Origin: Cryptosporangium arvum DSM 44712
GTDB taxonomy: Bacteria; Actinomycetota; Actinomycetes; Mycobacteriales; Cryptosporangiaceae
Length of the DNA stretch: 64,000 nt
Direction of reading: 5' to 3'
Assembly: GCF_000585375.1 (NCBI RefSeq)
Contig: NZ_KK073874.1
Coordinates: 6,044,894 to 6,108,893 of the forward strand
The position numbers were made by a program, and so were the translations under genes. Of this stretch, positions 1 to 64,000 are shown piece by piece; within the stretch, counting starts at the first letter, position 1, and the number at the start of each line of letters is the position of its first letter. Below the pieces are notes generated by a model, which was not told where the DNA came from, ran no database searches, and saw only the letters and a program-made list of their open reading frames with translations.

Positions 1-72
1 GCGTCGCCATGGGGGTCATTGTGCTCCCCGCCACCGACAGTTCCCGCCCGGCGTCGGACCGCGTGGGCCGGG

Positions 73-660
73 TCACGCCGCGGCGACCACCGAGGGCGCC
101 GGGGCGGGCGACGGCGCGCGCCAGAGCGTCCACGAAAGCCCGAGAATCCCGGCCGAGCCGAGCAGGAAGCCGACCGAGACCACGAGGTCGGGGACCGCGC
201 CGCGCAGCGCAGCGAGCACGAACCCGACCGCGTACAGCGCCACCGCCCAGCGGGGGAAGGACCGCCAGGACACGATCGCGAACAGCACCACACCCAGCGC
301 GAACACCGCGGCGATCACCAGGAAGCCCGCCCGGGGCCGGCCCTCCAGGAGCGCCTCGACCTCGGTCGTCGAGAGGTCGCTGAACAGGAAGTGGCTCGCG
401 AACTCGCCGACCAGCAGGCCCGCCACACCGGCCAGGTTGAGCGCGTAGGCGACCAGGCCGAGCGTGCCCGCGGTGTGCCGCTGCCAGAGGTAGAGGCCGG
501 TGAGGGCGAAGAGCGCGAGCACCGCAGGCACCGGCGCGATGCTCTCGGTGACGGCGTTCTCCGGTACGAGGTCCTCCCGGCGGAGGTCGTTGAACAGCAG
601 CAGGACGCCGGTGAGCAGGCCGGCGGCACCGGCAAGGCGGTAGCGGGCGGAGTCGGTCAT
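73..660 (-). CDS. Small polytopic membrane protein, family not recognised
   Basis: The 195-residue product is strongly hydrophobic, with about six predicted membrane segments separated by short loops. The longest polar stretch is the loop around residues 85-108 (FLFSDLSTTEVEALLEGRPR). The start ATG has a good ribosome-binding site (aaggag) about 7 bases upstream. Nothing catalytic is visible and I do not recognise the family with confidence; DUF4386-like or another small integral membrane family is possible. It is divergent from the histidine kinase gene at 827 across a 166-base gap that must hold both promoters. The first 72 bases of the window, downstream of its stop, hold nothing I can assign. 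Membrane location is inferred from hydropathy alone. Confidence 0.75.
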   Translation of the reverse strand: MTDSARYRLAGAAGLLTGVLLLFNDLRREDLVPENAVTESIAPVPAVLALFALTGLYLWQRHTAGTLGLVAYALNLAGVAGLLVGEFASHFLFSDLSTTEVEALLEGRPRAGFLVIAAVFALGVVLFAIVSWRSFPRWAVALYAVGFVLAALRGAVPDLVVSVGFLLGSAGILGLSWTLWRAPSPAPAPSVVAAA

Positions 661-826
661 CGGGAGGCTCCTTGTTCTCGAGGGGCCTCGACGGTAAAGA
701 CGCGGCGACGTCCGGCGGCAGTGTCACCGGACGCATCCCGGCGCCGTCCGGCACGGGCACCCGTGACTAACGACCTATGCCGTTCGACGGATTCTCCGCA
801 GGTCCCGGGCCGTTTAACGTGAAGGC

Positions 827-2206
827 ATGCGGCTGGCTCGGGTGGCATCCACGTTGTACGGCACCGTGCTGGCCGGCGGGCTGTACTTCGGGGTCGCCGG
901 GTTGGCGCCGGTCGTCGCGTGGCGGGCCGCGGTGTTCGTCGCCGGGCTACTGGCGTTGGTCGCGCTCGAACGCGCCGGCCGGGCCACGCTGCTCGGCCGG
1001 GCGGCGTTGATCGTCGTCGTGGTCGCGGCCGACACGTCCGGGCTCGCGCGGGTCCTGTTCCTGCTGGTGCCGTTCGCCGTCTACCTGACCCGGGGCCGGC
1101 GGGCCGGTCACCTGGCCGCCGCGGGCTGCGGGGTGGCGCTCGTCGGGTGGTGGACGGTGGCCGACCCGGGCTGGCCGTCCGACCGGGAAGCGCTCGGTGA
1201 CCTGGTGATGTTCACGGTCGGGCTGGTGCTGGCGGTGGCCATGGCCGCGGCCACGGTGGCGGCGGACGCCGACCGCGCCCGCGCCGAGCGGCTGGTGGAC
1301 GAGCTGGCCGCGTCCCAGCAACGGGTGGCCGCGCTCGCCGCGGCCGACGAACGCAACCGGGTCGCGCGTGACCTGCACGACAGCCTGGGTCACCACCTCA
1401 CCGCGGTGACGATCCAGCTGGAAAAGGCCACCGCTTACCGGGCCCGGGATCCCGACGTCGCCGACCAGGCGGTCGTCGACGCGCGCGCCTCGGCACGAGA
1501 GGCTTTGGCCGACGTCCGGCGCTCGGTCTCCGCCCTGCGCGCACCGCCGCCCGGGCCCGTGCGGACCGAGCGACAGGGCTTGGAGCCGCTGATCGACCCG
1601 GTCGGGGCCGGCGCGGCGGGATCGCTGGTGCTGCGTCTGGACGAGCTGGTGGCGCGGCTGGGGTCGACGGGGGTAGCGGTCACCTGCGGTGTTGTCGGCG
1701 ACGAGCGATGTTCGGCCCCGGTCGAGGACGTGCTGTTCCGCGTCGCGCAGGAGGGCCTCACGAACGCGCTGCGGCACTCGGGTGCGGGTTCGGTCTCGGT
1801 GGCCGTCCATTTCGCTGCTGACGCCACGACGCTGACCGTTCGCGACGACGGCTCCGGTCTCCGCTCTCCGATTCCGGCGGCTGTCGCTCACTCGAGCGGC
1901 GCTGATCGGACGGCGGTCGGCGCTGATCGGGCGGCGGTCGGCGCCGATCGGGCGGTGGGCGACGCTGATCGGGCGGTGGGCGGCGCGGAGGCATCGCTCA
2001 GCACGCGGTTCACGCGCCCGGGGGCGGAGGCGAGCGCGGCGGCGGCGAGCGGGTCGGGGCACGGCTCGGGGTTCGGGCTCGTCGGGTTGCGTGAGCGCGT
2101 GAGCGCGGTCGGTGGGGTGCTGGAGCTTGTCGGCGAGCCCGGAGCGGGAACCACGCTCGTCGCGCGCATTCCGGCGCAGACCGCGTTGCGAGCGGAGCCG
2201 GGGTGA
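827..2206 (+). CDS. NarL/DesK-type sensor histidine kinase with a repeat insertion in the ATP-binding domain
   Basis: Sensor kinase of 459 residues. The N-terminal 140 residues form several membrane helices. A short coiled coil leads to a HisKA_3 dimerisation domain with the phospho-acceptor motif RDLHDSLGHHLTAV (His about 184). A C-terminal HATPase domain follows, with N-box QEGLTNALRHS, G1-box DDGSGL and a GFGLVGLRERV box. Between the last two, residues about 347-415 are a low-complexity stretch built on a tandem 7-residue repeat (GADRAAV and variants). The ATP lid is therefore about 60 residues longer than usual; whether the kinase still works cannot be told from sequence. Its stop overlaps the start of the response regulator gene at 2203 (GTGA), so the two are translationally coupled partners. 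The signal sensed is unknown. Confidence 0.9.
   Translation: MRLARVASTLYGTVLAGGLYFGVAGLAPVVAWRAAVFVAGLLALVALERAGRATLLGRAALIVVVVAADTSGLARVLFLLVPFAVYLTRGRRAGHLAAAGCGVALVGWWTVADPGWPSDREALGDLVMFTVGLVLAVAMAAATVAADADRARAERLVDELAASQQRVAALAAADERNRVARDLHDSLGHHLTAVTIQLEKATAYRARDPDVADQAVVDARASAREALADVRRSVSALRAPPPGPVRTERQGLEPLIDPVGAGAAGSLVLRLDELVARLGSTGVAVTCGVVGDERCSAPVEDVLFRVAQEGLTNALRHSGAGSVSVAVHFAADATTLTVRDDGSGLRSPIPAAVAHSSGADRTAVGADRAAVGADRAVGDADRAVGGAEASLSTRFTRPGAEASAAAASGSGHGSGFGLVGLRERVSAVGGVLELVGEPGAGTTLVARIPAQTALRAEPG
1899..1988 (+). repeat. Tandem 21-base repeat inside the kinase gene
   Basis: About four imperfect copies of a 21-base unit (core gctgatcgggcgg followed by cggtcggc) lie in frame. 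They encode GADRTAV, GADRAAV, GADRAVG and DADRAVG. The repeat is in a region normally occupied by the short ATP lid. Unit length is a multiple of three, so copy-number change would not break the frame. Confidence 0.85.
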
Positions 2207-2976
2207 CCGAGACGAGGAGTGCCATCGATTCGTTCGGCGCGACGAGCGCTTCCGGCGCGGCGGATGACGCCACGAGCGCGGCCGGTGCCGTGACCGTCGC
2301 TGGGGCCTCGAACGCCGTCGGTGCCGCGGGAACGGGCGGCGGGACCAGCGTGCTCGTGGTTGATGATCAACGGCTGGTTCGGGAGGGGGTGGCGTCACTG
2401 CTGGCGCTGGAGGACGGCATCACGGTCGTGGGCACGGCCGCGGATGGGCGGGAGGCCGTGGCGCTGGCCGTGCGGCTCCGGCCGGACGTGGTTCTCATGG
2501 ACGTACGCATGCCGGCCTCCGACGGGGTCGAGGCCACCGCCGCGGTGCGGCGCCAGGCGCCCGGCTGTCGGGTCGTCATGCTCACGACCTTCGACGACGA
2601 GGAGTACGTGGTGCGGGCGCTGCGTGCCGGTGCCAACGGGTACCTGCTCAAGGATCTTCCGGCCGCGGAGCTGGCTCGCGCGGTGAGGATGGCGCACGCC
2701 GGCGTCGACCAGTTCGATCCGGCGGTCACCGCACGATTGCTGGCCGCCGCCGACCGGAGCGGCCCGCTGCCGTCCCCCGCGCCGGGTGGGCTCACCGCCC
2801 GGGAGGTGGACGTCCTGCGCTGCCTCGCCCGCGGTGCGACGAACCGCGAGATCGCGGCCGCTCTGGTCGTGAGCGAAGGGACCGTGAAGAACCACGTCTC
2901 CAACATCCTGAGCCGCCTCGGCCTCCGCGACCGCACCCAGGCCGCCCTCTACGCCCGCGACCGTGGGCTCGCCTGA
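2203..2976 (+). CDS. NarL/FixJ-family response regulator
   Basis: Response regulator of 257 residues, partner of the upstream kinase by GTGA overlap. The receiver domain begins near residue 49 (SVLVVDDQRLVREGV), with phospho-acceptor Asp in VVLMDVRMP and the conserved Lys in GYLLKDLP. The C-terminal LuxR-type HTH is LTAREVDVLRCLARGATNREIAAALVVSEGTVKNHV. Residues 2-47 are an Ala/Gly/Ser/Thr-rich extension absent from typical NarL proteins. A start nearer the receiver would need an internal codon without an evident ribosome-binding site, so I keep the overlapping GTG. It probably activates genes near the pair, but no target site was identified. Confidence 0.92.
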   Translation: MTETRSAIDSFGATSASGAADDATSAAGAVTVAGASNAVGAAGTGGGTSVLVVDDQRLVREGVASLLALEDGITVVGTAADGREAVALAVRLRPDVVLMDVRMPASDGVEATAAVRRQAPGCRVVMLTTFDDEEYVVRALRAGANGYLLKDLPAAELARAVRMAHAGVDQFDPAVTARLLAAADRSGPLPSPAPGGLTAREVDVLRCLARGATNREIAAALVVSEGTVKNHVSNILSRLGLRDRTQAALYARDRGLA

Positions 2977-3454
2977 CCTCCTGTCCGCAGTCGGTCGGCT
3001 CCGCGCTGCGGTAAGGGGGTGGGCTGGGCGCAGGGAAGAGGGCGCGCCCGGTGCAGCGGTGGGTGCGAGCGACTCGGCCGGCGGCCAGCGGGGCCACGGG
3101 CGGCGGTGACCAGCGGGGCCACGGACGGCAGAGACCAACAAGGGCCACAGACGGCAGAGACCAACAAGGGCCACAGACAGCGGAGACCAGCGGCGGCGAC
3201 CGACACGAGGGCAATCAGCGGCGACACCCAGTGGCGGCACCCACTGGGCGCAACCCGCGGCGCCGACCCGTGCTCGATGATCAGACAGGTGGGATCGTGG
3301 CGAGGGCCACGGCCCTCTGCGTGCACCGCGGCCCGAATTCTGCGAGTCGAGACAAGACCCCGCTGCGGTCAGGTAGCCCGGCCTTCTTCGCGCCGGCCCA
3401 TACCAGGCGGCACGGCCACGAATACCCCTCTCAGCACGCTTCCCATATCCCGGC
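2977..3454. repeat. Non-coding region with 26-base tandem repeats
   Basis: This 478-base gap between convergent genes has no convincing coding frame. From about 3079 to 3205 it carries three to four copies of a 26-base unit (first bases gagaccaacaagggccacag). The spacing is exactly 26 between the gagacc anchors at 3131, 3157 and 3183, with a more diverged copy before them. All frames through the repeat give Arg/Gly/Thr-rich translations without family resemblance. No clear terminator hairpin was seen. Confidence 0.7.
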
Positions 3455-4561
3455 CTACAGCAAAGTCAGCGTCCGCGGGGTCACGTTCAGGCGGTCGGGG
3501 CCCTCTGCGGTGCACACGACGATGTCCTCGATCCTCGCCCCGTACCGCCCGGCCAGATAGAACCCGGGCTCGACGCTGAAGGCCATCCCCTCCTCCAGCA
3601 CCGTTTCGTTCCCGCCGATGATCCACGGCTCCTCGTGTTCCTCCAGGCCGATCCCGTGGCCGGTGCGGTGGATGAACGCGTCGCCGTAGCCGGCGGCGGT
3701 CAGCACGTCGCGGCAGGCGGCGTCGACCTCGGCGGCCGTGACGCCCGGGCGGACCGCGGCGACGCCGGCCTCCTGGGCCTCCTGCAGGACCGCGTAGGCG
3801 GTCGCGAAACCCTCGGGCGGGGCGCCCAGGACGTACGTGCGGGTGGAGTCGGAGCAGTAGCCGTCGACGGTGATGCCGCCGATGTCGACGACGACCGGGT
3901 CGCCGTCCTCGATCACGCGGTCGGACACCGCGTGGTGGGGGCTGGCGCCGTTCGGCCCGGAGCCGACGATCACGAACGACACGGTGGCGTGGCCTTCGCT
4001 CAGGATCGCGTCGGCGATGTCGCGGCCCACCGCGGCCTCGGTGCGCCCGGCGAGGAGCCACTCGCCCATCCGCTCGTGCACGCGGTCGATGGCCTGGCCG
4101 GCGCGGCGCAGGGCCTCGATCTCGGCCGGTGACTTCCGCACCCGCAGGGGCCGCAGCACGCCGCCGGCCAGCAGCTGCTCGGCGCCGGGGAACGCGGCCC
4201 GGAAGGCGAGGACCTGTTCGGCCCACATCCGGTCGGCGAGGCCCAGCCGCCGCGGCCCCCCGAGCAGGTCCCGGATCACCGCGTACGCGTCGGCGCCCTC
4301 GGCGAACGCGCGGATCTCCAGGTCGATGCCGCCGGCCGGGGAGGCCTTCGCGGCCGCCTCCTCGAGTGCGGGTACGACGAGCACCGGGTCGCCGTCGGCC
4401 GGGAGCACGAGGCAGGTCAGCCGCTCCAGCGCGTGCGCGTCGTAGCCGGTCAGGTACCGCAGATCGGCGCCGGGCGTCAGCAGGAGCGCGTCCAGACCGG
4501 CCGCGGCCGTGGCCCGCTGGGCCACGCGGAGCCGGTCGGACGGATAGAGGGCGTCAGACAT
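3455..4561 (-). CDS. M24 family metallopeptidase (Xaa-Pro dipeptidase/aminopeptidase-like)
   Basis: Cytoplasmic metallopeptidase of 368 residues with the creatinase-prolidase two-domain layout. The N-terminal domain covers about 1-135 (ADLRYLTGYDAHALERLTCL) and the C-terminal pita-bread catalytic domain about 140-368. Expected metal ligands are visible: Asp in PVVVDIGGITVDGYCSDSTR, His in HRTGHGIGLEEHEEP, Glu in MAFSVEPGFYLAGRYGARIED and the final Glu of that motif. The family cleaves N-terminal residues before proline or Xaa-Pro dipeptides; exact substrate cannot be assigned. I chose the ATG at MSDALYPSDRL because it gives the family's normal length; the open frame continues upstream but runs into unrelated sequence. 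Confidence 0.93.
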   Translation of the reverse strand: MSDALYPSDRLRVAQRATAAAGLDALLLTPGADLRYLTGYDAHALERLTCLVLPADGDPVLVVPALEEAAAKASPAGGIDLEIRAFAEGADAYAVIRDLLGGPRRLGLADRMWAEQVLAFRAAFPGAEQLLAGGVLRPLRVRKSPAEIEALRRAGQAIDRVHERMGEWLLAGRTEAAVGRDIADAILSEGHATVSFVIVGSGPNGASPHHAVSDRVIEDGDPVVVDIGGITVDGYCSDSTRTYVLGAPPEGFATAYAVLQEAQEAGVAAVRPGVTAAEVDAACRDVLTAAGYGDAFIHRTGHGIGLEEHEEPWIIGGNETVLEEGMAFSVEPGFYLAGRYGARIEDIVVCTAEGPDRLNVTPRTLTLL

Positions 4562-4601
4562 GCCGTTCACAGTACGACGGGGCCCCGACGAGAACGCGCC
4601 G

Positions 4602-4922
4602 TCAGGACGAAGCGGGCAACTTGTACCGCGCGCGTGCCCCTTCGGGCACCAGGTCGAGGTAGTCGGTGTGCCGCGCGATCCAGCCGGCGATGTACGGGCA
4701 GCGGGGTAAAACCTCGAGGCCGCGGGCGCGGGCGTCGTCGAGCACGAACCGGGCCAGCTGGGAGGCGATGCCACGGCCCTCGAACTCCGGTGGCACCCCG
4801 GTGTGGGTGAACATGATGGTGTCGCCGTCGAGCTGGTACTCGACGACGCCGGCCTGAGCGCCGTCCACGTCCGCTTCGTACCGGCTCGCGTCGGGGACGT
4901 TGGTGATCTTCACGTTGTCCAT
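4602..4922 (-). CDS. Small GNAT-like N-acetyltransferase (YidJ/NATD1 type)
   Basis: A protein of about 106 residues matching the short N-acetyltransferase family that has only the acetyl-CoA-binding core. The diagnostic part is FTHTGVPPEFEGRGIASQLARFVLDDAR, with the Q/RxxGxG/A-type pyrophosphate loop (EGRGIA), followed by LPRCPYIAGWIARHTDY. The substrate is not known for this family. Start: MDNVKITN was chosen; an ATG three codons upstream (4931) is also possible. It is divergent from the exonuclease gene, whose GTG start lies about 50 bases away, so promoters overlap. Confidence 0.85.
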   Translation of the reverse strand: MDNVKITNVPDASRYEADVDGAQAGVVEYQLDGDTIMFTHTGVPPEFEGRGIASQLARFVLDDARARGLEVLPRCPYIAGWIARHTDYLDLVPEGARARYKLPASS

Positions 4923-4975
4923 GAGTCCCATTGTCCCTGCGCGACCGGTGTGGCGAAGTCTGGCAGGCTGGACCC

Positions 4976-5896
4976 GTGACCACGACACCCGGCGCACTGA
5001 TGCTCCTCGACGCGGCCAGTCTGTACTTCCGTGCGTTCTACGGCGTGCCGACGTCGATCACGGCGCCGGACGGTACCCCGATCAACGCCGTGCGCGGCTT
5101 CCTCGACATGACGTCGACGCTCGTCACCCGGTTCCGGCCGAACCGGCTGGTCGCCTGCCTGGACGAGGACTGGCGGCCGTCCTGGCGGGTCGCGCTGGTG
5201 CCCTCGTACAAGGCCCACCGGGTGGCCGGCGAGCCCGACGAGGAGGAGATCCCCGACGAGCTGAGCCCGCAGGTCCCGGTGCTGCTCGAGGTCCTCGCCG
5301 CGTTCGGCATCGCGACCGTGGGTGCGGCCGACTACGAGGCCGACGACGTGATCGGGACGCTGGCCACCCGCGGCCCCGGTCCGGTCGACGTCGTGACCGG
5401 TGACCGCGACCTCATTCAGCTGATCGACGACGCGAACGGCGTCCGGGTGCTCTACACCGGCCGGGGCGTGGCGAAGCTGGAGGAGATGGACGCGGCGGCG
5501 GTCCGGGCGAAGTACGGCGTCGAGCCCAGCCAGTACGCCGATTTCGCGACCCTGCGTGGCGACCCGAGCGACGGTCTGCCGGGCGTGGCCGGGATCGGCG
5601 AGAAGACCGCGGCCGGGCTGCTCGGACGGTTCGGCGATCTGACCGGGCTGCTCGCGGCGGTCGACGCGCGCAACACGGCGCTCCCGGCGTCGTCGTGGAA
5701 GCGGTTGGACGCGGCCCGGGAGTACCTGGCGGTCGCACCGGACGTCGTGCGGGTGGCGCGGGACATCGCGATCCCGCCGGTCACCGACGCGCTCCCGAGC
5801 ACCCCGGTCGACCCGGAGCGGGTCGAGGCCCTGGCGGAGCGGTGGGGGCTCGAGAGCGCGGTCGGCCGTCTCACGAAGGCGCTGTCGGGAACGTGA
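4976..5896 (+). CDS. 5'-3' exonuclease (FEN/ExoIX-type, PIN and H3TH domains)
   Basis: A 306-residue stand-alone homologue of the 5'-nuclease domain of DNA polymerase I. The N-terminal PIN-like nuclease shows LMLLDAASLYFRAFYGVP, the acidic cluster in YEADDVIGTLA and DVVTGDRDLIQLIDD. The DNA-binding helix-three-turn-helix is DPSDGLPGVAGIGEKTAAGLL. It removes flaps or RNA primers in DNA repair and replication. The GTG start in VTTTPGALMLLDAASLYF gives the normal N-terminus; an upstream ATG (4931) would add 15 unrelated residues. The last 26 bases overlap the end of the convergent kinase gene. In many actinomycetes this gene sits beside the helicase found next here. Confidence 0.92.
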   Translation: MTTTPGALMLLDAASLYFRAFYGVPTSITAPDGTPINAVRGFLDMTSTLVTRFRPNRLVACLDEDWRPSWRVALVPSYKAHRVAGEPDEEEIPDELSPQVPVLLEVLAAFGIATVGAADYEADDVIGTLATRGPGPVDVVTGDRDLIQLIDDANGVRVLYTGRGVAKLEEMDAAAVRAKYGVEPSQYADFATLRGDPSDGLPGVAGIGEKTAAGLLGRFGDLTGLLAAVDARNTALPASSWKRLDAAREYLAVAPDVVRVARDIAIPPVTDALPSTPVDPERVEALAERWGLESAVGRLTKALSGT

Positions 5897-6710
5897 TGCG
5901 GAAGGTCGTCCCGCGGCCCGGCGCCGATCGGATGTCGATGTCTCCCTGGTGAGCGCGGGCGATCGCGCTGACCGTGCCCAGCCCCAGGTGGGCGTCGTCG
6001 GAGGGGGCGGCGCCCGCGGTGAGCACCAGCGGGCGCAGCAGGCCCGGCTGACGCTCGGGCGGGATGCCGACGCCGGTGTCCTGCACCTCGATCGCCGGGC
6101 GTGGCTCGGCCAGCGCCCGCAGGCTCAGCTGCCCGCCGCGGTCGGTGAAGCGCAGCGCGTTGCCCGCGAGGTGCCCGATCGCACGTTCCAGCAGCACCGG
6201 ATCGCCGACCGTCCACACCGGATCTGTGGCCTCCACGGTCATCGAGATCCCGCTGCCGTCGGCGGCCGGCGCCATCGCCGAGCCGACCCGGTCGACGACC
6301 GCCGCCAGGTCGACCGGGACGTGGTCACGCGCCGCCTCGGCGTGCCGGGCCCGCGCGAGCAGCAGCAGCGTGTCGATCACGCGCAGCATCCGGTCGGAGT
6401 TCGCCTGCACCGCGCCGACGAGCCGCCGGGCGGTCGCCGGGTCGAGCCCGCCGCCGCTGTCGTCGGCGAGCAGCTCGAGCAGGGTGCGGATCGCGGTCAG
6501 CGGCGTCCGCAGGTGGTGGCCGACCAGGTCGACGAAGTCGTCGATGAAGTCGTGGTGGTCCCCCGGAGCGTCGAACGCGGCCGAGAACGCCGCGTGGTCC
6601 GCGGCGACGTCGACACCGTCGGCCGACTCCCGGGCACCGGGTACCCCACCCAGTTCGTCGGCAAGGAAAGCGCGGTCATGTCCGTTCTGCCCACTGCCGT
6701 CGTGCCGCAC
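5871..6710 (-). CDS. Soluble sensor histidine kinase without a recognisable input domain
   Basis: About 279 residues with no membrane segment. A poorly conserved 75-residue N-terminus is followed by a HisKA domain with variant H-box VGHHLRTPLTAIRTLLELL (the usual Glu after His is replaced by His). The HATPase domain has N-box AIGHLAGNALRFTDRGG, G1-box QDTGVGIPPE and G2-box LGLGTVSAIARAHQGDI. No response regulator adjoins it, so it is an orphan kinase. GTG at 6710 was chosen for its ggggg ribosome-binding site; a GTG at 6734 is also open but lies at the edge of an inverted repeat. It follows the helicase gene on the same strand. Confidence 0.85.
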   Translation of the reverse strand: MRHDGSGQNGHDRAFLADELGGVPGARESADGVDVAADHAAFSAAFDAPGDHHDFIDDFVDLVGHHLRTPLTAIRTLLELLADDSGGGLDPATARRLVGAVQANSDRMLRVIDTLLLLARARHAEAARDHVPVDLAAVVDRVGSAMAPAADGSGISMTVEATDPVWTVGDPVLLERAIGHLAGNALRFTDRGGQLSLRALAEPRPAIEVQDTGVGIPPERQPGLLRPLVLTAGAAPSDDAHLGLGTVSAIARAHQGDIDIRSAPGRGTTFRITFPTAPS

Positions 6711-6733
6711 CGAACCCCCAGTCAGTAGGAACA

Positions 6734-6791
6734 CCGATCGCCCGGAACGCCGGAATCAAAACACAAGAAACGGCATTAACCGGGCGATCGG
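6734..6791. repeat. Perfect 12-base inverted repeat between helicase and kinase genes
   Basis: Arms ccgatcgcccgg (6734-6745) and ccgggcgatcgg (6780-6791) are perfectly complementary and enclose 34 AT-richer bases. The element fills the gap between the helicase stop and the kinase start on the minus strand. It has no T-run, so it could be an attenuator, mRNA-stabilising stem or protein-binding site rather than a classical terminator. Confidence 0.6.
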
Positions 6792-6795
6792 CGCG

Positions 6796-9516
6796 CTACA
6801 GGGCGGTGTAGGCGACGACTCCTCGTCGGGTGGCGTCGATGGCCTGGCGGGCGGTGGAGCGCAGCGTGCTGCCCGCCGGGGCCGCGCCCGCGATCTGGTC
6901 GAGCAGGTCGAGCACCTGCCGGCACCAGCGCACGAAGTCACCGGCCGGCATCTCGCCCTCGACCCCGGAGGCGGCCGTGAGGACCCGCTCCAGCGGCTCC
7001 CCCCGGGCCCACCGGTAGGCCGGCCAGACGAAGCCGTAGTCGGGCTCGCGGGTGAGCGACAGGCCGCGCTCCCCCTCGTCGCGGGCCAGCTCCGACGCCA
7101 GCCGGCCGACGACGGCGAGCGAATCGCGCAGCGGGCCGCTCGGCACCGGGGTGGGGCTCTCGTCGGCCCGCCGGGCCTCGTACACCAGCGCGGACACCGC
7201 ACCGGCCAGCTCCGGCGCGGACAGACCCTCCCAGACCTCGGCGCGCAGGCACTCGGCGACCAGCAGGTCGGACTCCGACCAGATCCGGGCGAGCCCGCGC
7301 CCGGCGTCGGTCACCCGCTCGCCGTCCAGATAGCCCCGGCTCTCCAGCAGGCCGCAGACCTGATCGAACGTACGCGCGAGCGAGTTCGTGCGGTTGTGCA
7401 CGCGCTGCTCGAGCTGGTGGGTCTCGGTGGAGAGCCGGTCGAAGCGCTCGGCCCAGCGGGCGTGCTCCTCCCGGTCGTTGCACCCGTGGCAGGGGTGGCG
7501 GCGCAGCGCGGCGCGCAGTTCCCCGAGCAGCTCGTCGTCCGCGGCGGCGGCGCGCCCCTTCTTCTTGCGCACGCCGGCCAGGTCGGCACCCGCCGTACGC
7601 AGCGCCGAGGCCAGGTCGCGACGGGCCTGGGGCGCGCGGTGGTTGAAGTGCTTGGGCACTCGCATCCGGGTGAGGACGTCGATCTCGGCGGTGAAGTCGG
7701 CGAGTGAGAGCCGCCCGGCCCAGCGGTCCGCGGTGAGCACCAACGGACGGGACTCACCGAGCGGCTGCGTCCCGGGGTCGAGCACGACGGCGAGGCCCGC
7801 CCGGCGCCCCGTGGGCACCAGGATGACGTCGCCGATGCGTAGTCTCTCCAGCGAATCGGCTGCCGCCGCCCGGCGCTGCGACGCGCCCTGCTTGGCCAGC
7901 GCGTTCTCGCGGTCCTTGATCTGCCTGCGCAGCGCCGCGTACTCGGCGAAGTCACCGAGGTGGCAGGTCATCGACTCCTGATAGGCGTCGAGCGCGTCGT
8001 GCTGACGCTGGGCCTGCTTGGCCAGGCCGACGACGGCCCGGTCGGCCTGGAACTGGGCGAACGAGGTCTCCAGCAGCTCGCGGGCACGTTCGCGCCCGAC
8101 CGACCCGACGAGGTTCACGGCCATGTTGTAGGACGGCCGGAAACTGCTGCGCAGCGGATACGTCCGGGTCGACGCCAGGCCGGCGACGTGGCGGGGGTCG
8201 ATCTCCGGCGACCAGACGACGACCGCGTGGCCCTCGACGTCGATACCGCGACGACCGGCCCGGCCGGTGAGCTGCGTGTACTCCCCCGCGGTGAGGTCGA
8301 CGTGGCTCTCGCCGTTGAACTTCACCAGCCGTTCGAGGACGACGGACCGGGCCGGCATGTTGATGCCGAGCGCGAGCGTCTCGGTGGCGAACACCGCCTT
8401 GACCAGGCCGCGGACGAACAGCTCCTCGACGACCTCCTTGTAGACCGGAAGCAGCCCGGCGTGGTGCGCGGCCAGACCGCGCTGCAGCCCGTCGAGCCAC
8501 TCCCAGTAGCCGAGCACCTGCAGGTCCTCGGCGGCGAGGTCGCGGGTGCGCTCCTCGGCGATGGCGCGGATCTCGGCCCGCTCGTCCGGAGTGGTGAGAC
8601 GCAGCCCGGCGGCCATGCACTGCTGCACGGCGGCGTCGCAGCCCGCCCGGCTGAACACGAACGTGATCGCCGGGAGCAGGCCTTCGCGGTCGAGGCGCTC
8701 GATGACGTCGGACCGGAACGGGACGAGGTTCTTCGCCCGGATCGGACGGCCCGAGCGGGTGTACTGGACCTTGCGCAGCTGCTCGCGGACGTACCGGCTG
8801 AGGTCCGGGTCGACATCTTTGTTCGTGAGGTTCTCGGTCTTCTTCTCGGTGAAGAGATCGAACATCCGCCGGCCGACGAGGACGTGCTGCCAGAGCGGCA
8901 CCGGGCGGTGCTCGGAGACCACCACCGCCGTGTCGCCGCGGACGGTGACCAGCCACTCCGCGAACTCCTCGGCGTTGCTGACCGTCGCCGAGAGCGAGAC
9001 CAGCGAGACCGACTCGGGCAGGTGGATGATCACCTCCTCCCAGACCGCGCCGCGGAAACGGTCGGCCAGGTAGTGGACCTCGTCCATCACCACGTAGGCC
9101 AGGTTCTCCAGCGTCGCGGAGTTCGCGTACAGCATGTTGCGCAGCACCTCGGTGGTCATGACCACCACGGGCGCGTCGCCGTTGATCGCGTTGTCGCCGG
9201 TCAGCAGGCCGACCTTGTCCGCGCCGTACCGGGCGACGAGGTCGTTGAACTTCTGGTTCGACAGCGCCTTGATCGGCGTCGTGTAGAAGCATTTGGTGCC
9301 TTGGCGGAGCGCCAGGTGGACGGCGAACTCGCCGACGACGGTCTTGCCGGCACCGGTCGGGGCGCACACCAGCACCCCGCGCCCGTCTTCGAGCGCCTCG
9401 CAGGCCTCCCGCTGGAAGTCATCAAGATCGAACGACAGCTGCGCGGTGAAGTCGGTGTAGGCCGGGTGGCCGGCGCGCCGACGTGCCGCCGCGTACTGCT
9501 CGGCGGGGGTGCTCAT
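6796..9516 (-). CDS. helY: Ski2/Mtr4-like DEAD/DEAH-box helicase (HelY type)
   Basis: Superfamily 2 helicase of 906 residues, the length typical of actinobacterial HelY. Visible motifs are Walker A APTGAGKTVV, Ia-like TTPIKALSNQKF, DEVH box (VVMDEVHYLADR), motif III SLSATVSNAEEF and motif VI QLTGRAGRRGID. A Mtr4-type arch/DSHCT-like C-terminal region follows from about residue 480 to the end. It is expected to unwind RNA or RNA-DNA hybrids in the cytoplasm, in RNA turnover or quality control. In many actinomycetes helY follows tatC; here it is about 8 kb away on the other side of the TIG and DAG-kinase genes. Confidence 0.93.
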   Translation of the reverse strand: MSTPAEQYAAARRRAGHPAYTDFTAQLSFDLDDFQREACEALEDGRGVLVCAPTGAGKTVVGEFAVHLALRQGTKCFYTTPIKALSNQKFNDLVARYGADKVGLLTGDNAINGDAPVVVMTTEVLRNMLYANSATLENLAYVVMDEVHYLADRFRGAVWEEVIIHLPESVSLVSLSATVSNAEEFAEWLVTVRGDTAVVVSEHRPVPLWQHVLVGRRMFDLFTEKKTENLTNKDVDPDLSRYVREQLRKVQYTRSGRPIRAKNLVPFRSDVIERLDREGLLPAITFVFSRAGCDAAVQQCMAAGLRLTTPDERAEIRAIAEERTRDLAAEDLQVLGYWEWLDGLQRGLAAHHAGLLPVYKEVVEELFVRGLVKAVFATETLALGINMPARSVVLERLVKFNGESHVDLTAGEYTQLTGRAGRRGIDVEGHAVVVWSPEIDPRHVAGLASTRTYPLRSSFRPSYNMAVNLVGSVGRERARELLETSFAQFQADRAVVGLAKQAQRQHDALDAYQESMTCHLGDFAEYAALRRQIKDRENALAKQGASQRRAAAADSLERLRIGDVILVPTGRRAGLAVVLDPGTQPLGESRPLVLTADRWAGRLSLADFTAEIDVLTRMRVPKHFNHRAPQARRDLASALRTAGADLAGVRKKKGRAAAADDELLGELRAALRRHPCHGCNDREEHARWAERFDRLSTETHQLEQRVHNRTNSLARTFDQVCGLLESRGYLDGERVTDAGRGLARIWSESDLLVAECLRAEVWEGLSAPELAGAVSALVYEARRADESPTPVPSGPLRDSLAVVGRLASELARDEGERGLSLTREPDYGFVWPAYRWARGEPLERVLTAASGVEGEMPAGDFVRWCRQVLDLLDQIAGAAPAGSTLRSTARQAIDATRRGVVAYTAL

Positions 9517-9557
9517 GCGGCCAAGGCTACGCGAGAACGCGAGAGATAAATTGAGGC

Positions 9558-10259
9558 GTGTCTCTTCGTCCGATCGACGCCGTCCTGTTCGATTTCTCCG
9601 GAACGTTGCTGGCGGTCGAGCCGCCCGCGGACTGGTTGCGCCGCGCCGCCGACCCGCTCGGTCTGGCCTTCACCGACACCGAATCGTCCGCGCTGGTCGA
9701 GCGCCTGCTCTGGGCCGGGCGGCCCGGCGGCCCCGCTCCGTCCGACCTGACCGGTGCGCTCGTCGAGGCGTACGCGTCGCGTGACCTGTCGTTCGAGCAA
9801 CATCGGGACGCGTACACCGCGCTGATGGCGCGCGCGGACCTGCCCGACCCCCGGCTGGCCTCGGCGCTCTACGACGCGATGTTCCCGCCGGAGGCGTGGG
9901 TTCCGTACGCGGACACGGCGCCGGTGCTGGCCGCGCTGTCGTCCCACGACGTGCGCGTCGCGGTGGTCAGCAACATCGCGCACGATCTGCGGCCGACCTT
10001 CGACCACCACGGTCTGACGCAGTTCATCGACGCGTTCGTGTTCTCGTACGAGGTCGACGCGATGAAGCCGAGCCCGAAGATCTTCCGGGTGGCGTGCGAG
10101 GAGCTGGGCGTGGAGCCGGAGCGGGCGCTGATGGTGGGCGACACGACGGCGGACGCGGGGGCGGTCGAGGTCGAGATGCCCGCGCTCGTGCTGCCGGCCA
10201 GCCCGCCCGGTGCGGTGCACGGCCTGGCCGCGGTGCTGGCGCTCGCGGGGATCGCCTGA
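9558..10259 (+). CDS. HAD-superfamily hydrolase with Ser in motif I
   Basis: A 233-residue HAD phosphatase-like protein with an alpha-helical cap (residues about 18-95). Motif I is AVLFDFSGTLL: the nucleophilic Asp is present, but the second acidic residue of DxDxT is Ser. Motif II is VAVVSNIAHDL, motif III Lys lies in DAMKPSPKIF, and motif IV is LMVGDTTADAGAV. Loss of the general acid Asp is known in HAD members that are not simple phosphatases, so the reaction is uncertain. It is divergent from the helicase across about 40 bases. Confidence 0.88.
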   Translation: MSLRPIDAVLFDFSGTLLAVEPPADWLRRAADPLGLAFTDTESSALVERLLWAGRPGGPAPSDLTGALVEAYASRDLSFEQHRDAYTALMARADLPDPRLASALYDAMFPPEAWVPYADTAPVLAALSSHDVRVAVVSNIAHDLRPTFDHHGLTQFIDAFVFSYEVDAMKPSPKIFRVACEELGVEPERALMVGDTTADAGAVEVEMPALVLPASPPGAVHGLAAVLALAGIA

Positions 10260-10390
10260 TCATCGCCGCGACGCCGGGGCGGCCCGGTTTCGGGGCGGGG
10301 GCCGGGCGGCCCGGTTTCGGGGCGGGGGCGGGGTGGCTCGGGGCCTCGGGTGTGGGGGTGGGGCGGGGTGGGCTAGGGCTCGCTCCCGGC
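10260..10390. repeat. GC-rich tandem repeat directly after the HAD gene
   Basis: Immediately downstream of the stop are two copies of ggggcggcccggtttc (10276-10291 and 10303-10318, 27 bases apart), followed by degenerate g-rich copies to about 10390. The same 16-base core with ctt in place of ttt recurs near 37151, also just after genes. The remaining 85 bases up to the next gene should hold the promoter of the TIG gene at 10476. Confidence 0.7.
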
Positions 10391-10475
10391 GCGCTCCCGG
10401 GGTGTGCACCCGGGGGCACCGCGGTGCGCCGACGTCTCCTCCGAATCGACAGTTGTCGTCCGGAGGAGATGTCCC

Positions 10476-11594
10476 GTGACCCTCGACACCCGCGCTCGCC
10501 GCGCCGCCGCCGTCGTCGCCCTGCTGGGCACCGGCGCCCTCGGCGTCGGCACGCTCGCGGCCGCGTCCCCGGCACTCGCCGCGTCGGCGAAACCGGCGGC
10601 GGGAGCCAAGGCGCCGAAGCCGGCCGACGCCGTGGCGACCCCGAAGGCGAGCCCGACCCCGAAAACGAGCCCCACCCAGAAGGCGAGCCCGGCGCCGAAG
10701 GCGAGCGCGAAACCGGGCGCCGCGGCACCGGCGGTGATCACGGTCGCCGGGCTCAGCAGTGCGTTCGGCAGCACGGCCGGCGGCACGAACGTCGTGATCA
10801 ACGGCAAGGGCTTCAGCCGGGTGGATCCGGCGAACAAGTCCGCGGTGCTCTTCGGCAAGGCGCCGGCCACGACGTTCCTGGTGCTCTCGGACACGCAGAT
10901 CGCCGCGACCGTGCCGGCCGGCAGTGGGACGAAGGTGCCGGTCTCGGTCACCGACGGCACCGATACCAGCCCGGACACCGCAGGCGACGACTTCACCTAC
11001 CTGGACCCGATCAGCGTCCAGGTGCCCGACAAGACCGACCTCTCCGCCGCCGGCGGCACGAAGGTCCGGTTGACGCTCGCCGGGACGAACCTGAGCCTCG
11101 GCACCTCGCAGGGCACGTTCGCGCAGAAGAAGATCACCGCGACCGTCGACGGCACCCCCGGAGCCTTGACCTGGGTCGACGCCACCCACGTCGACCTCAC
11201 CGCCCCGGCCGGTACCCCGACGAGGACCGGCGGGAAGGTCTCGGTCGTCGTGGTGAACAACGGCGTGGCCGGTCCCGCCGACACCACGCACGCCCGTTAC
11301 GTCGCGGTCGTGACGAAGCTCAGCGTCGCCACGGGACGGACCACCGGGACGACCGGGGCCGCCGGCAAGCCCGCGCTGACGATCACCGGCGTGGGCCTGA
11401 ACGGCGCGACCGGTTTCTCGTTCGGCTCGGTCAAGGGCACCTGCACCGCGGTCAGTGGCAAGGAAGCCACCACGTGGACCTGCGCGAACGTGCCCGCAGG
11501 CACGGTCGGCGCGGTTCCGGTGCTCCCCACGTTCACCGACGGCCGGTCAGCCGGCGTCACCGCGGGCTCGATCTTCGTCTACACGGATCTCTGA
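10476..11594 (+). CDS. Secreted IPT/TIG-domain protein 1
   Basis: A 372-residue exported protein. It has an N-terminal signal sequence (MTLDTRARR then a hydrophobic core ending SPALA) and an Ala/Pro/Lys-rich linker with repeated PKASPTPKTSPTQKASP-like units at about 30-85. IPT/TIG-like beta-sandwich repeats follow: one opens ITVAGLSSAFGSTAGGTNVV and the last ends in a Cys-pair unit (CTAVSGKEATTWTC) near the C-terminus. TIG domains are immunoglobulin-like and common in surface adhesins and matrix proteins; no enzyme motif is present. GTG 10476 is preceded by ggaggag, which fixes the start. It is the first of three paralogues in a row. Confidence 0.88.
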   Translation: MTLDTRARRAAAVVALLGTGALGVGTLAAASPALAASAKPAAGAKAPKPADAVATPKASPTPKTSPTQKASPAPKASAKPGAAAPAVITVAGLSSAFGSTAGGTNVVINGKGFSRVDPANKSAVLFGKAPATTFLVLSDTQIAATVPAGSGTKVPVSVTDGTDTSPDTAGDDFTYLDPISVQVPDKTDLSAAGGTKVRLTLAGTNLSLGTSQGTFAQKKITATVDGTPGALTWVDATHVDLTAPAGTPTRTGGKVSVVVVNNGVAGPADTTHARYVAVVTKLSVATGRTTGTTGAAGKPALTITGVGLNGATGFSFGSVKGTCTAVSGKEATTWTCANVPAGTVGAVPVLPTFTDGRSAGVTAGSIFVYTDL

Positions 11595-11608
11595 GGCCGG
11601 GGTCATCC

Positions 11609-11663
11609 GTTCGGCCGAACTCCTGGTTGAGCCCTCAACCCGGGACCGGTTCGGCCGAACTCC
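11609..11663. promoter_or_regulatory. Duplicated 15-base palindrome-containing site and dyad upstream of TIG gene 2
   Basis: GTTCGGCCGAACTCC occurs twice, at 11609-11623 and 11649-11663, exactly 40 bases apart. Its core GTTCGGCCGAAC is a perfect palindrome. Between the copies is a further dyad, GGTTGA-GCCC-TCAACC (11625-11640). The downstream copy overlaps the -10 element of the putative sigma-28-type promoter. The 40-base spacing (about four helical turns) suits a dimeric regulator binding one face. No regulator is assigned. Confidence 0.55.
11635..11660 (+). promoter_or_regulatory. Putative FliA/WhiG-type (sigma-28) promoter of TIG gene 2
   Basis: TCAA at 11635-11638, 15 bases, then GCCGAA at 11654-11659. 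This matches the FliA/WhiG pattern known in enterics and actinomycetes (TAAA/TCAA, N15, GCCGATAA), although the final bases of the -10 (CT) are not ideal. The GTG start of the TIG gene lies 50 bases further on. The same layout precedes the chemoreceptor gene at 28721, and a sigma factor of this family is encoded at 51449-52321. Confidence 0.55.
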
Positions 11664-11708
11664 CGGATGTCTGCATCGAAGAGTCATTAGTTGGATGAAG
11701 GAGTCCAC

Positions 11709-12695
11709 GTGTTACACCCCCGCAGCCGACGTACCCGTCTCGCCGCCGCCCTCGGCGCCACCGTCCTCGCGGGAGGTGGTGTGGTCGCCGTCGCCGGCGT
11801 CGCTCAGGCCGCGACAGCCCCGGCGATCTCGATCAAGTCCCTGAGCACGAGCAAAGGCAGCATCGCCGGCGGCACCGCGGTGCTGATCACCGGTAAGGGC
11901 TTCTCGGCCCTCTCGGAAGCCGACCTGAACAGCGTCAAGTTCGGCTCGGTCGCGGTCAGCTCGTTCACGGTCATCAACGACACCCAGATCGCGACGAAGG
12001 CCCCCGCCCCCAACTCGACGTCCACCGACGACACGGTGAAGGTCCGGGTCACGATCACCGACGGCACCGACACCTCGGCGAACACGACGGCCGACGACTT
12101 CACCTACATCGCGCCGATCACCGCGGTGGCCCCGGCGAACACCGTCCTCTCCGCGGCGGGCGGCACGACCGTGCGGCTCACGCTCACCGGAACCGGCCTC
12201 GACCTCGGCACCGCGTCCACGTTCGGGGCCAAGAAGATCACCGCGACCGTCAACGGCGTCGCCGGCAAGCTGAAGTACGTCGACGCCGACGAGGTCGACC
12301 TCACCGCACCGGCCGGGACACCGACGATCACCAGCGGCAAGGTGACGATCGCCGTGCTGAACGACGGCGTCGCCGGCACCGTGGACGACACCAACGCGAA
12401 GTACGTCGCCGTGGTGACGAAGCTGAGCGTGGCGTCCGGCAAGACCACCGGCACGACCGGCACCGACGCGAAGGCCGCCCTCACCATCACCGGTGCGGGC
12501 CTGACCGGGGCGACCTGGAAGATCGGCAGCACCGACCTCACCTGCGTGGCGGCGACCGGCAAGGCGGCGACCACCTGGACGTGCAAGGACGTTCCGGCCG
12601 GAAGCGCCGGGCCGGTGTCGATCACGCCCAGCTTCAGCTCGGGCGCGACGGCGGGCGTGACCGCCGGCGCGACGTACACCTACGCCGACCTGTAA
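11709..12695 (+). CDS. Secreted IPT/TIG-domain protein 2
   Basis: A 328-residue exported protein paralogous to its two neighbours. The signal peptide (RRTRLAAALGATVLAGGGVV, cleavage after VAQA) leads straight into a TIG repeat opening ISIKSLSTSKGSIAGGTAVL. The middle unit opens LSAAGGTTVRLTLTGTG, and a C-terminal unit has paired Cys (CVAATGKAATTWTC). The long linker of protein 1 is absent. Start: GTG 11709 has aaggag five bases upstream; a TTG at 11691 is in frame but lacks a site. Upstream are the duplicated palindromes and a sigma-28-like promoter; downstream is a strong terminator. Likely role is structural, on or outside the cell or spore surface. Confidence 0.88.
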   Translation: MLHPRSRRTRLAAALGATVLAGGGVVAVAGVAQAATAPAISIKSLSTSKGSIAGGTAVLITGKGFSALSEADLNSVKFGSVAVSSFTVINDTQIATKAPAPNSTSTDDTVKVRVTITDGTDTSANTTADDFTYIAPITAVAPANTVLSAAGGTTVRLTLTGTGLDLGTASTFGAKKITATVNGVAGKLKYVDADEVDLTAPAGTPTITSGKVTIAVLNDGVAGTVDDTNAKYVAVVTKLSVASGKTTGTTGTDAKAALTITGAGLTGATWKIGSTDLTCVAATGKAATTWTCKDVPAGSAGPVSITPSFSSGATAGVTAGATYTYADL

Positions 12696-12705
12696 GCGAC
12701 CCGCG

Positions 12706-12742
12706 GACAGCCGGGGCCATTGAGGCCCCGGCTGTCTGTTTT
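12706..12742 (+). terminator. Intrinsic terminator after TIG gene 2
   Basis: Perfect 13-base stem gacagccggggcc / ggccccggctgtc (12706-12718, 12724-12736) with a 5-base loop, followed by tgtttta. The position 11 bases after the stop codon and the T-run support a rho-independent terminator. Confidence 0.9.
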
Positions 12743-12859
12743 ACAGCGTTTGGTGTTGTTATGAGGCATTGATTGTGTTTGGCTATGCGACAAGCATTCG
12801 ACGGCGTCACATTGCGTCGTCCAGGCCGGGGCCTGTCCCCGCTGTCGCATGGAGAACAA

Positions 12860-13834
12860 ATGCTGGAAAGTCCTCGCGGCCGTACCCGTGCCGCAGCAGT
12901 CTTCTTCGCCGCGTCGGTGGCCCTCGGAGGGGCGGCCGGCGCGACGTCCTTTGCCGGGAGCGCGTTCGCTGCCGCCGGCGACCCGACGATCAAGTCGCTC
13001 AGCGTCTCGAAGGGCAGCGCGGGCGGCGGCACCAACGTCCTCATCACGGGTACCGGCTTCAGCACGGTGGACGAGCAGACCGCGACGAACGTCGTCTTCG
13101 GCAGCACCAACGCGACGAGCTTCATCGTGCTGTCGGACACCCAGATCGCGGCCAAGGCGCCGGCCGGTACCGGCGCGGTGTCGGTGAAGGTCACCAACGG
13201 CACCGGCTCGACCGCCGACACGAACGCCGACAACTTCACCTACATCGACCCGATCACGGTCACGGTGCCCTCGGGAACGCTACTGAGCGCGGCCGGCGGT
13301 ACGACCTTCATCGGCACTCTCACCACCGGTACCCTTACCACCGCCGGTGACATCACCACGAAGAAAATCACCGCGACGGTGAACGGTGCGGCGGCCAAGG
13401 TGGCCTTCTCGGCCGCCGACAAGCTGGCGATCACCGCCCCGGCGGGTACGCCGACCCTCACCAGCGGAAAGGTCACGATCTCGGTCCTGAGCGACGGTGT
13501 CACCGGCACGGTGGACAACACCAACGCGAAGTACGCCGCGGTCGTGACGAAGCTGAGCGTCACCTCCGGCCCGACGGCGGGCACCAACGGCACCAGCGAC
13601 AAGCCCGCGGTCACGATCACCGGGGTCGGCCTCAAGGGCGCGACCGACATCAAGTTCGGGGCCACGACCGCGACCTGCGTCGCCGGTTCCGGCACCAAGG
13701 AAGACACGACCCTGACCTGCACCAACATCCCCGGGGGCTCGGCCGGACCGGTCACCGTGGTCTTCACGCCCGCGGGTGGCGCCACCTTCGGCATCACCTC
13801 CGGCTCGACGTACACCTACACCGACGTCGGCTGA
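12860..13834 (+). CDS. Secreted IPT/TIG-domain protein 3
   Basis: A 324-residue exported paralogue. A signal peptide (MLESPRGRTRAAAVFFAASV, cleavage about AFA-AAG) is followed by TIG repeat PTIKSLSVSKGSAGGGTNVL, a middle unit opening LLSAAGGTTFIGTLTTG, and a C-terminal Cys-pair unit (CVAGSGTKEDTTLTC) ending in YTYTDVG. ATG 12860 has ggaga four bases before the spacer, so it is preferred over an upstream ATG at 12773. The 117 bases between the preceding terminator and this start are AT-richer than surroundings and presumably hold its own promoter. I found no sigma-28-like site there. Confidence 0.88.
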   Translation: MLESPRGRTRAAAVFFAASVALGGAAGATSFAGSAFAAAGDPTIKSLSVSKGSAGGGTNVLITGTGFSTVDEQTATNVVFGSTNATSFIVLSDTQIAAKAPAGTGAVSVKVTNGTGSTADTNADNFTYIDPITVTVPSGTLLSAAGGTTFIGTLTTGTLTTAGDITTKKITATVNGAAAKVAFSAADKLAITAPAGTPTLTSGKVTISVLSDGVTGTVDNTNAKYAAVVTKLSVTSGPTAGTNGTSDKPAVTITGVGLKGATDIKFGATTATCVAGSGTKEDTTLTCTNIPGGSAGPVTVVFTPAGGATFGITSGSTYTYTDVG

Positions 13835-13850
13835 TCTCGCGGCAGTGCCA

Positions 13851-13881
13851 CGGCGGGCCCCTTCGGGGGCCCGCCGTTTTT
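13851..13881. terminator. Bidirectional terminator between TIG gene 3 and the SDR gene
   Basis: Stem ggcgggcccc / ggggcccgcc with a ttc loop (about 13852-13875), followed by ttttt on the plus strand. It sits between convergent genes 16 bases after the TIG stop and can serve both. Confidence 0.88.
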
Positions 13882-14636
13882 CAGTGCACGGAGAAGCCGC
13901 CGTCGACGAAGATCGTCTGGCCGGTGACGTAGGCGGAGGCGTCGCCGGCCAGGAACACCGCCACGCCCTCGTAGTCGGAGGGTTCGCCGTTGCGGCCGAT
14001 CATGGTGCGGGCCGCCATCGCCGCGGCCTTGGCCGGGTCGGCGAAGACCGGGGCGGTCAGCGGGGTGCGCACCACCCCTGGGGCCACCGAGTTCACGCAC
14101 ACCCCGCGCGACGACCACGCCTCGGCCTGCGAGCGGGTCAGCGCGGTGACGCCTCCCTTGGAGGCTCCGTACGCGCCGCTGTTCAAGTAGGCCCGCACGG
14201 CCTGCTGGGACGCGACGTGGATGATCCGCCCCCAGCCCCGCTCGGCCATCCGCGGGCCGAAGCGCTGACCGAGCAGGAACGGCGCGGTGAGGTTGAGCTC
14301 GATCGTGGCGTCCCAGTCGTCGAGCGTGAGTTCGTCCATCGGCGGGCGGTGGTTGATCGCGGCCGCGGTGACCAGGATGTCGGGCTCGCCGAAGATCGAC
14401 GCGGCCTCGTCGGCGGCCCGCACCACCTCGGCCCGCACCCCGAGATCCGCGCTCACCGCGGCCGCGGACGCGCCCAGTTCCGCGACCGTCGTGTCCAAGG
14501 CTTCCTGGCCGCGCGCCGTCACGACCACGCGAGCGCCGGCACGTACCAGCGCCGACGCCATCGCCCGGCCGATGCCCGAACTACCGCCGGTCACCAGGGC
14601 CACCCGTCCGGCCAGCGAGAAGAGCTCCACCGTCAC
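13881..14636 (-). CDS. Short-chain dehydrogenase/reductase (SDR)
   Basis: Classical SDR of 251 residues. It has the cofactor motif TGGSSGIG near residue 16, DLGVR (NAD(P) adenine pocket), the catalytic Ser in IHVASQQAVRAYLNS and the YGASKGG (YxxxK) motif. The C-terminus YVTGQTIFVDGGFSVH is typical of 3-oxoacyl-ACP reductase/gluconate dehydrogenase-like SDRs. The NNAG motif is altered to TAAAINHRP. Its GTG start overlaps the stop of the methyltransferase gene (GTGA), so it is translated as the second gene of a pair. The true substrate is not predictable. Confidence 0.93.
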   Translation of the reverse strand: MTVELFSLAGRVALVTGGSSGIGRAMASALVRAGARVVVTARGQEALDTTVAELGASAAAVSADLGVRAEVVRAADEAASIFGEPDILVTAAAINHRPPMDELTLDDWDATIELNLTAPFLLGQRFGPRMAERGWGRIIHVASQQAVRAYLNSGAYGASKGGVTALTRSQAEAWSSRGVCVNSVAPGVVRTPLTAPVFADPAKAAAMAARTMIGRNGEPSDYEGVAVFLAGDASAYVTGQTIFVDGGFSVH

Positions 14637-22197: not shown

Positions 22198-23790
22198 TCA
22201 GAACGGTGCGACGGTGAACGCCGAGCCGCTCGTGATGATCGTCTGCCGGGTCGGCGCAGTGTCGTCGTCGTCGACGATGACGACCTGGTACGACCCTTCG
22301 GGCAGGCGAGTCGTGGCCGGGGAGGTCGAGATCGCCGCCGGGTTGGTCGACGCGGAGGCGCCCGCGTTCAGGGTGCAGATCACCTCGGTCTCCGACAGCG
22401 CGACCACGTTGGTGCACTCAGCCGCCTTGGAGTTCGCCGCGCCCGCGTTCGCGCCCACGTCGAAGAGCTTGGTCGGTGTCGTGTTCGTGGGGTCGGCGGT
22501 GCCCTGGACCAGCATGATGTGGTCGTCGCCGGACACTGTGAAGACGAACTGGTCCAGCCCTCCGCCGTAGATGTCCAGGATCGTGCTGCCGGTCGAGGTG
22601 ACCGAGTTCGGCGAGACCGAAATCGCGTCGTAGTACACGTACGGCTTGACCACGTTGCTCTCGGTGTAGGTGACCGAGCCGCCCTCGTTGGACAGGACGA
22701 TGTTCGCGTTACCCGGCGCGTTGGAGGGAACGAGACCGGTGATCGTCTGGTTCGCCGTGCTCACGGTCGGGTTCACCAGCGCCACGCCGCCGATCTTGAC
22801 CGTCGTGGCCGCGGTCAGGTTCGTTCCCCGGATCGTGATCGATCCGCCGCCGAGCGACGGGCCGGAGGTCGAGGTCACCGACGTGATGGTCGGCGCCGCG
22901 TAGACCTTGTACGGAGCCGTCGTCAGCGTGTTGGCCGCAGCGCCGTCGCCGTCATCCCAGACGCAGATGTTGTACTGCGTACCGGCCGGTACCGACTGCA
23001 TCGAGGCCGGCGCCGTGATGACCAGCTTCGAACTGCTCACCACGGTGACCGAGCTGCCCGGCAGGCCGTACGGCGCCGACAGGGTGCCGATGGTCGCGGT
23101 CTGCGCCGTCCCGGTCCCGGACGCGTTGGCCGTCAGCACCGCGGTCGTCGGGCTGGTGACCGAAGCGATCGTCGTCGCGACGTTCGTCGAGTAGACCGTC
23201 GACCCGATGTCGGCGGGGCTGAACGCCGCGGAGGCCGACGAGATGTTCTTGCTGCCGTTGGTCGTGACCAGGTCGGTGACTCGACGGGCGCCGATCAGCA
23301 CGGTCACGCTGCTGGCCGATGCCGTGGTCGCGGTCGAGAGGACGACGGTGGTCGCGTTCGTGACCGTCGAGATCGTGGTCCCCGGCGCAATACCGGTACC
23401 GGCGACCACGCGTCCGACGTCGGAGCTGACGAAGTTCGCCGTGGCCGACACCAGGGAGGTGCTGGTAGCGATGACACCGTCGGAGACCGACCGGCTCACG
23501 GCCGGGATGGCCTGCGCCGTGGTCGGGCAAGCCCCGGTCACGAACTGCACCGCGTTGGCGTCGATCGCGCCGTTCGTGTTGGCGACGTTCAGGGTCGTGC
23601 CCGACCGGAAGGTGTTCGCCGGCGCGTTGATGCTGATGATCGCCCCGGCAGCGCCGCTGGAGGGCGTCGCGGTGGCGGTGACGATGGCCTCGGCCGGGTT
23701 CCCGACGCTCACGAGCGCGGCGGTGGCGACGAGAGCAGTAGTGCCGACCACGGCGGGCCAAAGCGCTCTGCGGGTAGTTTGTCTGCCCAT
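22198..23790 (-). CDS. Large secreted protein with IPT/TIG domain
   Basis: A 530-residue exported protein. The signal peptide is MGRQTTRRALWPAVVGTTAL plus more hydrophobic residues, cleaved near NPAEA. The mature N-terminal half contains two similar beta-rich units of about 55-60 residues: VSATANFVSSDVGRVVAGTG and ISSASAAFSPADIGSTVYST, each followed by a TTVVLST / TTAVLTA strand. This is a repeat seen in phage-tail-like and adhesin proteins. A TIG domain begins PTITSVTSTSGPSLGGGSIT, and a unit with two Cys (KAAECTNVVALSETEVICTL) precedes the C-terminus AFTVAPF. It differs from the three TIG paralogues at 10-14 kb. ATG 23790 has aggagg 12 bases upstream. Likely surface or matrix protein. Confidence 0.85.
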   Translation of the reverse strand: MGRQTTRRALWPAVVGTTALVATAALVSVGNPAEAIVTATATPSSGAAGAIISINAPANTFRSGTTLNVANTNGAIDANAVQFVTGACPTTAQAIPAVSRSVSDGVIATSTSLVSATANFVSSDVGRVVAGTGIAPGTTISTVTNATTVVLSTATTASASSVTVLIGARRVTDLVTTNGSKNISSASAAFSPADIGSTVYSTNVATTIASVTSPTTAVLTANASGTGTAQTATIGTLSAPYGLPGSSVTVVSSSKLVITAPASMQSVPAGTQYNICVWDDGDGAAANTLTTAPYKVYAAPTITSVTSTSGPSLGGGSITIRGTNLTAATTVKIGGVALVNPTVSTANQTITGLVPSNAPGNANIVLSNEGGSVTYTESNVVKPYVYYDAISVSPNSVTSTGSTILDIYGGGLDQFVFTVSGDDHIMLVQGTADPTNTTPTKLFDVGANAGAANSKAAECTNVVALSETEVICTLNAGASASTNPAAISTSPATTRLPEGSYQVVIVDDDDTAPTRQTIITSGSAFTVAPF

Positions 23791-24373
23791 CTGAATGCGT
23801 TTCCTCCTAATACCAGGGGCGATCGCGGCCCCTTCGATTGCCTGCTCAACCGACCGCGGCGCACATCGCACAGCGCGGTAGGGACGCTCGAACCGAAACC
23901 CCGGCGTCGGACGCCGGCCCGCTCGACGAGCCGTGTGACTACGTCCTGCTTAAGTCGCGCAGCACGATGTCCGCCGCGGCCGGTTGTCGACGACACCCGC
24001 TGACCGAACGCGACATGCCCGCCGGTTCGAGCCGGCCCTGGTCTTCCGCGCAGACCGGATCGGCCGTCACGAACGCCTCGTGACAGCACGTCGTCCACCG
24101 TGAGACATGGGTTCTCCGTCGAGGCACGGCACCTGGACCGAATCGGACAGCCGATCCACGTGCGAGAAAAAGCTCATCGATACGCGTTTCGGACAATAAC
24201 GTATGTAAGCCGCACATACGAGAGCCCGATGCGACCGATTCGCACGGATATTGCCCTCTATCGCCCCCGCGAGTCTTGCTCACGGCGCGCCTAGTACCCA
24301 GTAGACGATTTTGGTGCAATCTGGTCATCGATCGGTACCTGGAGGAACGAGTTCGAGCATCGGGAGGAGCCGG
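23791..24373. other. Intergenic region with an AT-rich segment and a small dyad
   Basis: This 583-base stretch separates divergent genes (TIG protein and DUF4232 lipoprotein). The first 330 bases have normal GC and no convincing reading frame. About 24160-24320 is clearly AT-richer than the rest of the window and contains a dyad, CGTATGT-N7-ACATACG (24200-24206 and 24214-24220). It probably holds the promoter and perhaps an operator for the lipoprotein gene at 24374. Confidence 0.55.
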
Positions 24374-25078
24374 ATGGTGAATCGCCGCGCGAGCGCGAGT
24401 CTGCGGCTGGCCGTCGCCGGGGTGCTGCTCACCGGCTGCGTCGGCGCGTGTGGGTCGGACGACGACTCACCGTCGACGGAATCGCCGAATCCGTCGTCCA
24501 CCGCGGCGGCACTGTCCCCGGTGCCGACGTCAGTCCCGACCTCCGCCGGAAGCACGGCCGCACCCACCGAAGCCGCACCCGACGCACCGGAGGCTCCGGT
24601 GGCCGCTGGTACCGGACGGGCCGTGCCGTCGGATTCGGGACCGTGCACGTCGAACCAGTTGACCACCCGGGTGATCCGCCAGGCGAGCCGCGAGGGCGGC
24701 ACCCAGGCATCCGCGCTCGTCACCCTGACGAACGTTTCCAACCGGGGATGCACGGTCGAGGGCTGGGCGGCGTTGCGTCTCGCCGACGGCGACAAGTCCG
24801 CGCCGCTGCGAGCGGAAAAGGTGCTTCAGCCGGCACCGCCGAACCTGGTCGGCGTGCCACCGGGGCGGAGCGCGTTCGCCGGCCTGCGATGGCGTGCTTG
24901 CTCTCCGCCGGCGCCGACCTGCCTGACCGGCACCCGGATCGAGGTGACGCCTCCGGGCACCAAGTCGGCCGACCGAGCCACGTTGATCGGCCTCTCCGCA
25001 GGCGGGAAGTCGATTGCCATGGAGGCCCCGCAGATCAGCCCTTTCCAGCCATCCACGCAGGACATCGTCAACTGGTAG
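24374..25078 (+). CDS. DUF4232 lipoprotein 1
   Basis: A 234-residue lipoprotein. Signal peptide with lipobox VLLTGC (Cys about 27), a Ser/Pro/Ala-rich linker to about residue 85, then one DUF4232 domain. The domain has the family features PCTSNQLTTRVIRQ, LTNVSNRGCTVEGWAALRL and a second Cys pair (RWRACSPPAPTCLTGTRIEV), ending QDIVNW. DUF4232 domains are found in actinobacterial extracytoplasmic proteins of unknown role. ATG 24374 has gggaggag upstream. A paralogue follows 69 bases downstream. Confidence 0.85.
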   Translation: MVNRRASASLRLAVAGVLLTGCVGACGSDDDSPSTESPNPSSTAAALSPVPTSVPTSAGSTAAPTEAAPDAPEAPVAAGTGRAVPSDSGPCTSNQLTTRVIRQASREGGTQASALVTLTNVSNRGCTVEGWAALRLADGDKSAPLRAEKVLQPAPPNLVGVPPGRSAFAGLRWRACSPPAPTCLTGTRIEVTPPGTKSADRATLIGLSAGGKSIAMEAPQISPFQPSTQDIVNW

Positions 25079-25147
25079 GCCGCATCAGCCTCGGAACCAT
25101 CCGATCCGGAACCGCGAACACTGTGAGCTGGTAGTCAGGAGATCGTC

Positions 25148-25849
25148 GTGCGCCGTTGTTTCGTCGTGGGAAGCGGGCTGATCCTGACGCTCTGTGCCGC
25201 GAGTGGCTGCGGCGGATCCGGGGATTCTGGCACGCCCAACGTGCGGCCGCCCGGTGGCGTCGCGCCCTTCACCACGCCCGCCGACGAGGAGGAGCAGGCG
25301 CGCTCGCAGCCGCTCGAGCCGGTCCTCACCACCGCGCCGCCCTCGCTCGGGCCTACCTCGCCGCCCACACCGGCCACTCAGGCGCCGCCGCCGGCGCCGG
25401 GCAACCTCGCGCCGTGCAAGACCGCGGGGCTCAACGTCCGCGTGATCCGTCAGCTCGGGACGAGCAAGAACGCGCCCGGCGTGGGGCTGATCGCGCTCCG
25501 GAACACCGGTACGAAGACTTGCGCGCTCAGTGGGTGGCCTGCGGTCGGGCTCACGAAGGCCGGGGCGCTGCTCGGTGTGCCGGCGACGAACGTCAACAAG
25601 CCGCGCAAACCGGTCGGGATGGCGCTTCAGCCGCAGCGGACCGCGTTCGCGGGGCTGCAGTGGCGTGGGTGCGCGCCGACGGCGACCGGGTGCAAGAGCG
25701 GCGACGGGTTCCGGGTCGGGGCGCCGGGGTCGGGCACCGTGGCGGCCGAGCTCAGCGGGTTCTCGACCGTCGAGCAGAAGGGGTTTCCGGTGAGCGCGAT
25801 CCTGGTCGGCTCGCTCCAGCCCACCACCACGGACATCATCAGCTGGTGA
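25148..25849 (+). CDS. DUF4232 lipoprotein 2
   Basis: A 233-residue paralogue of the preceding protein. Its lipobox is AASGC (Cys about 21), followed by a Pro-rich linker and DUF4232 domain. Conserved features are PCKTAGLNVRVIRQ, LRNTGTKTCALSGWPAVGL, a Cys pair (RGCAPTATGCKSG) and the end TDIISW. The two proteins share the same architecture and near-identical C-terminal motifs (TQDIVNW, TTDIISW), so they arose by tandem duplication and then diverged in the linker. GTG 25148 has aggag upstream. The stop codon lies in a strong terminator stem. Confidence 0.85.
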   Translation: MRRCFVVGSGLILTLCAASGCGGSGDSGTPNVRPPGGVAPFTTPADEEEQARSQPLEPVLTTAPPSLGPTSPPTPATQAPPPAPGNLAPCKTAGLNVRVIRQLGTSKNAPGVGLIALRNTGTKTCALSGWPAVGLTKAGALLGVPATNVNKPRKPVGMALQPQRTAFAGLQWRGCAPTATGCKSGDGFRVGAPGSGTVAAELSGFSTVEQKGFPVSAILVGSLQPTTTDIISW

Positions 25850-25882
25850 TCGGCCCGCGCCGGCTGCGGCGCGGGCCGATCA
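25847..25882. terminator. Bidirectional terminator between DUF4232 and pafA
   Basis: Perfect 16-base arms tgatcggcccgcgccg (25847-25862) and its complement (25867-25882) with a 4-base loop. The left arm includes the DUF4232 stop codon, and pafA ends 4 bases after the right arm. It serves convergent genes; no T-run. Confidence 0.8.
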
Positions 25883-25885
25883 GGC

Positions 25886-27244
25886 TCACATGCTCGCGAT
25901 CAGTCGGTCGACGCGCTCGTCGACCGAGCGGAACGGGTCCTTGCAGAGCACCGTGCGCTGGGCCTGGTCGTTCAGCTTCAGGTGCACCCAGTCCACGGTG
26001 AAGTCGCGCCGGCGCTCCTGCGCTTTACGGATGAACTCGCCGCGCAGGCGGGCCCGCGTGGTCTGCGGCGGCACCGACTTGGCCGCGAACACGTCCAGGT
26101 CGCGTGTGGTGCGTTCGACCGCGCCGCGCTTCTCCATCACCTGGAACACGCCCCGGCCGCGCCGGATGTCGTGGTAGGCCAGGTCGAGCTGGGCGACCCG
26201 CGGGCTCGACATCGACAGTCCGTGCCGCTCGGAGTAGCGCTCGATCAGCTTGAGCTTGGTGACCCAGTCGATCTCGCGTTCCACCGACGCCAGGTCGTCG
26301 CCCTCGACGGCCTTGAGCACGCGGCCCCACAGGTCGATGATGCGACGCGCGGCCGGCCCGCCGCCGTAGCGCTCGACGAACTCCGAGGCCTTGGAGTGGT
26401 ACTCCATCTGGATGTCGAGCGCGCTGATTTCCTTGCCGTTGGCCAGGCGCACGGTGCGCCGGCCGGTGATGTCGTGCGACACCTCGCGGATCGCCCGGAT
26501 CGGGTTCTCGAGCGTGAGGTCCTTCATCGTGACGCCGGCCTCGATCATGCGCAGCACGATGTCGGCCGCGCCCACCTTGAGCAGCGTCGTGACCTCGTTC
26601 ATGTTCGAGTCACCGACGATGACGTGCAGCCGGCGGAAGCGCTCGGCGTCGGCGTGCGGCTCGTCGCGGGTGTTGATGATCGGGCGCGACCGGGTGGTCG
26701 CCGACGAGACGCCCTCCCAGATGTGCTCGGCGCGCTGCGAAAGGCAGTACACCGCGCCGCGCGGCGTCTGCAGCACCTTGCCGGCGCCGCAGATGAGCTG
26801 ACGGGTGACGAGGAACGGGATCAGCACGTCGGCCAGGCGTGCGAACTCACCGTGCCGCGAGACCAGGTAGTTCTCGTGGCACCCGTACGAGTTGCCGGCC
26901 GAGTCGGTGTTGTTCTTGAACAGGTAGATGTCCCCGGCAATGCCCTCGTCACGCAGCCGGCGCTCGGCGTCGACGAGCAGACCTTCGAGGATGCGCTCGC
27001 CGGCCCGGTCGTGCGTGACCAGGTCGGCGACCGAGTCACACTCCGGGGTGGCGTACTCGGGGTGGGAGCCCACGTCGAGATACAACCGGGCACCGTTGCG
27101 GAGAAAGACATTGCTCGACCGGCCCCACGACACCACGCGCCGGAACAAATACCGCGCCACCTCGTCAGGCGAGAGACGCCGCTGGCCCCGGAACGTACAC
27201 GTGACTCCGTACTCGGTCTCGAGACCGAAGATCCGCCGCTCCAT
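25886..27244 (-). CDS. pafA: Pup--protein ligase PafA
   Basis: A 452-residue ligase of the glutamine-synthetase-like carboxylate-amine family that attaches Pup to lysines of proteins destined for the mycobacterial-type proteasome. Signature elements are [18 protein letters not shown], the catalytic loop [35 protein letters not shown] and the C-terminal domain ending [17 protein letters not shown]. Full length. It stands apart from other Pup-proteasome genes: no pup, prcBA, dop or arc is in the window, and pafBC lies 5 kb away. The upstream gene on the same strand is rfbC, so pafA is likely transcribed from the 90-base gap between them. Confidence 0.96.
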
Positions 27245-27334
27245 GATTGAACATTAGCCGTCGTGGCACGCCCGCACCCGGCAACAGCGAGCGTGCCCGA
27301 TTTGCCCCGTAGGACAGTCGCTCTCCGTTTCGGT

Positions 27335-27934
27335 TCAGCCCTGGTTCAGCAACGCGTAGTAGCGCTTGCACTCTTCGTAGTTGGGCAGCGATCCGTCCGC
27401 GAGCGCGGACGCCAGCGACGGAGCGGCCGCGTCCTTCGCCGACAACTGCGGCTCGGACGCCGGCCAGTCGATGCCCAGATCCGGGTCCAGCGGGTGGATC
27501 GCGTGTTCGCGCGCGGGTGCGAACGGCTCCGAGCACAGGTAGGTCAGCGTGGCGTCGTCGCTCAACGCGCAGAACCCGTGCCCGAGCCCCTCCGCGATGT
27601 ACACCGCGCGCCGGTCGGTCTCGTCGAGGCGAACCATCTCGTGCTGACCGTAGGTCGGCGAACCCACCCGCAGGTCGACGATGACGTCGACCACGGCACC
27701 GCGCACGCACGTGACGTACTTGGCCTGGCTCGGCGGCACGTCGGCGAAGTGGATCCCCCGCACGACACCCCGCGCCGACACCGAGAGGTTGCCCTGCGCG
27801 AGCCGCAGCGGATGCCCCACCGCCTCGGCCAGATGGTCGAACCGGTACCACTCGGTGAACAGACCACGCGGGTCGCCGTGCTGGACCGGCGTGATCTCCC
27901 ACGCGCCGTCGATGCTCAGGGGTCGAATCTTCAC
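27335..27934 (-). CDS. rfbC: dTDP-4-dehydrorhamnose 3,5-epimerase
   Basis: A 199-residue cupin-fold epimerase, third step of dTDP-L-rhamnose synthesis. Conserved features are DPRGLFTEWYR, the catalytic His in ARGVVRGIHFADVPPSQAKYV, GAVVDVIVDLRVGSPTYGQ and the second His region YIAEGLGHGFCAL. GTG start. The other three rhamnose genes (rfbA at 30323, rfbB and rfbD from 31555) lie within 6 kb but on different transcripts. Confidence 0.94.
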   Translation of the reverse strand: MKIRPLSIDGAWEITPVQHGDPRGLFTEWYRFDHLAEAVGHPLRLAQGNLSVSARGVVRGIHFADVPPSQAKYVTCVRGAVVDVIVDLRVGSPTYGQHEMVRLDETDRRAVYIAEGLGHGFCALSDDATLTYLCSEPFAPAREHAIHPLDPDLGIDWPASEPQLSAKDAAAPSLASALADGSLPNYEECKRYYALLNQG

Positions 27935-27957
27935 GCGGCCACCGTAGCGGCCCGGGC

Positions 27958-28575
27958 TCAGGGCTTGCGGCCCACGGTCACGAACTCGTTGTAGGCGAAG
28001 AACTTGCCCGCGAACCGCGGAAACGGGAACGAATACGTCTTCTCCACCGACAGGCCGACGTCCTTCGCCAGCGCCGAGACCTCGTCGAAACCGCTGAAGC
28101 GGACGTGGGTCGCGTCGGTGGTGTAGCCCTTTTCCTGCGGGGTGATGAAGACGATGCGCCCACCGGAGCGCAGGTACGGCAGGTAGGACTCGACGACGGC
28201 CTTGGCCTCGGGCTCCAGCAGGTGCTCGACCAGGTGGGACGCGAGGATCGCGTCGAACGAGTCGGGCTTGGCGTCCGCGGAGGCGTGGAACTCGTCCACC
28301 GTGTACGCGGTGAACCCGCGCTGCCGGGCGATCTCGATCGACGTGGCGTTGTGGTCGACCCCGACCGGCGCCGGGTTCTTGCCGTCGGCGAGGTGCGACA
28401 GGTTACGCCCGATGCCGCAGCCGACGTCGAGCGTGCGGCCGAGCCGGAGCCGGCGCAGGTTCCACCGGTACGGGGCCTGGACGTTGAGCACCTGCTTCCA
28501 GCGCGCGGTTTCCAGCCGCTGGAGCCGCTCGGCGTAGTCCGCTCCGGCGGTTCCCGGACCGTCGTTGGTGGCCAC
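27958..28575 (-). CDS. Class I SAM-dependent methyltransferase
   Basis: A soluble methyltransferase of about 205 residues. Motif I is RTLDVGCGIGRNLSHLA, motif II-like VGVDHNATSIEIAR, post-II FDAILASHLVEHL, and the end is FFAYNEFVTVGRKP. GTG 28575 (VATNDGPGTAG) is favoured by agagagg six bases upstream; GTG 28581 and ATG 28599 are alternatives. It lies 23 bases upstream of rfbC on the same strand, so the two are probably co-transcribed and it may modify a lipid or sugar of the surface-glycan pathway. The substrate is not predictable. Confidence 0.85.
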   Translation of the reverse strand: MATNDGPGTAGADYAERLQRLETARWKQVLNVQAPYRWNLRRLRLGRTLDVGCGIGRNLSHLADGKNPAPVGVDHNATSIEIARQRGFTAYTVDEFHASADAKPDSFDAILASHLVEHLLEPEAKAVVESYLPYLRSGGRIVFITPQEKGYTTDATHVRFSGFDEVSALAKDVGLSVEKTYSFPFPRFAGKFFAYNEFVTVGRKP

Positions 28576-28655
28576 GGTCACCCTCTCTGGTCGAGCCATG
28601 TGACCCCGGCACCCTATCGCCCGGTGGACACGAGGGTCCCGCGCCCCCGGGACCC

Positions 28656-28682
28656 TCAACCTGGATGGGTAGCCGCCGATAG
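28656..28682 (+). promoter_or_regulatory. FliA/WhiG-type (sigma-28) promoter of the chemoreceptor gene
   Basis: TCAA at 28656-28659, 15 bases, then GCCGATAG at 28675-28682, fitting TAAA/TCAA-N15-GCCGATAA with one mismatch in each element. The expected start site is near 28690 and the chemoreceptor ATG at 28721. Chemoreceptors are classic sigma-28 targets. Confidence 0.75.
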
Positions 28683-28720
28683 AGCAGCAAAACTCGCGGG
28701 ACTGTGAAAAGGGGGGCACG

Positions 28721-30313
28721 ATGGCCATTGCCTCGATCCACCGGATGAGCATTCGCAGCAACATGGTCGTCACCGCCGCCGTCGCACTTCTCGCGGCCGC
28801 AGCCATCGGTGGCGTGAGCCTCGTGCAGATGAACCGGATCGCGGACCGGGCCAAAGCGATCCACAGTCAATCGGTCGAGCCGCTGAGGGTCATCGGTGAG
28901 GTACAGCAGACCGTCTGGCACTTCCGGTGGGCCAGTCTCTCCGCCACGACCGCCACCGACGCGGCGAGCGAGGCGAAGTACAAGACGATCACCAGCGAGC
29001 AGCTGGACGCCCTCGACGGCTACATCGCGGACTTCCAGCGGTCGGCCGCATCGCCGGCCGAGAAGGCGGCCTTCGCGAAATTCACCGAGGCCTGGGGCGT
29101 GTACCTGGAGCTACGGAAGCAGTCGACGGCGCTGAAGGCCGCCGGGCGCCTGGCCGAGTGGCAGACGTTCCGGTCCGAGAAGCTGAACCCGCAGACCGCC
29201 GTGGCGATCGAGGCCCTCGACAAAGCCAAGTCGCTGCTGACCGAGGACGCCGCCGCCGCGGCTGCCGACGCGAAGAGCACGGCCGGGAACGCCCGGATCA
29301 TGATCCTCGTGGTGTTGTGCCTCGGCATCGCGCTCACCGCGAGCCTGGCGCTGGCCGCAGCGGGATCCATGGTCCGCCGCGTCCACGCGCTCCGCGATCA
29401 GCTCCGCGCGATCTCCGAGGGTGACCTCGCGCAGCGTCCGGTGGACGAGGCACCGAACGAGATCGGTGAGATGTCCCGCGCGGTGCACCAGGCGGCGGAG
29501 CGGATGCGGACCACGATCCTCACGCTCGCCGAGACCAGCGTCGGGCTCTCCCGCAGCGCGGCGTCGCTGCAGGGCGCCAGCCAGGAGCTCACCGAGAACG
29601 CCGACCGGGCCAGCCAGCAGGTGTCGGCGCTGGACACCGCGGCCGGCGAGGTGACCGGTGGCGTGCAGGCGGTGGCCGGCGGTGCCCAGGAGATGGGCGC
29701 GGCGATCCGCGAGATCTCGGTCAACGCGTCGGACGCCGCCACGGTGGCCAATCAGGCGGTGGAGTCGGCCGCGGCGACCCAGCAGGTCATGGTGCGCCTC
29801 GGCAACTCCTCCAGCGAGATCGGCAGCGTACTCAAGGCCATCACCGCGATCGCCGAGCAGACGAACCTGCTCGCGCTCAACGCAACGATCGAGGCGGCCC
29901 GCGCGGGCGAGAGCGGCAAGGGGTTCGCGGTCGTCGCCGGCGAGGTGAAGGACCTCGCGCAGGAGACCGCGAAGGCGACCGACGAGATCGGCCGCCGGAT
30001 CGACGCGATCCAGCAGGACACCCGCAGCGCCGCCGACGCGATCGCGAGCATCAGCGAGATCATCGGCAAGATCAACGACTACCAGACGACGATCGCCTCG
30101 GCCGTCGAGGAGCAGAGCGCGACGACGGCCGGCATGACCGGCGACCTCGACCGGGTCGCCGGGGGCACCGGGGAGATCAGCGGTCAGCTGAGCCAGGTCG
30201 CCCAGCTCACCCAGGCGACCGAGGGCGCGGCCCGGGCCACCCGGACGGCGGCCGGTGAGCTGGACGTCGCGTCGGAGCAGCTGCGTGCCGCGATCGGCAC
30301 GTTCCGCTACTAG
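28721..30313 (+). CDS. Methyl-accepting chemotaxis protein
   Basis: Transmembrane chemoreceptor of 530 residues. It has a membrane helix at about 15-38, an extracellular four-helix-bundle sensor at about 39-190, a second membrane helix at about 193-213 ([19 protein letters not shown]), HAMP at about 215-268, and a long cytoplasmic signalling coiled coil. The hairpin tip is [20 protein letters not shown] followed by [20 protein letters not shown]. It should control CheA and so flagellar rotation. No che or flagellar gene lies in the window. There is no C-terminal CheR-docking pentapeptide. It interrupts the rhamnose-gene region, has its own sigma-28-type promoter, and ends 9 bases from the convergent rfbA stop. 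Confidence 0.96.
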
Positions 30314-30322
30314 GCGCCTCGG

Positions 30323-31186
30323 CTAGGAACCGAGTAGCTCGATCAGGTAGTCGCCGTAGCCGGACTTGCGCAGCGGCTCGGCCAGGGCGCGCAGCTGCTC
30401 GTCGTCGATGTAGCCCTGTCGCCAGGCCACCTCCTCGACGCAGCCGATCTTGAAGCCCTGCCGTTCCTCGATGACCCGCACGTACTCGGCGGCCTGCACC
30501 AGCGAGGTGAACGTCCCGGTGTCCAGCCAGGCGGTGCCCCGATCGAGCACCGTGACCTTGAGCTGCTGCTCGTCGAGGTAGGCCTGGTTGACCGCGGTGA
30601 TCTCCAGCTCGCCCCGGGCCGAGGGCTGCAGACCCTTGGTGATCTCCACGACCCGGTTGTCGTAGAAGTACAGCCCCGGTACGACATATTTGCTCTTCGG
30701 CTTCTCCGGCTTCTCCTCCAGGGAGAGCACGGTGCCGGTCTCGTCGAACTCCACGACGCCGTAGGCCTCGGGGTTGGCGACCGGATAGGCGAAGACCCGA
30801 CCCCCGGTCAGACCGTTGTGGGTCGAGAGCTGCCGGCCCAGGCCGGCCCCGTGGAAGATGTTGTCACCCAGCACCAGCGCCACCGGCTGGTCACCGATGA
30901 ACTGCTCACCGATGAGGAACGCCTGCGCGATGCCGTCGGGAGACGGCTGCACCGCGTACTGGATGTCCATGCCCCAGCGCGATCCGTCGCCGAGCAACCG
31001 CTCGAACTGCGCCGCGTCACCCGGTGTCGTGATCACGAGGACCTCACGAACACCCGCGTACATCAGCGTCGAGAGCGGGTAGTACACCATCGGTTTGTCG
31101 AAGACAGGCATGAGCTGCTTCGACACCGCGTGAGTAATCGGCCACAAGCGTGAACCTGTGCCGCCGGCCAGGAGGATTCCGCGCAC
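30323..31186 (-). CDS. rfbA: Glucose-1-phosphate thymidylyltransferase
   Basis: A 287-residue nucleotidyltransferase that makes dTDP-glucose, first step of dTDP-rhamnose synthesis. Features are the nucleotide-binding [47 protein letters not shown], and [16 protein letters not shown]-like and [20 protein letters not shown] segments. Full length with the usual N-terminus. It is on the minus strand, opposite to rfbB and rfbD, with a small hypothetical gene upstream. Confidence 0.96.
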
Positions 31187-31261
31187 GGCGGGAAGCCTAC
31201 GCGATCGGGGTGACCGCGCGTGTTCCCCGCCGGACGCCTCCGCCGGCTGCCGTGAGCCGCG

Positions 31262-31468
31262 TTACTCCTTCTCGCCATTGAGCTCGGGGATCGCGTCGAC
31301 GCCGAGATCCCCGGCGGCGACGGCGCCGGCGGCCCCGAGCGTGCCCGGCGCCACCTGCGTCTCGCGGTGGGCGTCCTCGGCGGTCCGGCCGGCCGACGGG
31401 TCACCGGGGCGGGGCAATCCGGATCCTTCACCGACCGGCTGGTTGTGAAAATCGGATGACGTTGTCAT
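31262..31468 (-). CDS. Small hydrophilic hypothetical protein
   Basis: A 68-residue reading frame (MTTSSDFHNQPVGEGSG to IPELNGEKE), acidic and probably disordered, without membrane segment or recognised domain. No clear ribosome-binding site precedes the ATG. Codon use is unremarkable, and it neatly fills the space between rfbA and rfbB. I rate it as possible rather than certain. Confidence 0.45.
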   Translation of the reverse strand: MTTSSDFHNQPVGEGSGLPRPGDPSAGRTAEDAHRETQVAPGTLGAAGAVAAGDLGVDAIPELNGEKE

Positions 31469-31539
31469 GGAACGGACATACCCGGCAGTGACCGCCGTAT
31501 GCGTGGCTCGGCGATTCACGATCTGTCGCCCCTGGTGAC

Positions 31540-31545
31540 TACACT
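31540..31545 (+). promoter_or_regulatory. Putative -10 element of rfbB
   Basis: TACACT lies 9 bases before the GTG start of rfbB, giving a leaderless or very short-leader transcript, as is frequent in actinomycetes. A weak -35 (TTCACG, 31515-31520) has a 19-base spacer. Inference from position only. Confidence 0.4.
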
Positions 31546-31554
31546 CCGGTCCCC

Positions 31555-32547
31555 GTGAGGATTCTTGTCACCGGCGGCGCCGGATTCATCGGATCGCATT
31601 ACGTTCGCACGCTCCTGAGCGGCGGATACGCGGGTGCGGACGACTGGTCGGTGACGGTGCTGGACTCCCTCACCTACTCCGGGAACCTGCCGAACCTCGA
31701 CCCGGTCGCCGACCACCCCCGGTACACGTTCGTCAAGGGCGACATCACCGATGTCGATCTGGTGAACGATCTGATGCCCGGGCACGACGCGGTCGTGCAC
31801 TTCGCCGCCGAGTCGCACGTCGACCGGTCGATCCTCGGTGCCGCGCAGTTCGTCACCACGAACGTGCTGGGCACCCAGACGCTGCTCGAGGCCGCGCACC
31901 GCCACGGCACCGGCCGGTTCCTGCACGTCTCCACCGACGAGGTGTACGGCTCGATCGAGCTCGGCTCCTGGCCCGAGACCGACCCGCTGGCGCCCAACTC
32001 GCCGTACTCGGCGTCCAAGGCCGCCAGCGACCTGCTGGCGCTCGCCTACTTCCGCACCCACCACGTCGACGTCGTGGTGACCCGGTGCAGCAACAACTAC
32101 GGGCCGTACCAGTTCCCGGAGAAGGTCATCCCGCTGTTCGTCACCAACCTGCTGGACGGCAAGCCGGTGCCGCTCTACGGCGACGGCGGCAACGTGCGCG
32201 ACTGGCTGCACGTCGACGACCACTGCCGGGGTATCCAGCTGGCGCTGCGGGGCGGGCGGGCCGGCCAGGTCTACAACATCGGCGGCGGCACCGAGCTGAC
32301 CAACCGCGAGCTCACCCAGCTCCTGCTCGACGCCACCGGGCGGGACTGGGAGTCGTTCGTCACCCCGGTGGAGGACCGCAAGGGCCACGACCGGCGGTAC
32401 TCGGTCGACATCACGAAGATCCACACCGAACTGGGCTACTCCCCCGCCGTGCCGTTCGAGAAAGGCCTGGCCGAGACCGTGGCCTGGTACCGCGACCAGC
32501 GCGACTGGTGGGAGCCCCTCAAGCAGCGCGCAGCCCTGGAGAAGTAA
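31555..32547 (+). CDS. rfbB: dTDP-glucose 4,6-dehydratase
   Basis: A 330-residue extended SDR, second step of dTDP-rhamnose synthesis. NAD-binding VTGGAGFIGSHYVRTLL, DALTYSGNL-like region (DSLTYSGNLPNL), HFAAESHVDRSI, catalytic Thr-Asp-Glu (FLHVSTDEVYGSI) and the YSASKAASDLL motif are all present. GTG start with no ribosome-binding site; probably leaderless. First gene of the plus-strand glycan operon, followed 3 bases later by rfbD. Confidence 0.97.
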   Translation: MRILVTGGAGFIGSHYVRTLLSGGYAGADDWSVTVLDSLTYSGNLPNLDPVADHPRYTFVKGDITDVDLVNDLMPGHDAVVHFAAESHVDRSILGAAQFVTTNVLGTQTLLEAAHRHGTGRFLHVSTDEVYGSIELGSWPETDPLAPNSPYSASKAASDLLALAYFRTHHVDVVVTRCSNNYGPYQFPEKVIPLFVTNLLDGKPVPLYGDGGNVRDWLHVDDHCRGIQLALRGGRAGQVYNIGGGTELTNRELTQLLLDATGRDWESFVTPVEDRKGHDRRYSVDITKIHTELGYSPAVPFEKGLAETVAWYRDQRDWWEPLKQRAALEK

Positions 32548-32550
32548 GTC

Positions 32551-33429
32551 GTGCGCTGGCTGATCACCGGCGCCGGAGGCGCCCTCGGACACGACCTCCG
32601 CTCGCTGCTGCCCGACGCGACGGCGGCGACGCGCGCGGAGCTGGACATCACCGATCCCGACGCCGTCCGCGCCGCCGTGGACGGGCACGACGTCGTGGTC
32701 AACACCGCCGCGTACACCGCGGTGGACGCGGCCGAGTCGGACGAGGCCGCCGCGACCCGGGTGAACGGGTTCGGCGTCGCGTTCCTCGCCGAGGCCTGCG
32801 CCGCCACCGGGGCCACGCTGCTGCAGGTCTCGACGGACTACGTGCTGCCGGGGGATGCGTCCTCCCCCTGCCCCGAGGACTCCCCCACCGACCCGGTGAA
32901 CGCGTACGGGCGCAGCAAGCTGGCCGGCGAGCAGGCCGTGCTCTCGGCGCTGCCCGAACGCGGCTACGTCGTGCGCACCGCGTGGCTCTACGGCGAGAAC
33001 GGCACCAACTTCGTGGCGACGATGCTCAAGCTGGCCGCCGCGCGCCCCACCGTGAGCGTGGTCGACGACCAGCACGGGCAGCCGACCTGGACGGCCGCGC
33101 TGGCCGCACAGCTGGTCGCGCTCGGGCAGGCCGCCCGGGACGGCCGGGCGGCCCCGGGCGTCTACCACGGCACCGCGAGCGGGCAGACCACCTGGCACGG
33201 GCTGACGCAGGCGATCTACTCGCTGGCCGGGCTGGATCCGGCCCGGGTCGAGACCACCACCAGCGACGCGTTCCCGCGCCCGGCGAAGCGGCCGGCCTAC
33301 AGCGTGCTCGGGCACGACCGCTGGGCCGCCTCGGGGGTGGCCGTGCAGCCGCACTGGCACGACCAGCTCGAAGAAGCGCTCAAGCGGCCGGCGTTCGCCC
33401 AACTCGTCGACGCGGCGCACACCTCGTGA
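32551..33429 (+). CDS. rfbD: dTDP-4-dehydrorhamnose reductase
   Basis: A 292-residue extended SDR, last step to dTDP-L-rhamnose. RWLITGAGGALGHDL is the nucleotide-binding loop, DITDPDAVRAAV and NTAAYTAVDAAESDE are family signatures, and the catalytic motif is STDYVLPGD with YGRSKLAGE. In most RfbD proteins the STDYVF segment has Phe; here Leu is a minor variation. Its stop overlaps the GTG start of the flippase gene. Confidence 0.95.
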   Translation: MRWLITGAGGALGHDLRSLLPDATAATRAELDITDPDAVRAAVDGHDVVVNTAAYTAVDAAESDEAAATRVNGFGVAFLAEACAATGATLLQVSTDYVLPGDASSPCPEDSPTDPVNAYGRSKLAGEQAVLSALPERGYVVRTAWLYGENGTNFVATMLKLAAARPTVSVVDDQHGQPTWTAALAAQLVALGQAARDGRAAPGVYHGTASGQTTWHGLTQAIYSLAGLDPARVETTTSDAFPRPAKRPAYSVLGHDRWAASGVAVQPHWHDQLEEALKRPAFAQLVDAAHTS

Positions 33430-34751
33430 CGTGGGCCCGGCTACGCGCGCTCCTCGGGAGCGCCGCGTCCGTGGGCGCCGGGTACCTGGTGCTCGGCGGC
33501 GCCGGGTACCTGTTCCTCGCGGTCGCCAGCCGGGTCTTCGACGAGGCCGCGTACTCGGCGCTCGCGTCGGTGTACCTGCTCGTCAACATCATCGGCCCCG
33601 GGTTGTTCGCGGCCGTCGAGCAGGAGACCAGCCGGAACGTCTCGACGCGGCTGGCCCGCGGCGAGGACCCCGGGCCGGTCGTACGCCGGCTCGCGCTGCT
33701 CTCGGCCGGTCTCTTCGCCGGCATCGCGGTCGTGACGCTGGCGCTCTCCCCCGTGCTGCTGCCCGACGTGCTGCACGGCAACACGGTGCTGCTGGCCGGC
33801 TTGCTGGTCGCGAGCGCGTCCTACGCCGTGGTGTCGGTGACCCGCGGCAACTTCGGCGGGCGCCACGCGTTCGGCCGGTACGGCACCTCGGTGGGCACCG
33901 AGGGCACCGTGCGGCTCGTGGCCGCGGTCGGGCTGGCCGTGCTCGCGCTCGCCGGCGCGGCGGTCGCCGGGGCGTCGAGCCTGTACGGCCTGGTGTTCTG
34001 CGTGGCACCCGCGGTGGCGGTCGTGCTGACCGCGGGTTGGTTCACCCGCGACCTGCGCGGCGGCCCGAGCGCCACGGACGCCGCACCGGAACCGATCGGG
34101 CCGCTCGTCCGCAGCACCGGGCTGCTCACCGTGGCCTGGGGGCTGTCGCTGGCGATCGCGAACGCGGCGCCGGTCGTGGTCAGCGCGCTGTCGGAGAACG
34201 ACGCCGCGAACGCGGCGTTCGCGTCCGCGGTGGTGCTGGCCCGGATCCCGCTGTTCGTGTTCCAGGGCGCGCAGTCGCTGGTCCTCCCGTCGTTCTCCCG
34301 GGCCGCGGCCTCGGCTGATCCGGGCGCGCTGCGCCGGGCGGTCCGGCCGGCGTTGCTGCTCGTCGCCGTCGTCGGTGCGTTGGCGGTGCTGGTCAGCGCG
34401 GTCCTCGGCGGTTGGCTCGGGCGCCTCGCGTTCGGCCCGTCGTTCACCAGTTCCGACGCGCTGGTCACCGCGCTGATGGTCGGTACCGTCGCCGGCATGG
34501 CCGTGCAGATCGTCCAGCCGGCGCTGCTCGCACTGGGCCGGCACCGCTGGGTCGCCGGCGGCTGGGTGGTCGGCCTGATCGTGTTCGCGGCCTCGTTCGC
34601 GTTGCCGTTCGAGCCGGTCACCGACGCCGTGATCGCCCAGCTGGCCAGCGCCGCCGCGACGATCGGCGTGCTCGGCGCGGTCCTGTACCGGGCGCTCCGG
34701 CCCGCCCCCGCCCCCGCGCGTGAGGAGTTCAGCGATGTCCAACCCGCCTGA
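33426..34751 (+). CDS. Lipopolysaccharide/teichoic-type flippase (MOP superfamily)
   Basis: A 441-residue polytopic protein with about 12 membrane segments, resembling Wzx/MATE-type polysaccharide transporters. The opening VGAGYLVLGGAGYLFLAVASRVFDEAAYSALAS is typical. The role is to flip lipid-linked glycan across the membrane. The GTG overlaps the rfbD stop (GTGA), so the much longer open frame upstream, which runs through rfbD and rfbB out of frame, is ignored. The last 17 bases overlap the following glycosyltransferase gene. Confidence 0.88.
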   Translation: MTWARLRALLGSAASVGAGYLVLGGAGYLFLAVASRVFDEAAYSALASVYLLVNIIGPGLFAAVEQETSRNVSTRLARGEDPGPVVRRLALLSAGLFAGIAVVTLALSPVLLPDVLHGNTVLLAGLLVASASYAVVSVTRGNFGGRHAFGRYGTSVGTEGTVRLVAAVGLAVLALAGAAVAGASSLYGLVFCVAPAVAVVLTAGWFTRDLRGGPSATDAAPEPIGPLVRSTGLLTVAWGLSLAIANAAPVVVSALSENDAANAAFASAVVLARIPLFVFQGAQSLVLPSFSRAAASADPGALRRAVRPALLLVAVVGALAVLVSAVLGGWLGRLAFGPSFTSSDALVTALMVGTVAGMAVQIVQPALLALGRHRWVAGGWVVGLIVFAASFALPFEPVTDAVIAQLASAAATIGVLGAVLYRALRPAPAPAREEFSDVQPA

Positions 34752-35757
34752 GCGGGTCAGCGCGGTGGTTCTGGCCTACAAGGCCGAACCCTGGCTGCAG
34801 CGTGCGGTCGAGGCGCTGCTGGCGTCGGAGAAGGTCGCGGTCGACGTCGTGCTCGTCGACAACGGCTGCACGACCGACGACGTCGAGATCCTGGAGAAGC
34901 TGGACGGGGTCACCGTGGTGCGCCCGGGCATCAACACCGGGTTCGCCGGCGGCTGCAACCTGGGGGCGAGGTCCGCGACCGGTGAGTACCTGGCCCTGGT
35001 CAACGGCGACGCCGTGGTCGAGCCGACGACGATGGCCCGCCTGGTCGAGGAGGCGTCGAAGCCCGACGTCGGCATCGCGGTGGCCAGCGTGCGCCTCGCC
35101 GAGGACCCGACGCTGCTCAACGCGGGCGCGAACCCGATCCACGTGCTCGGGTTGTCGTGGTCGGGCCGGATGGGTGAGCCGGAGACGCTCACCGAGCCGG
35201 TCGAGACCGCCGGGGCGTCCGGCGCGTGCGTCGTGGTGCCGAAGGCGCACTGGGACGCGCTCGGCGGGTTCGACGAGGAGTACTTCGCCTACCACGAGGA
35301 CGCGGATCTCTCGATCCGCACCTGGCGCACCGGGCTCCGGGTGCTCTACGTGCCGGACGCCATCGCGGTGCACCGGTACGAGTTCTCACGCAACGACTTC
35401 AAGATGTACCTGGTCGAGCGCAACCGGTTGCTGTTCGTCTCGACGCTGTGGAGCGGTAAGGCGCTGGTGCTGCTGGCGCTGCCGCTGGCCGGGCTGGAGG
35501 CCGCGATGACGCTGATGGCGGTGTCGCAGGGCTGGTTCCCGGCGAAGGTGAAGGGCTGGCGGTGGCTGCTGAGCCATCGCGGGCACATCCGGGCCCGTCG
35601 CCGGGAGCTGCGTGCCGAAGCGACGGTTCCCGACCGCGTCTGGATGCGGCGTCTGACGACGAAAGTCGACGCTTCGGTCATTCCGGTACCAGCTTTGGCC
35701 GGCACGGTCAACAGTCTGGTCACGATCTGGTGGAAGGTCGCTCACCGGTGGGTATGA
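34735..35757 (+). CDS. GT2 glycosyltransferase, probable rhamnosyltransferase
   Basis: A 340-residue GT-A enzyme. It has RVSAVVLAYKAEPWLQRAVE, the nucleotide motif VVLVDNGCTTDD, NTGFAGGCNLGARSATGEYL, the metal site LVNGDAVVEP, and acceptor/catalytic region SGACVVVPKAHWDALGGFDE followed by YHEDADLSIRTWRTG. These are hallmarks of WbbL-like rhamnosyltransferases. A membrane-associating hydrophobic region lies near 245-270. Start: ATG 34735 with tgaggag upstream. Its stop overlaps the next gene (ATGA), and its position after rfbB-rfbD supports dTDP-rhamnose as donor. Confidence 0.92.
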   Translation: MSNPPERVSAVVLAYKAEPWLQRAVEALLASEKVAVDVVLVDNGCTTDDVEILEKLDGVTVVRPGINTGFAGGCNLGARSATGEYLALVNGDAVVEPTTMARLVEEASKPDVGIAVASVRLAEDPTLLNAGANPIHVLGLSWSGRMGEPETLTEPVETAGASGACVVVPKAHWDALGGFDEEYFAYHEDADLSIRTWRTGLRVLYVPDAIAVHRYEFSRNDFKMYLVERNRLLFVSTLWSGKALVLLALPLAGLEAAMTLMAVSQGWFPAKVKGWRWLLSHRGHIRARRRELRAEATVPDRVWMRRLTTKVDASVIPVPALAGTVNSLVTIWWKVAHRWV

Positions 35758-36608
35758 GTAGCGACGCGCGATTAGAGTCCGTGGGAATCGAGAGCGAAGG
35801 CGAGAGCATCGTGACGGACGAGGATCCGGCTCTGCTGAGTAGCGCGGAGGTGGCCGAGAGCACCGGCGTCGAAACGCCCGCGGTCGCCGAAGGTGACCTG
35901 CACGAGGCGCCGCCGGTCGACGTCCCCGACAACAAGGACGTCTGGCTGGTGATCCCGGTCTACAACGAGGCCCAGGTCATCGCCGACGTCGTCGAGCACG
36001 CCCGCCGGACGTTCCCGAACATCGTCTGCGTCGACGACGGGAGCCGGGACGGTTCGGCGGCGGCGATCGCGCCGACCGGGGCCCACCTCGTCCAGCACCC
36101 GATCAACATGGGTCAGGGCGCCTCGCTGGAGACCGGCCTGCGGTACGCGCTGTCCCGCCCGGGCGCCGAGTACTTCGTGACGTTCGACGCCGACGGCCAG
36201 CACCGCGTCGAGGACGCGCTGCGGATGCTGGAGGTGGCGCGCTCCGGCCAGGCCGACGTGGTGCTCGGTTCACGGTTCCTGGAGTCGAAGGAAACCGTGC
36301 CGTGGCTGAAGCGGTTCGTGCTCAAGACCGTCGTGGCGCTCAGCCCCACGGCACGCAAACTGAAGCTCACCGACGCGCACAACGGGCTGCGGGTGCTCAA
36401 CCGGCCGGCCGCCGAGGGGCTGCGCATCCGGATGAACGGCATGGCGCACGCTTCCGAGATCGTCGGCAAGCTGGCCCGCTCGGACCTGCGTGTCACCGAG
36501 ATCCCGGTGACGATCCTCTACACCGACTACTCGCGGGCCAAGGGCCAGTCCCTGGTCAATGGCGTCAACATCCTGTTCGAGCTCTCCATGCGGCACCGAG
36601 GCGTCTGA
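35754..36608 (+). CDS. GT2 glycosyltransferase of the polyprenyl-phosphate type
   Basis: A 284-residue enzyme. The first 60 residues are acidic and probably disordered. The GT-A domain opens VWLVIPVYNEAQVIADVVEHA, with IVCVDDGSRDGS, HPINMGQGASLETGL, the metal motif FDADGQHRVED and VVLGSRFLESKE, typical of DPM1/polyprenyl-phosphate-sugar synthases. No C-terminal membrane helices are present, so it is the soluble form, likely working with the DUF2304 membrane protein next door. That pairing recurs in actinobacteria. Confidence 0.93.
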   Translation: MSSDARLESVGIESEGESIVTDEDPALLSSAEVAESTGVETPAVAEGDLHEAPPVDVPDNKDVWLVIPVYNEAQVIADVVEHARRTFPNIVCVDDGSRDGSAAAIAPTGAHLVQHPINMGQGASLETGLRYALSRPGAEYFVTFDADGQHRVEDALRMLEVARSGQADVVLGSRFLESKETVPWLKRFVLKTVVALSPTARKLKLTDAHNGLRVLNRPAAEGLRIRMNGMAHASEIVGKLARSDLRVTEIPVTILYTDYSRAKGQSLVNGVNILFELSMRHRGV

Positions 36609-36611
36609 GTC

Positions 36612-37037
36612 ATGGTCAACGTCATCCAGTTCCTGCTGCTGCTGTCCGTGGTGGCGGTGCTCTTCTACTTCGTCCGTAGCCAGCACGGCGTGCGGCTGCA
36701 GGCCAGCAAGCGGCTCGCGTTCATCGCGTTCCTGATCTTCACCGCGTACGCCGTGCTCCGCCCGGACGACGTCACCTGGGTCGCGCACAAGGTGGGCGTC
36801 GGCCGCGGTGCCGACCTGGTGCTGTACGCCACCGTCGTCGCGTTCGTGTTCGTCGTCATCAACTTCTACCTGCGCACGCGGGAGATGGAACGGCGGATCA
36901 CCGAGCTGGCGCGGGCGGTGGCGCTGCGCGACGCCGAGATCCTCAACCAGCACCGTCTGCCGCTGACCCCGTCGGCCCAGCCCGACGCGGACGAGGCGAT
37001 GCTGGCCGCCGTGGTGGCCGAAGGCGGCCAGCGCTAA
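36612..37037 (+). CDS. DUF2304 family membrane protein
   Basis: A 141-residue protein with three membrane segments (VIQFLLLLSVVAVLFYFV; RLAFIAFLIFTAYAVL; LVLYATVVAFVFVVINFYL) and the cytoplasmic helix RTREMERRITELARAVALRDAE, a DUF2304 hallmark. It almost always follows a DPM1-like glycosyltransferase and probably anchors it to the membrane. It is the last gene of the glycan operon; a tandem repeat begins at the base after its stop codon. Confidence 0.9.
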   Translation: MVNVIQFLLLLSVVAVLFYFVRSQHGVRLQASKRLAFIAFLIFTAYAVLRPDDVTWVAHKVGVGRGADLVLYATVVAFVFVVINFYLRTREMERRITELARAVALRDAEILNQHRLPLTPSAQPDADEAMLAAVVAEGGQR

Positions 37038-37172
37038 GGCGGCCAGTTCTCGGGGCGGCCAGTTCTCGGGGCGGCCAGTTCTCGGGGCGGCCAGTTCTCG
37101 GGGCGGCCAGTTCTCGGGGCGGCCCGGCTCGGAAGGCGGCCCAGCTTCGGGGCGGCCCGGCTTCGGGGCCGG
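37038..37172. repeat. 16-base tandem repeat array filling the gap after DUF2304
   Basis: Five perfect copies of ggcggccagttctcgg run from 37038 to 37117. They are followed to 37172 by three degenerate copies of the variant ggggcggcccggcttc. The array starts immediately after one stop codon and ends at the stop of the convergent TetR gene, so it is the whole intergenic region. The variant unit matches the repeat at 10276-10318 except for one base. Confidence 0.9.
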
Positions 37173-37739
37173 TCAGCTGTGGGGGCGCATGCCGGCCAGG
37201 GCGTAGCCGAGCATGCGGACGGCGCTGCGCTCGGCGTCGGACGCATCGGCATTCGCCAGCGCCAAGCCGTTGATGAGCCGCAGCAGATCGCTGACCGGCA
37301 CCTCGGCGCGCAGCGCGCCGGCGGCCTGGGCGCGGGCCAGCAGGCGCCCGGCCGAGTCCTGCATGGTGGCGTAACACCAGGTGCTGTCGGTGCGTTCGGT
37401 GCGCAGCGCGGCGGCCATCCCCCGGTTGCGGATCGAGTGACGCAGCACGGCCTCGAGCCACGTGCCGAGCGCCGCGGCCGGGTCGGGGTCGTCCAGCCGG
37501 GCGGCGGCCTGCGCGCACAGTTCGTCGATCTGCTCGTGGAACACCGCTTCGAGCAGCGCGGCCCGGGTCGGGAAGTGCCGGTAGAGCGTTCCCGACCCGA
37601 CGCCGGCGCGGCGGGCGATGTCGTCGAGCGAAGCCTCGGCGCCGTGCTGGGCGACGGCTTCGCGGGCGGCGTCGAGCAACCGGTCGTAGTTCCGGCGGGC
37701 GTCCGCGCGCTGCGGGCGACGGGCGGTTACCGGAGACAT
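37173..37739 (-). CDS. TetR-family transcriptional regulator
   Basis: A 188-residue TetR regulator. The N-terminal HTH is RRNYDRLLDAAREAVAQHGAEASLDDIARRAGVGSGTLYRHFPTR in two overlapping stretches (about 15-60). The C-terminal ligand/dimer domain has LLRLINGLALANADASDAERSAVRML, as in the SCO/YxaF-like TetR_C group. It follows the glutathione peroxidase gene by 13 bases on the same strand, so the two are probably co-transcribed. It may regulate that operon or an unrelated efflux gene. Confidence 0.92.
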   Translation of the reverse strand: MSPVTARRPQRADARRNYDRLLDAAREAVAQHGAEASLDDIARRAGVGSGTLYRHFPTRAALLEAVFHEQIDELCAQAAARLDDPDPAAALGTWLEAVLRHSIRNRGMAAALRTERTDSTWCYATMQDSAGRLLARAQAAGALRAEVPVSDLLRLINGLALANADASDAERSAVRMLGYALAGMRPHS

Positions 37740-37752
37740 GCCCCGGATAGTA

Positions 37753-38238
37753 CTAGCGCAGCTGCCCCTCGATCGCGTCCACGATCTCCGGGGCTTCCGG
37801 CCCGGTCTGCGGGCGGAACCGGCGCACGACCGCGCCGTCCGCGTCGACCAGGAACTTCTCGAAGTTCCACTGGACGTCGCCGGCCTCGCCCTCGGCGTCG
37901 GCGTGCGTCGTGAGCTCGGCGTAGACCGGGTGCCGGTTCTCGCCGTTGACCTCGATCTTCTCGAACAGTGGGAACGTCACGCCGTAGGTGGCCGAGCAGA
38001 ACTCCTGGATCTCCTCGGCGGTGCCGGGTTCCTGGCCCATGAACTGGTTGCACGGGAAGCCGAGGACGGTGAAGTTCTTGCCGGCGTACTTCTGTTGCAG
38101 CCGCTCGAGGCCCTCGTACTGGGGGGTGAGGCCGCACTTGGAGGCCACGTTCACCAGGAGCAGCGTCTGCCCCGCGTAGTCCCGGAGGCTGGCCGCTTCG
38201 CCGGAGAGCGTGCGCAGCGGGATGTCGTAGATCGCCAT
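37753..38238 (-). CDS. Glutathione peroxidase-family thiol peroxidase
   Basis: A 161-residue thioredoxin-fold peroxidase. The catalytic tetrad is intact: peroxidatic Cys in VNVASKCGLTPQYEGL, Gln in VLGFPCNQFMGQEPG, and Trp and Asn in DVQWNFEKFLVD. Although named for glutathione, bacterial Cys-type members usually use thioredoxin; actinomycetes lack glutathione, so mycothiol or thioredoxin is more likely. It reduces hydroperoxides in the cytoplasm. First gene of a pair with TetR. Confidence 0.93.
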   Translation of the reverse strand: MAIYDIPLRTLSGEAASLRDYAGQTLLLVNVASKCGLTPQYEGLERLQQKYAGKNFTVLGFPCNQFMGQEPGTAEEIQEFCSATYGVTFPLFEKIEVNGENRHPVYAELTTHADAEGEAGDVQWNFEKFLVDADGAVVRRFRPQTGPEAPEIVDAIEGQLR

Positions 38239-38348
38239 GGGTGGAGATTAGCTCTGGACGGCAGGTATCGAGCGCATGCGTCGATGCATGAAGCGTGGGT
38301 GTGGTTCCGGGCAATCATCTCCTCACCGCTCAGGTTCGAGGGAGGCCC

Positions 38349-38576
38349 ATGAGCCAGCCGATATCGTTCCCCCGCCCGCGGATGCGGCCCGAGGACTCGT
38401 ACATCCGCTCCGCCCCCGAACGACTTCCCAAGCGTGTGCCCGGCGCCGCGTTGCGCGGTGTACCCGGCGCGCGCCGGGCCGAGCAACCCCGGCTCGACTG
38501 GCAGCCCTATCCGCCCCGGCGGCGCGGGTTCTTCGCCCGGCTGCTCACACGGGCAATCGGAGCACTTCGTCGATAG
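38349..38576 (+). CDS. Small basic hypothetical protein
   Basis: A 75-residue Arg/Pro-rich protein (MSQPISFPRPRMRPEDSYIR to LTRAIGALRR), with a short amphipathic or membrane-binding end (FFARLLTRAIGAL). The ATG has ggagg three bases upstream. The last 32 bases overlap the end of the convergent hybrid-kinase gene. No family recognised. Confidence 0.55.
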   Translation: MSQPISFPRPRMRPEDSYIRSAPERLPKRVPGAALRGVPGARRAEQPRLDWQPYPPRRRGFFARLLTRAIGALRR

Positions 38577-40731
38577 CCGCGAGCAGGTCACGCCGGTTGA
38601 ACGGCTTCTCGATGAGCGTGACTTCGGGGTCGATCGTGCCTTTCGAGGTGAGCAGCCGCTGGGCGAAGCCGGACATGTACAGCACCGCGACCGCCGGATA
38701 GAGCGCCCGCACCTGGTCGGCGACCTCCCGGCCGGAGAGCCCGGGCATCGTGATGTCGGTGAGCAGCAGGTCCAGCCGGCCGGAGTAGGTGGCGGCGAGG
38801 TCGACCGCCTCGGCTCCGGACGCCGCCGAGATCACCGTGTACCCCGCCCGGGTCAGGATGGTCTCGATCGACGCGCGCAGGTCGCGCTCGTCGTCGACGA
38901 GAAGGATCGTGCCGAAGCCGGCCCTGGGCTCCGTGCCGGGCGCCTCGCCGGGCGCCGGTATCGCCGCGTCCGCCGCCGGGAGCAGGATCGTCATCGTGGT
39001 GCCGACGCCGGGCGCCGAGTCCAGCCCGATCGTCCCACCGGCCTGCGACACGATTCCGTAGACCGACGCGAGCCCCAGGCCGGTGCCCTGTCCGTCGGCG
39101 GCTTTCGTGCTGAAGAACGGCTCGAACGCGCGCTCGGCCACCTCGGGTGTCATGCCCGTGCCGGTGTCGGCCACCCGGAGCCGCACGTAGGGGCCCCGGT
39201 CGAGGCCGTGCAGGGCCGCGTCCATCGCCCCGAGCACGGTGTGGTCGGTGTGCACGCTCAACGAGCCGCCGGCCGGCATCGCGTCGCGCGCGTTGACGGC
39301 GAGGTTGACCAGTACCTGCTCGATGCGTCCCGGGTCGGCGCTCACCGCGGCGGGGCGCATCGCCAGGTCCGCGGTCAGCACGATGTTGGCGCCGAGCGTG
39401 CCGGTGAGCATGCGCTGCACGTCGCGCACGACGTCGTTCAGATCGAAGACCTGCGGCCGGACGATCTCCCGGCGGCCGAACGCGAGCAGTTGCCGGGTCA
39501 GCCGGGCACCGCGCTCGGCGGCCGCGAGAACCTGGGCGACGGCCTCGCGGGCGCCGTCGAGGGCGGGGCCGGCGGTTTCCTCGAGATCCTCTTCGAGGAT
39601 CGAGGCGTGGGTGCTGATGATCGCGAGCACGTTGTTGAAATCGTGGGCGACGCCCCCCGCGAGCTGTCCGAGGCTGTCCAGACGCTGGGAGCGCTGCAGT
39701 TCGTTCTCCAGGCGCTGGTGCTCGGCCTCCTGGCCCAGGCGCGCGGAGATGTCGTGGACGGTCGCGGCCACCAGGAGGCCCTGATCGGTCTCGATCGAGG
39801 CGAGTGAGATCTCGGCCGGGAACTCGGTGCCGTTCTTGCGCCGGGCCGCGAGCTGGAGCCCCTCCCCCATCCGGCGCATCCGCGGGTCCGTGACGTAGAT
39901 CCCCCGGTGCCGGGCGTGGCGTTCCCGAACGTTGACCGGGAGGAGGACCTCCACCGGCTGACCCTCCAGCTCGTCGGCCGCGTACCCGAAGATGCGCTCG
40001 GCCTCGGAGTTGGCCAGCTGGATGACGCCGTCCACGTCGACGCCGATGATCGGGAGCGCGGTGGCGTCGAGCAACCAGCGGAACTTGGCCTCACCGCGGT
40101 GGCGGGCGGTGACGTCGCGGGAGACGCGGGCGGCCCCGACGATCCGGCCGTCGGCGTCGGTCACCGGGGACACCGACAGCTCCACCGTCATCCGGTGGCC
40201 GTCGCGGTGGATGCGCTGGGCTTCGTAGACCTGGACGCTCTCGCCCGCGCTGATGCGCCGGAGGATGTCGGCCTCCTCACCGGCGGTCTCCGGGGGGTAG
40301 AGCTCGGCCATCGCGCGGCCACGCATCTCGTCGGCGGTGTAGCCGTAGAGCTGCTCGGCGGCCGCGTTCCACGAGGTCACCTGGCCTTCCAGCGATTCGC
40401 CGATGATCGCGTCGCGGGCCGAGCGCACGATCGCGGCCGACCAGCTCTGCGCGGCGCCGACGCTCGCACCGGTACGCAGGGCGAGCGTGGTGCAGGGCCC
40501 GGCGGTGGTCGTCGCCGTGCCGCGGGTGACGGTCGCGGTGAAGACGGTGCCGTCCGGGCGGCGGAAGGTCGTCGTGGGCGTTTCGCCGGTGTGGTCCGGT
40601 GGGGAGAGGAGATCGGCGAGTGGCCGGTCCACGAGCTCGTGGGCCGGACACGCGAACAGCTCGGCCGCGGCCTCGTCGGCCAGCGCGACCCGGCCGTCCG
40701 GGCCGACAGCGATGAACGACAATGTTCCCAT
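38545..40731 (-). CDS. Soluble PAS-PAS-PAS hybrid histidine kinase with C-terminal receiver
   Basis: A 728-residue cytosolic hybrid kinase without membrane segments. Three PAS domains span about 1-110, 110-230 and 230-355 (WNAAAEQLYGYTADEMRG and QLANSEAERIFGYAADELEG are typical). HisKA follows with LGQLAGGVAHDFNNVLAIIS (phospho-His in VAHDF), then HATPase (NLAVNARDAMPAGG, VADTGTGMTPEV, GLGLASVYGIV). A receiver at about 605-725 has TILLVDDERDLRASIE, phospho-Asp in LLLTDITMPG, and LIEKPFNRRDLLAAIDEVL. The final receiver suggests it hands the phosphate to an unseen partner. It follows a binding-protein gene by 24 bases, so the two are co-transcribed, yet the kinase itself cannot reach the periplasmic face. 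Confidence 0.93.
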   Translation of the reverse strand: MGTLSFIAVGPDGRVALADEAAAELFACPAHELVDRPLADLLSPPDHTGETPTTTFRRPDGTVFTATVTRGTATTTAGPCTTLALRTGASVGAAQSWSAAIVRSARDAIIGESLEGQVTSWNAAAEQLYGYTADEMRGRAMAELYPPETAGEEADILRRISAGESVQVYEAQRIHRDGHRMTVELSVSPVTDADGRIVGAARVSRDVTARHRGEAKFRWLLDATALPIIGVDVDGVIQLANSEAERIFGYAADELEGQPVEVLLPVNVRERHARHRGIYVTDPRMRRMGEGLQLAARRKNGTEFPAEISLASIETDQGLLVAATVHDISARLGQEAEHQRLENELQRSQRLDSLGQLAGGVAHDFNNVLAIISTHASILEEDLEETAGPALDGAREAVAQVLAAAERGARLTRQLLAFGRREIVRPQVFDLNDVVRDVQRMLTGTLGANIVLTADLAMRPAAVSADPGRIEQVLVNLAVNARDAMPAGGSLSVHTDHTVLGAMDAALHGLDRGPYVRLRVADTGTGMTPEVAERAFEPFFSTKAADGQGTGLGLASVYGIVSQAGGTIGLDSAPGVGTTMTILLPAADAAIPAPGEAPGTEPRAGFGTILLVDDERDLRASIETILTRAGYTVISAASGAEAVDLAATYSGRLDLLLTDITMPGLSGREVADQVRALYPAVAVLYMSGFAQRLLTSKGTIDPEVTLIEKPFNRRDLLAAIDEVLRLPV

Positions 40732-40755
40732 TTACCCCATAATGCCAGGCTGCGC

Positions 40756-41799
40756 TCAGACGAGCGGATCGGGGAACGGCTGCGTCGAGTCGGGGTAGCT
40801 GGCCAGCTCGGCGTCGACGTTGCTCTTGTTCACCAGCCAGCTCTGCGTCGTCAGCCGCGGCTTGACGGCTTTGCCGGCGGCGACCTGCCGGCAGGCGCGG
40901 ACCAGGATCGCTCCCACCGACGCCGGATAGGTGGCCACGGTGGCGTCGAGCTCGCCCGCTTTGACCGCCCGGAGCCCCTCCCGGGTGCCGCCGACCGAGA
41001 TGACCTTGACCGTGCCGGTCGCGTCAGCTTCGGCGATGGCCGCGGCGGCCGCGCGCCCCGTCGTGTCGCTGCTGACGAAGAGGCCGCGCAGGCCCGGGTG
41101 GGCGCCGATCGTCTCGCTGACGATGCGCTTGACGTTGGTGAAGTCGTCGTTCGTGGCGTCGGTGACCACGACGTCGAGCTTGCCGCCGGCCCCGTCCTCG
41201 AAGCCTTGGCGCTGCTGCGCCGCGTTGGCGTCGGTCGCGCTGCCGACGACCATCGCGACCGTGCTGCCGGCGGGGACGACGTCGAGCATCTCGCGGACGG
41301 CCTGATGGCCGATCTCCAGGTCGCTGGGGCCGATGAACGAGGCGATCGTGAGCCCGGCCTGCTGCGCCACCTGCTCGTCGAGCCGCTGGCCGACGTTGAA
41401 GACCTTCACGCCCTTCTTCGCGAACGCGGCGAGCGGGTCGACGAGCGCCTTCGGATCGACCGGGGCGATCGCGAAGCAGGTCATCTTCTCCGGCATGAAC
41501 GCCTCGACCTTGCTGACCTGGGCGCTGGCCTCGAGGTCGTCGGCGGAGTCCGGTGAGAGGTCGACGTCGGCATCGCGGCCTTCCGCGGTGGCGGCGTCGA
41601 GCAGGGCGCCCCAGGTTTCCGACGTGGAGTCGGGGACGACCAGCCCCAGCGTGGTCCTGGTCTCGCGATCGTTCGACCGGGCGGACGCCCCGGCGTCCCC
41701 GCAGCCGGCGACCACCAGCACCAGGCTCACCCCGGCCGCGGCCACGGCGCCGCGTCGTAGTCTTCGACCCGGGCGCTCGCGCTCTGTGATCACTCTCAC
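40756..41799 (-). CDS. Sugar-type periplasmic-binding lipoprotein (RbsB-like)
   Basis: A lipoprotein of about 347 residues. Signal peptide with lipobox VVAGC (after RRGAVAAAGVSLVL), then a type 1 periplasmic-binding fold: TLGLVVPDSTSETWGALLDA, CFAIAPVDPKALVDPLAAFA, VAMVVGSATDANAAQQRQGF, LRGLFVSSDTTGRAAAAAIA, VKVISVGGTREGLRAVKAGE. Such proteins bind ribose, xylose or autoinducer-2-like sugars. No permease or ATPase gene is nearby, so it is more likely a sensor component working with the downstream hybrid kinase. Start uncertain: GTG 41799, 41793 or 41817. Confidence 0.88.
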   Translation of the reverse strand: MRVITERERPGRRLRRGAVAAAGVSLVLVVAGCGDAGASARSNDRETRTTLGLVVPDSTSETWGALLDAATAEGRDADVDLSPDSADDLEASAQVSKVEAFMPEKMTCFAIAPVDPKALVDPLAAFAKKGVKVFNVGQRLDEQVAQQAGLTIASFIGPSDLEIGHQAVREMLDVVPAGSTVAMVVGSATDANAAQQRQGFEDGAGGKLDVVVTDATNDDFTNVKRIVSETIGAHPGLRGLFVSSDTTGRAAAAAIAEADATGTVKVISVGGTREGLRAVKAGELDATVATYPASVGAILVRACRQVAAGKAVKPRLTTQSWLVNKSNVDAELASYPDSTQPFPDPLV

Positions 41800-42002
41800 G
41801 GTGCTCGAAGCTAGCACTTGCGAACGTTGTTCGCCTCGATGTTCCCTACTGCATCAGCAGGTCAGACGGCTCCCTACCCCCGCAATTCTTGCGAACTGAC
41901 TCTATTTCGCTCATCACTGTTAGTGAGCGCCCAGTGACAAATGCGCAATCGTCGGTGGGGTCGGGTACTTTCGCGGCGACCTGGTTCTCGGGAGGGGGCA
42001 CG

Positions 42003-43646
42003 ATGGGCGTGCGGATGGGCACTGCGGCGGGGCGCTGGGTGCTGCTCGCGACCGTGCTCGGCTCGAGCCTCGTGATGCTCGACGGCACCGTCGTCAACGT
42101 CGCGCTCGAGCGCATCGGCCAGGATCTGGACGCCGATTTCGCCGCTCTGCAGTGGATCGTGAACGCCTACACGCTCGCGCTCGCGGCGCTGATCCTGCTC
42201 GGCGGCGCGCTCGGCGATCGCTTCGGCCGGCGGCGGGTGTTCCTGTTCGGGGTCGCCTGGTTCGCGCTGGCGTCGCTGCTCTGCGCGGTGGCACCCACCG
42301 CCGAGATGCTGGCCGGCGCGCGGGCGCTGCAGGGCATCGGCGGAGCGCTGCTGACGCCGGGAAGCCTGGCGATGATCGCGGCGACGTTCGACCCCGCCGA
42401 CCGCTCGCGGGCCGTCGGGGCGTGGTCGGCGTTCGGCGGTATCGCGGGCGCGATCGGCCCGTTCGTCGGCGGGTGGCTGGTCGAGTGGGACTGGCGAGCG
42501 GTGTTCCTGCTGAACCTGCCGCTGGCGGTCGTGGTCATGATCGTGGCCCGCGTGCACGTGCCGGAGTCACGCGACCCCGACACGGTGCGCGGCTTCGACG
42601 TGAGCGGCACGGTCGTCGGGGCCGGTGGGCTCGGCGTGCTCACGTACGGGCTGATCGCCGCCGGGGGGCGTGGGTTCGACGGGTTGGTCGGCGCGCTCGT
42701 GGCCACCGGCCTGGTGCTGCTCGGCGTGTTCCTGGTCATCGAGCGGCGGTCGCCGCACCCGCTGGTGCCGCTGGACCTGTTCACGAACCGCACGTTCAGC
42801 GCGGTCAACGGCGTCACGTTCGCGGTCTACGCCGCGCTCGGCGTCTTCTTCTTCCTGCTGGTGCTGCAACTGCAGGTGGTGGCCGGGTTCTCGCCGCTGG
42901 CCGCGGGCACCGCACTGCTGCCGGTGACCGCGGTGATGCTGCTGCTGTCGTCGCGCACCGGCGCGCTCGCCGACCGCATCGGCGCCCGGATCCCCCTGAC
43001 CGCCGGCCCACTGGTGGCCGCAGCCGGTTTACTGCTCGTCACCCGGGTCGGAGAGGACGCGTCCTACGTCACCACGGTGCTGCCCGCCGTGCTGGTGTTC
43101 GGCCTGGGCCTGTCGCTGACGGTGGCGCCGCTCACCGCCACCGTGCTGGGCTCGGCGGAGTCACGCCACGCGGGGATCGCGTCGGGCGTGAACAACGCGG
43201 TCGCCCGGGCGGCGGGGCTGCTGTCGGTGGCCGTGATCCCGGTGGTGGCGGGGTTGTCGGGCCAGGCGTACGCGAATCCCGAGGTGATGGCCGACGGATT
43301 CCGCATGGCGATGACGATCTCGGCGGGGCTGCTCGGGGTGGGTGCGGTGCTGGCGTTCGCACTGATCCGGACGCCGGCGCGGGTCTCGACGGCGGCGGCG
43401 CCGACGGGGGTGGCGCCGACGGGGGTGGCCGCTGCTCCGGAGGTGGTACCCGGGTCTGTTGCCGGCGCGGAGGTTGGCGCTGGTTCTGCTGTGGCGCCTG
43501 ATGGTGGGGTGGCGCGAGGAGACAGCGAGACGGATGGGGTGGGAGCCGGCTTCGATCTCGCGAAGTGCCTGCACTGCGGCATCACCGGACCTCAACTGCA
43601 TCCGGGGCCAGCGGTGTCCGCCGAGGCGCAGCCTGGTTCGCGCTAG
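42003..43646 (+). CDS. DHA2-family MFS multidrug exporter (EmrB/QacA)
   Basis: A 547-residue exporter with 14 membrane segments. Motif A is GGALGDRFGRRRVFL, the DHA2 motif is MLDGTVVNVALERIG, motif C-like LQGIGGALLTPGSLAMIAA and GGIAGAIGPFVGGWL. It should extrude drugs or metabolites with proton antiport. A C-terminal Ala/Val/Gly-rich tail of about 80 residues ends in DLAKCLHCGITGP, a Cys pair motif often seen at the end of actinobacterial DHA2 proteins. ATG 42003 has ggaggggg upstream. No regulator adjoins it directly. Confidence 0.93.
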   Translation: MGVRMGTAAGRWVLLATVLGSSLVMLDGTVVNVALERIGQDLDADFAALQWIVNAYTLALAALILLGGALGDRFGRRRVFLFGVAWFALASLLCAVAPTAEMLAGARALQGIGGALLTPGSLAMIAATFDPADRSRAVGAWSAFGGIAGAIGPFVGGWLVEWDWRAVFLLNLPLAVVVMIVARVHVPESRDPDTVRGFDVSGTVVGAGGLGVLTYGLIAAGGRGFDGLVGALVATGLVLLGVFLVIERRSPHPLVPLDLFTNRTFSAVNGVTFAVYAALGVFFFLLVLQLQVVAGFSPLAAGTALLPVTAVMLLLSSRTGALADRIGARIPLTAGPLVAAAGLLLVTRVGEDASYVTTVLPAVLVFGLGLSLTVAPLTATVLGSAESRHAGIASGVNNAVARAAGLLSVAVIPVVAGLSGQAYANPEVMADGFRMAMTISAGLLGVGAVLAFALIRTPARVSTAAAPTGVAPTGVAAAPEVVPGSVAGAEVGAGSAVAPDGGVARGDSETDGVGAGFDLAKCLHCGITGPQLHPGPAVSAEAQPGSR

Positions 43647-44848
43647 CGGCGCTGTGTGCGCGGAGTGAGTCGTTTTGCCCTCGGCGATGAGTGTGCGCCG
43701 GGGGTCGTCGGGTTCCGGCGGTTCAGTGCTTGCGCGCTCTGGTGTTCGGGGCTTGCGCGCTCTGGGCTCAGGCGCTTGCGGGTTCTGCGCGCACCGCCGT
43801 CGGGCGGTGGGGTGTGCCGCCAGGCCGGAGACGCCGCCCGGCGAAGGGGTTAGGTGCCGCCCAGCGATCGGGTAGTTAGGGCGGACCAACTGCGTGGACA
43901 CCACCGCGGGAACGCCACTGCGGGAACGCCACCGCACGGAGGCCCGGCGCACGGAGGCCCACCGCACGGAGGCCCGGCGCACGGGCACCGCCGCGCGGAT
44001 GCTCGCCGCGGGGACACCGCCCGCTGCGTGGGGCCCGCTGTGTTGAGGCCCGCTGTGTGGAGGCCCGCTGTGTAGAGGCCGCTGCGTGGAGCACCGCTGT
44101 GTAGAGGCCCGCTGTGTAGAGGCCGCTGCGTGGAGCCCCGCTGCATAGCGGCCCACCACGCGGACGCCACCACCGAGAGGCACGCCGCATAGTGGCCGCC
44201 TTGTGGACGCCACCCACTTGGACACGACTGTGTGGAAGCCCAGCGTGCGGAAGCCCAGCCGGATGGAGGCCCACCCTGGGACCACCGCTGGGAGGTGGCG
44301 CCGGGGAGGTCTGCCGCGGAGGACTTCTGGATGAGCGCCGCCAGGGAGGCAACGCCGGACAGGAACTTCTCCGAGGTCCGGCGCTGAAGTGAAGAAAGTT
44401 CAGCTGGGTGCCGCTAGAGACCACGCCGAGGAGGTTCACCGGGGGGCAACGCCACTCAGCACCACCAAGGACCGCCGTTTGCCGCCGCCGCCTGCCATCG
44501 CCGCCGCAGGCTGCCAGCGTCGCCGGTACGAGGCACCTGCGAACGCGACCGGCAATGGGGCACCTGCGAGCGCCACCGACACGGGCACCGGCCGTTGATA
44601 CCGGGCAACACCGACAGCCGGTGCCAAGCACTACCGAGGGCTAAGGGCCCGGCACGCCGAACACCAGGGCCGTCATGCCGAACGCCAGGCCGGGCACGCC
44701 GACAGCCAAGGCGGGCACGTCGAACGCCACGGCCGAGGCCACCTCGAGCCCGGCGCCACCCGAACACCGGGACCGCCCGAACACCAGGCCCGCCTTCTCG
44801 GAGGCGAGACGGATGGGCGCCGCCGGGAGGGGCGCCCATCCGGTGGGG
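43647..44848. repeat. 1.2-kb non-coding block of degenerate tandem repeats
   Basis: No reading frame here has a recognisable domain or ribosome-binding site. From about 43905 to 43985 a 15-base unit (acggaggcccggcgc and variants) repeats; from about 44030 to 44165 another 15-base unit (cccgctgtgtagagg and variants) repeats at least eight times. From about 44645 to 44790 a looser 24-27-base unit (ggcacgccgaacaccaggg-like) recurs. All frames through it are open and give 5-residue repeats such as STQRA or LHSGP, a by-product of the 15-base period. It separates the DHA2 exporter from the convergent tex gene. Confidence 0.75.
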
Positions 44849-47626
44849 TCAGCGCTTGCGGTTGCGCTTGTCGTCGGGGGATTCGGTGCCGCCGCCTACC
44901 AGGCCCGCGCGGCGCAGGGCGTCGGCGAGGGCACCCTCGGGCTCGGGGCGGCCTCGGCGCTGGCCGTCGCGGGAGCCCTGGCCGCCGCGTGGGCCGCCGC
45001 CCTGGCCGCCACCGCCGCCGTAGCCACCGCGGGAGCCGCCACCGCCACCGTGGCCGCCACCGCCACCGTGGCCGCTACCGCTGCCGTGGCCACCTCCGCC
45101 ACCGTGGCCGCCACCGCTGCCGCGCTGGCCGTCGCGGCCTCCGCTACCTTGGCCGCCGCCCGGGCCACGACCATCACGGCCCTGACCACCCGAACCACGA
45201 CCATCCCGACCCTGACCGCCGGAACCCTGCCCGCCGGAACCCTGACCGCCGGAACCCTGCCCGCCGGAACCCTGACCGCCGCCGCGGGGGCCTCGGTCGC
45301 CGGGGTTGGCGCCTCGGTCGGGGCGCGGGCCGCGGGGGCCGCCCTGGCCGCGAGCGTTGCGGGGCGAGCCGCCGGCACCGGCCTCGTCGTCCAGGCGCAG
45401 GGTCAGCGAGATGCGCTTGCGCGGGGCGTCCACGTCGAGAACCTTCACGCGGACGATGTCGCCGGGCTTCACGACGTCGCGGGGGTCGTTGACGAAGGAC
45501 TTGGACATCGCCGACACGTGCACCAGACCGTCCTGGTGGACGCCCACGTCGACGAACGCGCCGAACGCGGCGACGTTGGTGACGACGCCCTCGAGCACCA
45601 GGCCCGGGGACAGGTCGGAGAGGGTTTCGATGCCCTCGGTGAACGTGGCGGTCTTGAACTCCGGCCGGGGGTCGCGGCCGGGTTTCTCCAGTTCGGTGAG
45701 GATGTCGGTGACGGTGGGCAGGCCGAAGCGGTCGTCGACGAAGTCCGTGGGCTTCAGGGCCCGCAGGGTCGTCGTGTTGCCGAGCAGACCGCTGACGTCG
45801 CTGCCGGTGGTCTCGACGATCCGCCGCACCACCGGGTAGGCCTCGGGGTGGACGCTCGTGGAGTCGAGCGGGTCGACACCGCCCGGGATGCGCAGGAAGC
45901 CCGCGCACTGCTCGAACGCCTTCGGGCCCAGCCTCGGCACCGCGGAGAGGCCGGCGCGCGAGCGGAACGGGCCGTGGGCGTCGCGGTGGACGACGATGTT
46001 CTCGGCCAGGCCGGTGGTGATGCCCGAGACCCTCGCCAGCAGCGGCACGGACGCGGTGTTCAGGTCGACGCCGACCGCGTTCACGCAGTCCTCGACGACC
46101 GCGTCGAGCGACTTCGACAGCTTCAGCTCGGACAGGTCGTGCTGGTACTGGCCGACGCCGATCGACTTCGGGTCGATCTTCACCAGCTCGGCCAGCGGGT
46201 CCTGCAGGCGGCGGGCGATCGAGACCGCGCCGCGCAGCGACACGTCGAGACCGGGCAGTTCCGCGGACGCGTACGCGGACGCCGAGTACACCGACGCGCC
46301 GGCCTCGGAGACGACGACCTTGGTGAGCTTCAGCTCGGGGTGCTTGGCGATGAGCTCGGCGGCCAGCTTGTCGGTCTCGCGCGACGCGGTGCCGTTGCCG
46401 ATCGCGATCAGGTCGACGCCGTGCGCGGCGGCCAGCCTGGCCAGCGTCGCGAGCGACTCGTCCCATCGGCGGCGCGGCTCGTGCGGGTAGATCGTGTCGG
46501 TGGCGGTGACCTTGCCGGTGCCGTCGACGACCGCGACCTTGACGCCGGTGCGCAGGCCCGGGTCGAGCCCCATCGTGGACCGGGTGCCGGCGGGCGCGGC
46601 CAGCAGCAGATCACGCAGGTTGCCGGCGAACACCGCGACCGCGTCGTCCTCGGCGGACTGGCGCAGCCGCAGGCGCAGGTCGATGCCGAGGCGCACGAGG
46701 ATGCGGGTGCGCCAGGCCCAGCGGACGGTGTCGATCAGCCACCGGTCGGCCGGGCGCCCGGCGTCGCGGATGCCGAATTTGGCCGCGATGCGCACCTCGT
46801 AGTCGCTCGCGCCGGTGGGCGGCGGGGCGCCCTCGGGGAGCGGTTCGTCGGACGCGAAGTCGAGGTCGAGCACCTCCTCCTTCTCGCCGCGGAAGAGCGC
46901 CAGGATGCGGTGCGACGGCAGGCGCGTGTACGGCTCGGAGAACGCGAACCAGTCGGCGAACTTGGCGCCGACCTCCTCCTTGCCCTCGCGGACCCGTGAC
47001 GCGACGTGCCCGCGCTCCCACATGCGCTCGCGCAGCTCGCCGATCAGGTCGGCGTCCTCACCGAAGCGCTCGACGAGGATCGAACGGGCGCCGTCGAGCG
47101 CGGCCGCGACGTCGGCGACGTTCTTCTCCGCGTCGACGTAGCGGGCGGCGAGCTCCTGCGGGTCGTTCGCGGGCTCGGACAGCAGCGTCTCGGCCAGCGG
47201 CTCGAGCCCGGCCTCGCGCGCGATCTGCGCCTTGGTGCGCCGCTTCGGCTTGTAGGGCGCGTAGATGTCTTCCAGCCGGGCCTTCGAGTCGGCCGCCTGG
47301 ATGCGTTCGAGCAATGCGTCGTCGAGCTTGCCCTGGCCGCGGATGGACTCGACGATCGCGCCGCGCCGCTCCTCGAGCTCACGCAGGTACCCCAGGCGCT
47401 CCTCGAGCGTGCGCAGCTGGGCGTCGTCGAGAGCTCCGGTTTGTTCCTTGCGGTACCGGGCGATGAACGGCACCGTCGAGCCACCGTCGAGAAGGCCGAC
47501 CGCGGCATCGACCTGCCGTTCCGCGACGCCGAGCTCGTCGGCGATGCGCCGGCCGATCGACGCCGCTCCGGTCAGCCCGACACCGGCCGGGCCCGCCTCG
47601 CGTGCCCTCACCGATTCTGTTCCCAC
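44849..47626 (-). CDS. tex: RNA-binding transcription accessory protein Tex with RGG-like tail
   Basis: A 925-residue Tex protein. N-terminal Tex domain from about 10 (IADELGVAERQVDAAVGLLDGGSTVPFIARYRKE), YqgF/RNase H-like core (LGLDPGLRTGVKVAVVDGTGKV-type segment, here SMGLDPGLRTGVKVAVVD), helix-hairpin-helix repeats (LNTASVPLLARVSGITTGLA) and a C-terminal S1 domain (GLVLEGVVTNVAAFGAFVDVGV). Tex binds RNA and affects transcription and stress tolerance. After S1 the protein continues about 190 residues as a disordered tail of GQGSG, GQGRDGRG and GGGGHGG repeats with many Arg. E. coli Tex (about 770 residues) lacks this tail. GTG 47626 has gcggag upstream. Confidence 0.93.
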   Translation of the reverse strand: MGTESVRAREAGPAGVGLTGAASIGRRIADELGVAERQVDAAVGLLDGGSTVPFIARYRKEQTGALDDAQLRTLEERLGYLRELEERRGAIVESIRGQGKLDDALLERIQAADSKARLEDIYAPYKPKRRTKAQIAREAGLEPLAETLLSEPANDPQELAARYVDAEKNVADVAAALDGARSILVERFGEDADLIGELRERMWERGHVASRVREGKEEVGAKFADWFAFSEPYTRLPSHRILALFRGEKEEVLDLDFASDEPLPEGAPPPTGASDYEVRIAAKFGIRDAGRPADRWLIDTVRWAWRTRILVRLGIDLRLRLRQSAEDDAVAVFAGNLRDLLLAAPAGTRSTMGLDPGLRTGVKVAVVDGTGKVTATDTIYPHEPRRRWDESLATLARLAAAHGVDLIAIGNGTASRETDKLAAELIAKHPELKLTKVVVSEAGASVYSASAYASAELPGLDVSLRGAVSIARRLQDPLAELVKIDPKSIGVGQYQHDLSELKLSKSLDAVVEDCVNAVGVDLNTASVPLLARVSGITTGLAENIVVHRDAHGPFRSRAGLSAVPRLGPKAFEQCAGFLRIPGGVDPLDSTSVHPEAYPVVRRIVETTGSDVSGLLGNTTTLRALKPTDFVDDRFGLPTVTDILTELEKPGRDPRPEFKTATFTEGIETLSDLSPGLVLEGVVTNVAAFGAFVDVGVHQDGLVHVSAMSKSFVNDPRDVVKPGDIVRVKVLDVDAPRKRISLTLRLDDEAGAGGSPRNARGQGGPRGPRPDRGANPGDRGPRGGGQGSGGQGSGGQGSGGQGSGGQGRDGRGSGGQGRDGRGPGGGQGSGGRDGQRGSGGGHGGGGGHGSGSGHGGGGGHGGGGGSRGGYGGGGGQGGGPRGGQGSRDGQRRGRPEPEGALADALRRAGLVGGGTESPDDKRNRKR
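45170..45290 (-). repeat. 15-base tandem repeat in the tex tail
   Basis: Several copies of a 15-base unit (plus-strand reading ccctgaccgccggaa or ccctgcccgccggaa) encode successive QGSGG pentapeptides of the Tex tail. The unit is a multiple of three, so length variation would be tolerated. Confidence 0.8.
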
Positions 47627-47747
47627 GCAGCTCCGCCTATCGCTCTGCGCCGGCGGGTACGCCGGCGCGGTTCCGTTCTCCGTGCGAAACCGTAGCGTCC
47701 GGGGCCCCGGTGCGCGCGCGTCGTCCACAGGTTCGAATTTTCAATGT

Positions 47748-47773
47748 TTCGTTGACAACGAAGTATGTATAGT
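47748..47773 (+). promoter_or_regulatory. Palindromic operator and -10 upstream of the HTH gene
   Basis: TTCGTTGACAACGAA (47748-47762) has 7-base arms TTCGTTG/CAACGAA around one central base. It is followed by TATAGT (47768-47773), a good -10 element, and by the ATG at 47781. A protein bound to the palindrome would cover the -35 region, so autoregulation by the encoded HTH protein is plausible. Confidence 0.5.
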
Positions 47774-47780
47774 GGCGGTC

Positions 47781-48212
47781 ATGGCTGACGCATTCACCCC
47801 ACCGAGCGCGAGCCGGGCCCGCGCCGAACGCACCTACACCGCCCTGTTCCGCCTGGCCGAGCGGCATGCGGCCACCGAAGCCGACCGCGCCCGCCAGATC
47901 AACGGAGCCGTGCTCGGGCCGCACGAAGCGGTGCGGCTGGTCGCCTTCCTCGCCGGTGGTTCGGCGGCGTACCGGGAGGGCGAGCCGCCGGTCGACACCG
48001 ACGACCTCACCGCCGCGCTCACCCTCGTCCCCCTGGTGCGCACGGAGCTCGACGAACTGGAACTCGGCCTGCTCACGATGGCGCGCGGACGGGGGATGAC
48101 CTGGGCCGACATCGCGTTCGGGCTCGGGCTCGGCAGCGCCCAGGCCGCCTCCCAGCGCCACGACCGGCTCGCCGCCCGCGCCACCGACCCGGACCAAAGC
48201 GAAGCACGTTAA
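47781..48212 (+). CDS. Small HTH DNA-binding-like protein
   Basis: A 143-residue soluble protein, largely helical. The C-terminal half has MARGRGMTWADIAFGLGLGSAQAASQRHDRL, a pattern resembling the HTH of small actinobacterial regulators that recognise their own promoter (WADIA plus GLGSAQAA). The N-terminal half (ALFRLAERHAATEADRARQI, LVAFLAGGSAAYREG) has no recognised domain. The gene is divergent from tex and sits behind the palindrome at 47748. DNA binding is inferred from the HTH-like segment. Confidence 0.65.
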   Translation: MADAFTPPSASRARAERTYTALFRLAERHAATEADRARQINGAVLGPHEAVRLVAFLAGGSAAYREGEPPVDTDDLTAALTLVPLVRTELDELELGLLTMARGRGMTWADIAFGLGLGSAQAASQRHDRLAARATDPDQSEAR

Positions 48213-48265
48213 GACCCTCGAACACGGGCACCCCTTTCCCGTCATAACCGGAGGAAGGGGTTGAA

Positions 48266-49000
48266 ATGAGACGACGCATCATCGCCGCGCTCACGTTCAC
48301 CGGGCTGATCGGCGTCGGGGTGGCGGCCTTCGGGGCCACCGACGCGGGGCTGAACGCGCAGGACCGGCTGTTCCTGCGCTCGGCCCACCAGGGCCACCTG
48401 GCCGAGATCAGCGGTGCGCGGATCGCGCAGCACCGGTCCGCCACCACCAGCGTGCGCGAGCTGGCCACCCGCTGGATCACCGACCACACCGCGCTCGACC
48501 TGCGGCTGTCCCAGGCCGCGGTCGCGCTCGACGTCGTCCTGCCGGCGGGCCCGGACGCCGCGCAGGAGGCGGTCGAGGCGCGGTACCGGGCGGCGGCCAC
48601 CGCCGAGTTCGACGAGCTCTGGGTGAGCGCGCAGATCACCGCGCACCACCGGGCCGGCGCGCTGGTGGAGGCCGAGCTCCGGGTGGGGTCGTCGGCCGCG
48701 GTGAAGACGCTGGCGCGTGAGCTGCGCCCGGTGATCGCCACCCACCACCGGCTGCTGGCCGCCGCCGCGCCCGCCGCCGGGGTGGTGGTGCCGGCCGAGG
48801 AGAACGCGCCGCCGCCGGGGGCGGTGCGCACGACCGTGCCGACGCCACGGTCGGCGCCGCCGCCCGGCTGGCGGGTCACCGAGTCGCCGGGCACACCGGG
48901 CTGGACCCGCCCCTCACCGGAGACGTCCGGGGCGACGCTCTCCCCCATCCCGATTCCCGGCGGGCCGGGGCCGTCGCTCACCGTCGGAGCCGGTAGCTGA
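48266..49000 (+). CDS. Secreted DUF4142 protein
   Basis: A 244-residue exported protein. Signal peptide (RRIIAALTFTGLIGVGVAAF), then a helical DUF4142 domain at about 30-175: LNAQDRLFLRSAHQGHLAEI, VRELATRWITDHTALDLRLS, ITAHHRAGALVEAELRVGSS. This is a ferritin-like helical bundle of unknown function found in cell-envelope proteins. The last 70 residues are Pro-rich and probably disordered. ATG has ggaagggg upstream. Independent of the preceding gene by orientation but 53 bases apart; they may be co-transcribed. Confidence 0.85.
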   Translation: MRRRIIAALTFTGLIGVGVAAFGATDAGLNAQDRLFLRSAHQGHLAEISGARIAQHRSATTSVRELATRWITDHTALDLRLSQAAVALDVVLPAGPDAAQEAVEARYRAAATAEFDELWVSAQITAHHRAGALVEAELRVGSSAAVKTLARELRPVIATHHRLLAAAAPAAGVVVPAEENAPPPGAVRTTVPTPRSAPPPGWRVTESPGTPGWTRPSPETSGATLSPIPIPGGPGPSLTVGAGS

Positions 49001-49010
49001 CCAATTGGTC
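48999..49010. promoter_or_regulatory. 12-base palindrome upstream of the MFS gene
   Basis: GACCAATTGGTC is a perfect palindrome that begins at the DUF4142 stop codon and lies about 67 bases before the MFS start. A partial repeat of the half site (ttggt) follows. It may be an operator; no regulator is assigned. Confidence 0.35.
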
Positions 49011-49076
49011 ACAGTTGGTGGGGTCAACCAGGCCCCCGCCGAGGACGGGCGGCCACGGCTGACGGAGAGTGGACCG

Positions 49077-50351
49077 GTGGCGTGGACCGACGGCGGGACG
49101 GCGACCCGCGCTCCGCGCCTGCGGGCGGCGTTCGCCGGTACCCGGGCGCTGCGTGTGCCCGCGTTCCGGGCGTTGTTCGCCGCGCAGATCGTCTCCGGGG
49201 TCGGTACCTGGTCGCAGAACCTGGCGACCTCGCTGCTGGTCCTGCATCTGACCGGTAGCGCGGCCGCGCTCGGGCTCGTCACCGCGATCCAGTTCGCCCC
49301 GATGCTCGTGCTCTCGCCGGTCACCGGGCGCGTTCTCGACCGGTTCGACGTCCGCCGCGTCCTGCTCACGACCGGGGTGGCCGGCGGGGTGACCGCGCTC
49401 GGGCTGGCCGTGCTGGCCGCGGCCGGGCACGCTCCGCTCTGGGCGGTGATGGTCGCGGTCGGTCTGTTCGGGGTGGCGGGGGCCTTCGACCGGCCCGGCG
49501 TCTACACGCTGCTGCCCCGCACGGTCGACGAGGAGCGTCGGCCGAGCGCGATCAGCCTGGTCACCGCGAGCAACGCGGTCGCGCGGCTCGGTGGTCCCGC
49601 GCTCGCCGGTCTGCTGTACGCCACGCTCGGGCCGGCGGCCTGCTTCGGGTTCAACGCCGTGTCGTACGTGTTCGTCGTCGCCGCCCTCGTCGTGCTCCCC
49701 CGGCTCCGACCGACCCTCACCGGCGGGCCGACCGCGGCGGACGCGCCCGTCCCCACCGGCGGTGACGCCGGGCCGCAGGGAGGTGGGCTGGGAATCGGGT
49801 ACGCGTGGAGGCATCCGGACCTGCGTGCCGCGCTGCTGGCCAACGCGGCCATCGGGTGTCTCACCTTCAACTTCGCGGTGATGCTCGCGGCGATGGTCAC
49901 GTTCACCTACGACGGCGGTTCCGGCACCGTCGGGCTCGCGTACTCCACCGACGCGGTCGGCGCGGTCCTCGGCGGCCTGCTCGGCGTCGGAGCCGTGGTC
50001 ACCCGGCGGCGCACGGCCCTGGCCTGCGTCGGCCTCGGCGTCACGATCGCCGCCGCGGCCGCCGCCCCGAACCTCGTGCTGTTCCTGGTGGCCCTGCCGG
50101 TCATGGGCGTGGCGATCACGCTCTACCAGTCGTCGGTGACCGCGCTGGTGCAGCAGTCGTCCGCCCCGGCGATGCTCGGCCGGATGATGACGCTGCTCAC
50201 GCTGGGCTGGTTCGGCACGACTCCGGTCGGGGCACTGCTGATCGGGTGGATCGCCGACGCGCTGTCCCCGCGGGCCGCGATGGCCGTCGCCGGCGCCACG
50301 TGTCTAGTCTGCGCTGCCGCATTAGCGCTGCGAAAGGAACGCACACCGTGA
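49077..50351 (+). CDS. MFS transporter
   Basis: A 424-residue transporter with about 12 membrane segments, of the enterobactin-exporter/macrolide-efflux type (MFS_3). Features: RVPAFRALFAAQIVSGVGTWSQNLATSLLV in two stretches, the motif VTGRVLDRFDVRRVLL, RPSAISLVTASNAVARLGGP and a cytoplasmic loop rich in Gly/Pro. Substrate unknown. GTG 49077 has ggagag seven bases upstream; a TTG at 49005 is in frame. The stop overlaps the reductase start (GTGA), so the two are coupled. Confidence 0.9.
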   Translation: MAWTDGGTATRAPRLRAAFAGTRALRVPAFRALFAAQIVSGVGTWSQNLATSLLVLHLTGSAAALGLVTAIQFAPMLVLSPVTGRVLDRFDVRRVLLTTGVAGGVTALGLAVLAAAGHAPLWAVMVAVGLFGVAGAFDRPGVYTLLPRTVDEERRPSAISLVTASNAVARLGGPALAGLLYATLGPAACFGFNAVSYVFVVAALVVLPRLRPTLTGGPTAADAPVPTGGDAGPQGGGLGIGYAWRHPDLRAALLANAAIGCLTFNFAVMLAAMVTFTYDGGSGTVGLAYSTDAVGAVLGGLLGVGAVVTRRRTALACVGLGVTIAAAAAAPNLVLFLVALPVMGVAITLYQSSVTALVQQSSAPAMLGRMMTLLTLGWFGTTPVGALLIGWIADALSPRAAMAVAGATCLVCAAALALRKERTP

Positions 50352-51367
50352 CCCGTTACGTCCTGATCGGCGCCGGAGCGATCGGCGCGCCGGTCGCCGC
50401 GCAACTGCACGAGAGCGCTACCGACGTCGTGCTCGTCGCCCGCGGTGCGCACGCCAGGGCCATCCGCGAGCACGGGCTCACCTACGCCCGGCCCGACGGC
50501 GACCGCCAGGTACGGGTACCGGTCGTCGAGTCCGCCGCCGAGCTCGAGCTCCGGACCGACGACGTGCTCGTCGTCGCCACCAAGACCCAGGCCACCGAGG
50601 CCGTGCTGCAGGAGTGGGCCTGGCGCCCGGTGACCGGAGCGTCCACGGCCGCCGAGACGTTGCCGCTGATCAGCCTGCAGAACGGCCTGGAGAACGAACG
50701 GGCGGCGCTGCGCCGGTTCGCCCGGGTGTCGGGCGCCTCGGTCTGGATGCCCAGCAGCTACCTGCGCCCGGGTGAGGTCGTCGCGCCGGGTGAGCCCCAG
50801 GTGGGCACGTTCTGGCTCGGCCGGTACCCGGGTGGCCTCGACCCCGACACCGAACGCTGGGCCGACGACCTGCGCCGGGCCAACTTCGTCGTCCGCCTCG
50901 TCGACGACCTGCCGCGCTGGAAGGCCGGCAAGCTGCTGGCCAACCTCGCGAACGCGGCCGACGCGCTGTTCCCGGACGACGACCGGGCCGGCGAGCTGAA
51001 CCAGGCGCTCCGCGCCGAGGCCCGGCAGGTGCTGGCGGCCGCGGGGCTCGACCCGGCCGACCCCCGGGACGACCCGGAGGTCGATCTGCGGGCCTTCGGC
51101 CTCGCGCCGGCGCTGCTGGACCGGTACGGCGGCAGCTCCACGCGGCAGAGCTTGAGCCGCGCGTCCGGGGACACCGAAGCCGACTTCCTCAACGGCGAGA
51201 TCGTGCTGCTGGGCCGTCTGCACGGCGTCCCGACGCCGTTGAACTCACGCATCCAGGCCGCAGTGGCGTCGGTCGCGCGCGACGGCGTCCCGCCCGGTGG
51301 CGTCGGCACCGCGCTTCTGGACGACCTGCTGTGCGACGCCGCACAGCAGGGAGCCCCCACCGGGTGA
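50348..51367 (+). CDS. Ketopantoate reductase-family oxidoreductase (ApbA/PanE)
   Basis: A 339-residue NADP-dependent reductase. The nucleotide-binding N-terminus is RYVLIGAGAIGAPVAAQL, with VLVVATKTQATEAVL and LISLQNGLENE. The C-terminal helical domain has WKAGKLLANLANAADAL (catalytic Lys), and SRASGDTEADFLNGEIVLLGRLHGVPTPLN with the conserved EADFLNGEIV motif. Family members reduce 2-dehydropantoate or related ketoacids; the genome's true panE cannot be decided from here. It is coupled to the MFS gene, so it may serve a secondary pathway. The stop lies within a terminator stem. Confidence 0.88.
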   Translation: MTRYVLIGAGAIGAPVAAQLHESATDVVLVARGAHARAIREHGLTYARPDGDRQVRVPVVESAAELELRTDDVLVVATKTQATEAVLQEWAWRPVTGASTAAETLPLISLQNGLENERAALRRFARVSGASVWMPSSYLRPGEVVAPGEPQVGTFWLGRYPGGLDPDTERWADDLRRANFVVRLVDDLPRWKAGKLLANLANAADALFPDDDRAGELNQALRAEARQVLAAAGLDPADPRDDPEVDLRAFGLAPALLDRYGGSSTRQSLSRASGDTEADFLNGEIVLLGRLHGVPTPLNSRIQAAVASVARDGVPPGGVGTALLDDLLCDAAQQGAPTG

Positions 51368-51380
51368 GGTGGGGGCTCCC
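51349..51380 (+). terminator. Terminator hairpin overlapping the reductase stop codon
   Basis: Perfect 12-base arms gggagcccccac (51349-51360) and gtgggggctccc (51369-51380) with an 8-base loop that contains the TGA stop. No T-run. Probably ends the MFS-reductase transcript. Confidence 0.7.
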
Positions 51381-51448
51381 GGACGCGGCCCGCGGGATAG
51401 GCGCGCGTCACCGACCGAATGGGTCGGCGGTCAACGGGGCGGAGCGGC

Positions 51449-52321
51449 TCAGCCGGCCGCGCGCAGCGGCGTGCCCAGCGGTGTGGTGTGCGTGAGGCGG
51501 CTGTGCAGGTTGCCGCGGGCGGCGACGTCGCTGTAGTAGGTGTGGCGGCGCCGGGCGATGCACCCGTCCTGACGCGTGTGGGTCGGCAGCTGCTCGGGGT
51601 CGAGCTGGGAGTTGATGCCGTCGCGGAGCAGGGTGAGTGCTTCGGCGCGGAGTTGGGAGACGCGTGATTCGGTGACGCCGAGTTCGGTGGCGATGACGGC
51701 CATGGGGCGTTCGTCGAGGAAGTAGGACTCGACGACGGTGCGGAGGCGTTCGGGGAGGGCGGAGATGGCTTGGTGGAGGTAGCCGATTTTTTCGCGGTGG
51801 AGGAGGAGTTCTTCGGGGCCTTGGGTGCGGTCGGGGACGAGGTCTTCGGCGGTGCCGGCGGCGAAGCCTTGGAGGGAGAGGACGACGGCGCGTTGGACGT
51901 CGTCGGCGGCGGAGTGCAGTTCGGCGACGGCGACGCCGAGGGTTTCGGCGAGTTCGGTGTCGGTGGGGGTGCGGCCGAGTTGGGCGGTGAGTTCGGCGGT
52001 GGCGGTTTCGATTTTGCGGGCGCGGTGGCGGACGGAGCGGCTGGCCCAGTCGAGGCCGCGGAGTTCGTCGAGGAGGGCGCCGCGGATGCGGACGGTGGCG
52101 AAGGAGCCGAAGGGGGTGCCGCGGGTGGGGTCGAAGGAGCGGGCGGCGGCGGCGAGTGCGGCGAGGCCGGCGGAGGTGAGGTCGTCGCGGTTGACGTGGG
52201 CGGGGACGCGGCCGAGCATTTCGCGGACGAGGTGGCCGACCAGCGGCAAGTGCTCGCGGACGAGCGTGTCCAGCTCACGGTCGGTCAGGCGCGCCGTGGC
52301 GGCGAGAGAAGTCGTGCTCAT
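51449..52321 (-). CDS. FliA/WhiG-family RNA polymerase sigma factor
   Basis: A 290-residue sigma-28-type factor. Region 2 lies at about 20-95 (RDDLTSAGLAALAAAARSFD and FGSFATVRIRGALLDELRGL), region 3 at about 95-145 (RHRARKIETATAELTAQLGR), and region 4 at about 190-240 (ALPERLRTVVESYFLDERPM, HTH ATELGVTESRVSQLRAEAL). A basic tail of about 50 residues with no counterpart in FliA follows. Such factors read flagellar, chemotaxis and sporulation genes. Two promoters of matching type occur in this window. Codons between about 51640 and 52225 use GAA, CAA, CTC and GCC far more than neighbouring genes. ATG 52321 has aggggg upstream. Confidence 0.93.
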   Translation of the reverse strand: MSTTSLAATARLTDRELDTLVREHLPLVGHLVREMLGRVPAHVNRDDLTSAGLAALAAAARSFDPTRGTPFGSFATVRIRGALLDELRGLDWASRSVRHRARKIETATAELTAQLGRTPTDTELAETLGVAVAELHSAADDVQRAVVLSLQGFAAGTAEDLVPDRTQGPEELLLHREKIGYLHQAISALPERLRTVVESYFLDERPMAVIATELGVTESRVSQLRAEALTLLRDGINSQLDPEQLPTHTRQDGCIARRRHTYYSDVAARGNLHSRLTHTTPLGTPLRAAG

Positions 52322-52500
52322 GCGTTCCCCCTGTGTGTTCACCGGTCGGAGCCGTTCGCTCCCGCTCCCGCAGCGGGGCCGTTCCGGCCCGACACCACAG
52401 AGCTTCTGACCGTTCGGGTGCGGGAGCGGGTGCCGCTCAGTTGCACTCCGGTTGCAAGGAGTAGTTCCACGAACACCCTGCGTAAACACCTGAAACCACG
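52322..52500. promoter_or_regulatory. Structured leader of the sigma-factor gene
   Basis: The 180 bases upstream of the sigma start contain a perfect 12-base inverted repeat, cccgctcccgca (52361-52372) and tgcgggagcggg (52419-52430). A smaller dyad built on ttgca (near 52441-52456) lies close by. Both could fold in the mRNA leader or bind regulators. The AT-richer 52441-52500 segment is the likely promoter. Confidence 0.45.
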
Positions 52501-52501
52501 A

Positions 52502-52537
52502 AAAAGGCCGGGTACGGAGATCCGTACCCGGCCTTTT
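52502..52537. terminator. Bidirectional intrinsic terminator
   Basis: Perfect 17-base stem aaaaggccgggtacgga / tccgtacccggcctttt with a ga loop; both strands end in a T-run. It lies 12 bases after the stop of the 47-residue protein gene (minus strand) and isolates it from the sigma-factor gene. Confidence 0.93.
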
Positions 52538-52549
52538 CCTGGTTCTGCG

Positions 52550-52693
52550 TCAGCGCACCGCGCCGACCTGCTGGGCCTTCTTGGCCCGGCGGTGCCGGAG
52601 ATACCAACCGCCGCCGATGACGACGGCCGCACCCAGCGGCGTCCGGGCCGCGATCTTCTTGAGAATCGCGCCCTGGGCGAGTTCTTTCAGCAT
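52550..52693 (-). CDS. 47-residue membrane peptide
   Basis: A very small protein, MLKELAQGAILKKIAARTPL followed by a short hydrophobic helix (GAAVVIGGGWYL) and a basic tail (RHRRAKKAQQ). The ATG has aggaagg 4 bases upstream, and a strong terminator follows at once, so it is a complete transcription unit. A single-pass membrane peptide of unknown role; similar small proteins occur in actinomycetes. Confidence 0.7.
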   Translation of the reverse strand: MLKELAQGAILKKIAARTPLGAAVVIGGGWYLRHRRAKKAQQVGAVR

Positions 52694-52764
52694 GGGGACC
52701 TTCCTCGGGTAGCCAGCTCTGGTTGCTGAATACCCGGTGAACGGCCGGTCATGCCGAGCGAACG

Positions 52765-53508
52765 TCAGTTCGAGAAGTCCTGGGTCATCCAGAGCGTTCC
52801 CTTGGCGTCCCGGTACAGGTCGATACCGATGCGGCCCATGGAGGGGTTCAGGATGTTCCGGCGGTGACCGTCGTTCGGCGCCACCTCGTCGATCATCGAC
52901 TGGGTGATGCGGGTCGCGGTGGCCGTGTGCGCGGCGTCGGTGGAGGTCGTGGTGCTGCCGTACCCGATGTTCTCGGCCCAGGCGCTCCACTTCAGGCCCT
53001 GCGCGCTGATGCGCGTTCCGGCGTTGCCCTCACCGGCGCACTGGTGCGACAGGCCGCACCCGCCGGCCATCGTCAGGTTGTGCTGGTGCGCGGCGGCGCT
53101 CAGCTGGCTGTTGAGCGTCAGCGCCTTCGCGCCGTTGGCGGCACGCACCTTGTTGATCTGGGTCAGGACGGCCTGCACCGGGGCGGACGCCGCGGTCGTG
53201 GTGTTCGCGGTGCTGCCGACCGGAGCGGAGGTGACCGGAGCGGTCGTAACCGGCGCGGTGGGCGCGGTCGGCGTCGTGGGTCGCGTGACCGGTGTGGTGG
53301 TGACCGGCTTCGCCGGACGCGTGTAGCGCGGCCCGCCCCACGGGCCGTAGTACTCGTCGTCGTACTGGTGCTGCGACGCGTAGCGGTCGTAACCCCCAGC
53401 CGGGAGCGGAGCGGCGGAAGCCGCGGAACCCGCACCGACAGCCATCGTGGTAAAGACGGAGGCGGCGACGATGCCGAACACGATCTTCTTACCAACGGTG
53501 GTTCGCAC
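52765..53508 (-). CDS. Secreted CAP-domain (SCP/PR-1) protein
   Basis: A 247-residue exported protein. Signal peptide (KKIVFGIVAASVFTTMAVGA, cleavage after ASA), then a Tyr/Pro-rich and Thr/Pro/Val-rich linker to about 105. The CAP domain runs from 110 to the end: VLTQINKVRAANGAKALTLN, AAAHQHNLTMAGGCGLSHQC, WAENIGYG, MIDEVAPNDGHRRNILNPSM and WMTQDFSN. The CAP His-Glu-Glu-His signature residues are present (AAHQHN, AENI, DGHRRNI). Bacterial CAP proteins act outside the cell; function varies. GTG start. No strong promoter identified upstream. Confidence 0.9.
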   Translation of the reverse strand: MRTTVGKKIVFGIVAASVFTTMAVGAGSAASAAPLPAGGYDRYASQHQYDDEYYGPWGGPRYTRPAKPVTTTPVTRPTTPTAPTAPVTTAPVTSAPVGSTANTTTAASAPVQAVLTQINKVRAANGAKALTLNSQLSAAAHQHNLTMAGGCGLSHQCAGEGNAGTRISAQGLKWSAWAENIGYGSTTTSTDAAHTATATRITQSMIDEVAPNDGHRRNILNPSMGRIGIDLYRDAKGTLWMTQDFSN

Positions 53509-53634
53509 TAATTGTCCCCCTGTTTTCGGCGCTGACCGCGGTTGCCGTCGGCGTCACCGATCACATCGGCGGGGGTGCGCGGGCGGCGAGAAAACCGTCG
53601 GTGAGCGTCCGGGGGTAGCTGGGTTGCGGCAAAG

Positions 53635-53657
53635 TTGTCGGAGGCGTGGTGCATGCT
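53635..53657 (+). promoter_or_regulatory. Near-match to a PafBC-dependent promoter before the LLM gene
   Basis: TTGTCGGAG, 8 bases, then CATGCT. It fits tTGTCRgtg-N8-TAnnnT except that the first base of the -10 is C. The LLM start ATG follows 8 bases later. Possible DNA-damage control of this oxidoreductase, weaker than the pafB site. Confidence 0.35.
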
Positions 53658-53664
53658 CGGGCAC

Positions 53665-54633
53665 ATGGACATCGGATTCGGCCTCCCGGTCGCGGGAGGG
53701 TGGGCGACCCCGGGGAACGTGATCACGGTGGCCCGGCACGCCGAGGAGCTCGGTTACCGCACGCTCTGGTCGTTCCAGCGGCTACTGGTGCCCGAGGGCA
53801 AACGGCTCGCGCCGACGTACCACAGCGTCCTCGATCCGGTCGTGGCGCTGGCCTTCGCCGCCGGCACCACCGAGCGCATCGGCCTGGGCACCGCGATCGT
53901 CAACGCGCCGTTCACCACGCCGGCCGTGCTCGGTCAGCAGCTCGCGTCGCTCGACGTCCTCTCCCGGGGCCGCCTGCTGGCCGGTCTCGGCCTCGGCTGG
54001 ATCCCCGGCGAGTTCACGGCGGCCGGCGTCGCGTTCGAGCGCCGCGGCGCCCGGTTCGAGGAGTACCTGCGTTGCCTGGACGCGGTGTGGGGTCCCGACC
54101 CGGTCGCGTTCGAGGGCGAGTTCTACCGCGTCGAGGCGTCCTCGGTGCTCCCGAAGCCGGTGCAGCGGCCACGGCCGCCGGTGCTGATCGGCGGTGACGC
54201 TCCGCGTGCCCTGGAGCGGGCCGGCCGGCTCGCCGACGGGTGGATCAGCCGCAGCACGTTCGATCTCACGAAGTTGCGCCCGGCCGTCGACACCGTCCGC
54301 GCGGCCGCCGAGAAGGCCGGGCGCGATCCCGGCGCGCTGCGATTCGTCTGCCGGGGCGTCGTGGTCGTCGGCGAGCGCACCGGTCCGCTGACCGGCACGT
54401 TGGAGCAGGTGAAAGCCGACTTCCCGGCGCTCGAGGAGCAGGGCATCACCGAGGTCTTCGTCGACTTGAACTTCGATCCGGCGGTCGGCGCGATCGAGGC
54501 CGACGCCGGTGCGGGGCTGCGTCACGCGCTCACCGTGCTGGACGCGCTGGCCCCCGAGCGGGCCCGTCCGGCCGGGCAATTGGGCGGGTCACCTGAGAAA
54601 ACGTTGCGCGACCCGGGACACTGGACCTCATGA
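53665..54633 (+). CDS. LLM-class F420-dependent oxidoreductase
   Basis: A 322-residue TIM-barrel enzyme of the luciferase-like monooxygenase class that in actinomycetes usually uses F420 rather than flavin. Features: MDIGFGLPVAGGWATPGNVI, LWSFQRLLVPEG, GTAIVNAPFTTPAVLGQQLA, GLGLGWIPGEFTAAGV, YRVEASSVLPKPVQRPRPPV, LIGGDAPRALERAGRLADGW. The substrate is unknown. ATG 53665 gives the normal N-terminus; ATG 53653 is possible but lies in the putative promoter. Its stop overlaps the next gene (ATGA). Confidence 0.9.
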   Translation: MDIGFGLPVAGGWATPGNVITVARHAEELGYRTLWSFQRLLVPEGKRLAPTYHSVLDPVVALAFAAGTTERIGLGTAIVNAPFTTPAVLGQQLASLDVLSRGRLLAGLGLGWIPGEFTAAGVAFERRGARFEEYLRCLDAVWGPDPVAFEGEFYRVEASSVLPKPVQRPRPPVLIGGDAPRALERAGRLADGWISRSTFDLTKLRPAVDTVRAAAEKAGRDPGALRFVCRGVVVVGERTGPLTGTLEQVKADFPALEEQGITEVFVDLNFDPAVGAIEADAGAGLRHALTVLDALAPERARPAGQLGGSPEKTLRDPGHWTS

Positions 54634-55256
54634 GCTCGCCACGACGCCTGTTCGCGATGCTCGGTGCGGCCACGGTCGCCACCGTCTTCGCCGTACTGAT
54701 ACCGGCCCAAGCCTGGGCCGCCGAGAACCCCGCCCTCGCCAACCTCGCCGTCGAGACCGCCCGCGGTCGTCGCAGCCGGGGCGGGTTCGGCGGCATCTGC
54801 GGCCTGGTCTGCTGCCTGCTGTTCATCGCCGTCATCGTGATCGGCGTGGTGCTGTACATGCGCCGCCGCGGTGGCGGCCAGGGCGGTCCCGGCGGGCCCG
54901 GCGGCTTCGGCCCCGGCCCCGGCCCGAACCCGGGTGGCCCCGGTGGTTACGGGCCCGGCAACTACGGCCAGCCGACGAGCGGCCCGGGCTACACCCCGCC
55001 GCCCACCAGCGGGCCGGGCGCGGGTTACGGGCCGCCGCCCACCAGCGGTGCCGGCTACACCCCGCCGCCGAGCAACGACCCGGGGCCCGGGTACCCGCCG
55101 CCGAGCAGCGGTCCGGGCTACACGCCGCCCCCGGGAGAGCCGGGCTCCGGATACCCGCCGCCCGGAAACGGCCCGGGGTACACGCCGCCGCCGACGAGCG
55201 GGCCGCCCGGGCCGCCGCCGGGCTCGGGTCCGCTGCCGCCGTCGGCTCCGTACTGA
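54630..55256 (+). CDS. Pro/Gly-rich single-pass membrane protein
   Basis: A 208-residue protein coupled to the LLM gene by ATGA overlap. It has a signal-like N-terminus (ending QAWAAENPALA), a short region, one membrane helix (GICGLVCCLLFIAVIVIGVV, about 52-73), basic residues RRRGGG, and a long Gly/Pro/Tyr-rich tail. The tail repeats motifs like SGPGYTPPP, AGYGPPP and PGYPPP about nine times. The tail is probably cytoplasmic and disordered, like tails of actinobacterial septal or scaffold proteins. No domain is recognised. Confidence 0.75.
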   Translation: MSSPRRLFAMLGAATVATVFAVLIPAQAWAAENPALANLAVETARGRRSRGGFGGICGLVCCLLFIAVIVIGVVLYMRRRGGGQGGPGGPGGFGPGPGPNPGGPGGYGPGNYGQPTSGPGYTPPPTSGPGAGYGPPPTSGAGYTPPPSNDPGPGYPPPSSGPGYTPPPGEPGSGYPPPGNGPGYTPPPTSGPPGPPPGSGPLPPSAPY

Positions 55257-55268
55257 TCGCTCGTTGAC

Positions 55269-55315
55269 GAAGGCCCGGTTCCCCTCCAGCTTTTCCGGAG
55301 GGGAACCGGGCCTTC
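55269..55315. terminator. Strong hairpin after the Pro/Gly-rich gene
   Basis: Perfect 19-base arms gaaggcccggttcccctcc (55269-55287) and its complement (55297-55315) with a 9-base loop containing tttt. It closes the LLM-membrane protein transcript 12 bases after the stop codon. Confidence 0.85.
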
Positions 55316-55483
55316 GCCGTTCCGCCGCACTGTTCGTCCGCCCGCGGTGGGTTCGCCGGGTGGCGTCGGCGGTGCTGTCCGAAGCGGACATGGTTCGCCT
55401 CACACCCACGTCGCAAACCGTGGGCGGCACGGACGGCGCAAGAAGTGGCACGCGGCTGGGCTCCGTGCCGGCTCTGGAGAGTC

Positions 55484-56010
55484 CGGAGGTAACCCGTGCG
55501 CAGAGCGTCGCGGCTCGACGGGAACCCGTACGTCTACCGGGAAGTGGCGTACGGAGCCGGTGCAGCCGTCGCAGTACCTCGGCAACGGTGCCGTGATCGA
55601 GTTCCGGTACGGGCAGCAACTGGGGACGGCGTTCCGGAGCGGGTCGCAGGCGTCGCTCGGGTCGGGGCTGGAGCCGGGGGGTGTGTTCGTCGACAACCAC
55701 GACTCGCAGCGGGCAGGAGCTCTGACCTACCAGGACGGTGCGCTGTACACGCCGGCGAACGTGTTCGAGCCGGCGTGGCCGTTCGGGACGCCGGTGGTCA
55801 TGCTTGTTCCGCGACAACGATCCGGGGCCCCCGTCGGTGGCCGGGCGCACGTCCGATGTGACCTGCGGCAACGGGTGGGAGTGCGAGCACCGGCAGACCG
55901 CGATCGCGCACCTGGTGGGGTTCCTGACCGTGGGGCCGGACGGACAGGTCTCGGCGCGCGTGCCGGCGATGGGGCGTCGGCGATCCAACGGCTGGCGCGG
56001 GTGTGACTCG
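55484..56010 (+). pseudogene. Decayed alpha-amylase (GH13) fragment
   Basis: Three pieces of a secreted-type alpha-amylase lie in three frames. At about 55497-55555: RLDGNPYVYREVAYGAG. At about 55553-55800, in another frame: EPVQPSQYLGNGAVIEFRYG, GGVFVDNHDSQRAG (region IV with the substrate-stabilising His-Asp) and YTPANVFEPAWPFGTPVVM. At about 55800-55970, in a third frame: LFRDNDPGPPSVAGRTSDVT and CGNGWECEHRQTAIAHLVGF. Frameshifts near 55550 and 55800 break it. The first two-thirds of the enzyme (catalytic Asp and Glu) are absent. It precedes a LacI regulator, as in real maltose/starch operons, so it is probably the remnant of that regulator's target gene. The rest of 55316-56141 has nothing recognisable. 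Confidence 0.8.
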
Positions 56011-56141
56011 CGGGCACTGACGGCCCCGGGTGGGGTGCGTCCGCGTGGTGCGGGCCGGACTCCACCCCGGCTCGTGCGCCGGGCGCCGTGCCATCGGCGT
56101 CCTCGGATTTCCGATCGCGGCCGGGCACTAGAAGTGCGGGC

Positions 56142-57140
56142 ATGACCCCGCGGCTTGCCGACGTCGCCGTGAAGGCCGGTGTGAGCGAGGCGACGGTCAG
56201 CCGGGTCCTCAACGACAAGGCGGGCGTCTCCCCCGCTACCCGCCAGGCCGTGCTCGCGGCGCTCGACATCCTGGGCTACGAGCGGCCGCCGCGTCTGCAG
56301 CAGCGTAGCGCGGGCCTGATCGGGCTGATCGTCCCCGAGCTCGACAACCCGATCTTCCCGGCGTTCGCGCAGGTCATCGAGCAAGGGCTTTCGATGGCCG
56401 GCTTCACCGCGGTGCTCTGCACCCAGGTGCCCGGCGGCATGACCGAGGACGCGTTCACCGACGTTCTCACCGACCGGGGCGTCGCCGGCATCGTCTTCGT
56501 GTCGGGGTTGCACGCCGACAGCACCGCCGACGTCGAGCGCTACAACCGGCTGGCGGCGCGTCAGTTACCGATCGTCCTGATCAACGGGTACCGGCCCGGC
56601 GTCGCGGCCCCGTTCCTGTCCACCGACGACCGCGCGGCGATCCGGCAGTCGGTGTCCCATCTGGTCAGTCTCGGGCACGAACGGATCGGGTTGGCGGTGG
56701 GGCCGCGGCGGTTCGTGTCGGTGCTGCGCAAGGTCGAGGCGTTCACCGGGACCGTCGGGGACGCCGGCCGGGTGGAGCACACGTTCTTCACGGTCGAGGG
56801 GGGCCGGGCGGCTGCGGCGTCGCTGGTCGCGGCCGGCTGCACGGCGGTGATCTGCGGCAGCGACCTGATGGCGCTCGGGGCGATCCGCGCGATCCGGGAC
56901 CGGGGGCTGTCGGTACCGGGCGACGTGTCGGTGATCGGGTTCGACGACTCGCCGCTGGTGGCGTTCACCGATCCGCCGCTGACGACCGTGCGCCAGCCGG
57001 TGCAGGCGATGGGCGTCGCGGCGGTGCGGATGCTGCTGGACGAGATCAACGGTGTGCCCGGGCCGAAGTCGGAGTTCATGTTCGAGCCCGAACTGGTGGT
57101 GCGGGGGTCGACGTGCTCCGCGCGGCACTTGCGCGGCTGA
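56142..57140 (+). CDS. LacI-family transcriptional regulator
   Basis: A 332-residue repressor of the LacI/GalR family. HTH TPRLADVAVKAGVSEATVSRVLNDKAGVSP, then a hinge and sugar-binding domain (GLIGLIVPELDNPIFPAFAQ, GVAGIVFVSGLHADST, VSVIGFDDSPLVAFTDPPLT). LacI regulators close to alpha-amylase genes (Reg1/MalR types) control starch or maltose use; here the nearby amylase is decayed, so the target may be elsewhere. ATG 56142 is the first codon with the HTH; upstream sequence in frame is amylase debris. No ribosome-binding site was seen. Confidence 0.92.
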   Translation: MTPRLADVAVKAGVSEATVSRVLNDKAGVSPATRQAVLAALDILGYERPPRLQQRSAGLIGLIVPELDNPIFPAFAQVIEQGLSMAGFTAVLCTQVPGGMTEDAFTDVLTDRGVAGIVFVSGLHADSTADVERYNRLAARQLPIVLINGYRPGVAAPFLSTDDRAAIRQSVSHLVSLGHERIGLAVGPRRFVSVLRKVEAFTGTVGDAGRVEHTFFTVEGGRAAAASLVAAGCTAVICGSDLMALGAIRAIRDRGLSVPGDVSVIGFDDSPLVAFTDPPLTTVRQPVQAMGVAAVRMLLDEINGVPGPKSEFMFEPELVVRGSTCSARHLRG

Positions 57141-57166
57141 ACCCGGCGCTCTGGCATGCTGGGTCG

Positions 57167-57595
57167 GTGGCGAGCATATTCACGCGGATCATCGACGGGG
57201 AATTGCCGGGACGTTTCGTCTGGAAGGACGAGCACGCGGTCGCGTTCCTGAGCATCGCGCCGATTCGGCCCGGTCACGCGCTGGTGGTGCCGCGGCAGGA
57301 GATCGATCAGTGGACCGACGCTCCGGTGGAGCTGATCACGCATCTCACGACCGTGGCGCAGACGATCGGGCAGGCGCAGAAGGACGCGTGGGAGGCGCCC
57401 CGGGCCGCGTTGATCATCGCCGGGTTCGAGGTGCCGCACCTGCACCTGCACACCTACCCGGCCTGGGACCTGGACGACCTCGACTTCGGGAACGCCGACC
57501 CACGGCCGGACTCGCAGGACATGGACGAGGCCGCGGAGCGGCTGCGTGAAGCCCTGATCCGGAACGGGCACGCCGACCAGGTTCCCACTAAGTAG
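57167..57595 (+). CDS. HIT-family nucleotide hydrolase
   Basis: A 142-residue histidine-triad protein. Features: IFTRIIDGELPGRFVWKDEH, AFLSIAPIRPGHALVVPRQE and the triad HLHLHTYPAW (the usual HxHxH). Members hydrolyse nucleoside phosphoramidates or dinucleotides. GTG 57167 starts a normal-length protein; an -10-like gcatgct lies about 8 bases upstream, pointing to a leaderless transcript. It begins 26 bases after the LacI stop. Confidence 0.92.
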   Translation: MASIFTRIIDGELPGRFVWKDEHAVAFLSIAPIRPGHALVVPRQEIDQWTDAPVELITHLTTVAQTIGQAQKDAWEAPRAALIIAGFEVPHLHLHTYPAWDLDDLDFGNADPRPDSQDMDEAAERLREALIRNGHADQVPTK

Positions 57596-57620
57596 GAACT
57601 CCGTTCCGCTATTTAGGAAC
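57581..57620. promoter_or_regulatory. Two tandem dyads upstream of the aminotransferase gene
   Basis: GTTCC-N9-GGAAC (57581-57599) and GTTCC-N8-GGAAC (57603-57620) lie 22 bases apart, two helical turns, between the HIT stop and the aminotransferase start at 57726. Both carry AT-rich centres. The arrangement suits a dimeric repressor or an attenuator; the first dyad includes the HIT stop codon region. Confidence 0.5.
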
Positions 57621-57725
57621 GGCGAGTTAGCCTCGAGACCGGACCCGACCAGGGCCGCACCCTACGCCCGGGCGGCACGGCACCACCGTCGCCGCCCGCG
57701 CTTCGTTCGCGCCCTGGAGGTCGTC

Positions 57726-58898
57726 GTGTCGTCGTTGCCCCCGCTCGCCGCCCGGTTGCACGGTGTCGCGAGCTCGCCCGTCCGGGATCTGCTCGCGCTG
57801 CTCGAGCGGCCCGAGGTGTTGTCGTTCGCCGGTGGGCTGCCCGCGCCGGAGCTCTTCGACCTCGACGGGGTGCGGGAGGCGTACGCGCGGGTGCTCGCCG
57901 GGCCCGGTGCGCGGCTCGCGCTGCAGTACGCACCCACCGAAGGCAACGCCGACCTGCGGACGCTCGTCGCGACGCGGCTCACCGGCCGGGGACTGCCCAC
58001 CGAGGCCGGCGACCTCGTGATCACCACCGGGTCACAGCAGGCGCTGACGCTCGTCACGACCGCGTTGCTCGACCCGGGCGCGGTGGTCGCGGTGGAGTCG
58101 CCGACGTATCTCGCCGCGCTGCAGAGCTTCCAGCTGGCCGGCGCCCGGATCGTGGCGGTGCCCGGCGACGAGGACGGCGTGGACCCCGACGCGCTGGCCG
58201 ACGTCGTCGCGCGGCACCGGCCGGTGCTGTTCTACACGGTGCCGACGTTCGCGAACCCGACCGGCCGGACGCTGCCGGCCGCGCGCCGGGCGGCGGTCGC
58301 GCGGATCGCCGCGGCCGGTGGGATGCGGGTGGTGGAGGACGATCCGTACGGCGAGCTGCGGTATCGCGGCGAGGAGGTCGCGCCGCTCGCCGCCGGGTCG
58401 GAGCAGGTTTTCCACCTGGGGAGTTTCTCGAAGATCGGGGCGCCCGGGCTTCGGCTCGGGTGGGTGCGGAGCCCGGCGGACGTGCGTCCGGCGCTCGTCG
58501 TCGCGAAGCAGGCCGCGGACCTGCACACGTCGACGATCGACCAGGCCGCGGCGGCGGCGTACCTCGCGGTGGCCGACGTCGACGCGCACGTGGCGCGCCT
58601 GCGGAAGGCGTACCGGGAGCGGCGGGACGCGATGATCGCGGCGCTCCCGTCGGTGCTGCCGGACGGGAGCACGTGGACGGACCCGGACGGGGGGATGTTC
58701 GTGTGGGTGCGGCTGCCGGACGGGTTCGACGCGACCTCGGTGCTCGCGACCGCGCTCGCGCACGACGTGGCGTTCGTGCCGGGTGCGCCGTTCTACGCCG
58801 GGGATCCCGATCGCGCGACGCTCCGGCTGTCGTTCACGACGAACTCGCCGGAGGAGATTCACGAGGGGATGAAGCGGCTCGGGGAGGCACTGAGCTAG
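57726..58898 (+). CDS. Class I PLP-dependent aminotransferase (2-aminoadipate/LysN-like)
   Basis: A 390-residue fold-type I aminotransferase. Features: VLSFAGGLPAPELFDLDGV, LQYAPTEGNADLRTLVATRL, ITTGSQQALTLVTTALLDPG, PTFANPTGRTLP, VVEDDPYGELRYRG, the PLP Lys in HLGSFSKIGAPGLRLGWV, and a C-terminal LRLSFTTNSPEEI. Such enzymes transaminate aromatic or 2-aminoadipate-type amino acids and resemble MocR enzymatic domains, but no HTH is present. GTG 57726 has ggagg upstream. Putative operator dyads lie 105 bases upstream. Confidence 0.93.
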   Translation: MSSLPPLAARLHGVASSPVRDLLALLERPEVLSFAGGLPAPELFDLDGVREAYARVLAGPGARLALQYAPTEGNADLRTLVATRLTGRGLPTEAGDLVITTGSQQALTLVTTALLDPGAVVAVESPTYLAALQSFQLAGARIVAVPGDEDGVDPDALADVVARHRPVLFYTVPTFANPTGRTLPAARRAAVARIAAAGGMRVVEDDPYGELRYRGEEVAPLAAGSEQVFHLGSFSKIGAPGLRLGWVRSPADVRPALVVAKQAADLHTSTIDQAAAAAYLAVADVDAHVARLRKAYRERRDAMIAALPSVLPDGSTWTDPDGGMFVWVRLPDGFDATSVLATALAHDVAFVPGAPFYAGDPDRATLRLSFTTNSPEEIHEGMKRLGEALS

Positions 58899-58904
58899 GC
58901 GGGG

Positions 58905-58937
58905 GCCGGCCGGACCCGGGGGGGTGGTCCGGCCGGC
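58905..58937. terminator. Hairpin after the aminotransferase gene
   Basis: Perfect 12-base arms gccggccggacc (58905-58916) and ggtccggccggc (58926-58937) with a 9-base g-rich loop, 7 bases after the stop. No T-run. Between 58938 and 59149 I see nothing but weak repeats and the FKBP promoter region. Confidence 0.75.
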
Positions 58938-59149
58938 GGGAACAGCATCACCCGGACGGTGGATCACCTGGGCTCGAAGAGCCACGGCTTAAGACAGTCG
59001 TTAGGTCCGCTTAGGACAGTGGCCACCAACTGGGCCTATTTCGGCTGCTCCGGGTACGGAACGGGCCTCCACGGGCGAGCCGGGGCGCGGCTCGCTGACC
59101 GGCCATGGTTCGATCGAGAGCGCCCTATCCGCTCTCTAGGAGGCAACTG

Positions 59150-59518
59150 ATGCAGAAGCCCGACGTCGGCCCGATCGAGGGTGCTCCCCCGGCCGACCTG
59201 GTCGTCGAGGACCTGGCCGTCGGTGACGGTGCCACCGTGGGCGCCGGCCAGGTGGCCTCGGTGCACTACGTCGGGGTGTCCCACTCCACCGGCAAGGAGT
59301 TCGACGCCTCGTACAACCGCGGTGCCCCGCTCGATTTCACCGTGGGCGCCGGTCAGGTCATCTCCGGCTGGGACCAGGGAGTCAACGGCATGAAGATCGG
59401 CGGGCGGCGCAAGCTGACGATCCCGCCGCACCTCGCGTACGGCGACCGCGGTGCCGCCGGCGTGATCAAGCCCGGCGAGACGCTGATCTTCGTCGTCGAC
59501 CTCGTCGGCATTCGCTAG
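59150..59518 (+). CDS. FKBP-type peptidyl-prolyl isomerase
   Basis: A 122-residue FK506-binding protein. Features: VVEDLAVGDGATVGAGQVAS, VHYVGVSHSTGKEFDASYNR, LDFTVGAGQVISGWDQGVNG, MKIGGRRKLTIPPHLAYGDR and GETLIFVVDLVGIR. All catalytic-pocket residues (Tyr, Asp, Phe, Trp) are present. It speeds proline isomerisation. ATG 59150 has taggagg upstream. In many actinomycetes this gene lies between pafA and pafB; here it is 38 kb from pafB. Confidence 0.95.
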   Translation: MQKPDVGPIEGAPPADLVVEDLAVGDGATVGAGQVASVHYVGVSHSTGKEFDASYNRGAPLDFTVGAGQVISGWDQGVNGMKIGGRRKLTIPPHLAYGDRGAAGVIKPGETLIFVVDLVGIR

Positions 59519-59524
59519 TAGGCC

Positions 59525-59564
59525 GGACGCCGCCCGGCGGGAGGGGTTTCGCCGGGCGGCGTCC
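59525..59564. terminator. Bidirectional hairpin between FKBP and the STAND-like gene
   Basis: Perfect 15-base arms ggacgccgcccggcg (59525-59539) and cgccgggcggcgtcc (59550-59564) with a 10-base loop containing gggttt. Convergent genes flank it. Confidence 0.85.
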
Positions 59565-59570
59565 GACGGC

Positions 59571-60128
59571 TCAGAGGTGATGCACGCGCACCGGGCGGTG
59601 GGGGTTCGTCGTCAGCGCGATCGGCACCGCGCCGGTGAGGACCACCCGGCCGGGACCGGGATCGTGCACCCAGGCCGCGGCCAGGGCGGCCAGGCCGGTG
59701 TCGTGGAGCGCGCCCGCGTCGGTCAGCCGGGGGTCGTCGACGACCAGAAGCACCGGCCACTTCGCCAGCACGTGCACCGACAGCAGCTGGAACCGCGCGG
59801 GCCACGGATGGGCGCGGTTGCGTAGCGGCGCGGCCAGCGCGTGCCACGGATGGGCCTCCGGGAGCCCGGCGGTGCGCGCGGCCTCGACGAAGGTGTCGGC
59901 GGCCGCGTCGAGCACCTGGTCGGCGCTCGCGGGGTGGCGGACCCGGACGACGGCCGCCGCTCGCGGCCCGAACGCCCGCACGAGCGCCGCGGCGAGGACG
60001 TGCCGACCGGGGCCGATCAGCTGCACGCCGCCGTTCGCGGGCTCGCCGAGCGACCGGAGTACCGGGCGGAGGTCGTCGTCGCTCGGCGCCGCCGGGCCGG
60101 AATCGACGACGTAGCCGGGACAGTTCAC
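59571..60128 (-). CDS. Degenerate STAND/NB-ARC-like ATPase domain protein
   Basis: About 185 residues. The layout resembles the first part of a STAND ATPase: GGVQLIGPGRHVLAAALVRA sits where the P-loop should be but lacks the Lys-Ser/Thr, and WPVLLVVDDPRLTDAGALHD resembles Walker B, followed by PGPGRVVLTGAVPIAL (sensor-like). No C-terminal sensor or repeat domain exists. It may be a remnant or a deliberately inactive scaffold. GTG 60128 has a good gggga site; ATG 60188 or 60191 are alternatives. I assign the fold by pattern only. Confidence 0.6.
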   Translation of the reverse strand: MNCPGYVVDSGPAAPSDDDLRPVLRSLGEPANGGVQLIGPGRHVLAAALVRAFGPRAAAVVRVRHPASADQVLDAAADTFVEAARTAGLPEAHPWHALAAPLRNRAHPWPARFQLLSVHVLAKWPVLLVVDDPRLTDAGALHDTGLAALAAAWVHDPGPGRVVLTGAVPIALTTNPHRPVRVHHL

Positions 60129-60271
60129 AGCTTTCCCCAGGGCAGCGTGCTCGGATCGGCCCCCGCCACACCGGCGCTGCCCCTCCATCATGCCCGCCCA
60201 CCGGACCCTGCGGCCCTCCGTCCACAGCGATTTCACGCGTCGGACGAGAGGCGCATCGGCCGAGTGGCCGA

Positions 60272-61384
60272 TCAGCGGTACGCCGGGGCGAGCGGCATCG
60301 GCTGCGGCCCCCACACGCGAACCGTCGCGTCGTAGGCTTCGGCGCCCAGGCGGCGCAGCGGTTCGTACCCGGCCGGGAGCGGGAGCTGCGCGAGCGTGTC
60401 GAGCCGGGACTGCACCATCTGCCGGCGCGACGGTCGCGGGCGGGTGGGCTCGGTGGTGGGCGGGTCGCCGGCGAGCGCCAGGGGCAGGAACCAGCTCACC
60501 GAGAGCAACGCCCAGGCGGCGGTCACGAGGTCGAGCGTGGCCTCGAACGCGGGCGTGGCCACGGCGGGGACGGTCGGAGCCAGCGTGGTCCGCCACCGGT
60601 CCAGGGCGCGGCGCGCGACCTCCGGGGGCAGACGCCAGCTGCACCAGCAGGTGGGCCAGGGCACCCGGAGGTAGGCGGCGTGCCAGGCGACGTGGCGGTG
60701 TGCGGCGAACTCGAAGTCGAGCAGGATCAGCCCGTCGGCGGTCTCGACGTTGTTGTCGGGGCAGGCGTCGCCCGGGTCCAGGGCCGACCCGTCGGCGGGG
60801 AGCGCGGCCGGAACCGTGCGCAGCGCCTCGAGCGCCGCCGGGCCCGGGGTGACGCCGAGCTGCGGCAGATGGGTGGCGAGGGCGGCGGCGGCCTCGGCGA
60901 GGTCCTCGGCCGAGGTGTCGGCCGGAGGCGCTCCGAACGCGGACGCGGCGGCGAGCGCCTCGGTGAACGGCACGGCCAGCCCGGCCGTGGACGCCTGGAG
61001 GGTCGCCGTCGCCCCGGCCCAGGTCAGCAGCGCGTCGGTGGCGGCGTCCGGATCGGTGCCGAGGAGACGGTCGGCGAGGGACGGGCCGGTGCCCGCGTCG
61101 GCGAGGACGATCAGCGGCGGATCGTCGCTGCCGGCCAGGAGCTCGGGGACACCGCCCACTCCGGCGCGCCCGAGCACGTCGAGCGCGGCGCGCTCACGCC
61201 ACGGCGCGGAGCCGGTCGGCGCTTTGACGACGACGCTCCCGAGCACGCCGGCGGGGCGCAGGTGGGCGCGGAAGACCGTGGATCGCGAGCTGGTGAGGGG
61301 CGTGGTGGGGGTGAGCGTCACCGCTCCGAAGCGCGGATGCAGGGCACGCGCGGCGACGGCGGCGAGCTCTGACAGATCGGGCAT
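60272..61384 (-). CDS. Aminoglycoside phosphotransferase-fold protein
   Basis: A 370-residue protein of the APH/protein-kinase-like fold. N-lobe: VFRAHLRPAGVLGSVVVKAP with the ATP-binding Lys. C-lobe catalytic loop GSALDPGDACPDNNVETADG, where the usual HGD is DPGD but Asp and Asn are kept, and the metal DFE in LILLDFEFAAHRHVAWHA. C-terminal helices hold WCSW and a Pro-rich loop. Substrate unknown; many such proteins phosphorylate small metabolites rather than antibiotics. Upstream on the opposite strand is a rhodanese-APH pair. Confidence 0.85.
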   Translation of the reverse strand: MPDLSELAAVAARALHPRFGAVTLTPTTPLTSSRSTVFRAHLRPAGVLGSVVVKAPTGSAPWRERAALDVLGRAGVGGVPELLAGSDDPPLIVLADAGTGPSLADRLLGTDPDAATDALLTWAGATATLQASTAGLAVPFTEALAAASAFGAPPADTSAEDLAEAAAALATHLPQLGVTPGPAALEALRTVPAALPADGSALDPGDACPDNNVETADGLILLDFEFAAHRHVAWHAAYLRVPWPTCWCSWRLPPEVARRALDRWRTTLAPTVPAVATPAFEATLDLVTAAWALLSVSWFLPLALAGDPPTTEPTRPRPSRRQMVQSRLDTLAQLPLPAGYEPLRRLGAEAYDATVRVWGPQPMPLAPAYR

Positions 61385-61477
61385 CGCGTCAGCGTGGCAC
61401 CGTCGTCCGGTCGACGCATCCCACTTCTCCGGGACCTACCTGCCGCGGCCGGAGCACGGCCGGGCCACAATCGGTGC

Positions 61478-61903
61478 GTGCGCGACAACACGGGAGGGCA
61501 GCATCGGCGACGCGAGGAGCCGGAACCCGCGCGACCCGACGAGTTCGTCTGGCGGCTGACCCCCGCCGAGACCGTGGCCGCGTTCGTCCGCGGTGCCGTG
61601 CTCATCGACATCCGGACGATCGTCGAGCGGCGGGCGCAGGGCTGGTTACCGGGCGCGATCGTGCTCGAGCGATCGGTGCTGGAGTGGCGCGCGGTGCCCC
61701 ACAGCGGGGGTCATCTGCCCGAGGTGACGAGCTTCGACGTCGAGATCGTGCTGGTGTCGCGTGACGGCGAGGAGTCGAGTCTGGCCGCCGCACGCCTGCG
61801 CGAGCTGGGGCTCTGGCGCGCGACCGACCTCGCCGGCGGGTTCGGCGCGTGGATCGCGGCCGATCTCCCGATCGGCGGCGACCCCGCCGCGATCCGCCGA
61901 TGA
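61478..61903 (+). CDS. Rhodanese-like protein lacking the catalytic cysteine
   Basis: A 141-residue rhodanese-fold protein. It has LTPAETVAAFVRGAVLIDIR, GWLPGAIVLERSVLEW and IVLVSRDGEESSLAAARLRE, with the final LAGGFGAWIAADLPI. Active rhodaneses have Cys in the YCxxGxRS loop; here it is VSRDGEES, so sulphurtransferase activity is unlikely. A regulatory or phosphatase-like binding role is possible. GTG 61478 lies about 7 bases after cacaat, suggesting a leaderless transcript. Its stop overlaps the next gene (ATGA). Confidence 0.8.
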   Translation: MRDNTGGQHRRREEPEPARPDEFVWRLTPAETVAAFVRGAVLIDIRTIVERRAQGWLPGAIVLERSVLEWRAVPHSGGHLPEVTSFDVEIVLVSRDGEESSLAAARLRELGLWRATDLAGGFGAWIAADLPIGGDPAAIRR

Positions 61904-62847
61904 CCCGGGTACCCGGAGCGTTGGTGCGCAACGCCGTCGCCGCCTGGGGCGACGAAGGGCGCCGGTGGGTGGCGGCGCTGCCCGGCCTGATCCACGACGT
62001 CGCTCGTGACCGGACGCTGAGCGTCGGCGAGCCGTACACCCTCTCGTTCCACTGGGTCGCGCCGGTGACGGACGCCGCCGGGCGCCCGGCGGTGCTCAAG
62101 CTCGGGCCACCCGGCCCGGGGCACCTCCGGGACGAGGTCGCCGCGCTGCGTGCGTTCGACGGGCGCGGCGCGGTCCGGCTGCTCGACGAGGACGCCGGCC
62201 GGGGCGTTCTGCTGCTCGAACGCGCCGAGCCCGGCACGCTCGCCCGCGACCTGCTCACCGGTGGTGCCCGGCGCCGTCCGCTCGCCGCTCGCGACGCCGA
62301 TGCGACCGCCGCGCTGATCACGGTCGTGAACCGCCTCCATCGCGCAGGCGCGACCCCACTGCCGCAGGTGGAGACGCAGCGCGAGGCGTTCGGGCAGTAC
62401 CTCCACCGGTTCGGCGACCACGGACCGCTGCCGCGGGAGCTGGTGGAGCGGGCCGACCGGCTGTTCGGCGAGCTCTGCGCCGACCGCACCCGCACGGTCG
62501 TGCTGCACGGCGACCTCCACCACGACAACGTGCTGCGGGCCGAACGCGAACCCTGGCTCGCGATCGACCCGCACGGCCTGGTCGGCGACCCCGCGTACGA
62601 GGCCGCGGCCCTGCTCTACAACCCCGACCCCGACCGTCGCGACCCGTCGTTGCTCGCGCTGGTGCCGGCCCGGATCGAGCAGCTCGCGGACGGCCTCGCC
62701 CAGCCGGTCGACCGGGTCACCGCGTGGGGGTTCGCGGTCGCGATGCTCTCGGCGGTGTGGGACACCGAAGGCCAGGACGAGCCCGGCCCGCCCGGGCGCG
62801 CGCTCGACGTGGCCAGGCTGCTCAGCCGCTCAGCTCCCGTTCGGTAG
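61900..62847 (+). CDS. Streptomycin 6-phosphotransferase-like APH (APH(6)/hur family)
   Basis: A 315-residue kinase. Features: LKLGPPGPGHLRDEVAALRA (ATP Lys), RLHRAGATPLPQ, the catalytic loop VVLHGDLHHDNVL (HGD with Asp and Asn), and DPHGLVGDPAYEAAALLYNP with metal Asp. These match the streptomycin/hydroxyurea-resistance phosphotransferase family; many chromosomal members act on other metabolites. It is coupled to the rhodanese-like gene, an unusual pairing. Its end overlaps the convergent winged-helix gene by 26 bases. Confidence 0.9.
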   Translation: MTRVPGALVRNAVAAWGDEGRRWVAALPGLIHDVARDRTLSVGEPYTLSFHWVAPVTDAAGRPAVLKLGPPGPGHLRDEVAALRAFDGRGAVRLLDEDAGRGVLLLERAEPGTLARDLLTGGARRRPLAARDADATAALITVVNRLHRAGATPLPQVETQREAFGQYLHRFGDHGPLPRELVERADRLFGELCADRTRTVVLHGDLHHDNVLRAEREPWLAIDPHGLVGDPAYEAAALLYNPDPDRRDPSLLALVPARIEQLADGLAQPVDRVTAWGFAVAMLSAVWDTEGQDEPGPPGRALDVARLLSRSAPVR

Positions 62848-64000
62848 GGGTGCGGAACCGCGGCAGGACGCGGACGCCACCGGCGGCGGCCAGCCACCCG
62901 GCCACCCGCTGCGCCTCGGCCTCGATGAGCGCGGACGCCTCGCGCCCGACGTCCTCGAAGACCCGGACGGCCACCTCACCGTCGGGCCGGTGCGCCCATC
63001 CGCCGACGATGCGGCCGCTGAGCCAGATCGCCGGGCCCGCGTTGCCGGCGCGGTCGAAGAGCAGTGGAGCGTACTCGCCGAGGTACCAGTCGCGCCCGGC
63101 CCAGCCCATCGTCGTGGGGTCGAGCGCCGGCAGGAAAGCCACCCACGGGCCGGGGTCGGGCGTCTGCTCCCGGTCGCCGGGGAGCACCAGCCCGGTGGCG
63201 CCGCCGGCCAGCGCGACCGGCATCGCCCCGGCGTCGGAAACCGCGCGGGTGACCTGCGCCCCCGTCCAGCCGGTCCACCACCGCAGGTCCGACGCGGGCG
63301 CCGGCCCGTACGCGGCGAGCCAGGCCGCGGCGAGCCGGGCGCGGGCCTCGGCGGGCGGCGGCCGGTCGAGCGGTACCGGCAACCACTGCTCGGCCAGCGC
63401 CCACTGGTAGCGCTGGGAGAACAGGGTGCCGGTGGGGCGGCCGCGGACGATCCGCCCGTCGGCGCCGAGAATCGTCAGCACGCGGCTGGTGATCGCGGGG
63501 CGGGCCTCGTAGGGCTTGCCCGGTGCCAGGTGCAGGGTCGTTCGTAGCCGCGGCTCGGCGGCGGCCAGCTCCACGGCCGAGGCCGTGCCGCCCCGGGCGG
63601 CGAGCGCGGCGAGCGTGCCGGCCTCGACGTCGGCGAGCCAGGCCTCGGTATCCGGCACCCCGGCCGTGACCAGGTCCTTGAGCAGGGCGCGGCGCTGGGT
63701 GGCGACGACGCGCTCCATCGTCGACGCCTCGATGACCGGGAGCAGCGGGCTGGGTACGACGAACACCGTGCGCCGCATGCCGAGCATGCGCACGAGCGTG
63801 CGCCGTGTGTACAGCGCGTCCTGGAGGTCGGCCGGTGTACCGCGGGCGGCGCGGGCGCGCACGGCGAGGAACACGCTCGCGGCGTCGGTGGCGTGCAGTG
63901 CGACCACCCGGGCCGCCGCCTCGACCGGGTCGGCGGCGCGCGCCGCCGGCGCCAGCGCATGACGCACGCCGAGCCGCCGCCGGCGCTCCTCGTCGCTGAA
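62822..64000 (-). CDS. Winged helix DNA-binding domain (HTH_42) protein, 5'-truncated by the window end
   Basis: The visible part covers more than 390 residues and the frame stays open to the edge (FSDEERRRRLGVRHALAP, a typical start region), so the true start lies beyond base 64000. It is of the HTH_42 / YcaQ-like type: ALYTRRTLVRMLGMRRTVFV, TLFSQRYQWALAEQWLPVP and FDRAGNAGPAIWLSGRIVGG. Relatives include DNA glycosylases that unhook crosslinks (AlkX/YcaQ), whose catalytic QxQ motif I could not confirm here. A general DNA-binding or repair role is plausible. Confidence 0.8.
   Translation of the reverse strand, partial: FSDEERRRRLGVRHALAPAARAADPVEAAARVVALHATDAASVFLAVRARAARGTPADLQDALYTRRTLVRMLGMRRTVFVVPSPLLPVIEASTMERVVATQRRALLKDLVTAGVPDTEAWLADVEAGTLAALAARGGTASAVELAAAEPRLRTTLHLAPGKPYEARPAITSRVLTILGADGRIVRGRPTGTLFSQRYQWALAEQWLPVPLDRPPPAEARARLAAAWLAAYGPAPASDLRWWTGWTGAQVTRAVSDAGAMPVALAGGATGLVLPGDREQTPDPGPWVAFLPALDPTTMGWAGRDWYLGEYAPLLFDRAGNAGPAIWLSGRIVGGWAHRPDGEVAVRVFEDVGREASALIEAEAQRVAGWLAAAGGVRVLPRFRTPTERELSG

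Follow-up and report, generated by a model that had tools for sequence, protein, structure and literature searches.

The TIG locus of Cryptosporangium arvum encodes a secreted all-beta protein

The window analyzed here, a 64-kb stretch (G+C content 72.3%) of the single-contig, 9,195,993-base genome of Cryptosporangium arvum, contains three TIG-domain genes arranged in tandem on the forward strand, TIG1 (10476-11594), TIG2 (11709-12695) and TIG3 (12860-13834). TIG2 encodes a 328-residue protein in which a signal peptide (VLHPRSRRTRLAAALGATVLAGGGVVAVAGVAQA), read from the sequence, is followed by IPT/TIG-type beta domains. Two stretches of the protein match the Pfam TIG family (PF01833; E-value 2e-13, 50.5 bits compared to a gathering threshold of 20.9) and its AlphaFold model, with a pLDDT of 84.6, is all-beta past residue 36. 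The initial annotation of this DNA had described a secreted TIG protein, in agreement with the predicted signal peptide and with TIG being the only Pfam domain found. Inspection of the TIG2 sequence revealed no sortase motif, no C-terminal membrane helix or anchor, no enzyme domain and no feature specific to spores. A structural, binding or matrix role would be the natural reading of this domain composition. A fold search with the TIG2 model returned IPT domains of plexin and Met as best matches at a low TM-score of 0.3, indicating an IPT/TIG tandem and nothing further as to a closer identity. Weak matches to cyclodextrin glucanotransferases in a PDB sequence search were uninformative with respect to TIG2 function.

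The intergenic regions of the array carry distinct elements. Between TIG1 and TIG2, a strong inverted repeat supported by RNA folding spans positions 11609-11660 and consists of two GTTCGGCCGAAC palindromes located 40 bp apart with GGTTGAG/CTCAACC between them. Downstream of TIG2, sequence and fold indicate an intrinsic terminator on the forward strand (12705-12742; GACAGCCGGGGCC-ATTGA-GGCCCCGGCTGTC followed by TGTTTT). With this strong terminator of its own, TIG2 probably represents a single-gene unit. An AT-rich block preceding TIG3 (12742-12859; GTTTGGTGTTGTTATGAG... / GTTTAGTGTTGTTATTAG...) is common to the TIG3 orthologue of a second Cryptosporangium species (genome G001) and probably constitutes a different promoter or operator. 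Elsewhere in the window, a fourth TIG-containing open reading frame is found on the reverse strand (22198-23871, 557 residues, one TIG domain); no FliA-type site is present upstream of it.

TIG2 is preceded by a putative FliA/WhiG-type promoter

The initial annotation had pointed to the sequence TCAA-N15-GCCGAA before the second TIG gene, and this sequence is found at 11635-11659. It forms part of a putative FliA/WhiG-type promoter on the forward strand (11634-11659) with a CTCAA -35 element at 11634-11638, a 15-base spacer and a GCCGAA -10 element at 11654-11659. The -10 element is separated from the GTG start codon of TIG2 (11709) by 49 nt, and a Shine-Dalgarno-like GAAGGAG is located at 11697-11703. 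The two-part organization of the sigma-28 class, a -10 element of GCCGAT(AA) with a -35 element about 15 nt upstream, is present at this site; its -10 element is one base off GCCGAT and its -35 element reads TCAA instead of TAAA, a substitution found in the majority of sites in the genus. The layout is the same as that of the chemoreceptor promoter to which the site had been likened, CTCAA-N15-GCCGAT at 28655-28680 on the forward strand (score 19.5), located 40 bases upstream of a methyl-accepting chemotaxis protein gene (28721-30313, forward strand; 4HB_MCP_1, HAMP and MCPsignal domains). The exact TCAA-N15-GCCGAA sequence occurs once in the window compared to an expectation of 0.06, and at least one match was seen in 6 of 100 shuffles.

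Genome-wide, the related pattern TCAA-N15-GCCGAW is weakly enriched (44 matches compared to 29 for a reversed control), as is CTCAR-N15-GCCGAW (54 compared to 30). Such a mild excess is not proof on its own, so the bare TCAA-N15-GCCGAW pattern was dropped as sole criterion and a motif was trained on an independent set of chemoreceptor genes. Using 57 chemoreceptor upstream regions from C. arvum and three congeneric genomes (G001, G002 and G003), we carried out a de novo search of all 4-mer/5-mer dyads with gaps of 12-19 bases. The top dyad, CTCA-N16-GCCGA, was present in 19 of the 57 regions, with the best shuffled dyads reaching 7-8. A position weight matrix (PWM) was then built from the 25 chemoreceptor regions containing a site with at most one mismatch to CTCA(A/G)-N15-GCCGA(A/T), TIG genes being excluded from training. 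The TIG2 site scores 17.3 bits on this matrix, compared to a median of 17.2 for the training sites, at a background p-value of 1.4e-5 per position. The site initially singled out is consequently retained, and its wording is better given as CTCA(G/A)-N15-GCCGA(T/C/A).

The motif marks a set of genes with a clear motility signature. It is found upstream of fliC (CTCAG-N15-GGCGAT), flgN, which is followed by the hook-filament genes flgK and flgL, and cheB, the names flgN and cheB having been assigned from sequence without a family search. Perfect matches precede flhA (FHIPEP, E-value 3e-196) and several chemoreceptor genes, as well as sensor kinase genes, one response regulator gene, five GGDEF genes (one also encoding an EAL domain) and a gene for a pilT-like ATPase (T2SSE). 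Perfect matches before genes typically lie 10-70 bases from the start codon; many of the remaining genome-wide matches are intragenic and presumably due to chance. The association of the motif with flagellar and chemotaxis genes of its own genome (fliC, flgN, flhA, cheB and chemoreceptor genes) is a further mark of the sigma-28 class. The composition of the set suggests that c-di-GMP turnover and type IV pili are probably further targets of the motility sigma factor in this genus.

The promoter motif is conserved at one TIG gene in all four sequenced species of the genus

Of 399 genomes of the order, only the four belonging to the genus encode TIG2-family proteins, and the family has no NCBIfam match. 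Three copies lie in tandem in C. arvum; G001 has a tandem pair and one further copy, and G002 and G003 have a single copy each. In all four species, exactly one TIG gene at the locus is preceded by a FliA-type site, scoring 17.3 for C. arvum TIG2, 19.4 for the first G001 copy, 16.9 for G003 and 13.9 for G002. The motif is thus conserved at the orthologous locus, as for sigma-28 class promoters. Distances between site and start codon amount to 49, 81, 42 and 50 nt across the four species and fall within the range seen for chemoreceptor genes. Identical bases occupy only 2-7 of the 15 spacer positions in comparisons between species, and the spacers are non-alignable; a divergence this large argues that the shared motif is not merely a result of recent common descent. 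The combined strength of the four-species comparison is nevertheless overstated because the species share ancestry. No FliA-type site precedes TIG3, the further G001 copy or TIG1, whose best score is -1.7. As the apparent G001 orthologue of TIG1 does carry the motif and the corresponding TIG1 sequence is degenerate, one TIG paralogue seems to have lost the promoter and another to have retained or acquired it. Outside the genus, a single-protein scan of named genomes for the TIG2 family gave nothing, and an alignment-based scan of named genomes yielded distant TIG proteins only. The best of these, from Kineosporia (35% identity), has no convincing motif upstream.

The position of the TIG2 site wholly inside the inverted repeat, whose 12-base palindrome occurs only three times in the genome and twice at this promoter, raises the question of whether the match could be a by-product of a terminator or repeat that ends TIG1, with TIG2 being transcribed from another promoter or by read-through. 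Yet the spacing and bases of the site fit the chemoreceptor PWM exactly, and in the three congeners a TIG gene bears the motif in the absence of the palindrome and of any TIG gene upstream. In addition, only 11 of 16,000 order-1 Markov shuffles of upstream regions reached a threshold score of 13.8, corresponding to a chance of about 0.07% per upstream region. We therefore regard a by-product origin as very improbable. The inverted repeat could still serve another role. TIG2 transcription would start downstream of it so that the hairpin would be absent from the TIG2 message, making it more likely that the repeat ends or insulates TIG1, and it probably also represents the TIG1 transcription end. 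A function of GTTCGGCCGAAC as the operator of a regulator is unsupported beyond the TIG2 locus. The proposal that TIG2 belongs to the motility sigma regulon holds up against the motif itself, its score on the chemoreceptor matrix and its conservation in all four species, and these computations make TIG2 a very probable member of a FliA/WhiG regulon.

A secreted neighbor and two near-identical sigma genes point to a motility regulon

A second secreted protein of the TIG locus shows the same type of promoter. This small protein of 143 residues (15727-16158, reverse strand) matches Pfam fn3 with an E-value of 1.4e-4, which is below the cut-off, and has orthologues in all three congeners with 67-70% identity. 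Its FliA-type promoter (16194-16219, reverse strand; CTCAG-N15-GCCGAT) scores 19.4 in C. arvum and likewise in G001 and G002, and G003 contains the classical form TAAA-N15-GCCGAT. TIG2 and the fn3-like protein are both predicted regulon members based on their upstream regions. A PWM scan of the upstream regions of 34 other genes in the window found no FliA-type site.

Flagellin, 19 chemoreceptors and two sigma factors of the FliA/WhiG type are encoded in the genome, making a motile stage likely. One sigma gene is located in the window (51449-52489, reverse strand, start codon uncertain), the other in a flagellar cluster elsewhere (genome contig C1:2190878-2191522, reverse strand). The former scores 185-187 bits against TIGR02479, with this subfamily being its best match by a wide margin over SigB/SigF; the sigma genes fall slightly short of the curated FliA_WhiG cut-off (186.6 compared to 189.6 bits). 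DNA identity between the two genes is 95% and is confined to the coding region, their flanks being unrelated. In C. arvum, G001 and G002, the two copies of one genome share 95, 87 and 91% identity, respectively, compared to 79-87% between species at the same locus. Since copies within a genome are mostly closer than those between species, the comparison suggests that gene conversion keeps both alike. The G003 draft gave no FliA/WhiG-class sigma match, possibly due to assembly loss.

The presence of two such sigma genes allows for the element being used by another alternative sigma factor whose -10 element is similar, for example a sporulation sigma factor of the WhiG type with its own timing. 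WhiG and FliA share specificity (PMC8325347), and three FliA-family factors take part in sporangium formation, dormancy and dehiscence in Actinoplanes (PMC13293333). However, the near-identity of the two sigma copies, combined with the common motif fronting fliC, flgN and flhA, makes a separate specificity unlikely, and we assign this alternative a low probability.

TIG2 may act at the surface of motile spores

The motif, its identity with the promoters of flagellar and chemotaxis genes, its conservation in the genus and the architecture of TIG2 as a secreted TIG protein were established by computation and are the basis from which we infer sigma factor use in vivo as well as timing, location and function of TIG2. 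The explanation that best accounts for them, and in which we have considerable confidence, is a functional FliA/WhiG (sigma-28) promoter through which TIG2 is switched together with the motility genes, exported and placed at the surface or matrix of motile spores. One or both of the near-identical FliA-type sigma factors would recognize the element at 11634-11659, and TIG2 would be switched on along with genes for flagella, chemotaxis, type IV pili and c-di-GMP turnover. Export via the signal peptide would result in an extracellular chain of Ig-like domains, most likely located at the motile-spore surface or in its matrix. There its role would lie in contact, lubrication or adhesion and would not be enzymatic. 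As TIG2 has the same type of switch as flagellar and chemotaxis genes, it is probably made during the formation of swimming spores.

An extracellular role specifically at the zoospore stage is favored to a lesser degree. The promoter might be real and TIG2 still be a general surface or exported protein without a role in motile spores, to which the sigma factor adds one expression window. TIG domains are present in many unrelated extracellular proteins, and the absence of a FliA-type site from two paralogues in the array and from the further G001 copy implies that the TIG family need not act only in motile spores. Each species nonetheless retains exactly one FliA-type TIG gene at the locus, and the fn3-like secreted neighbor has a FliA-type promoter in all four species, making a general role the less likely reading. 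The zoospore-stage reading leaves room for the spore-coat, sporangial-matrix or adhesion component proposed in the initial annotation, any of which TIG2 may represent. More tentatively, the TIG proteins and their fn3-like neighbor could form an extracellular layer of the zoospore stage that evolved within the genus, is under flagellar sigma control and is needed to hold, release or disperse motile spores, the sigma promoter having moved between tandem TIG paralogues and always been kept at the locus.

To our knowledge, the structural proteins described from actinomycete sporangia or zoospores are few, and the development of Cryptosporangium seems little studied. The present analysis links two genus-restricted secreted proteins to a motility sigma factor by conserved promoters and supplies, for the genus, a promoter consensus that can be used in experiments and an incomplete list of regulon members. 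TIG2 and the fn3-like protein represent concrete, testable candidates for coating or freeing swimming spores.

The predicted regulon resembles known FliA/WhiG systems and includes a possible CmoA analogue

In Actinoplanes, known FliA/WhiG regulons cover flagellar and type IV pilus genes, and in Rubrobacter pili together with DGC/PDE genes (PMC8325347); the flagellar, pilT-like and GGDEF genes bearing the motif in C. arvum match this content. C. arvum resembles Actinoplanes missouriensis, in which FliA/WhiG-type sigma factors (FliA1-3) occur together with motile sporangiospores and a single regulon covers both flagella and type IV pili; the open-access literature examined names no TIG protein for that regulon. 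The Rubrobacter WhiG regulon shares the flagellar-class promoter and the type IV pilus and DGC/PDE genes but is described for pili and not for flagella, and its consensus is TAAA / GCCGATAA whereas the -35 element in C. arvum is mostly CTCAG or CTCAA (PMC8325347). SspA of the sporangium-former A. missouriensis has a structural function at the spore surface, as is proposed for TIG2. In contrast to what is predicted for TIG2, it is intrinsically disordered, anchored to the cell wall and up-regulated in fliA mutants, and does not depend on fliA (PMC13293333).

The closest parallel is CmoA of Paenibacillus sp. NAIST15-1, a secreted tandem IPT/TIG protein that is co-induced with flagellar genes and was suggested by its authors to be a flagellar-regulon member. 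CmoA surrounds moving cells and is required for movement on hard agar (PMC5072692). Both proteins are secreted, contain TIG repeats and are tied to flagellar genes, in the case of TIG2 by promoter prediction, and by analogy TIG2 may work similarly. CmoA is a Firmicute protein of 1,064 residues that contains a vWFA domain besides eight TIG domains and whose gene is probably co-transcribed with fliD/fliS (PMC5072692), whereas TIG2 has 328 residues and its own promoter, and TIG was the only domain found by Pfam, with no vWFA domain, placing TIG2 outside the CmoA family. The suggestion that a component of this kind had not been described before therefore applies to the TIG2 family, which is genus-restricted and lacks an NCBIfam match, and not to the type of protein, already known from CmoA (PMC5072692). 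TIG2 is a new genus-specific addition to an already known type of regulon.
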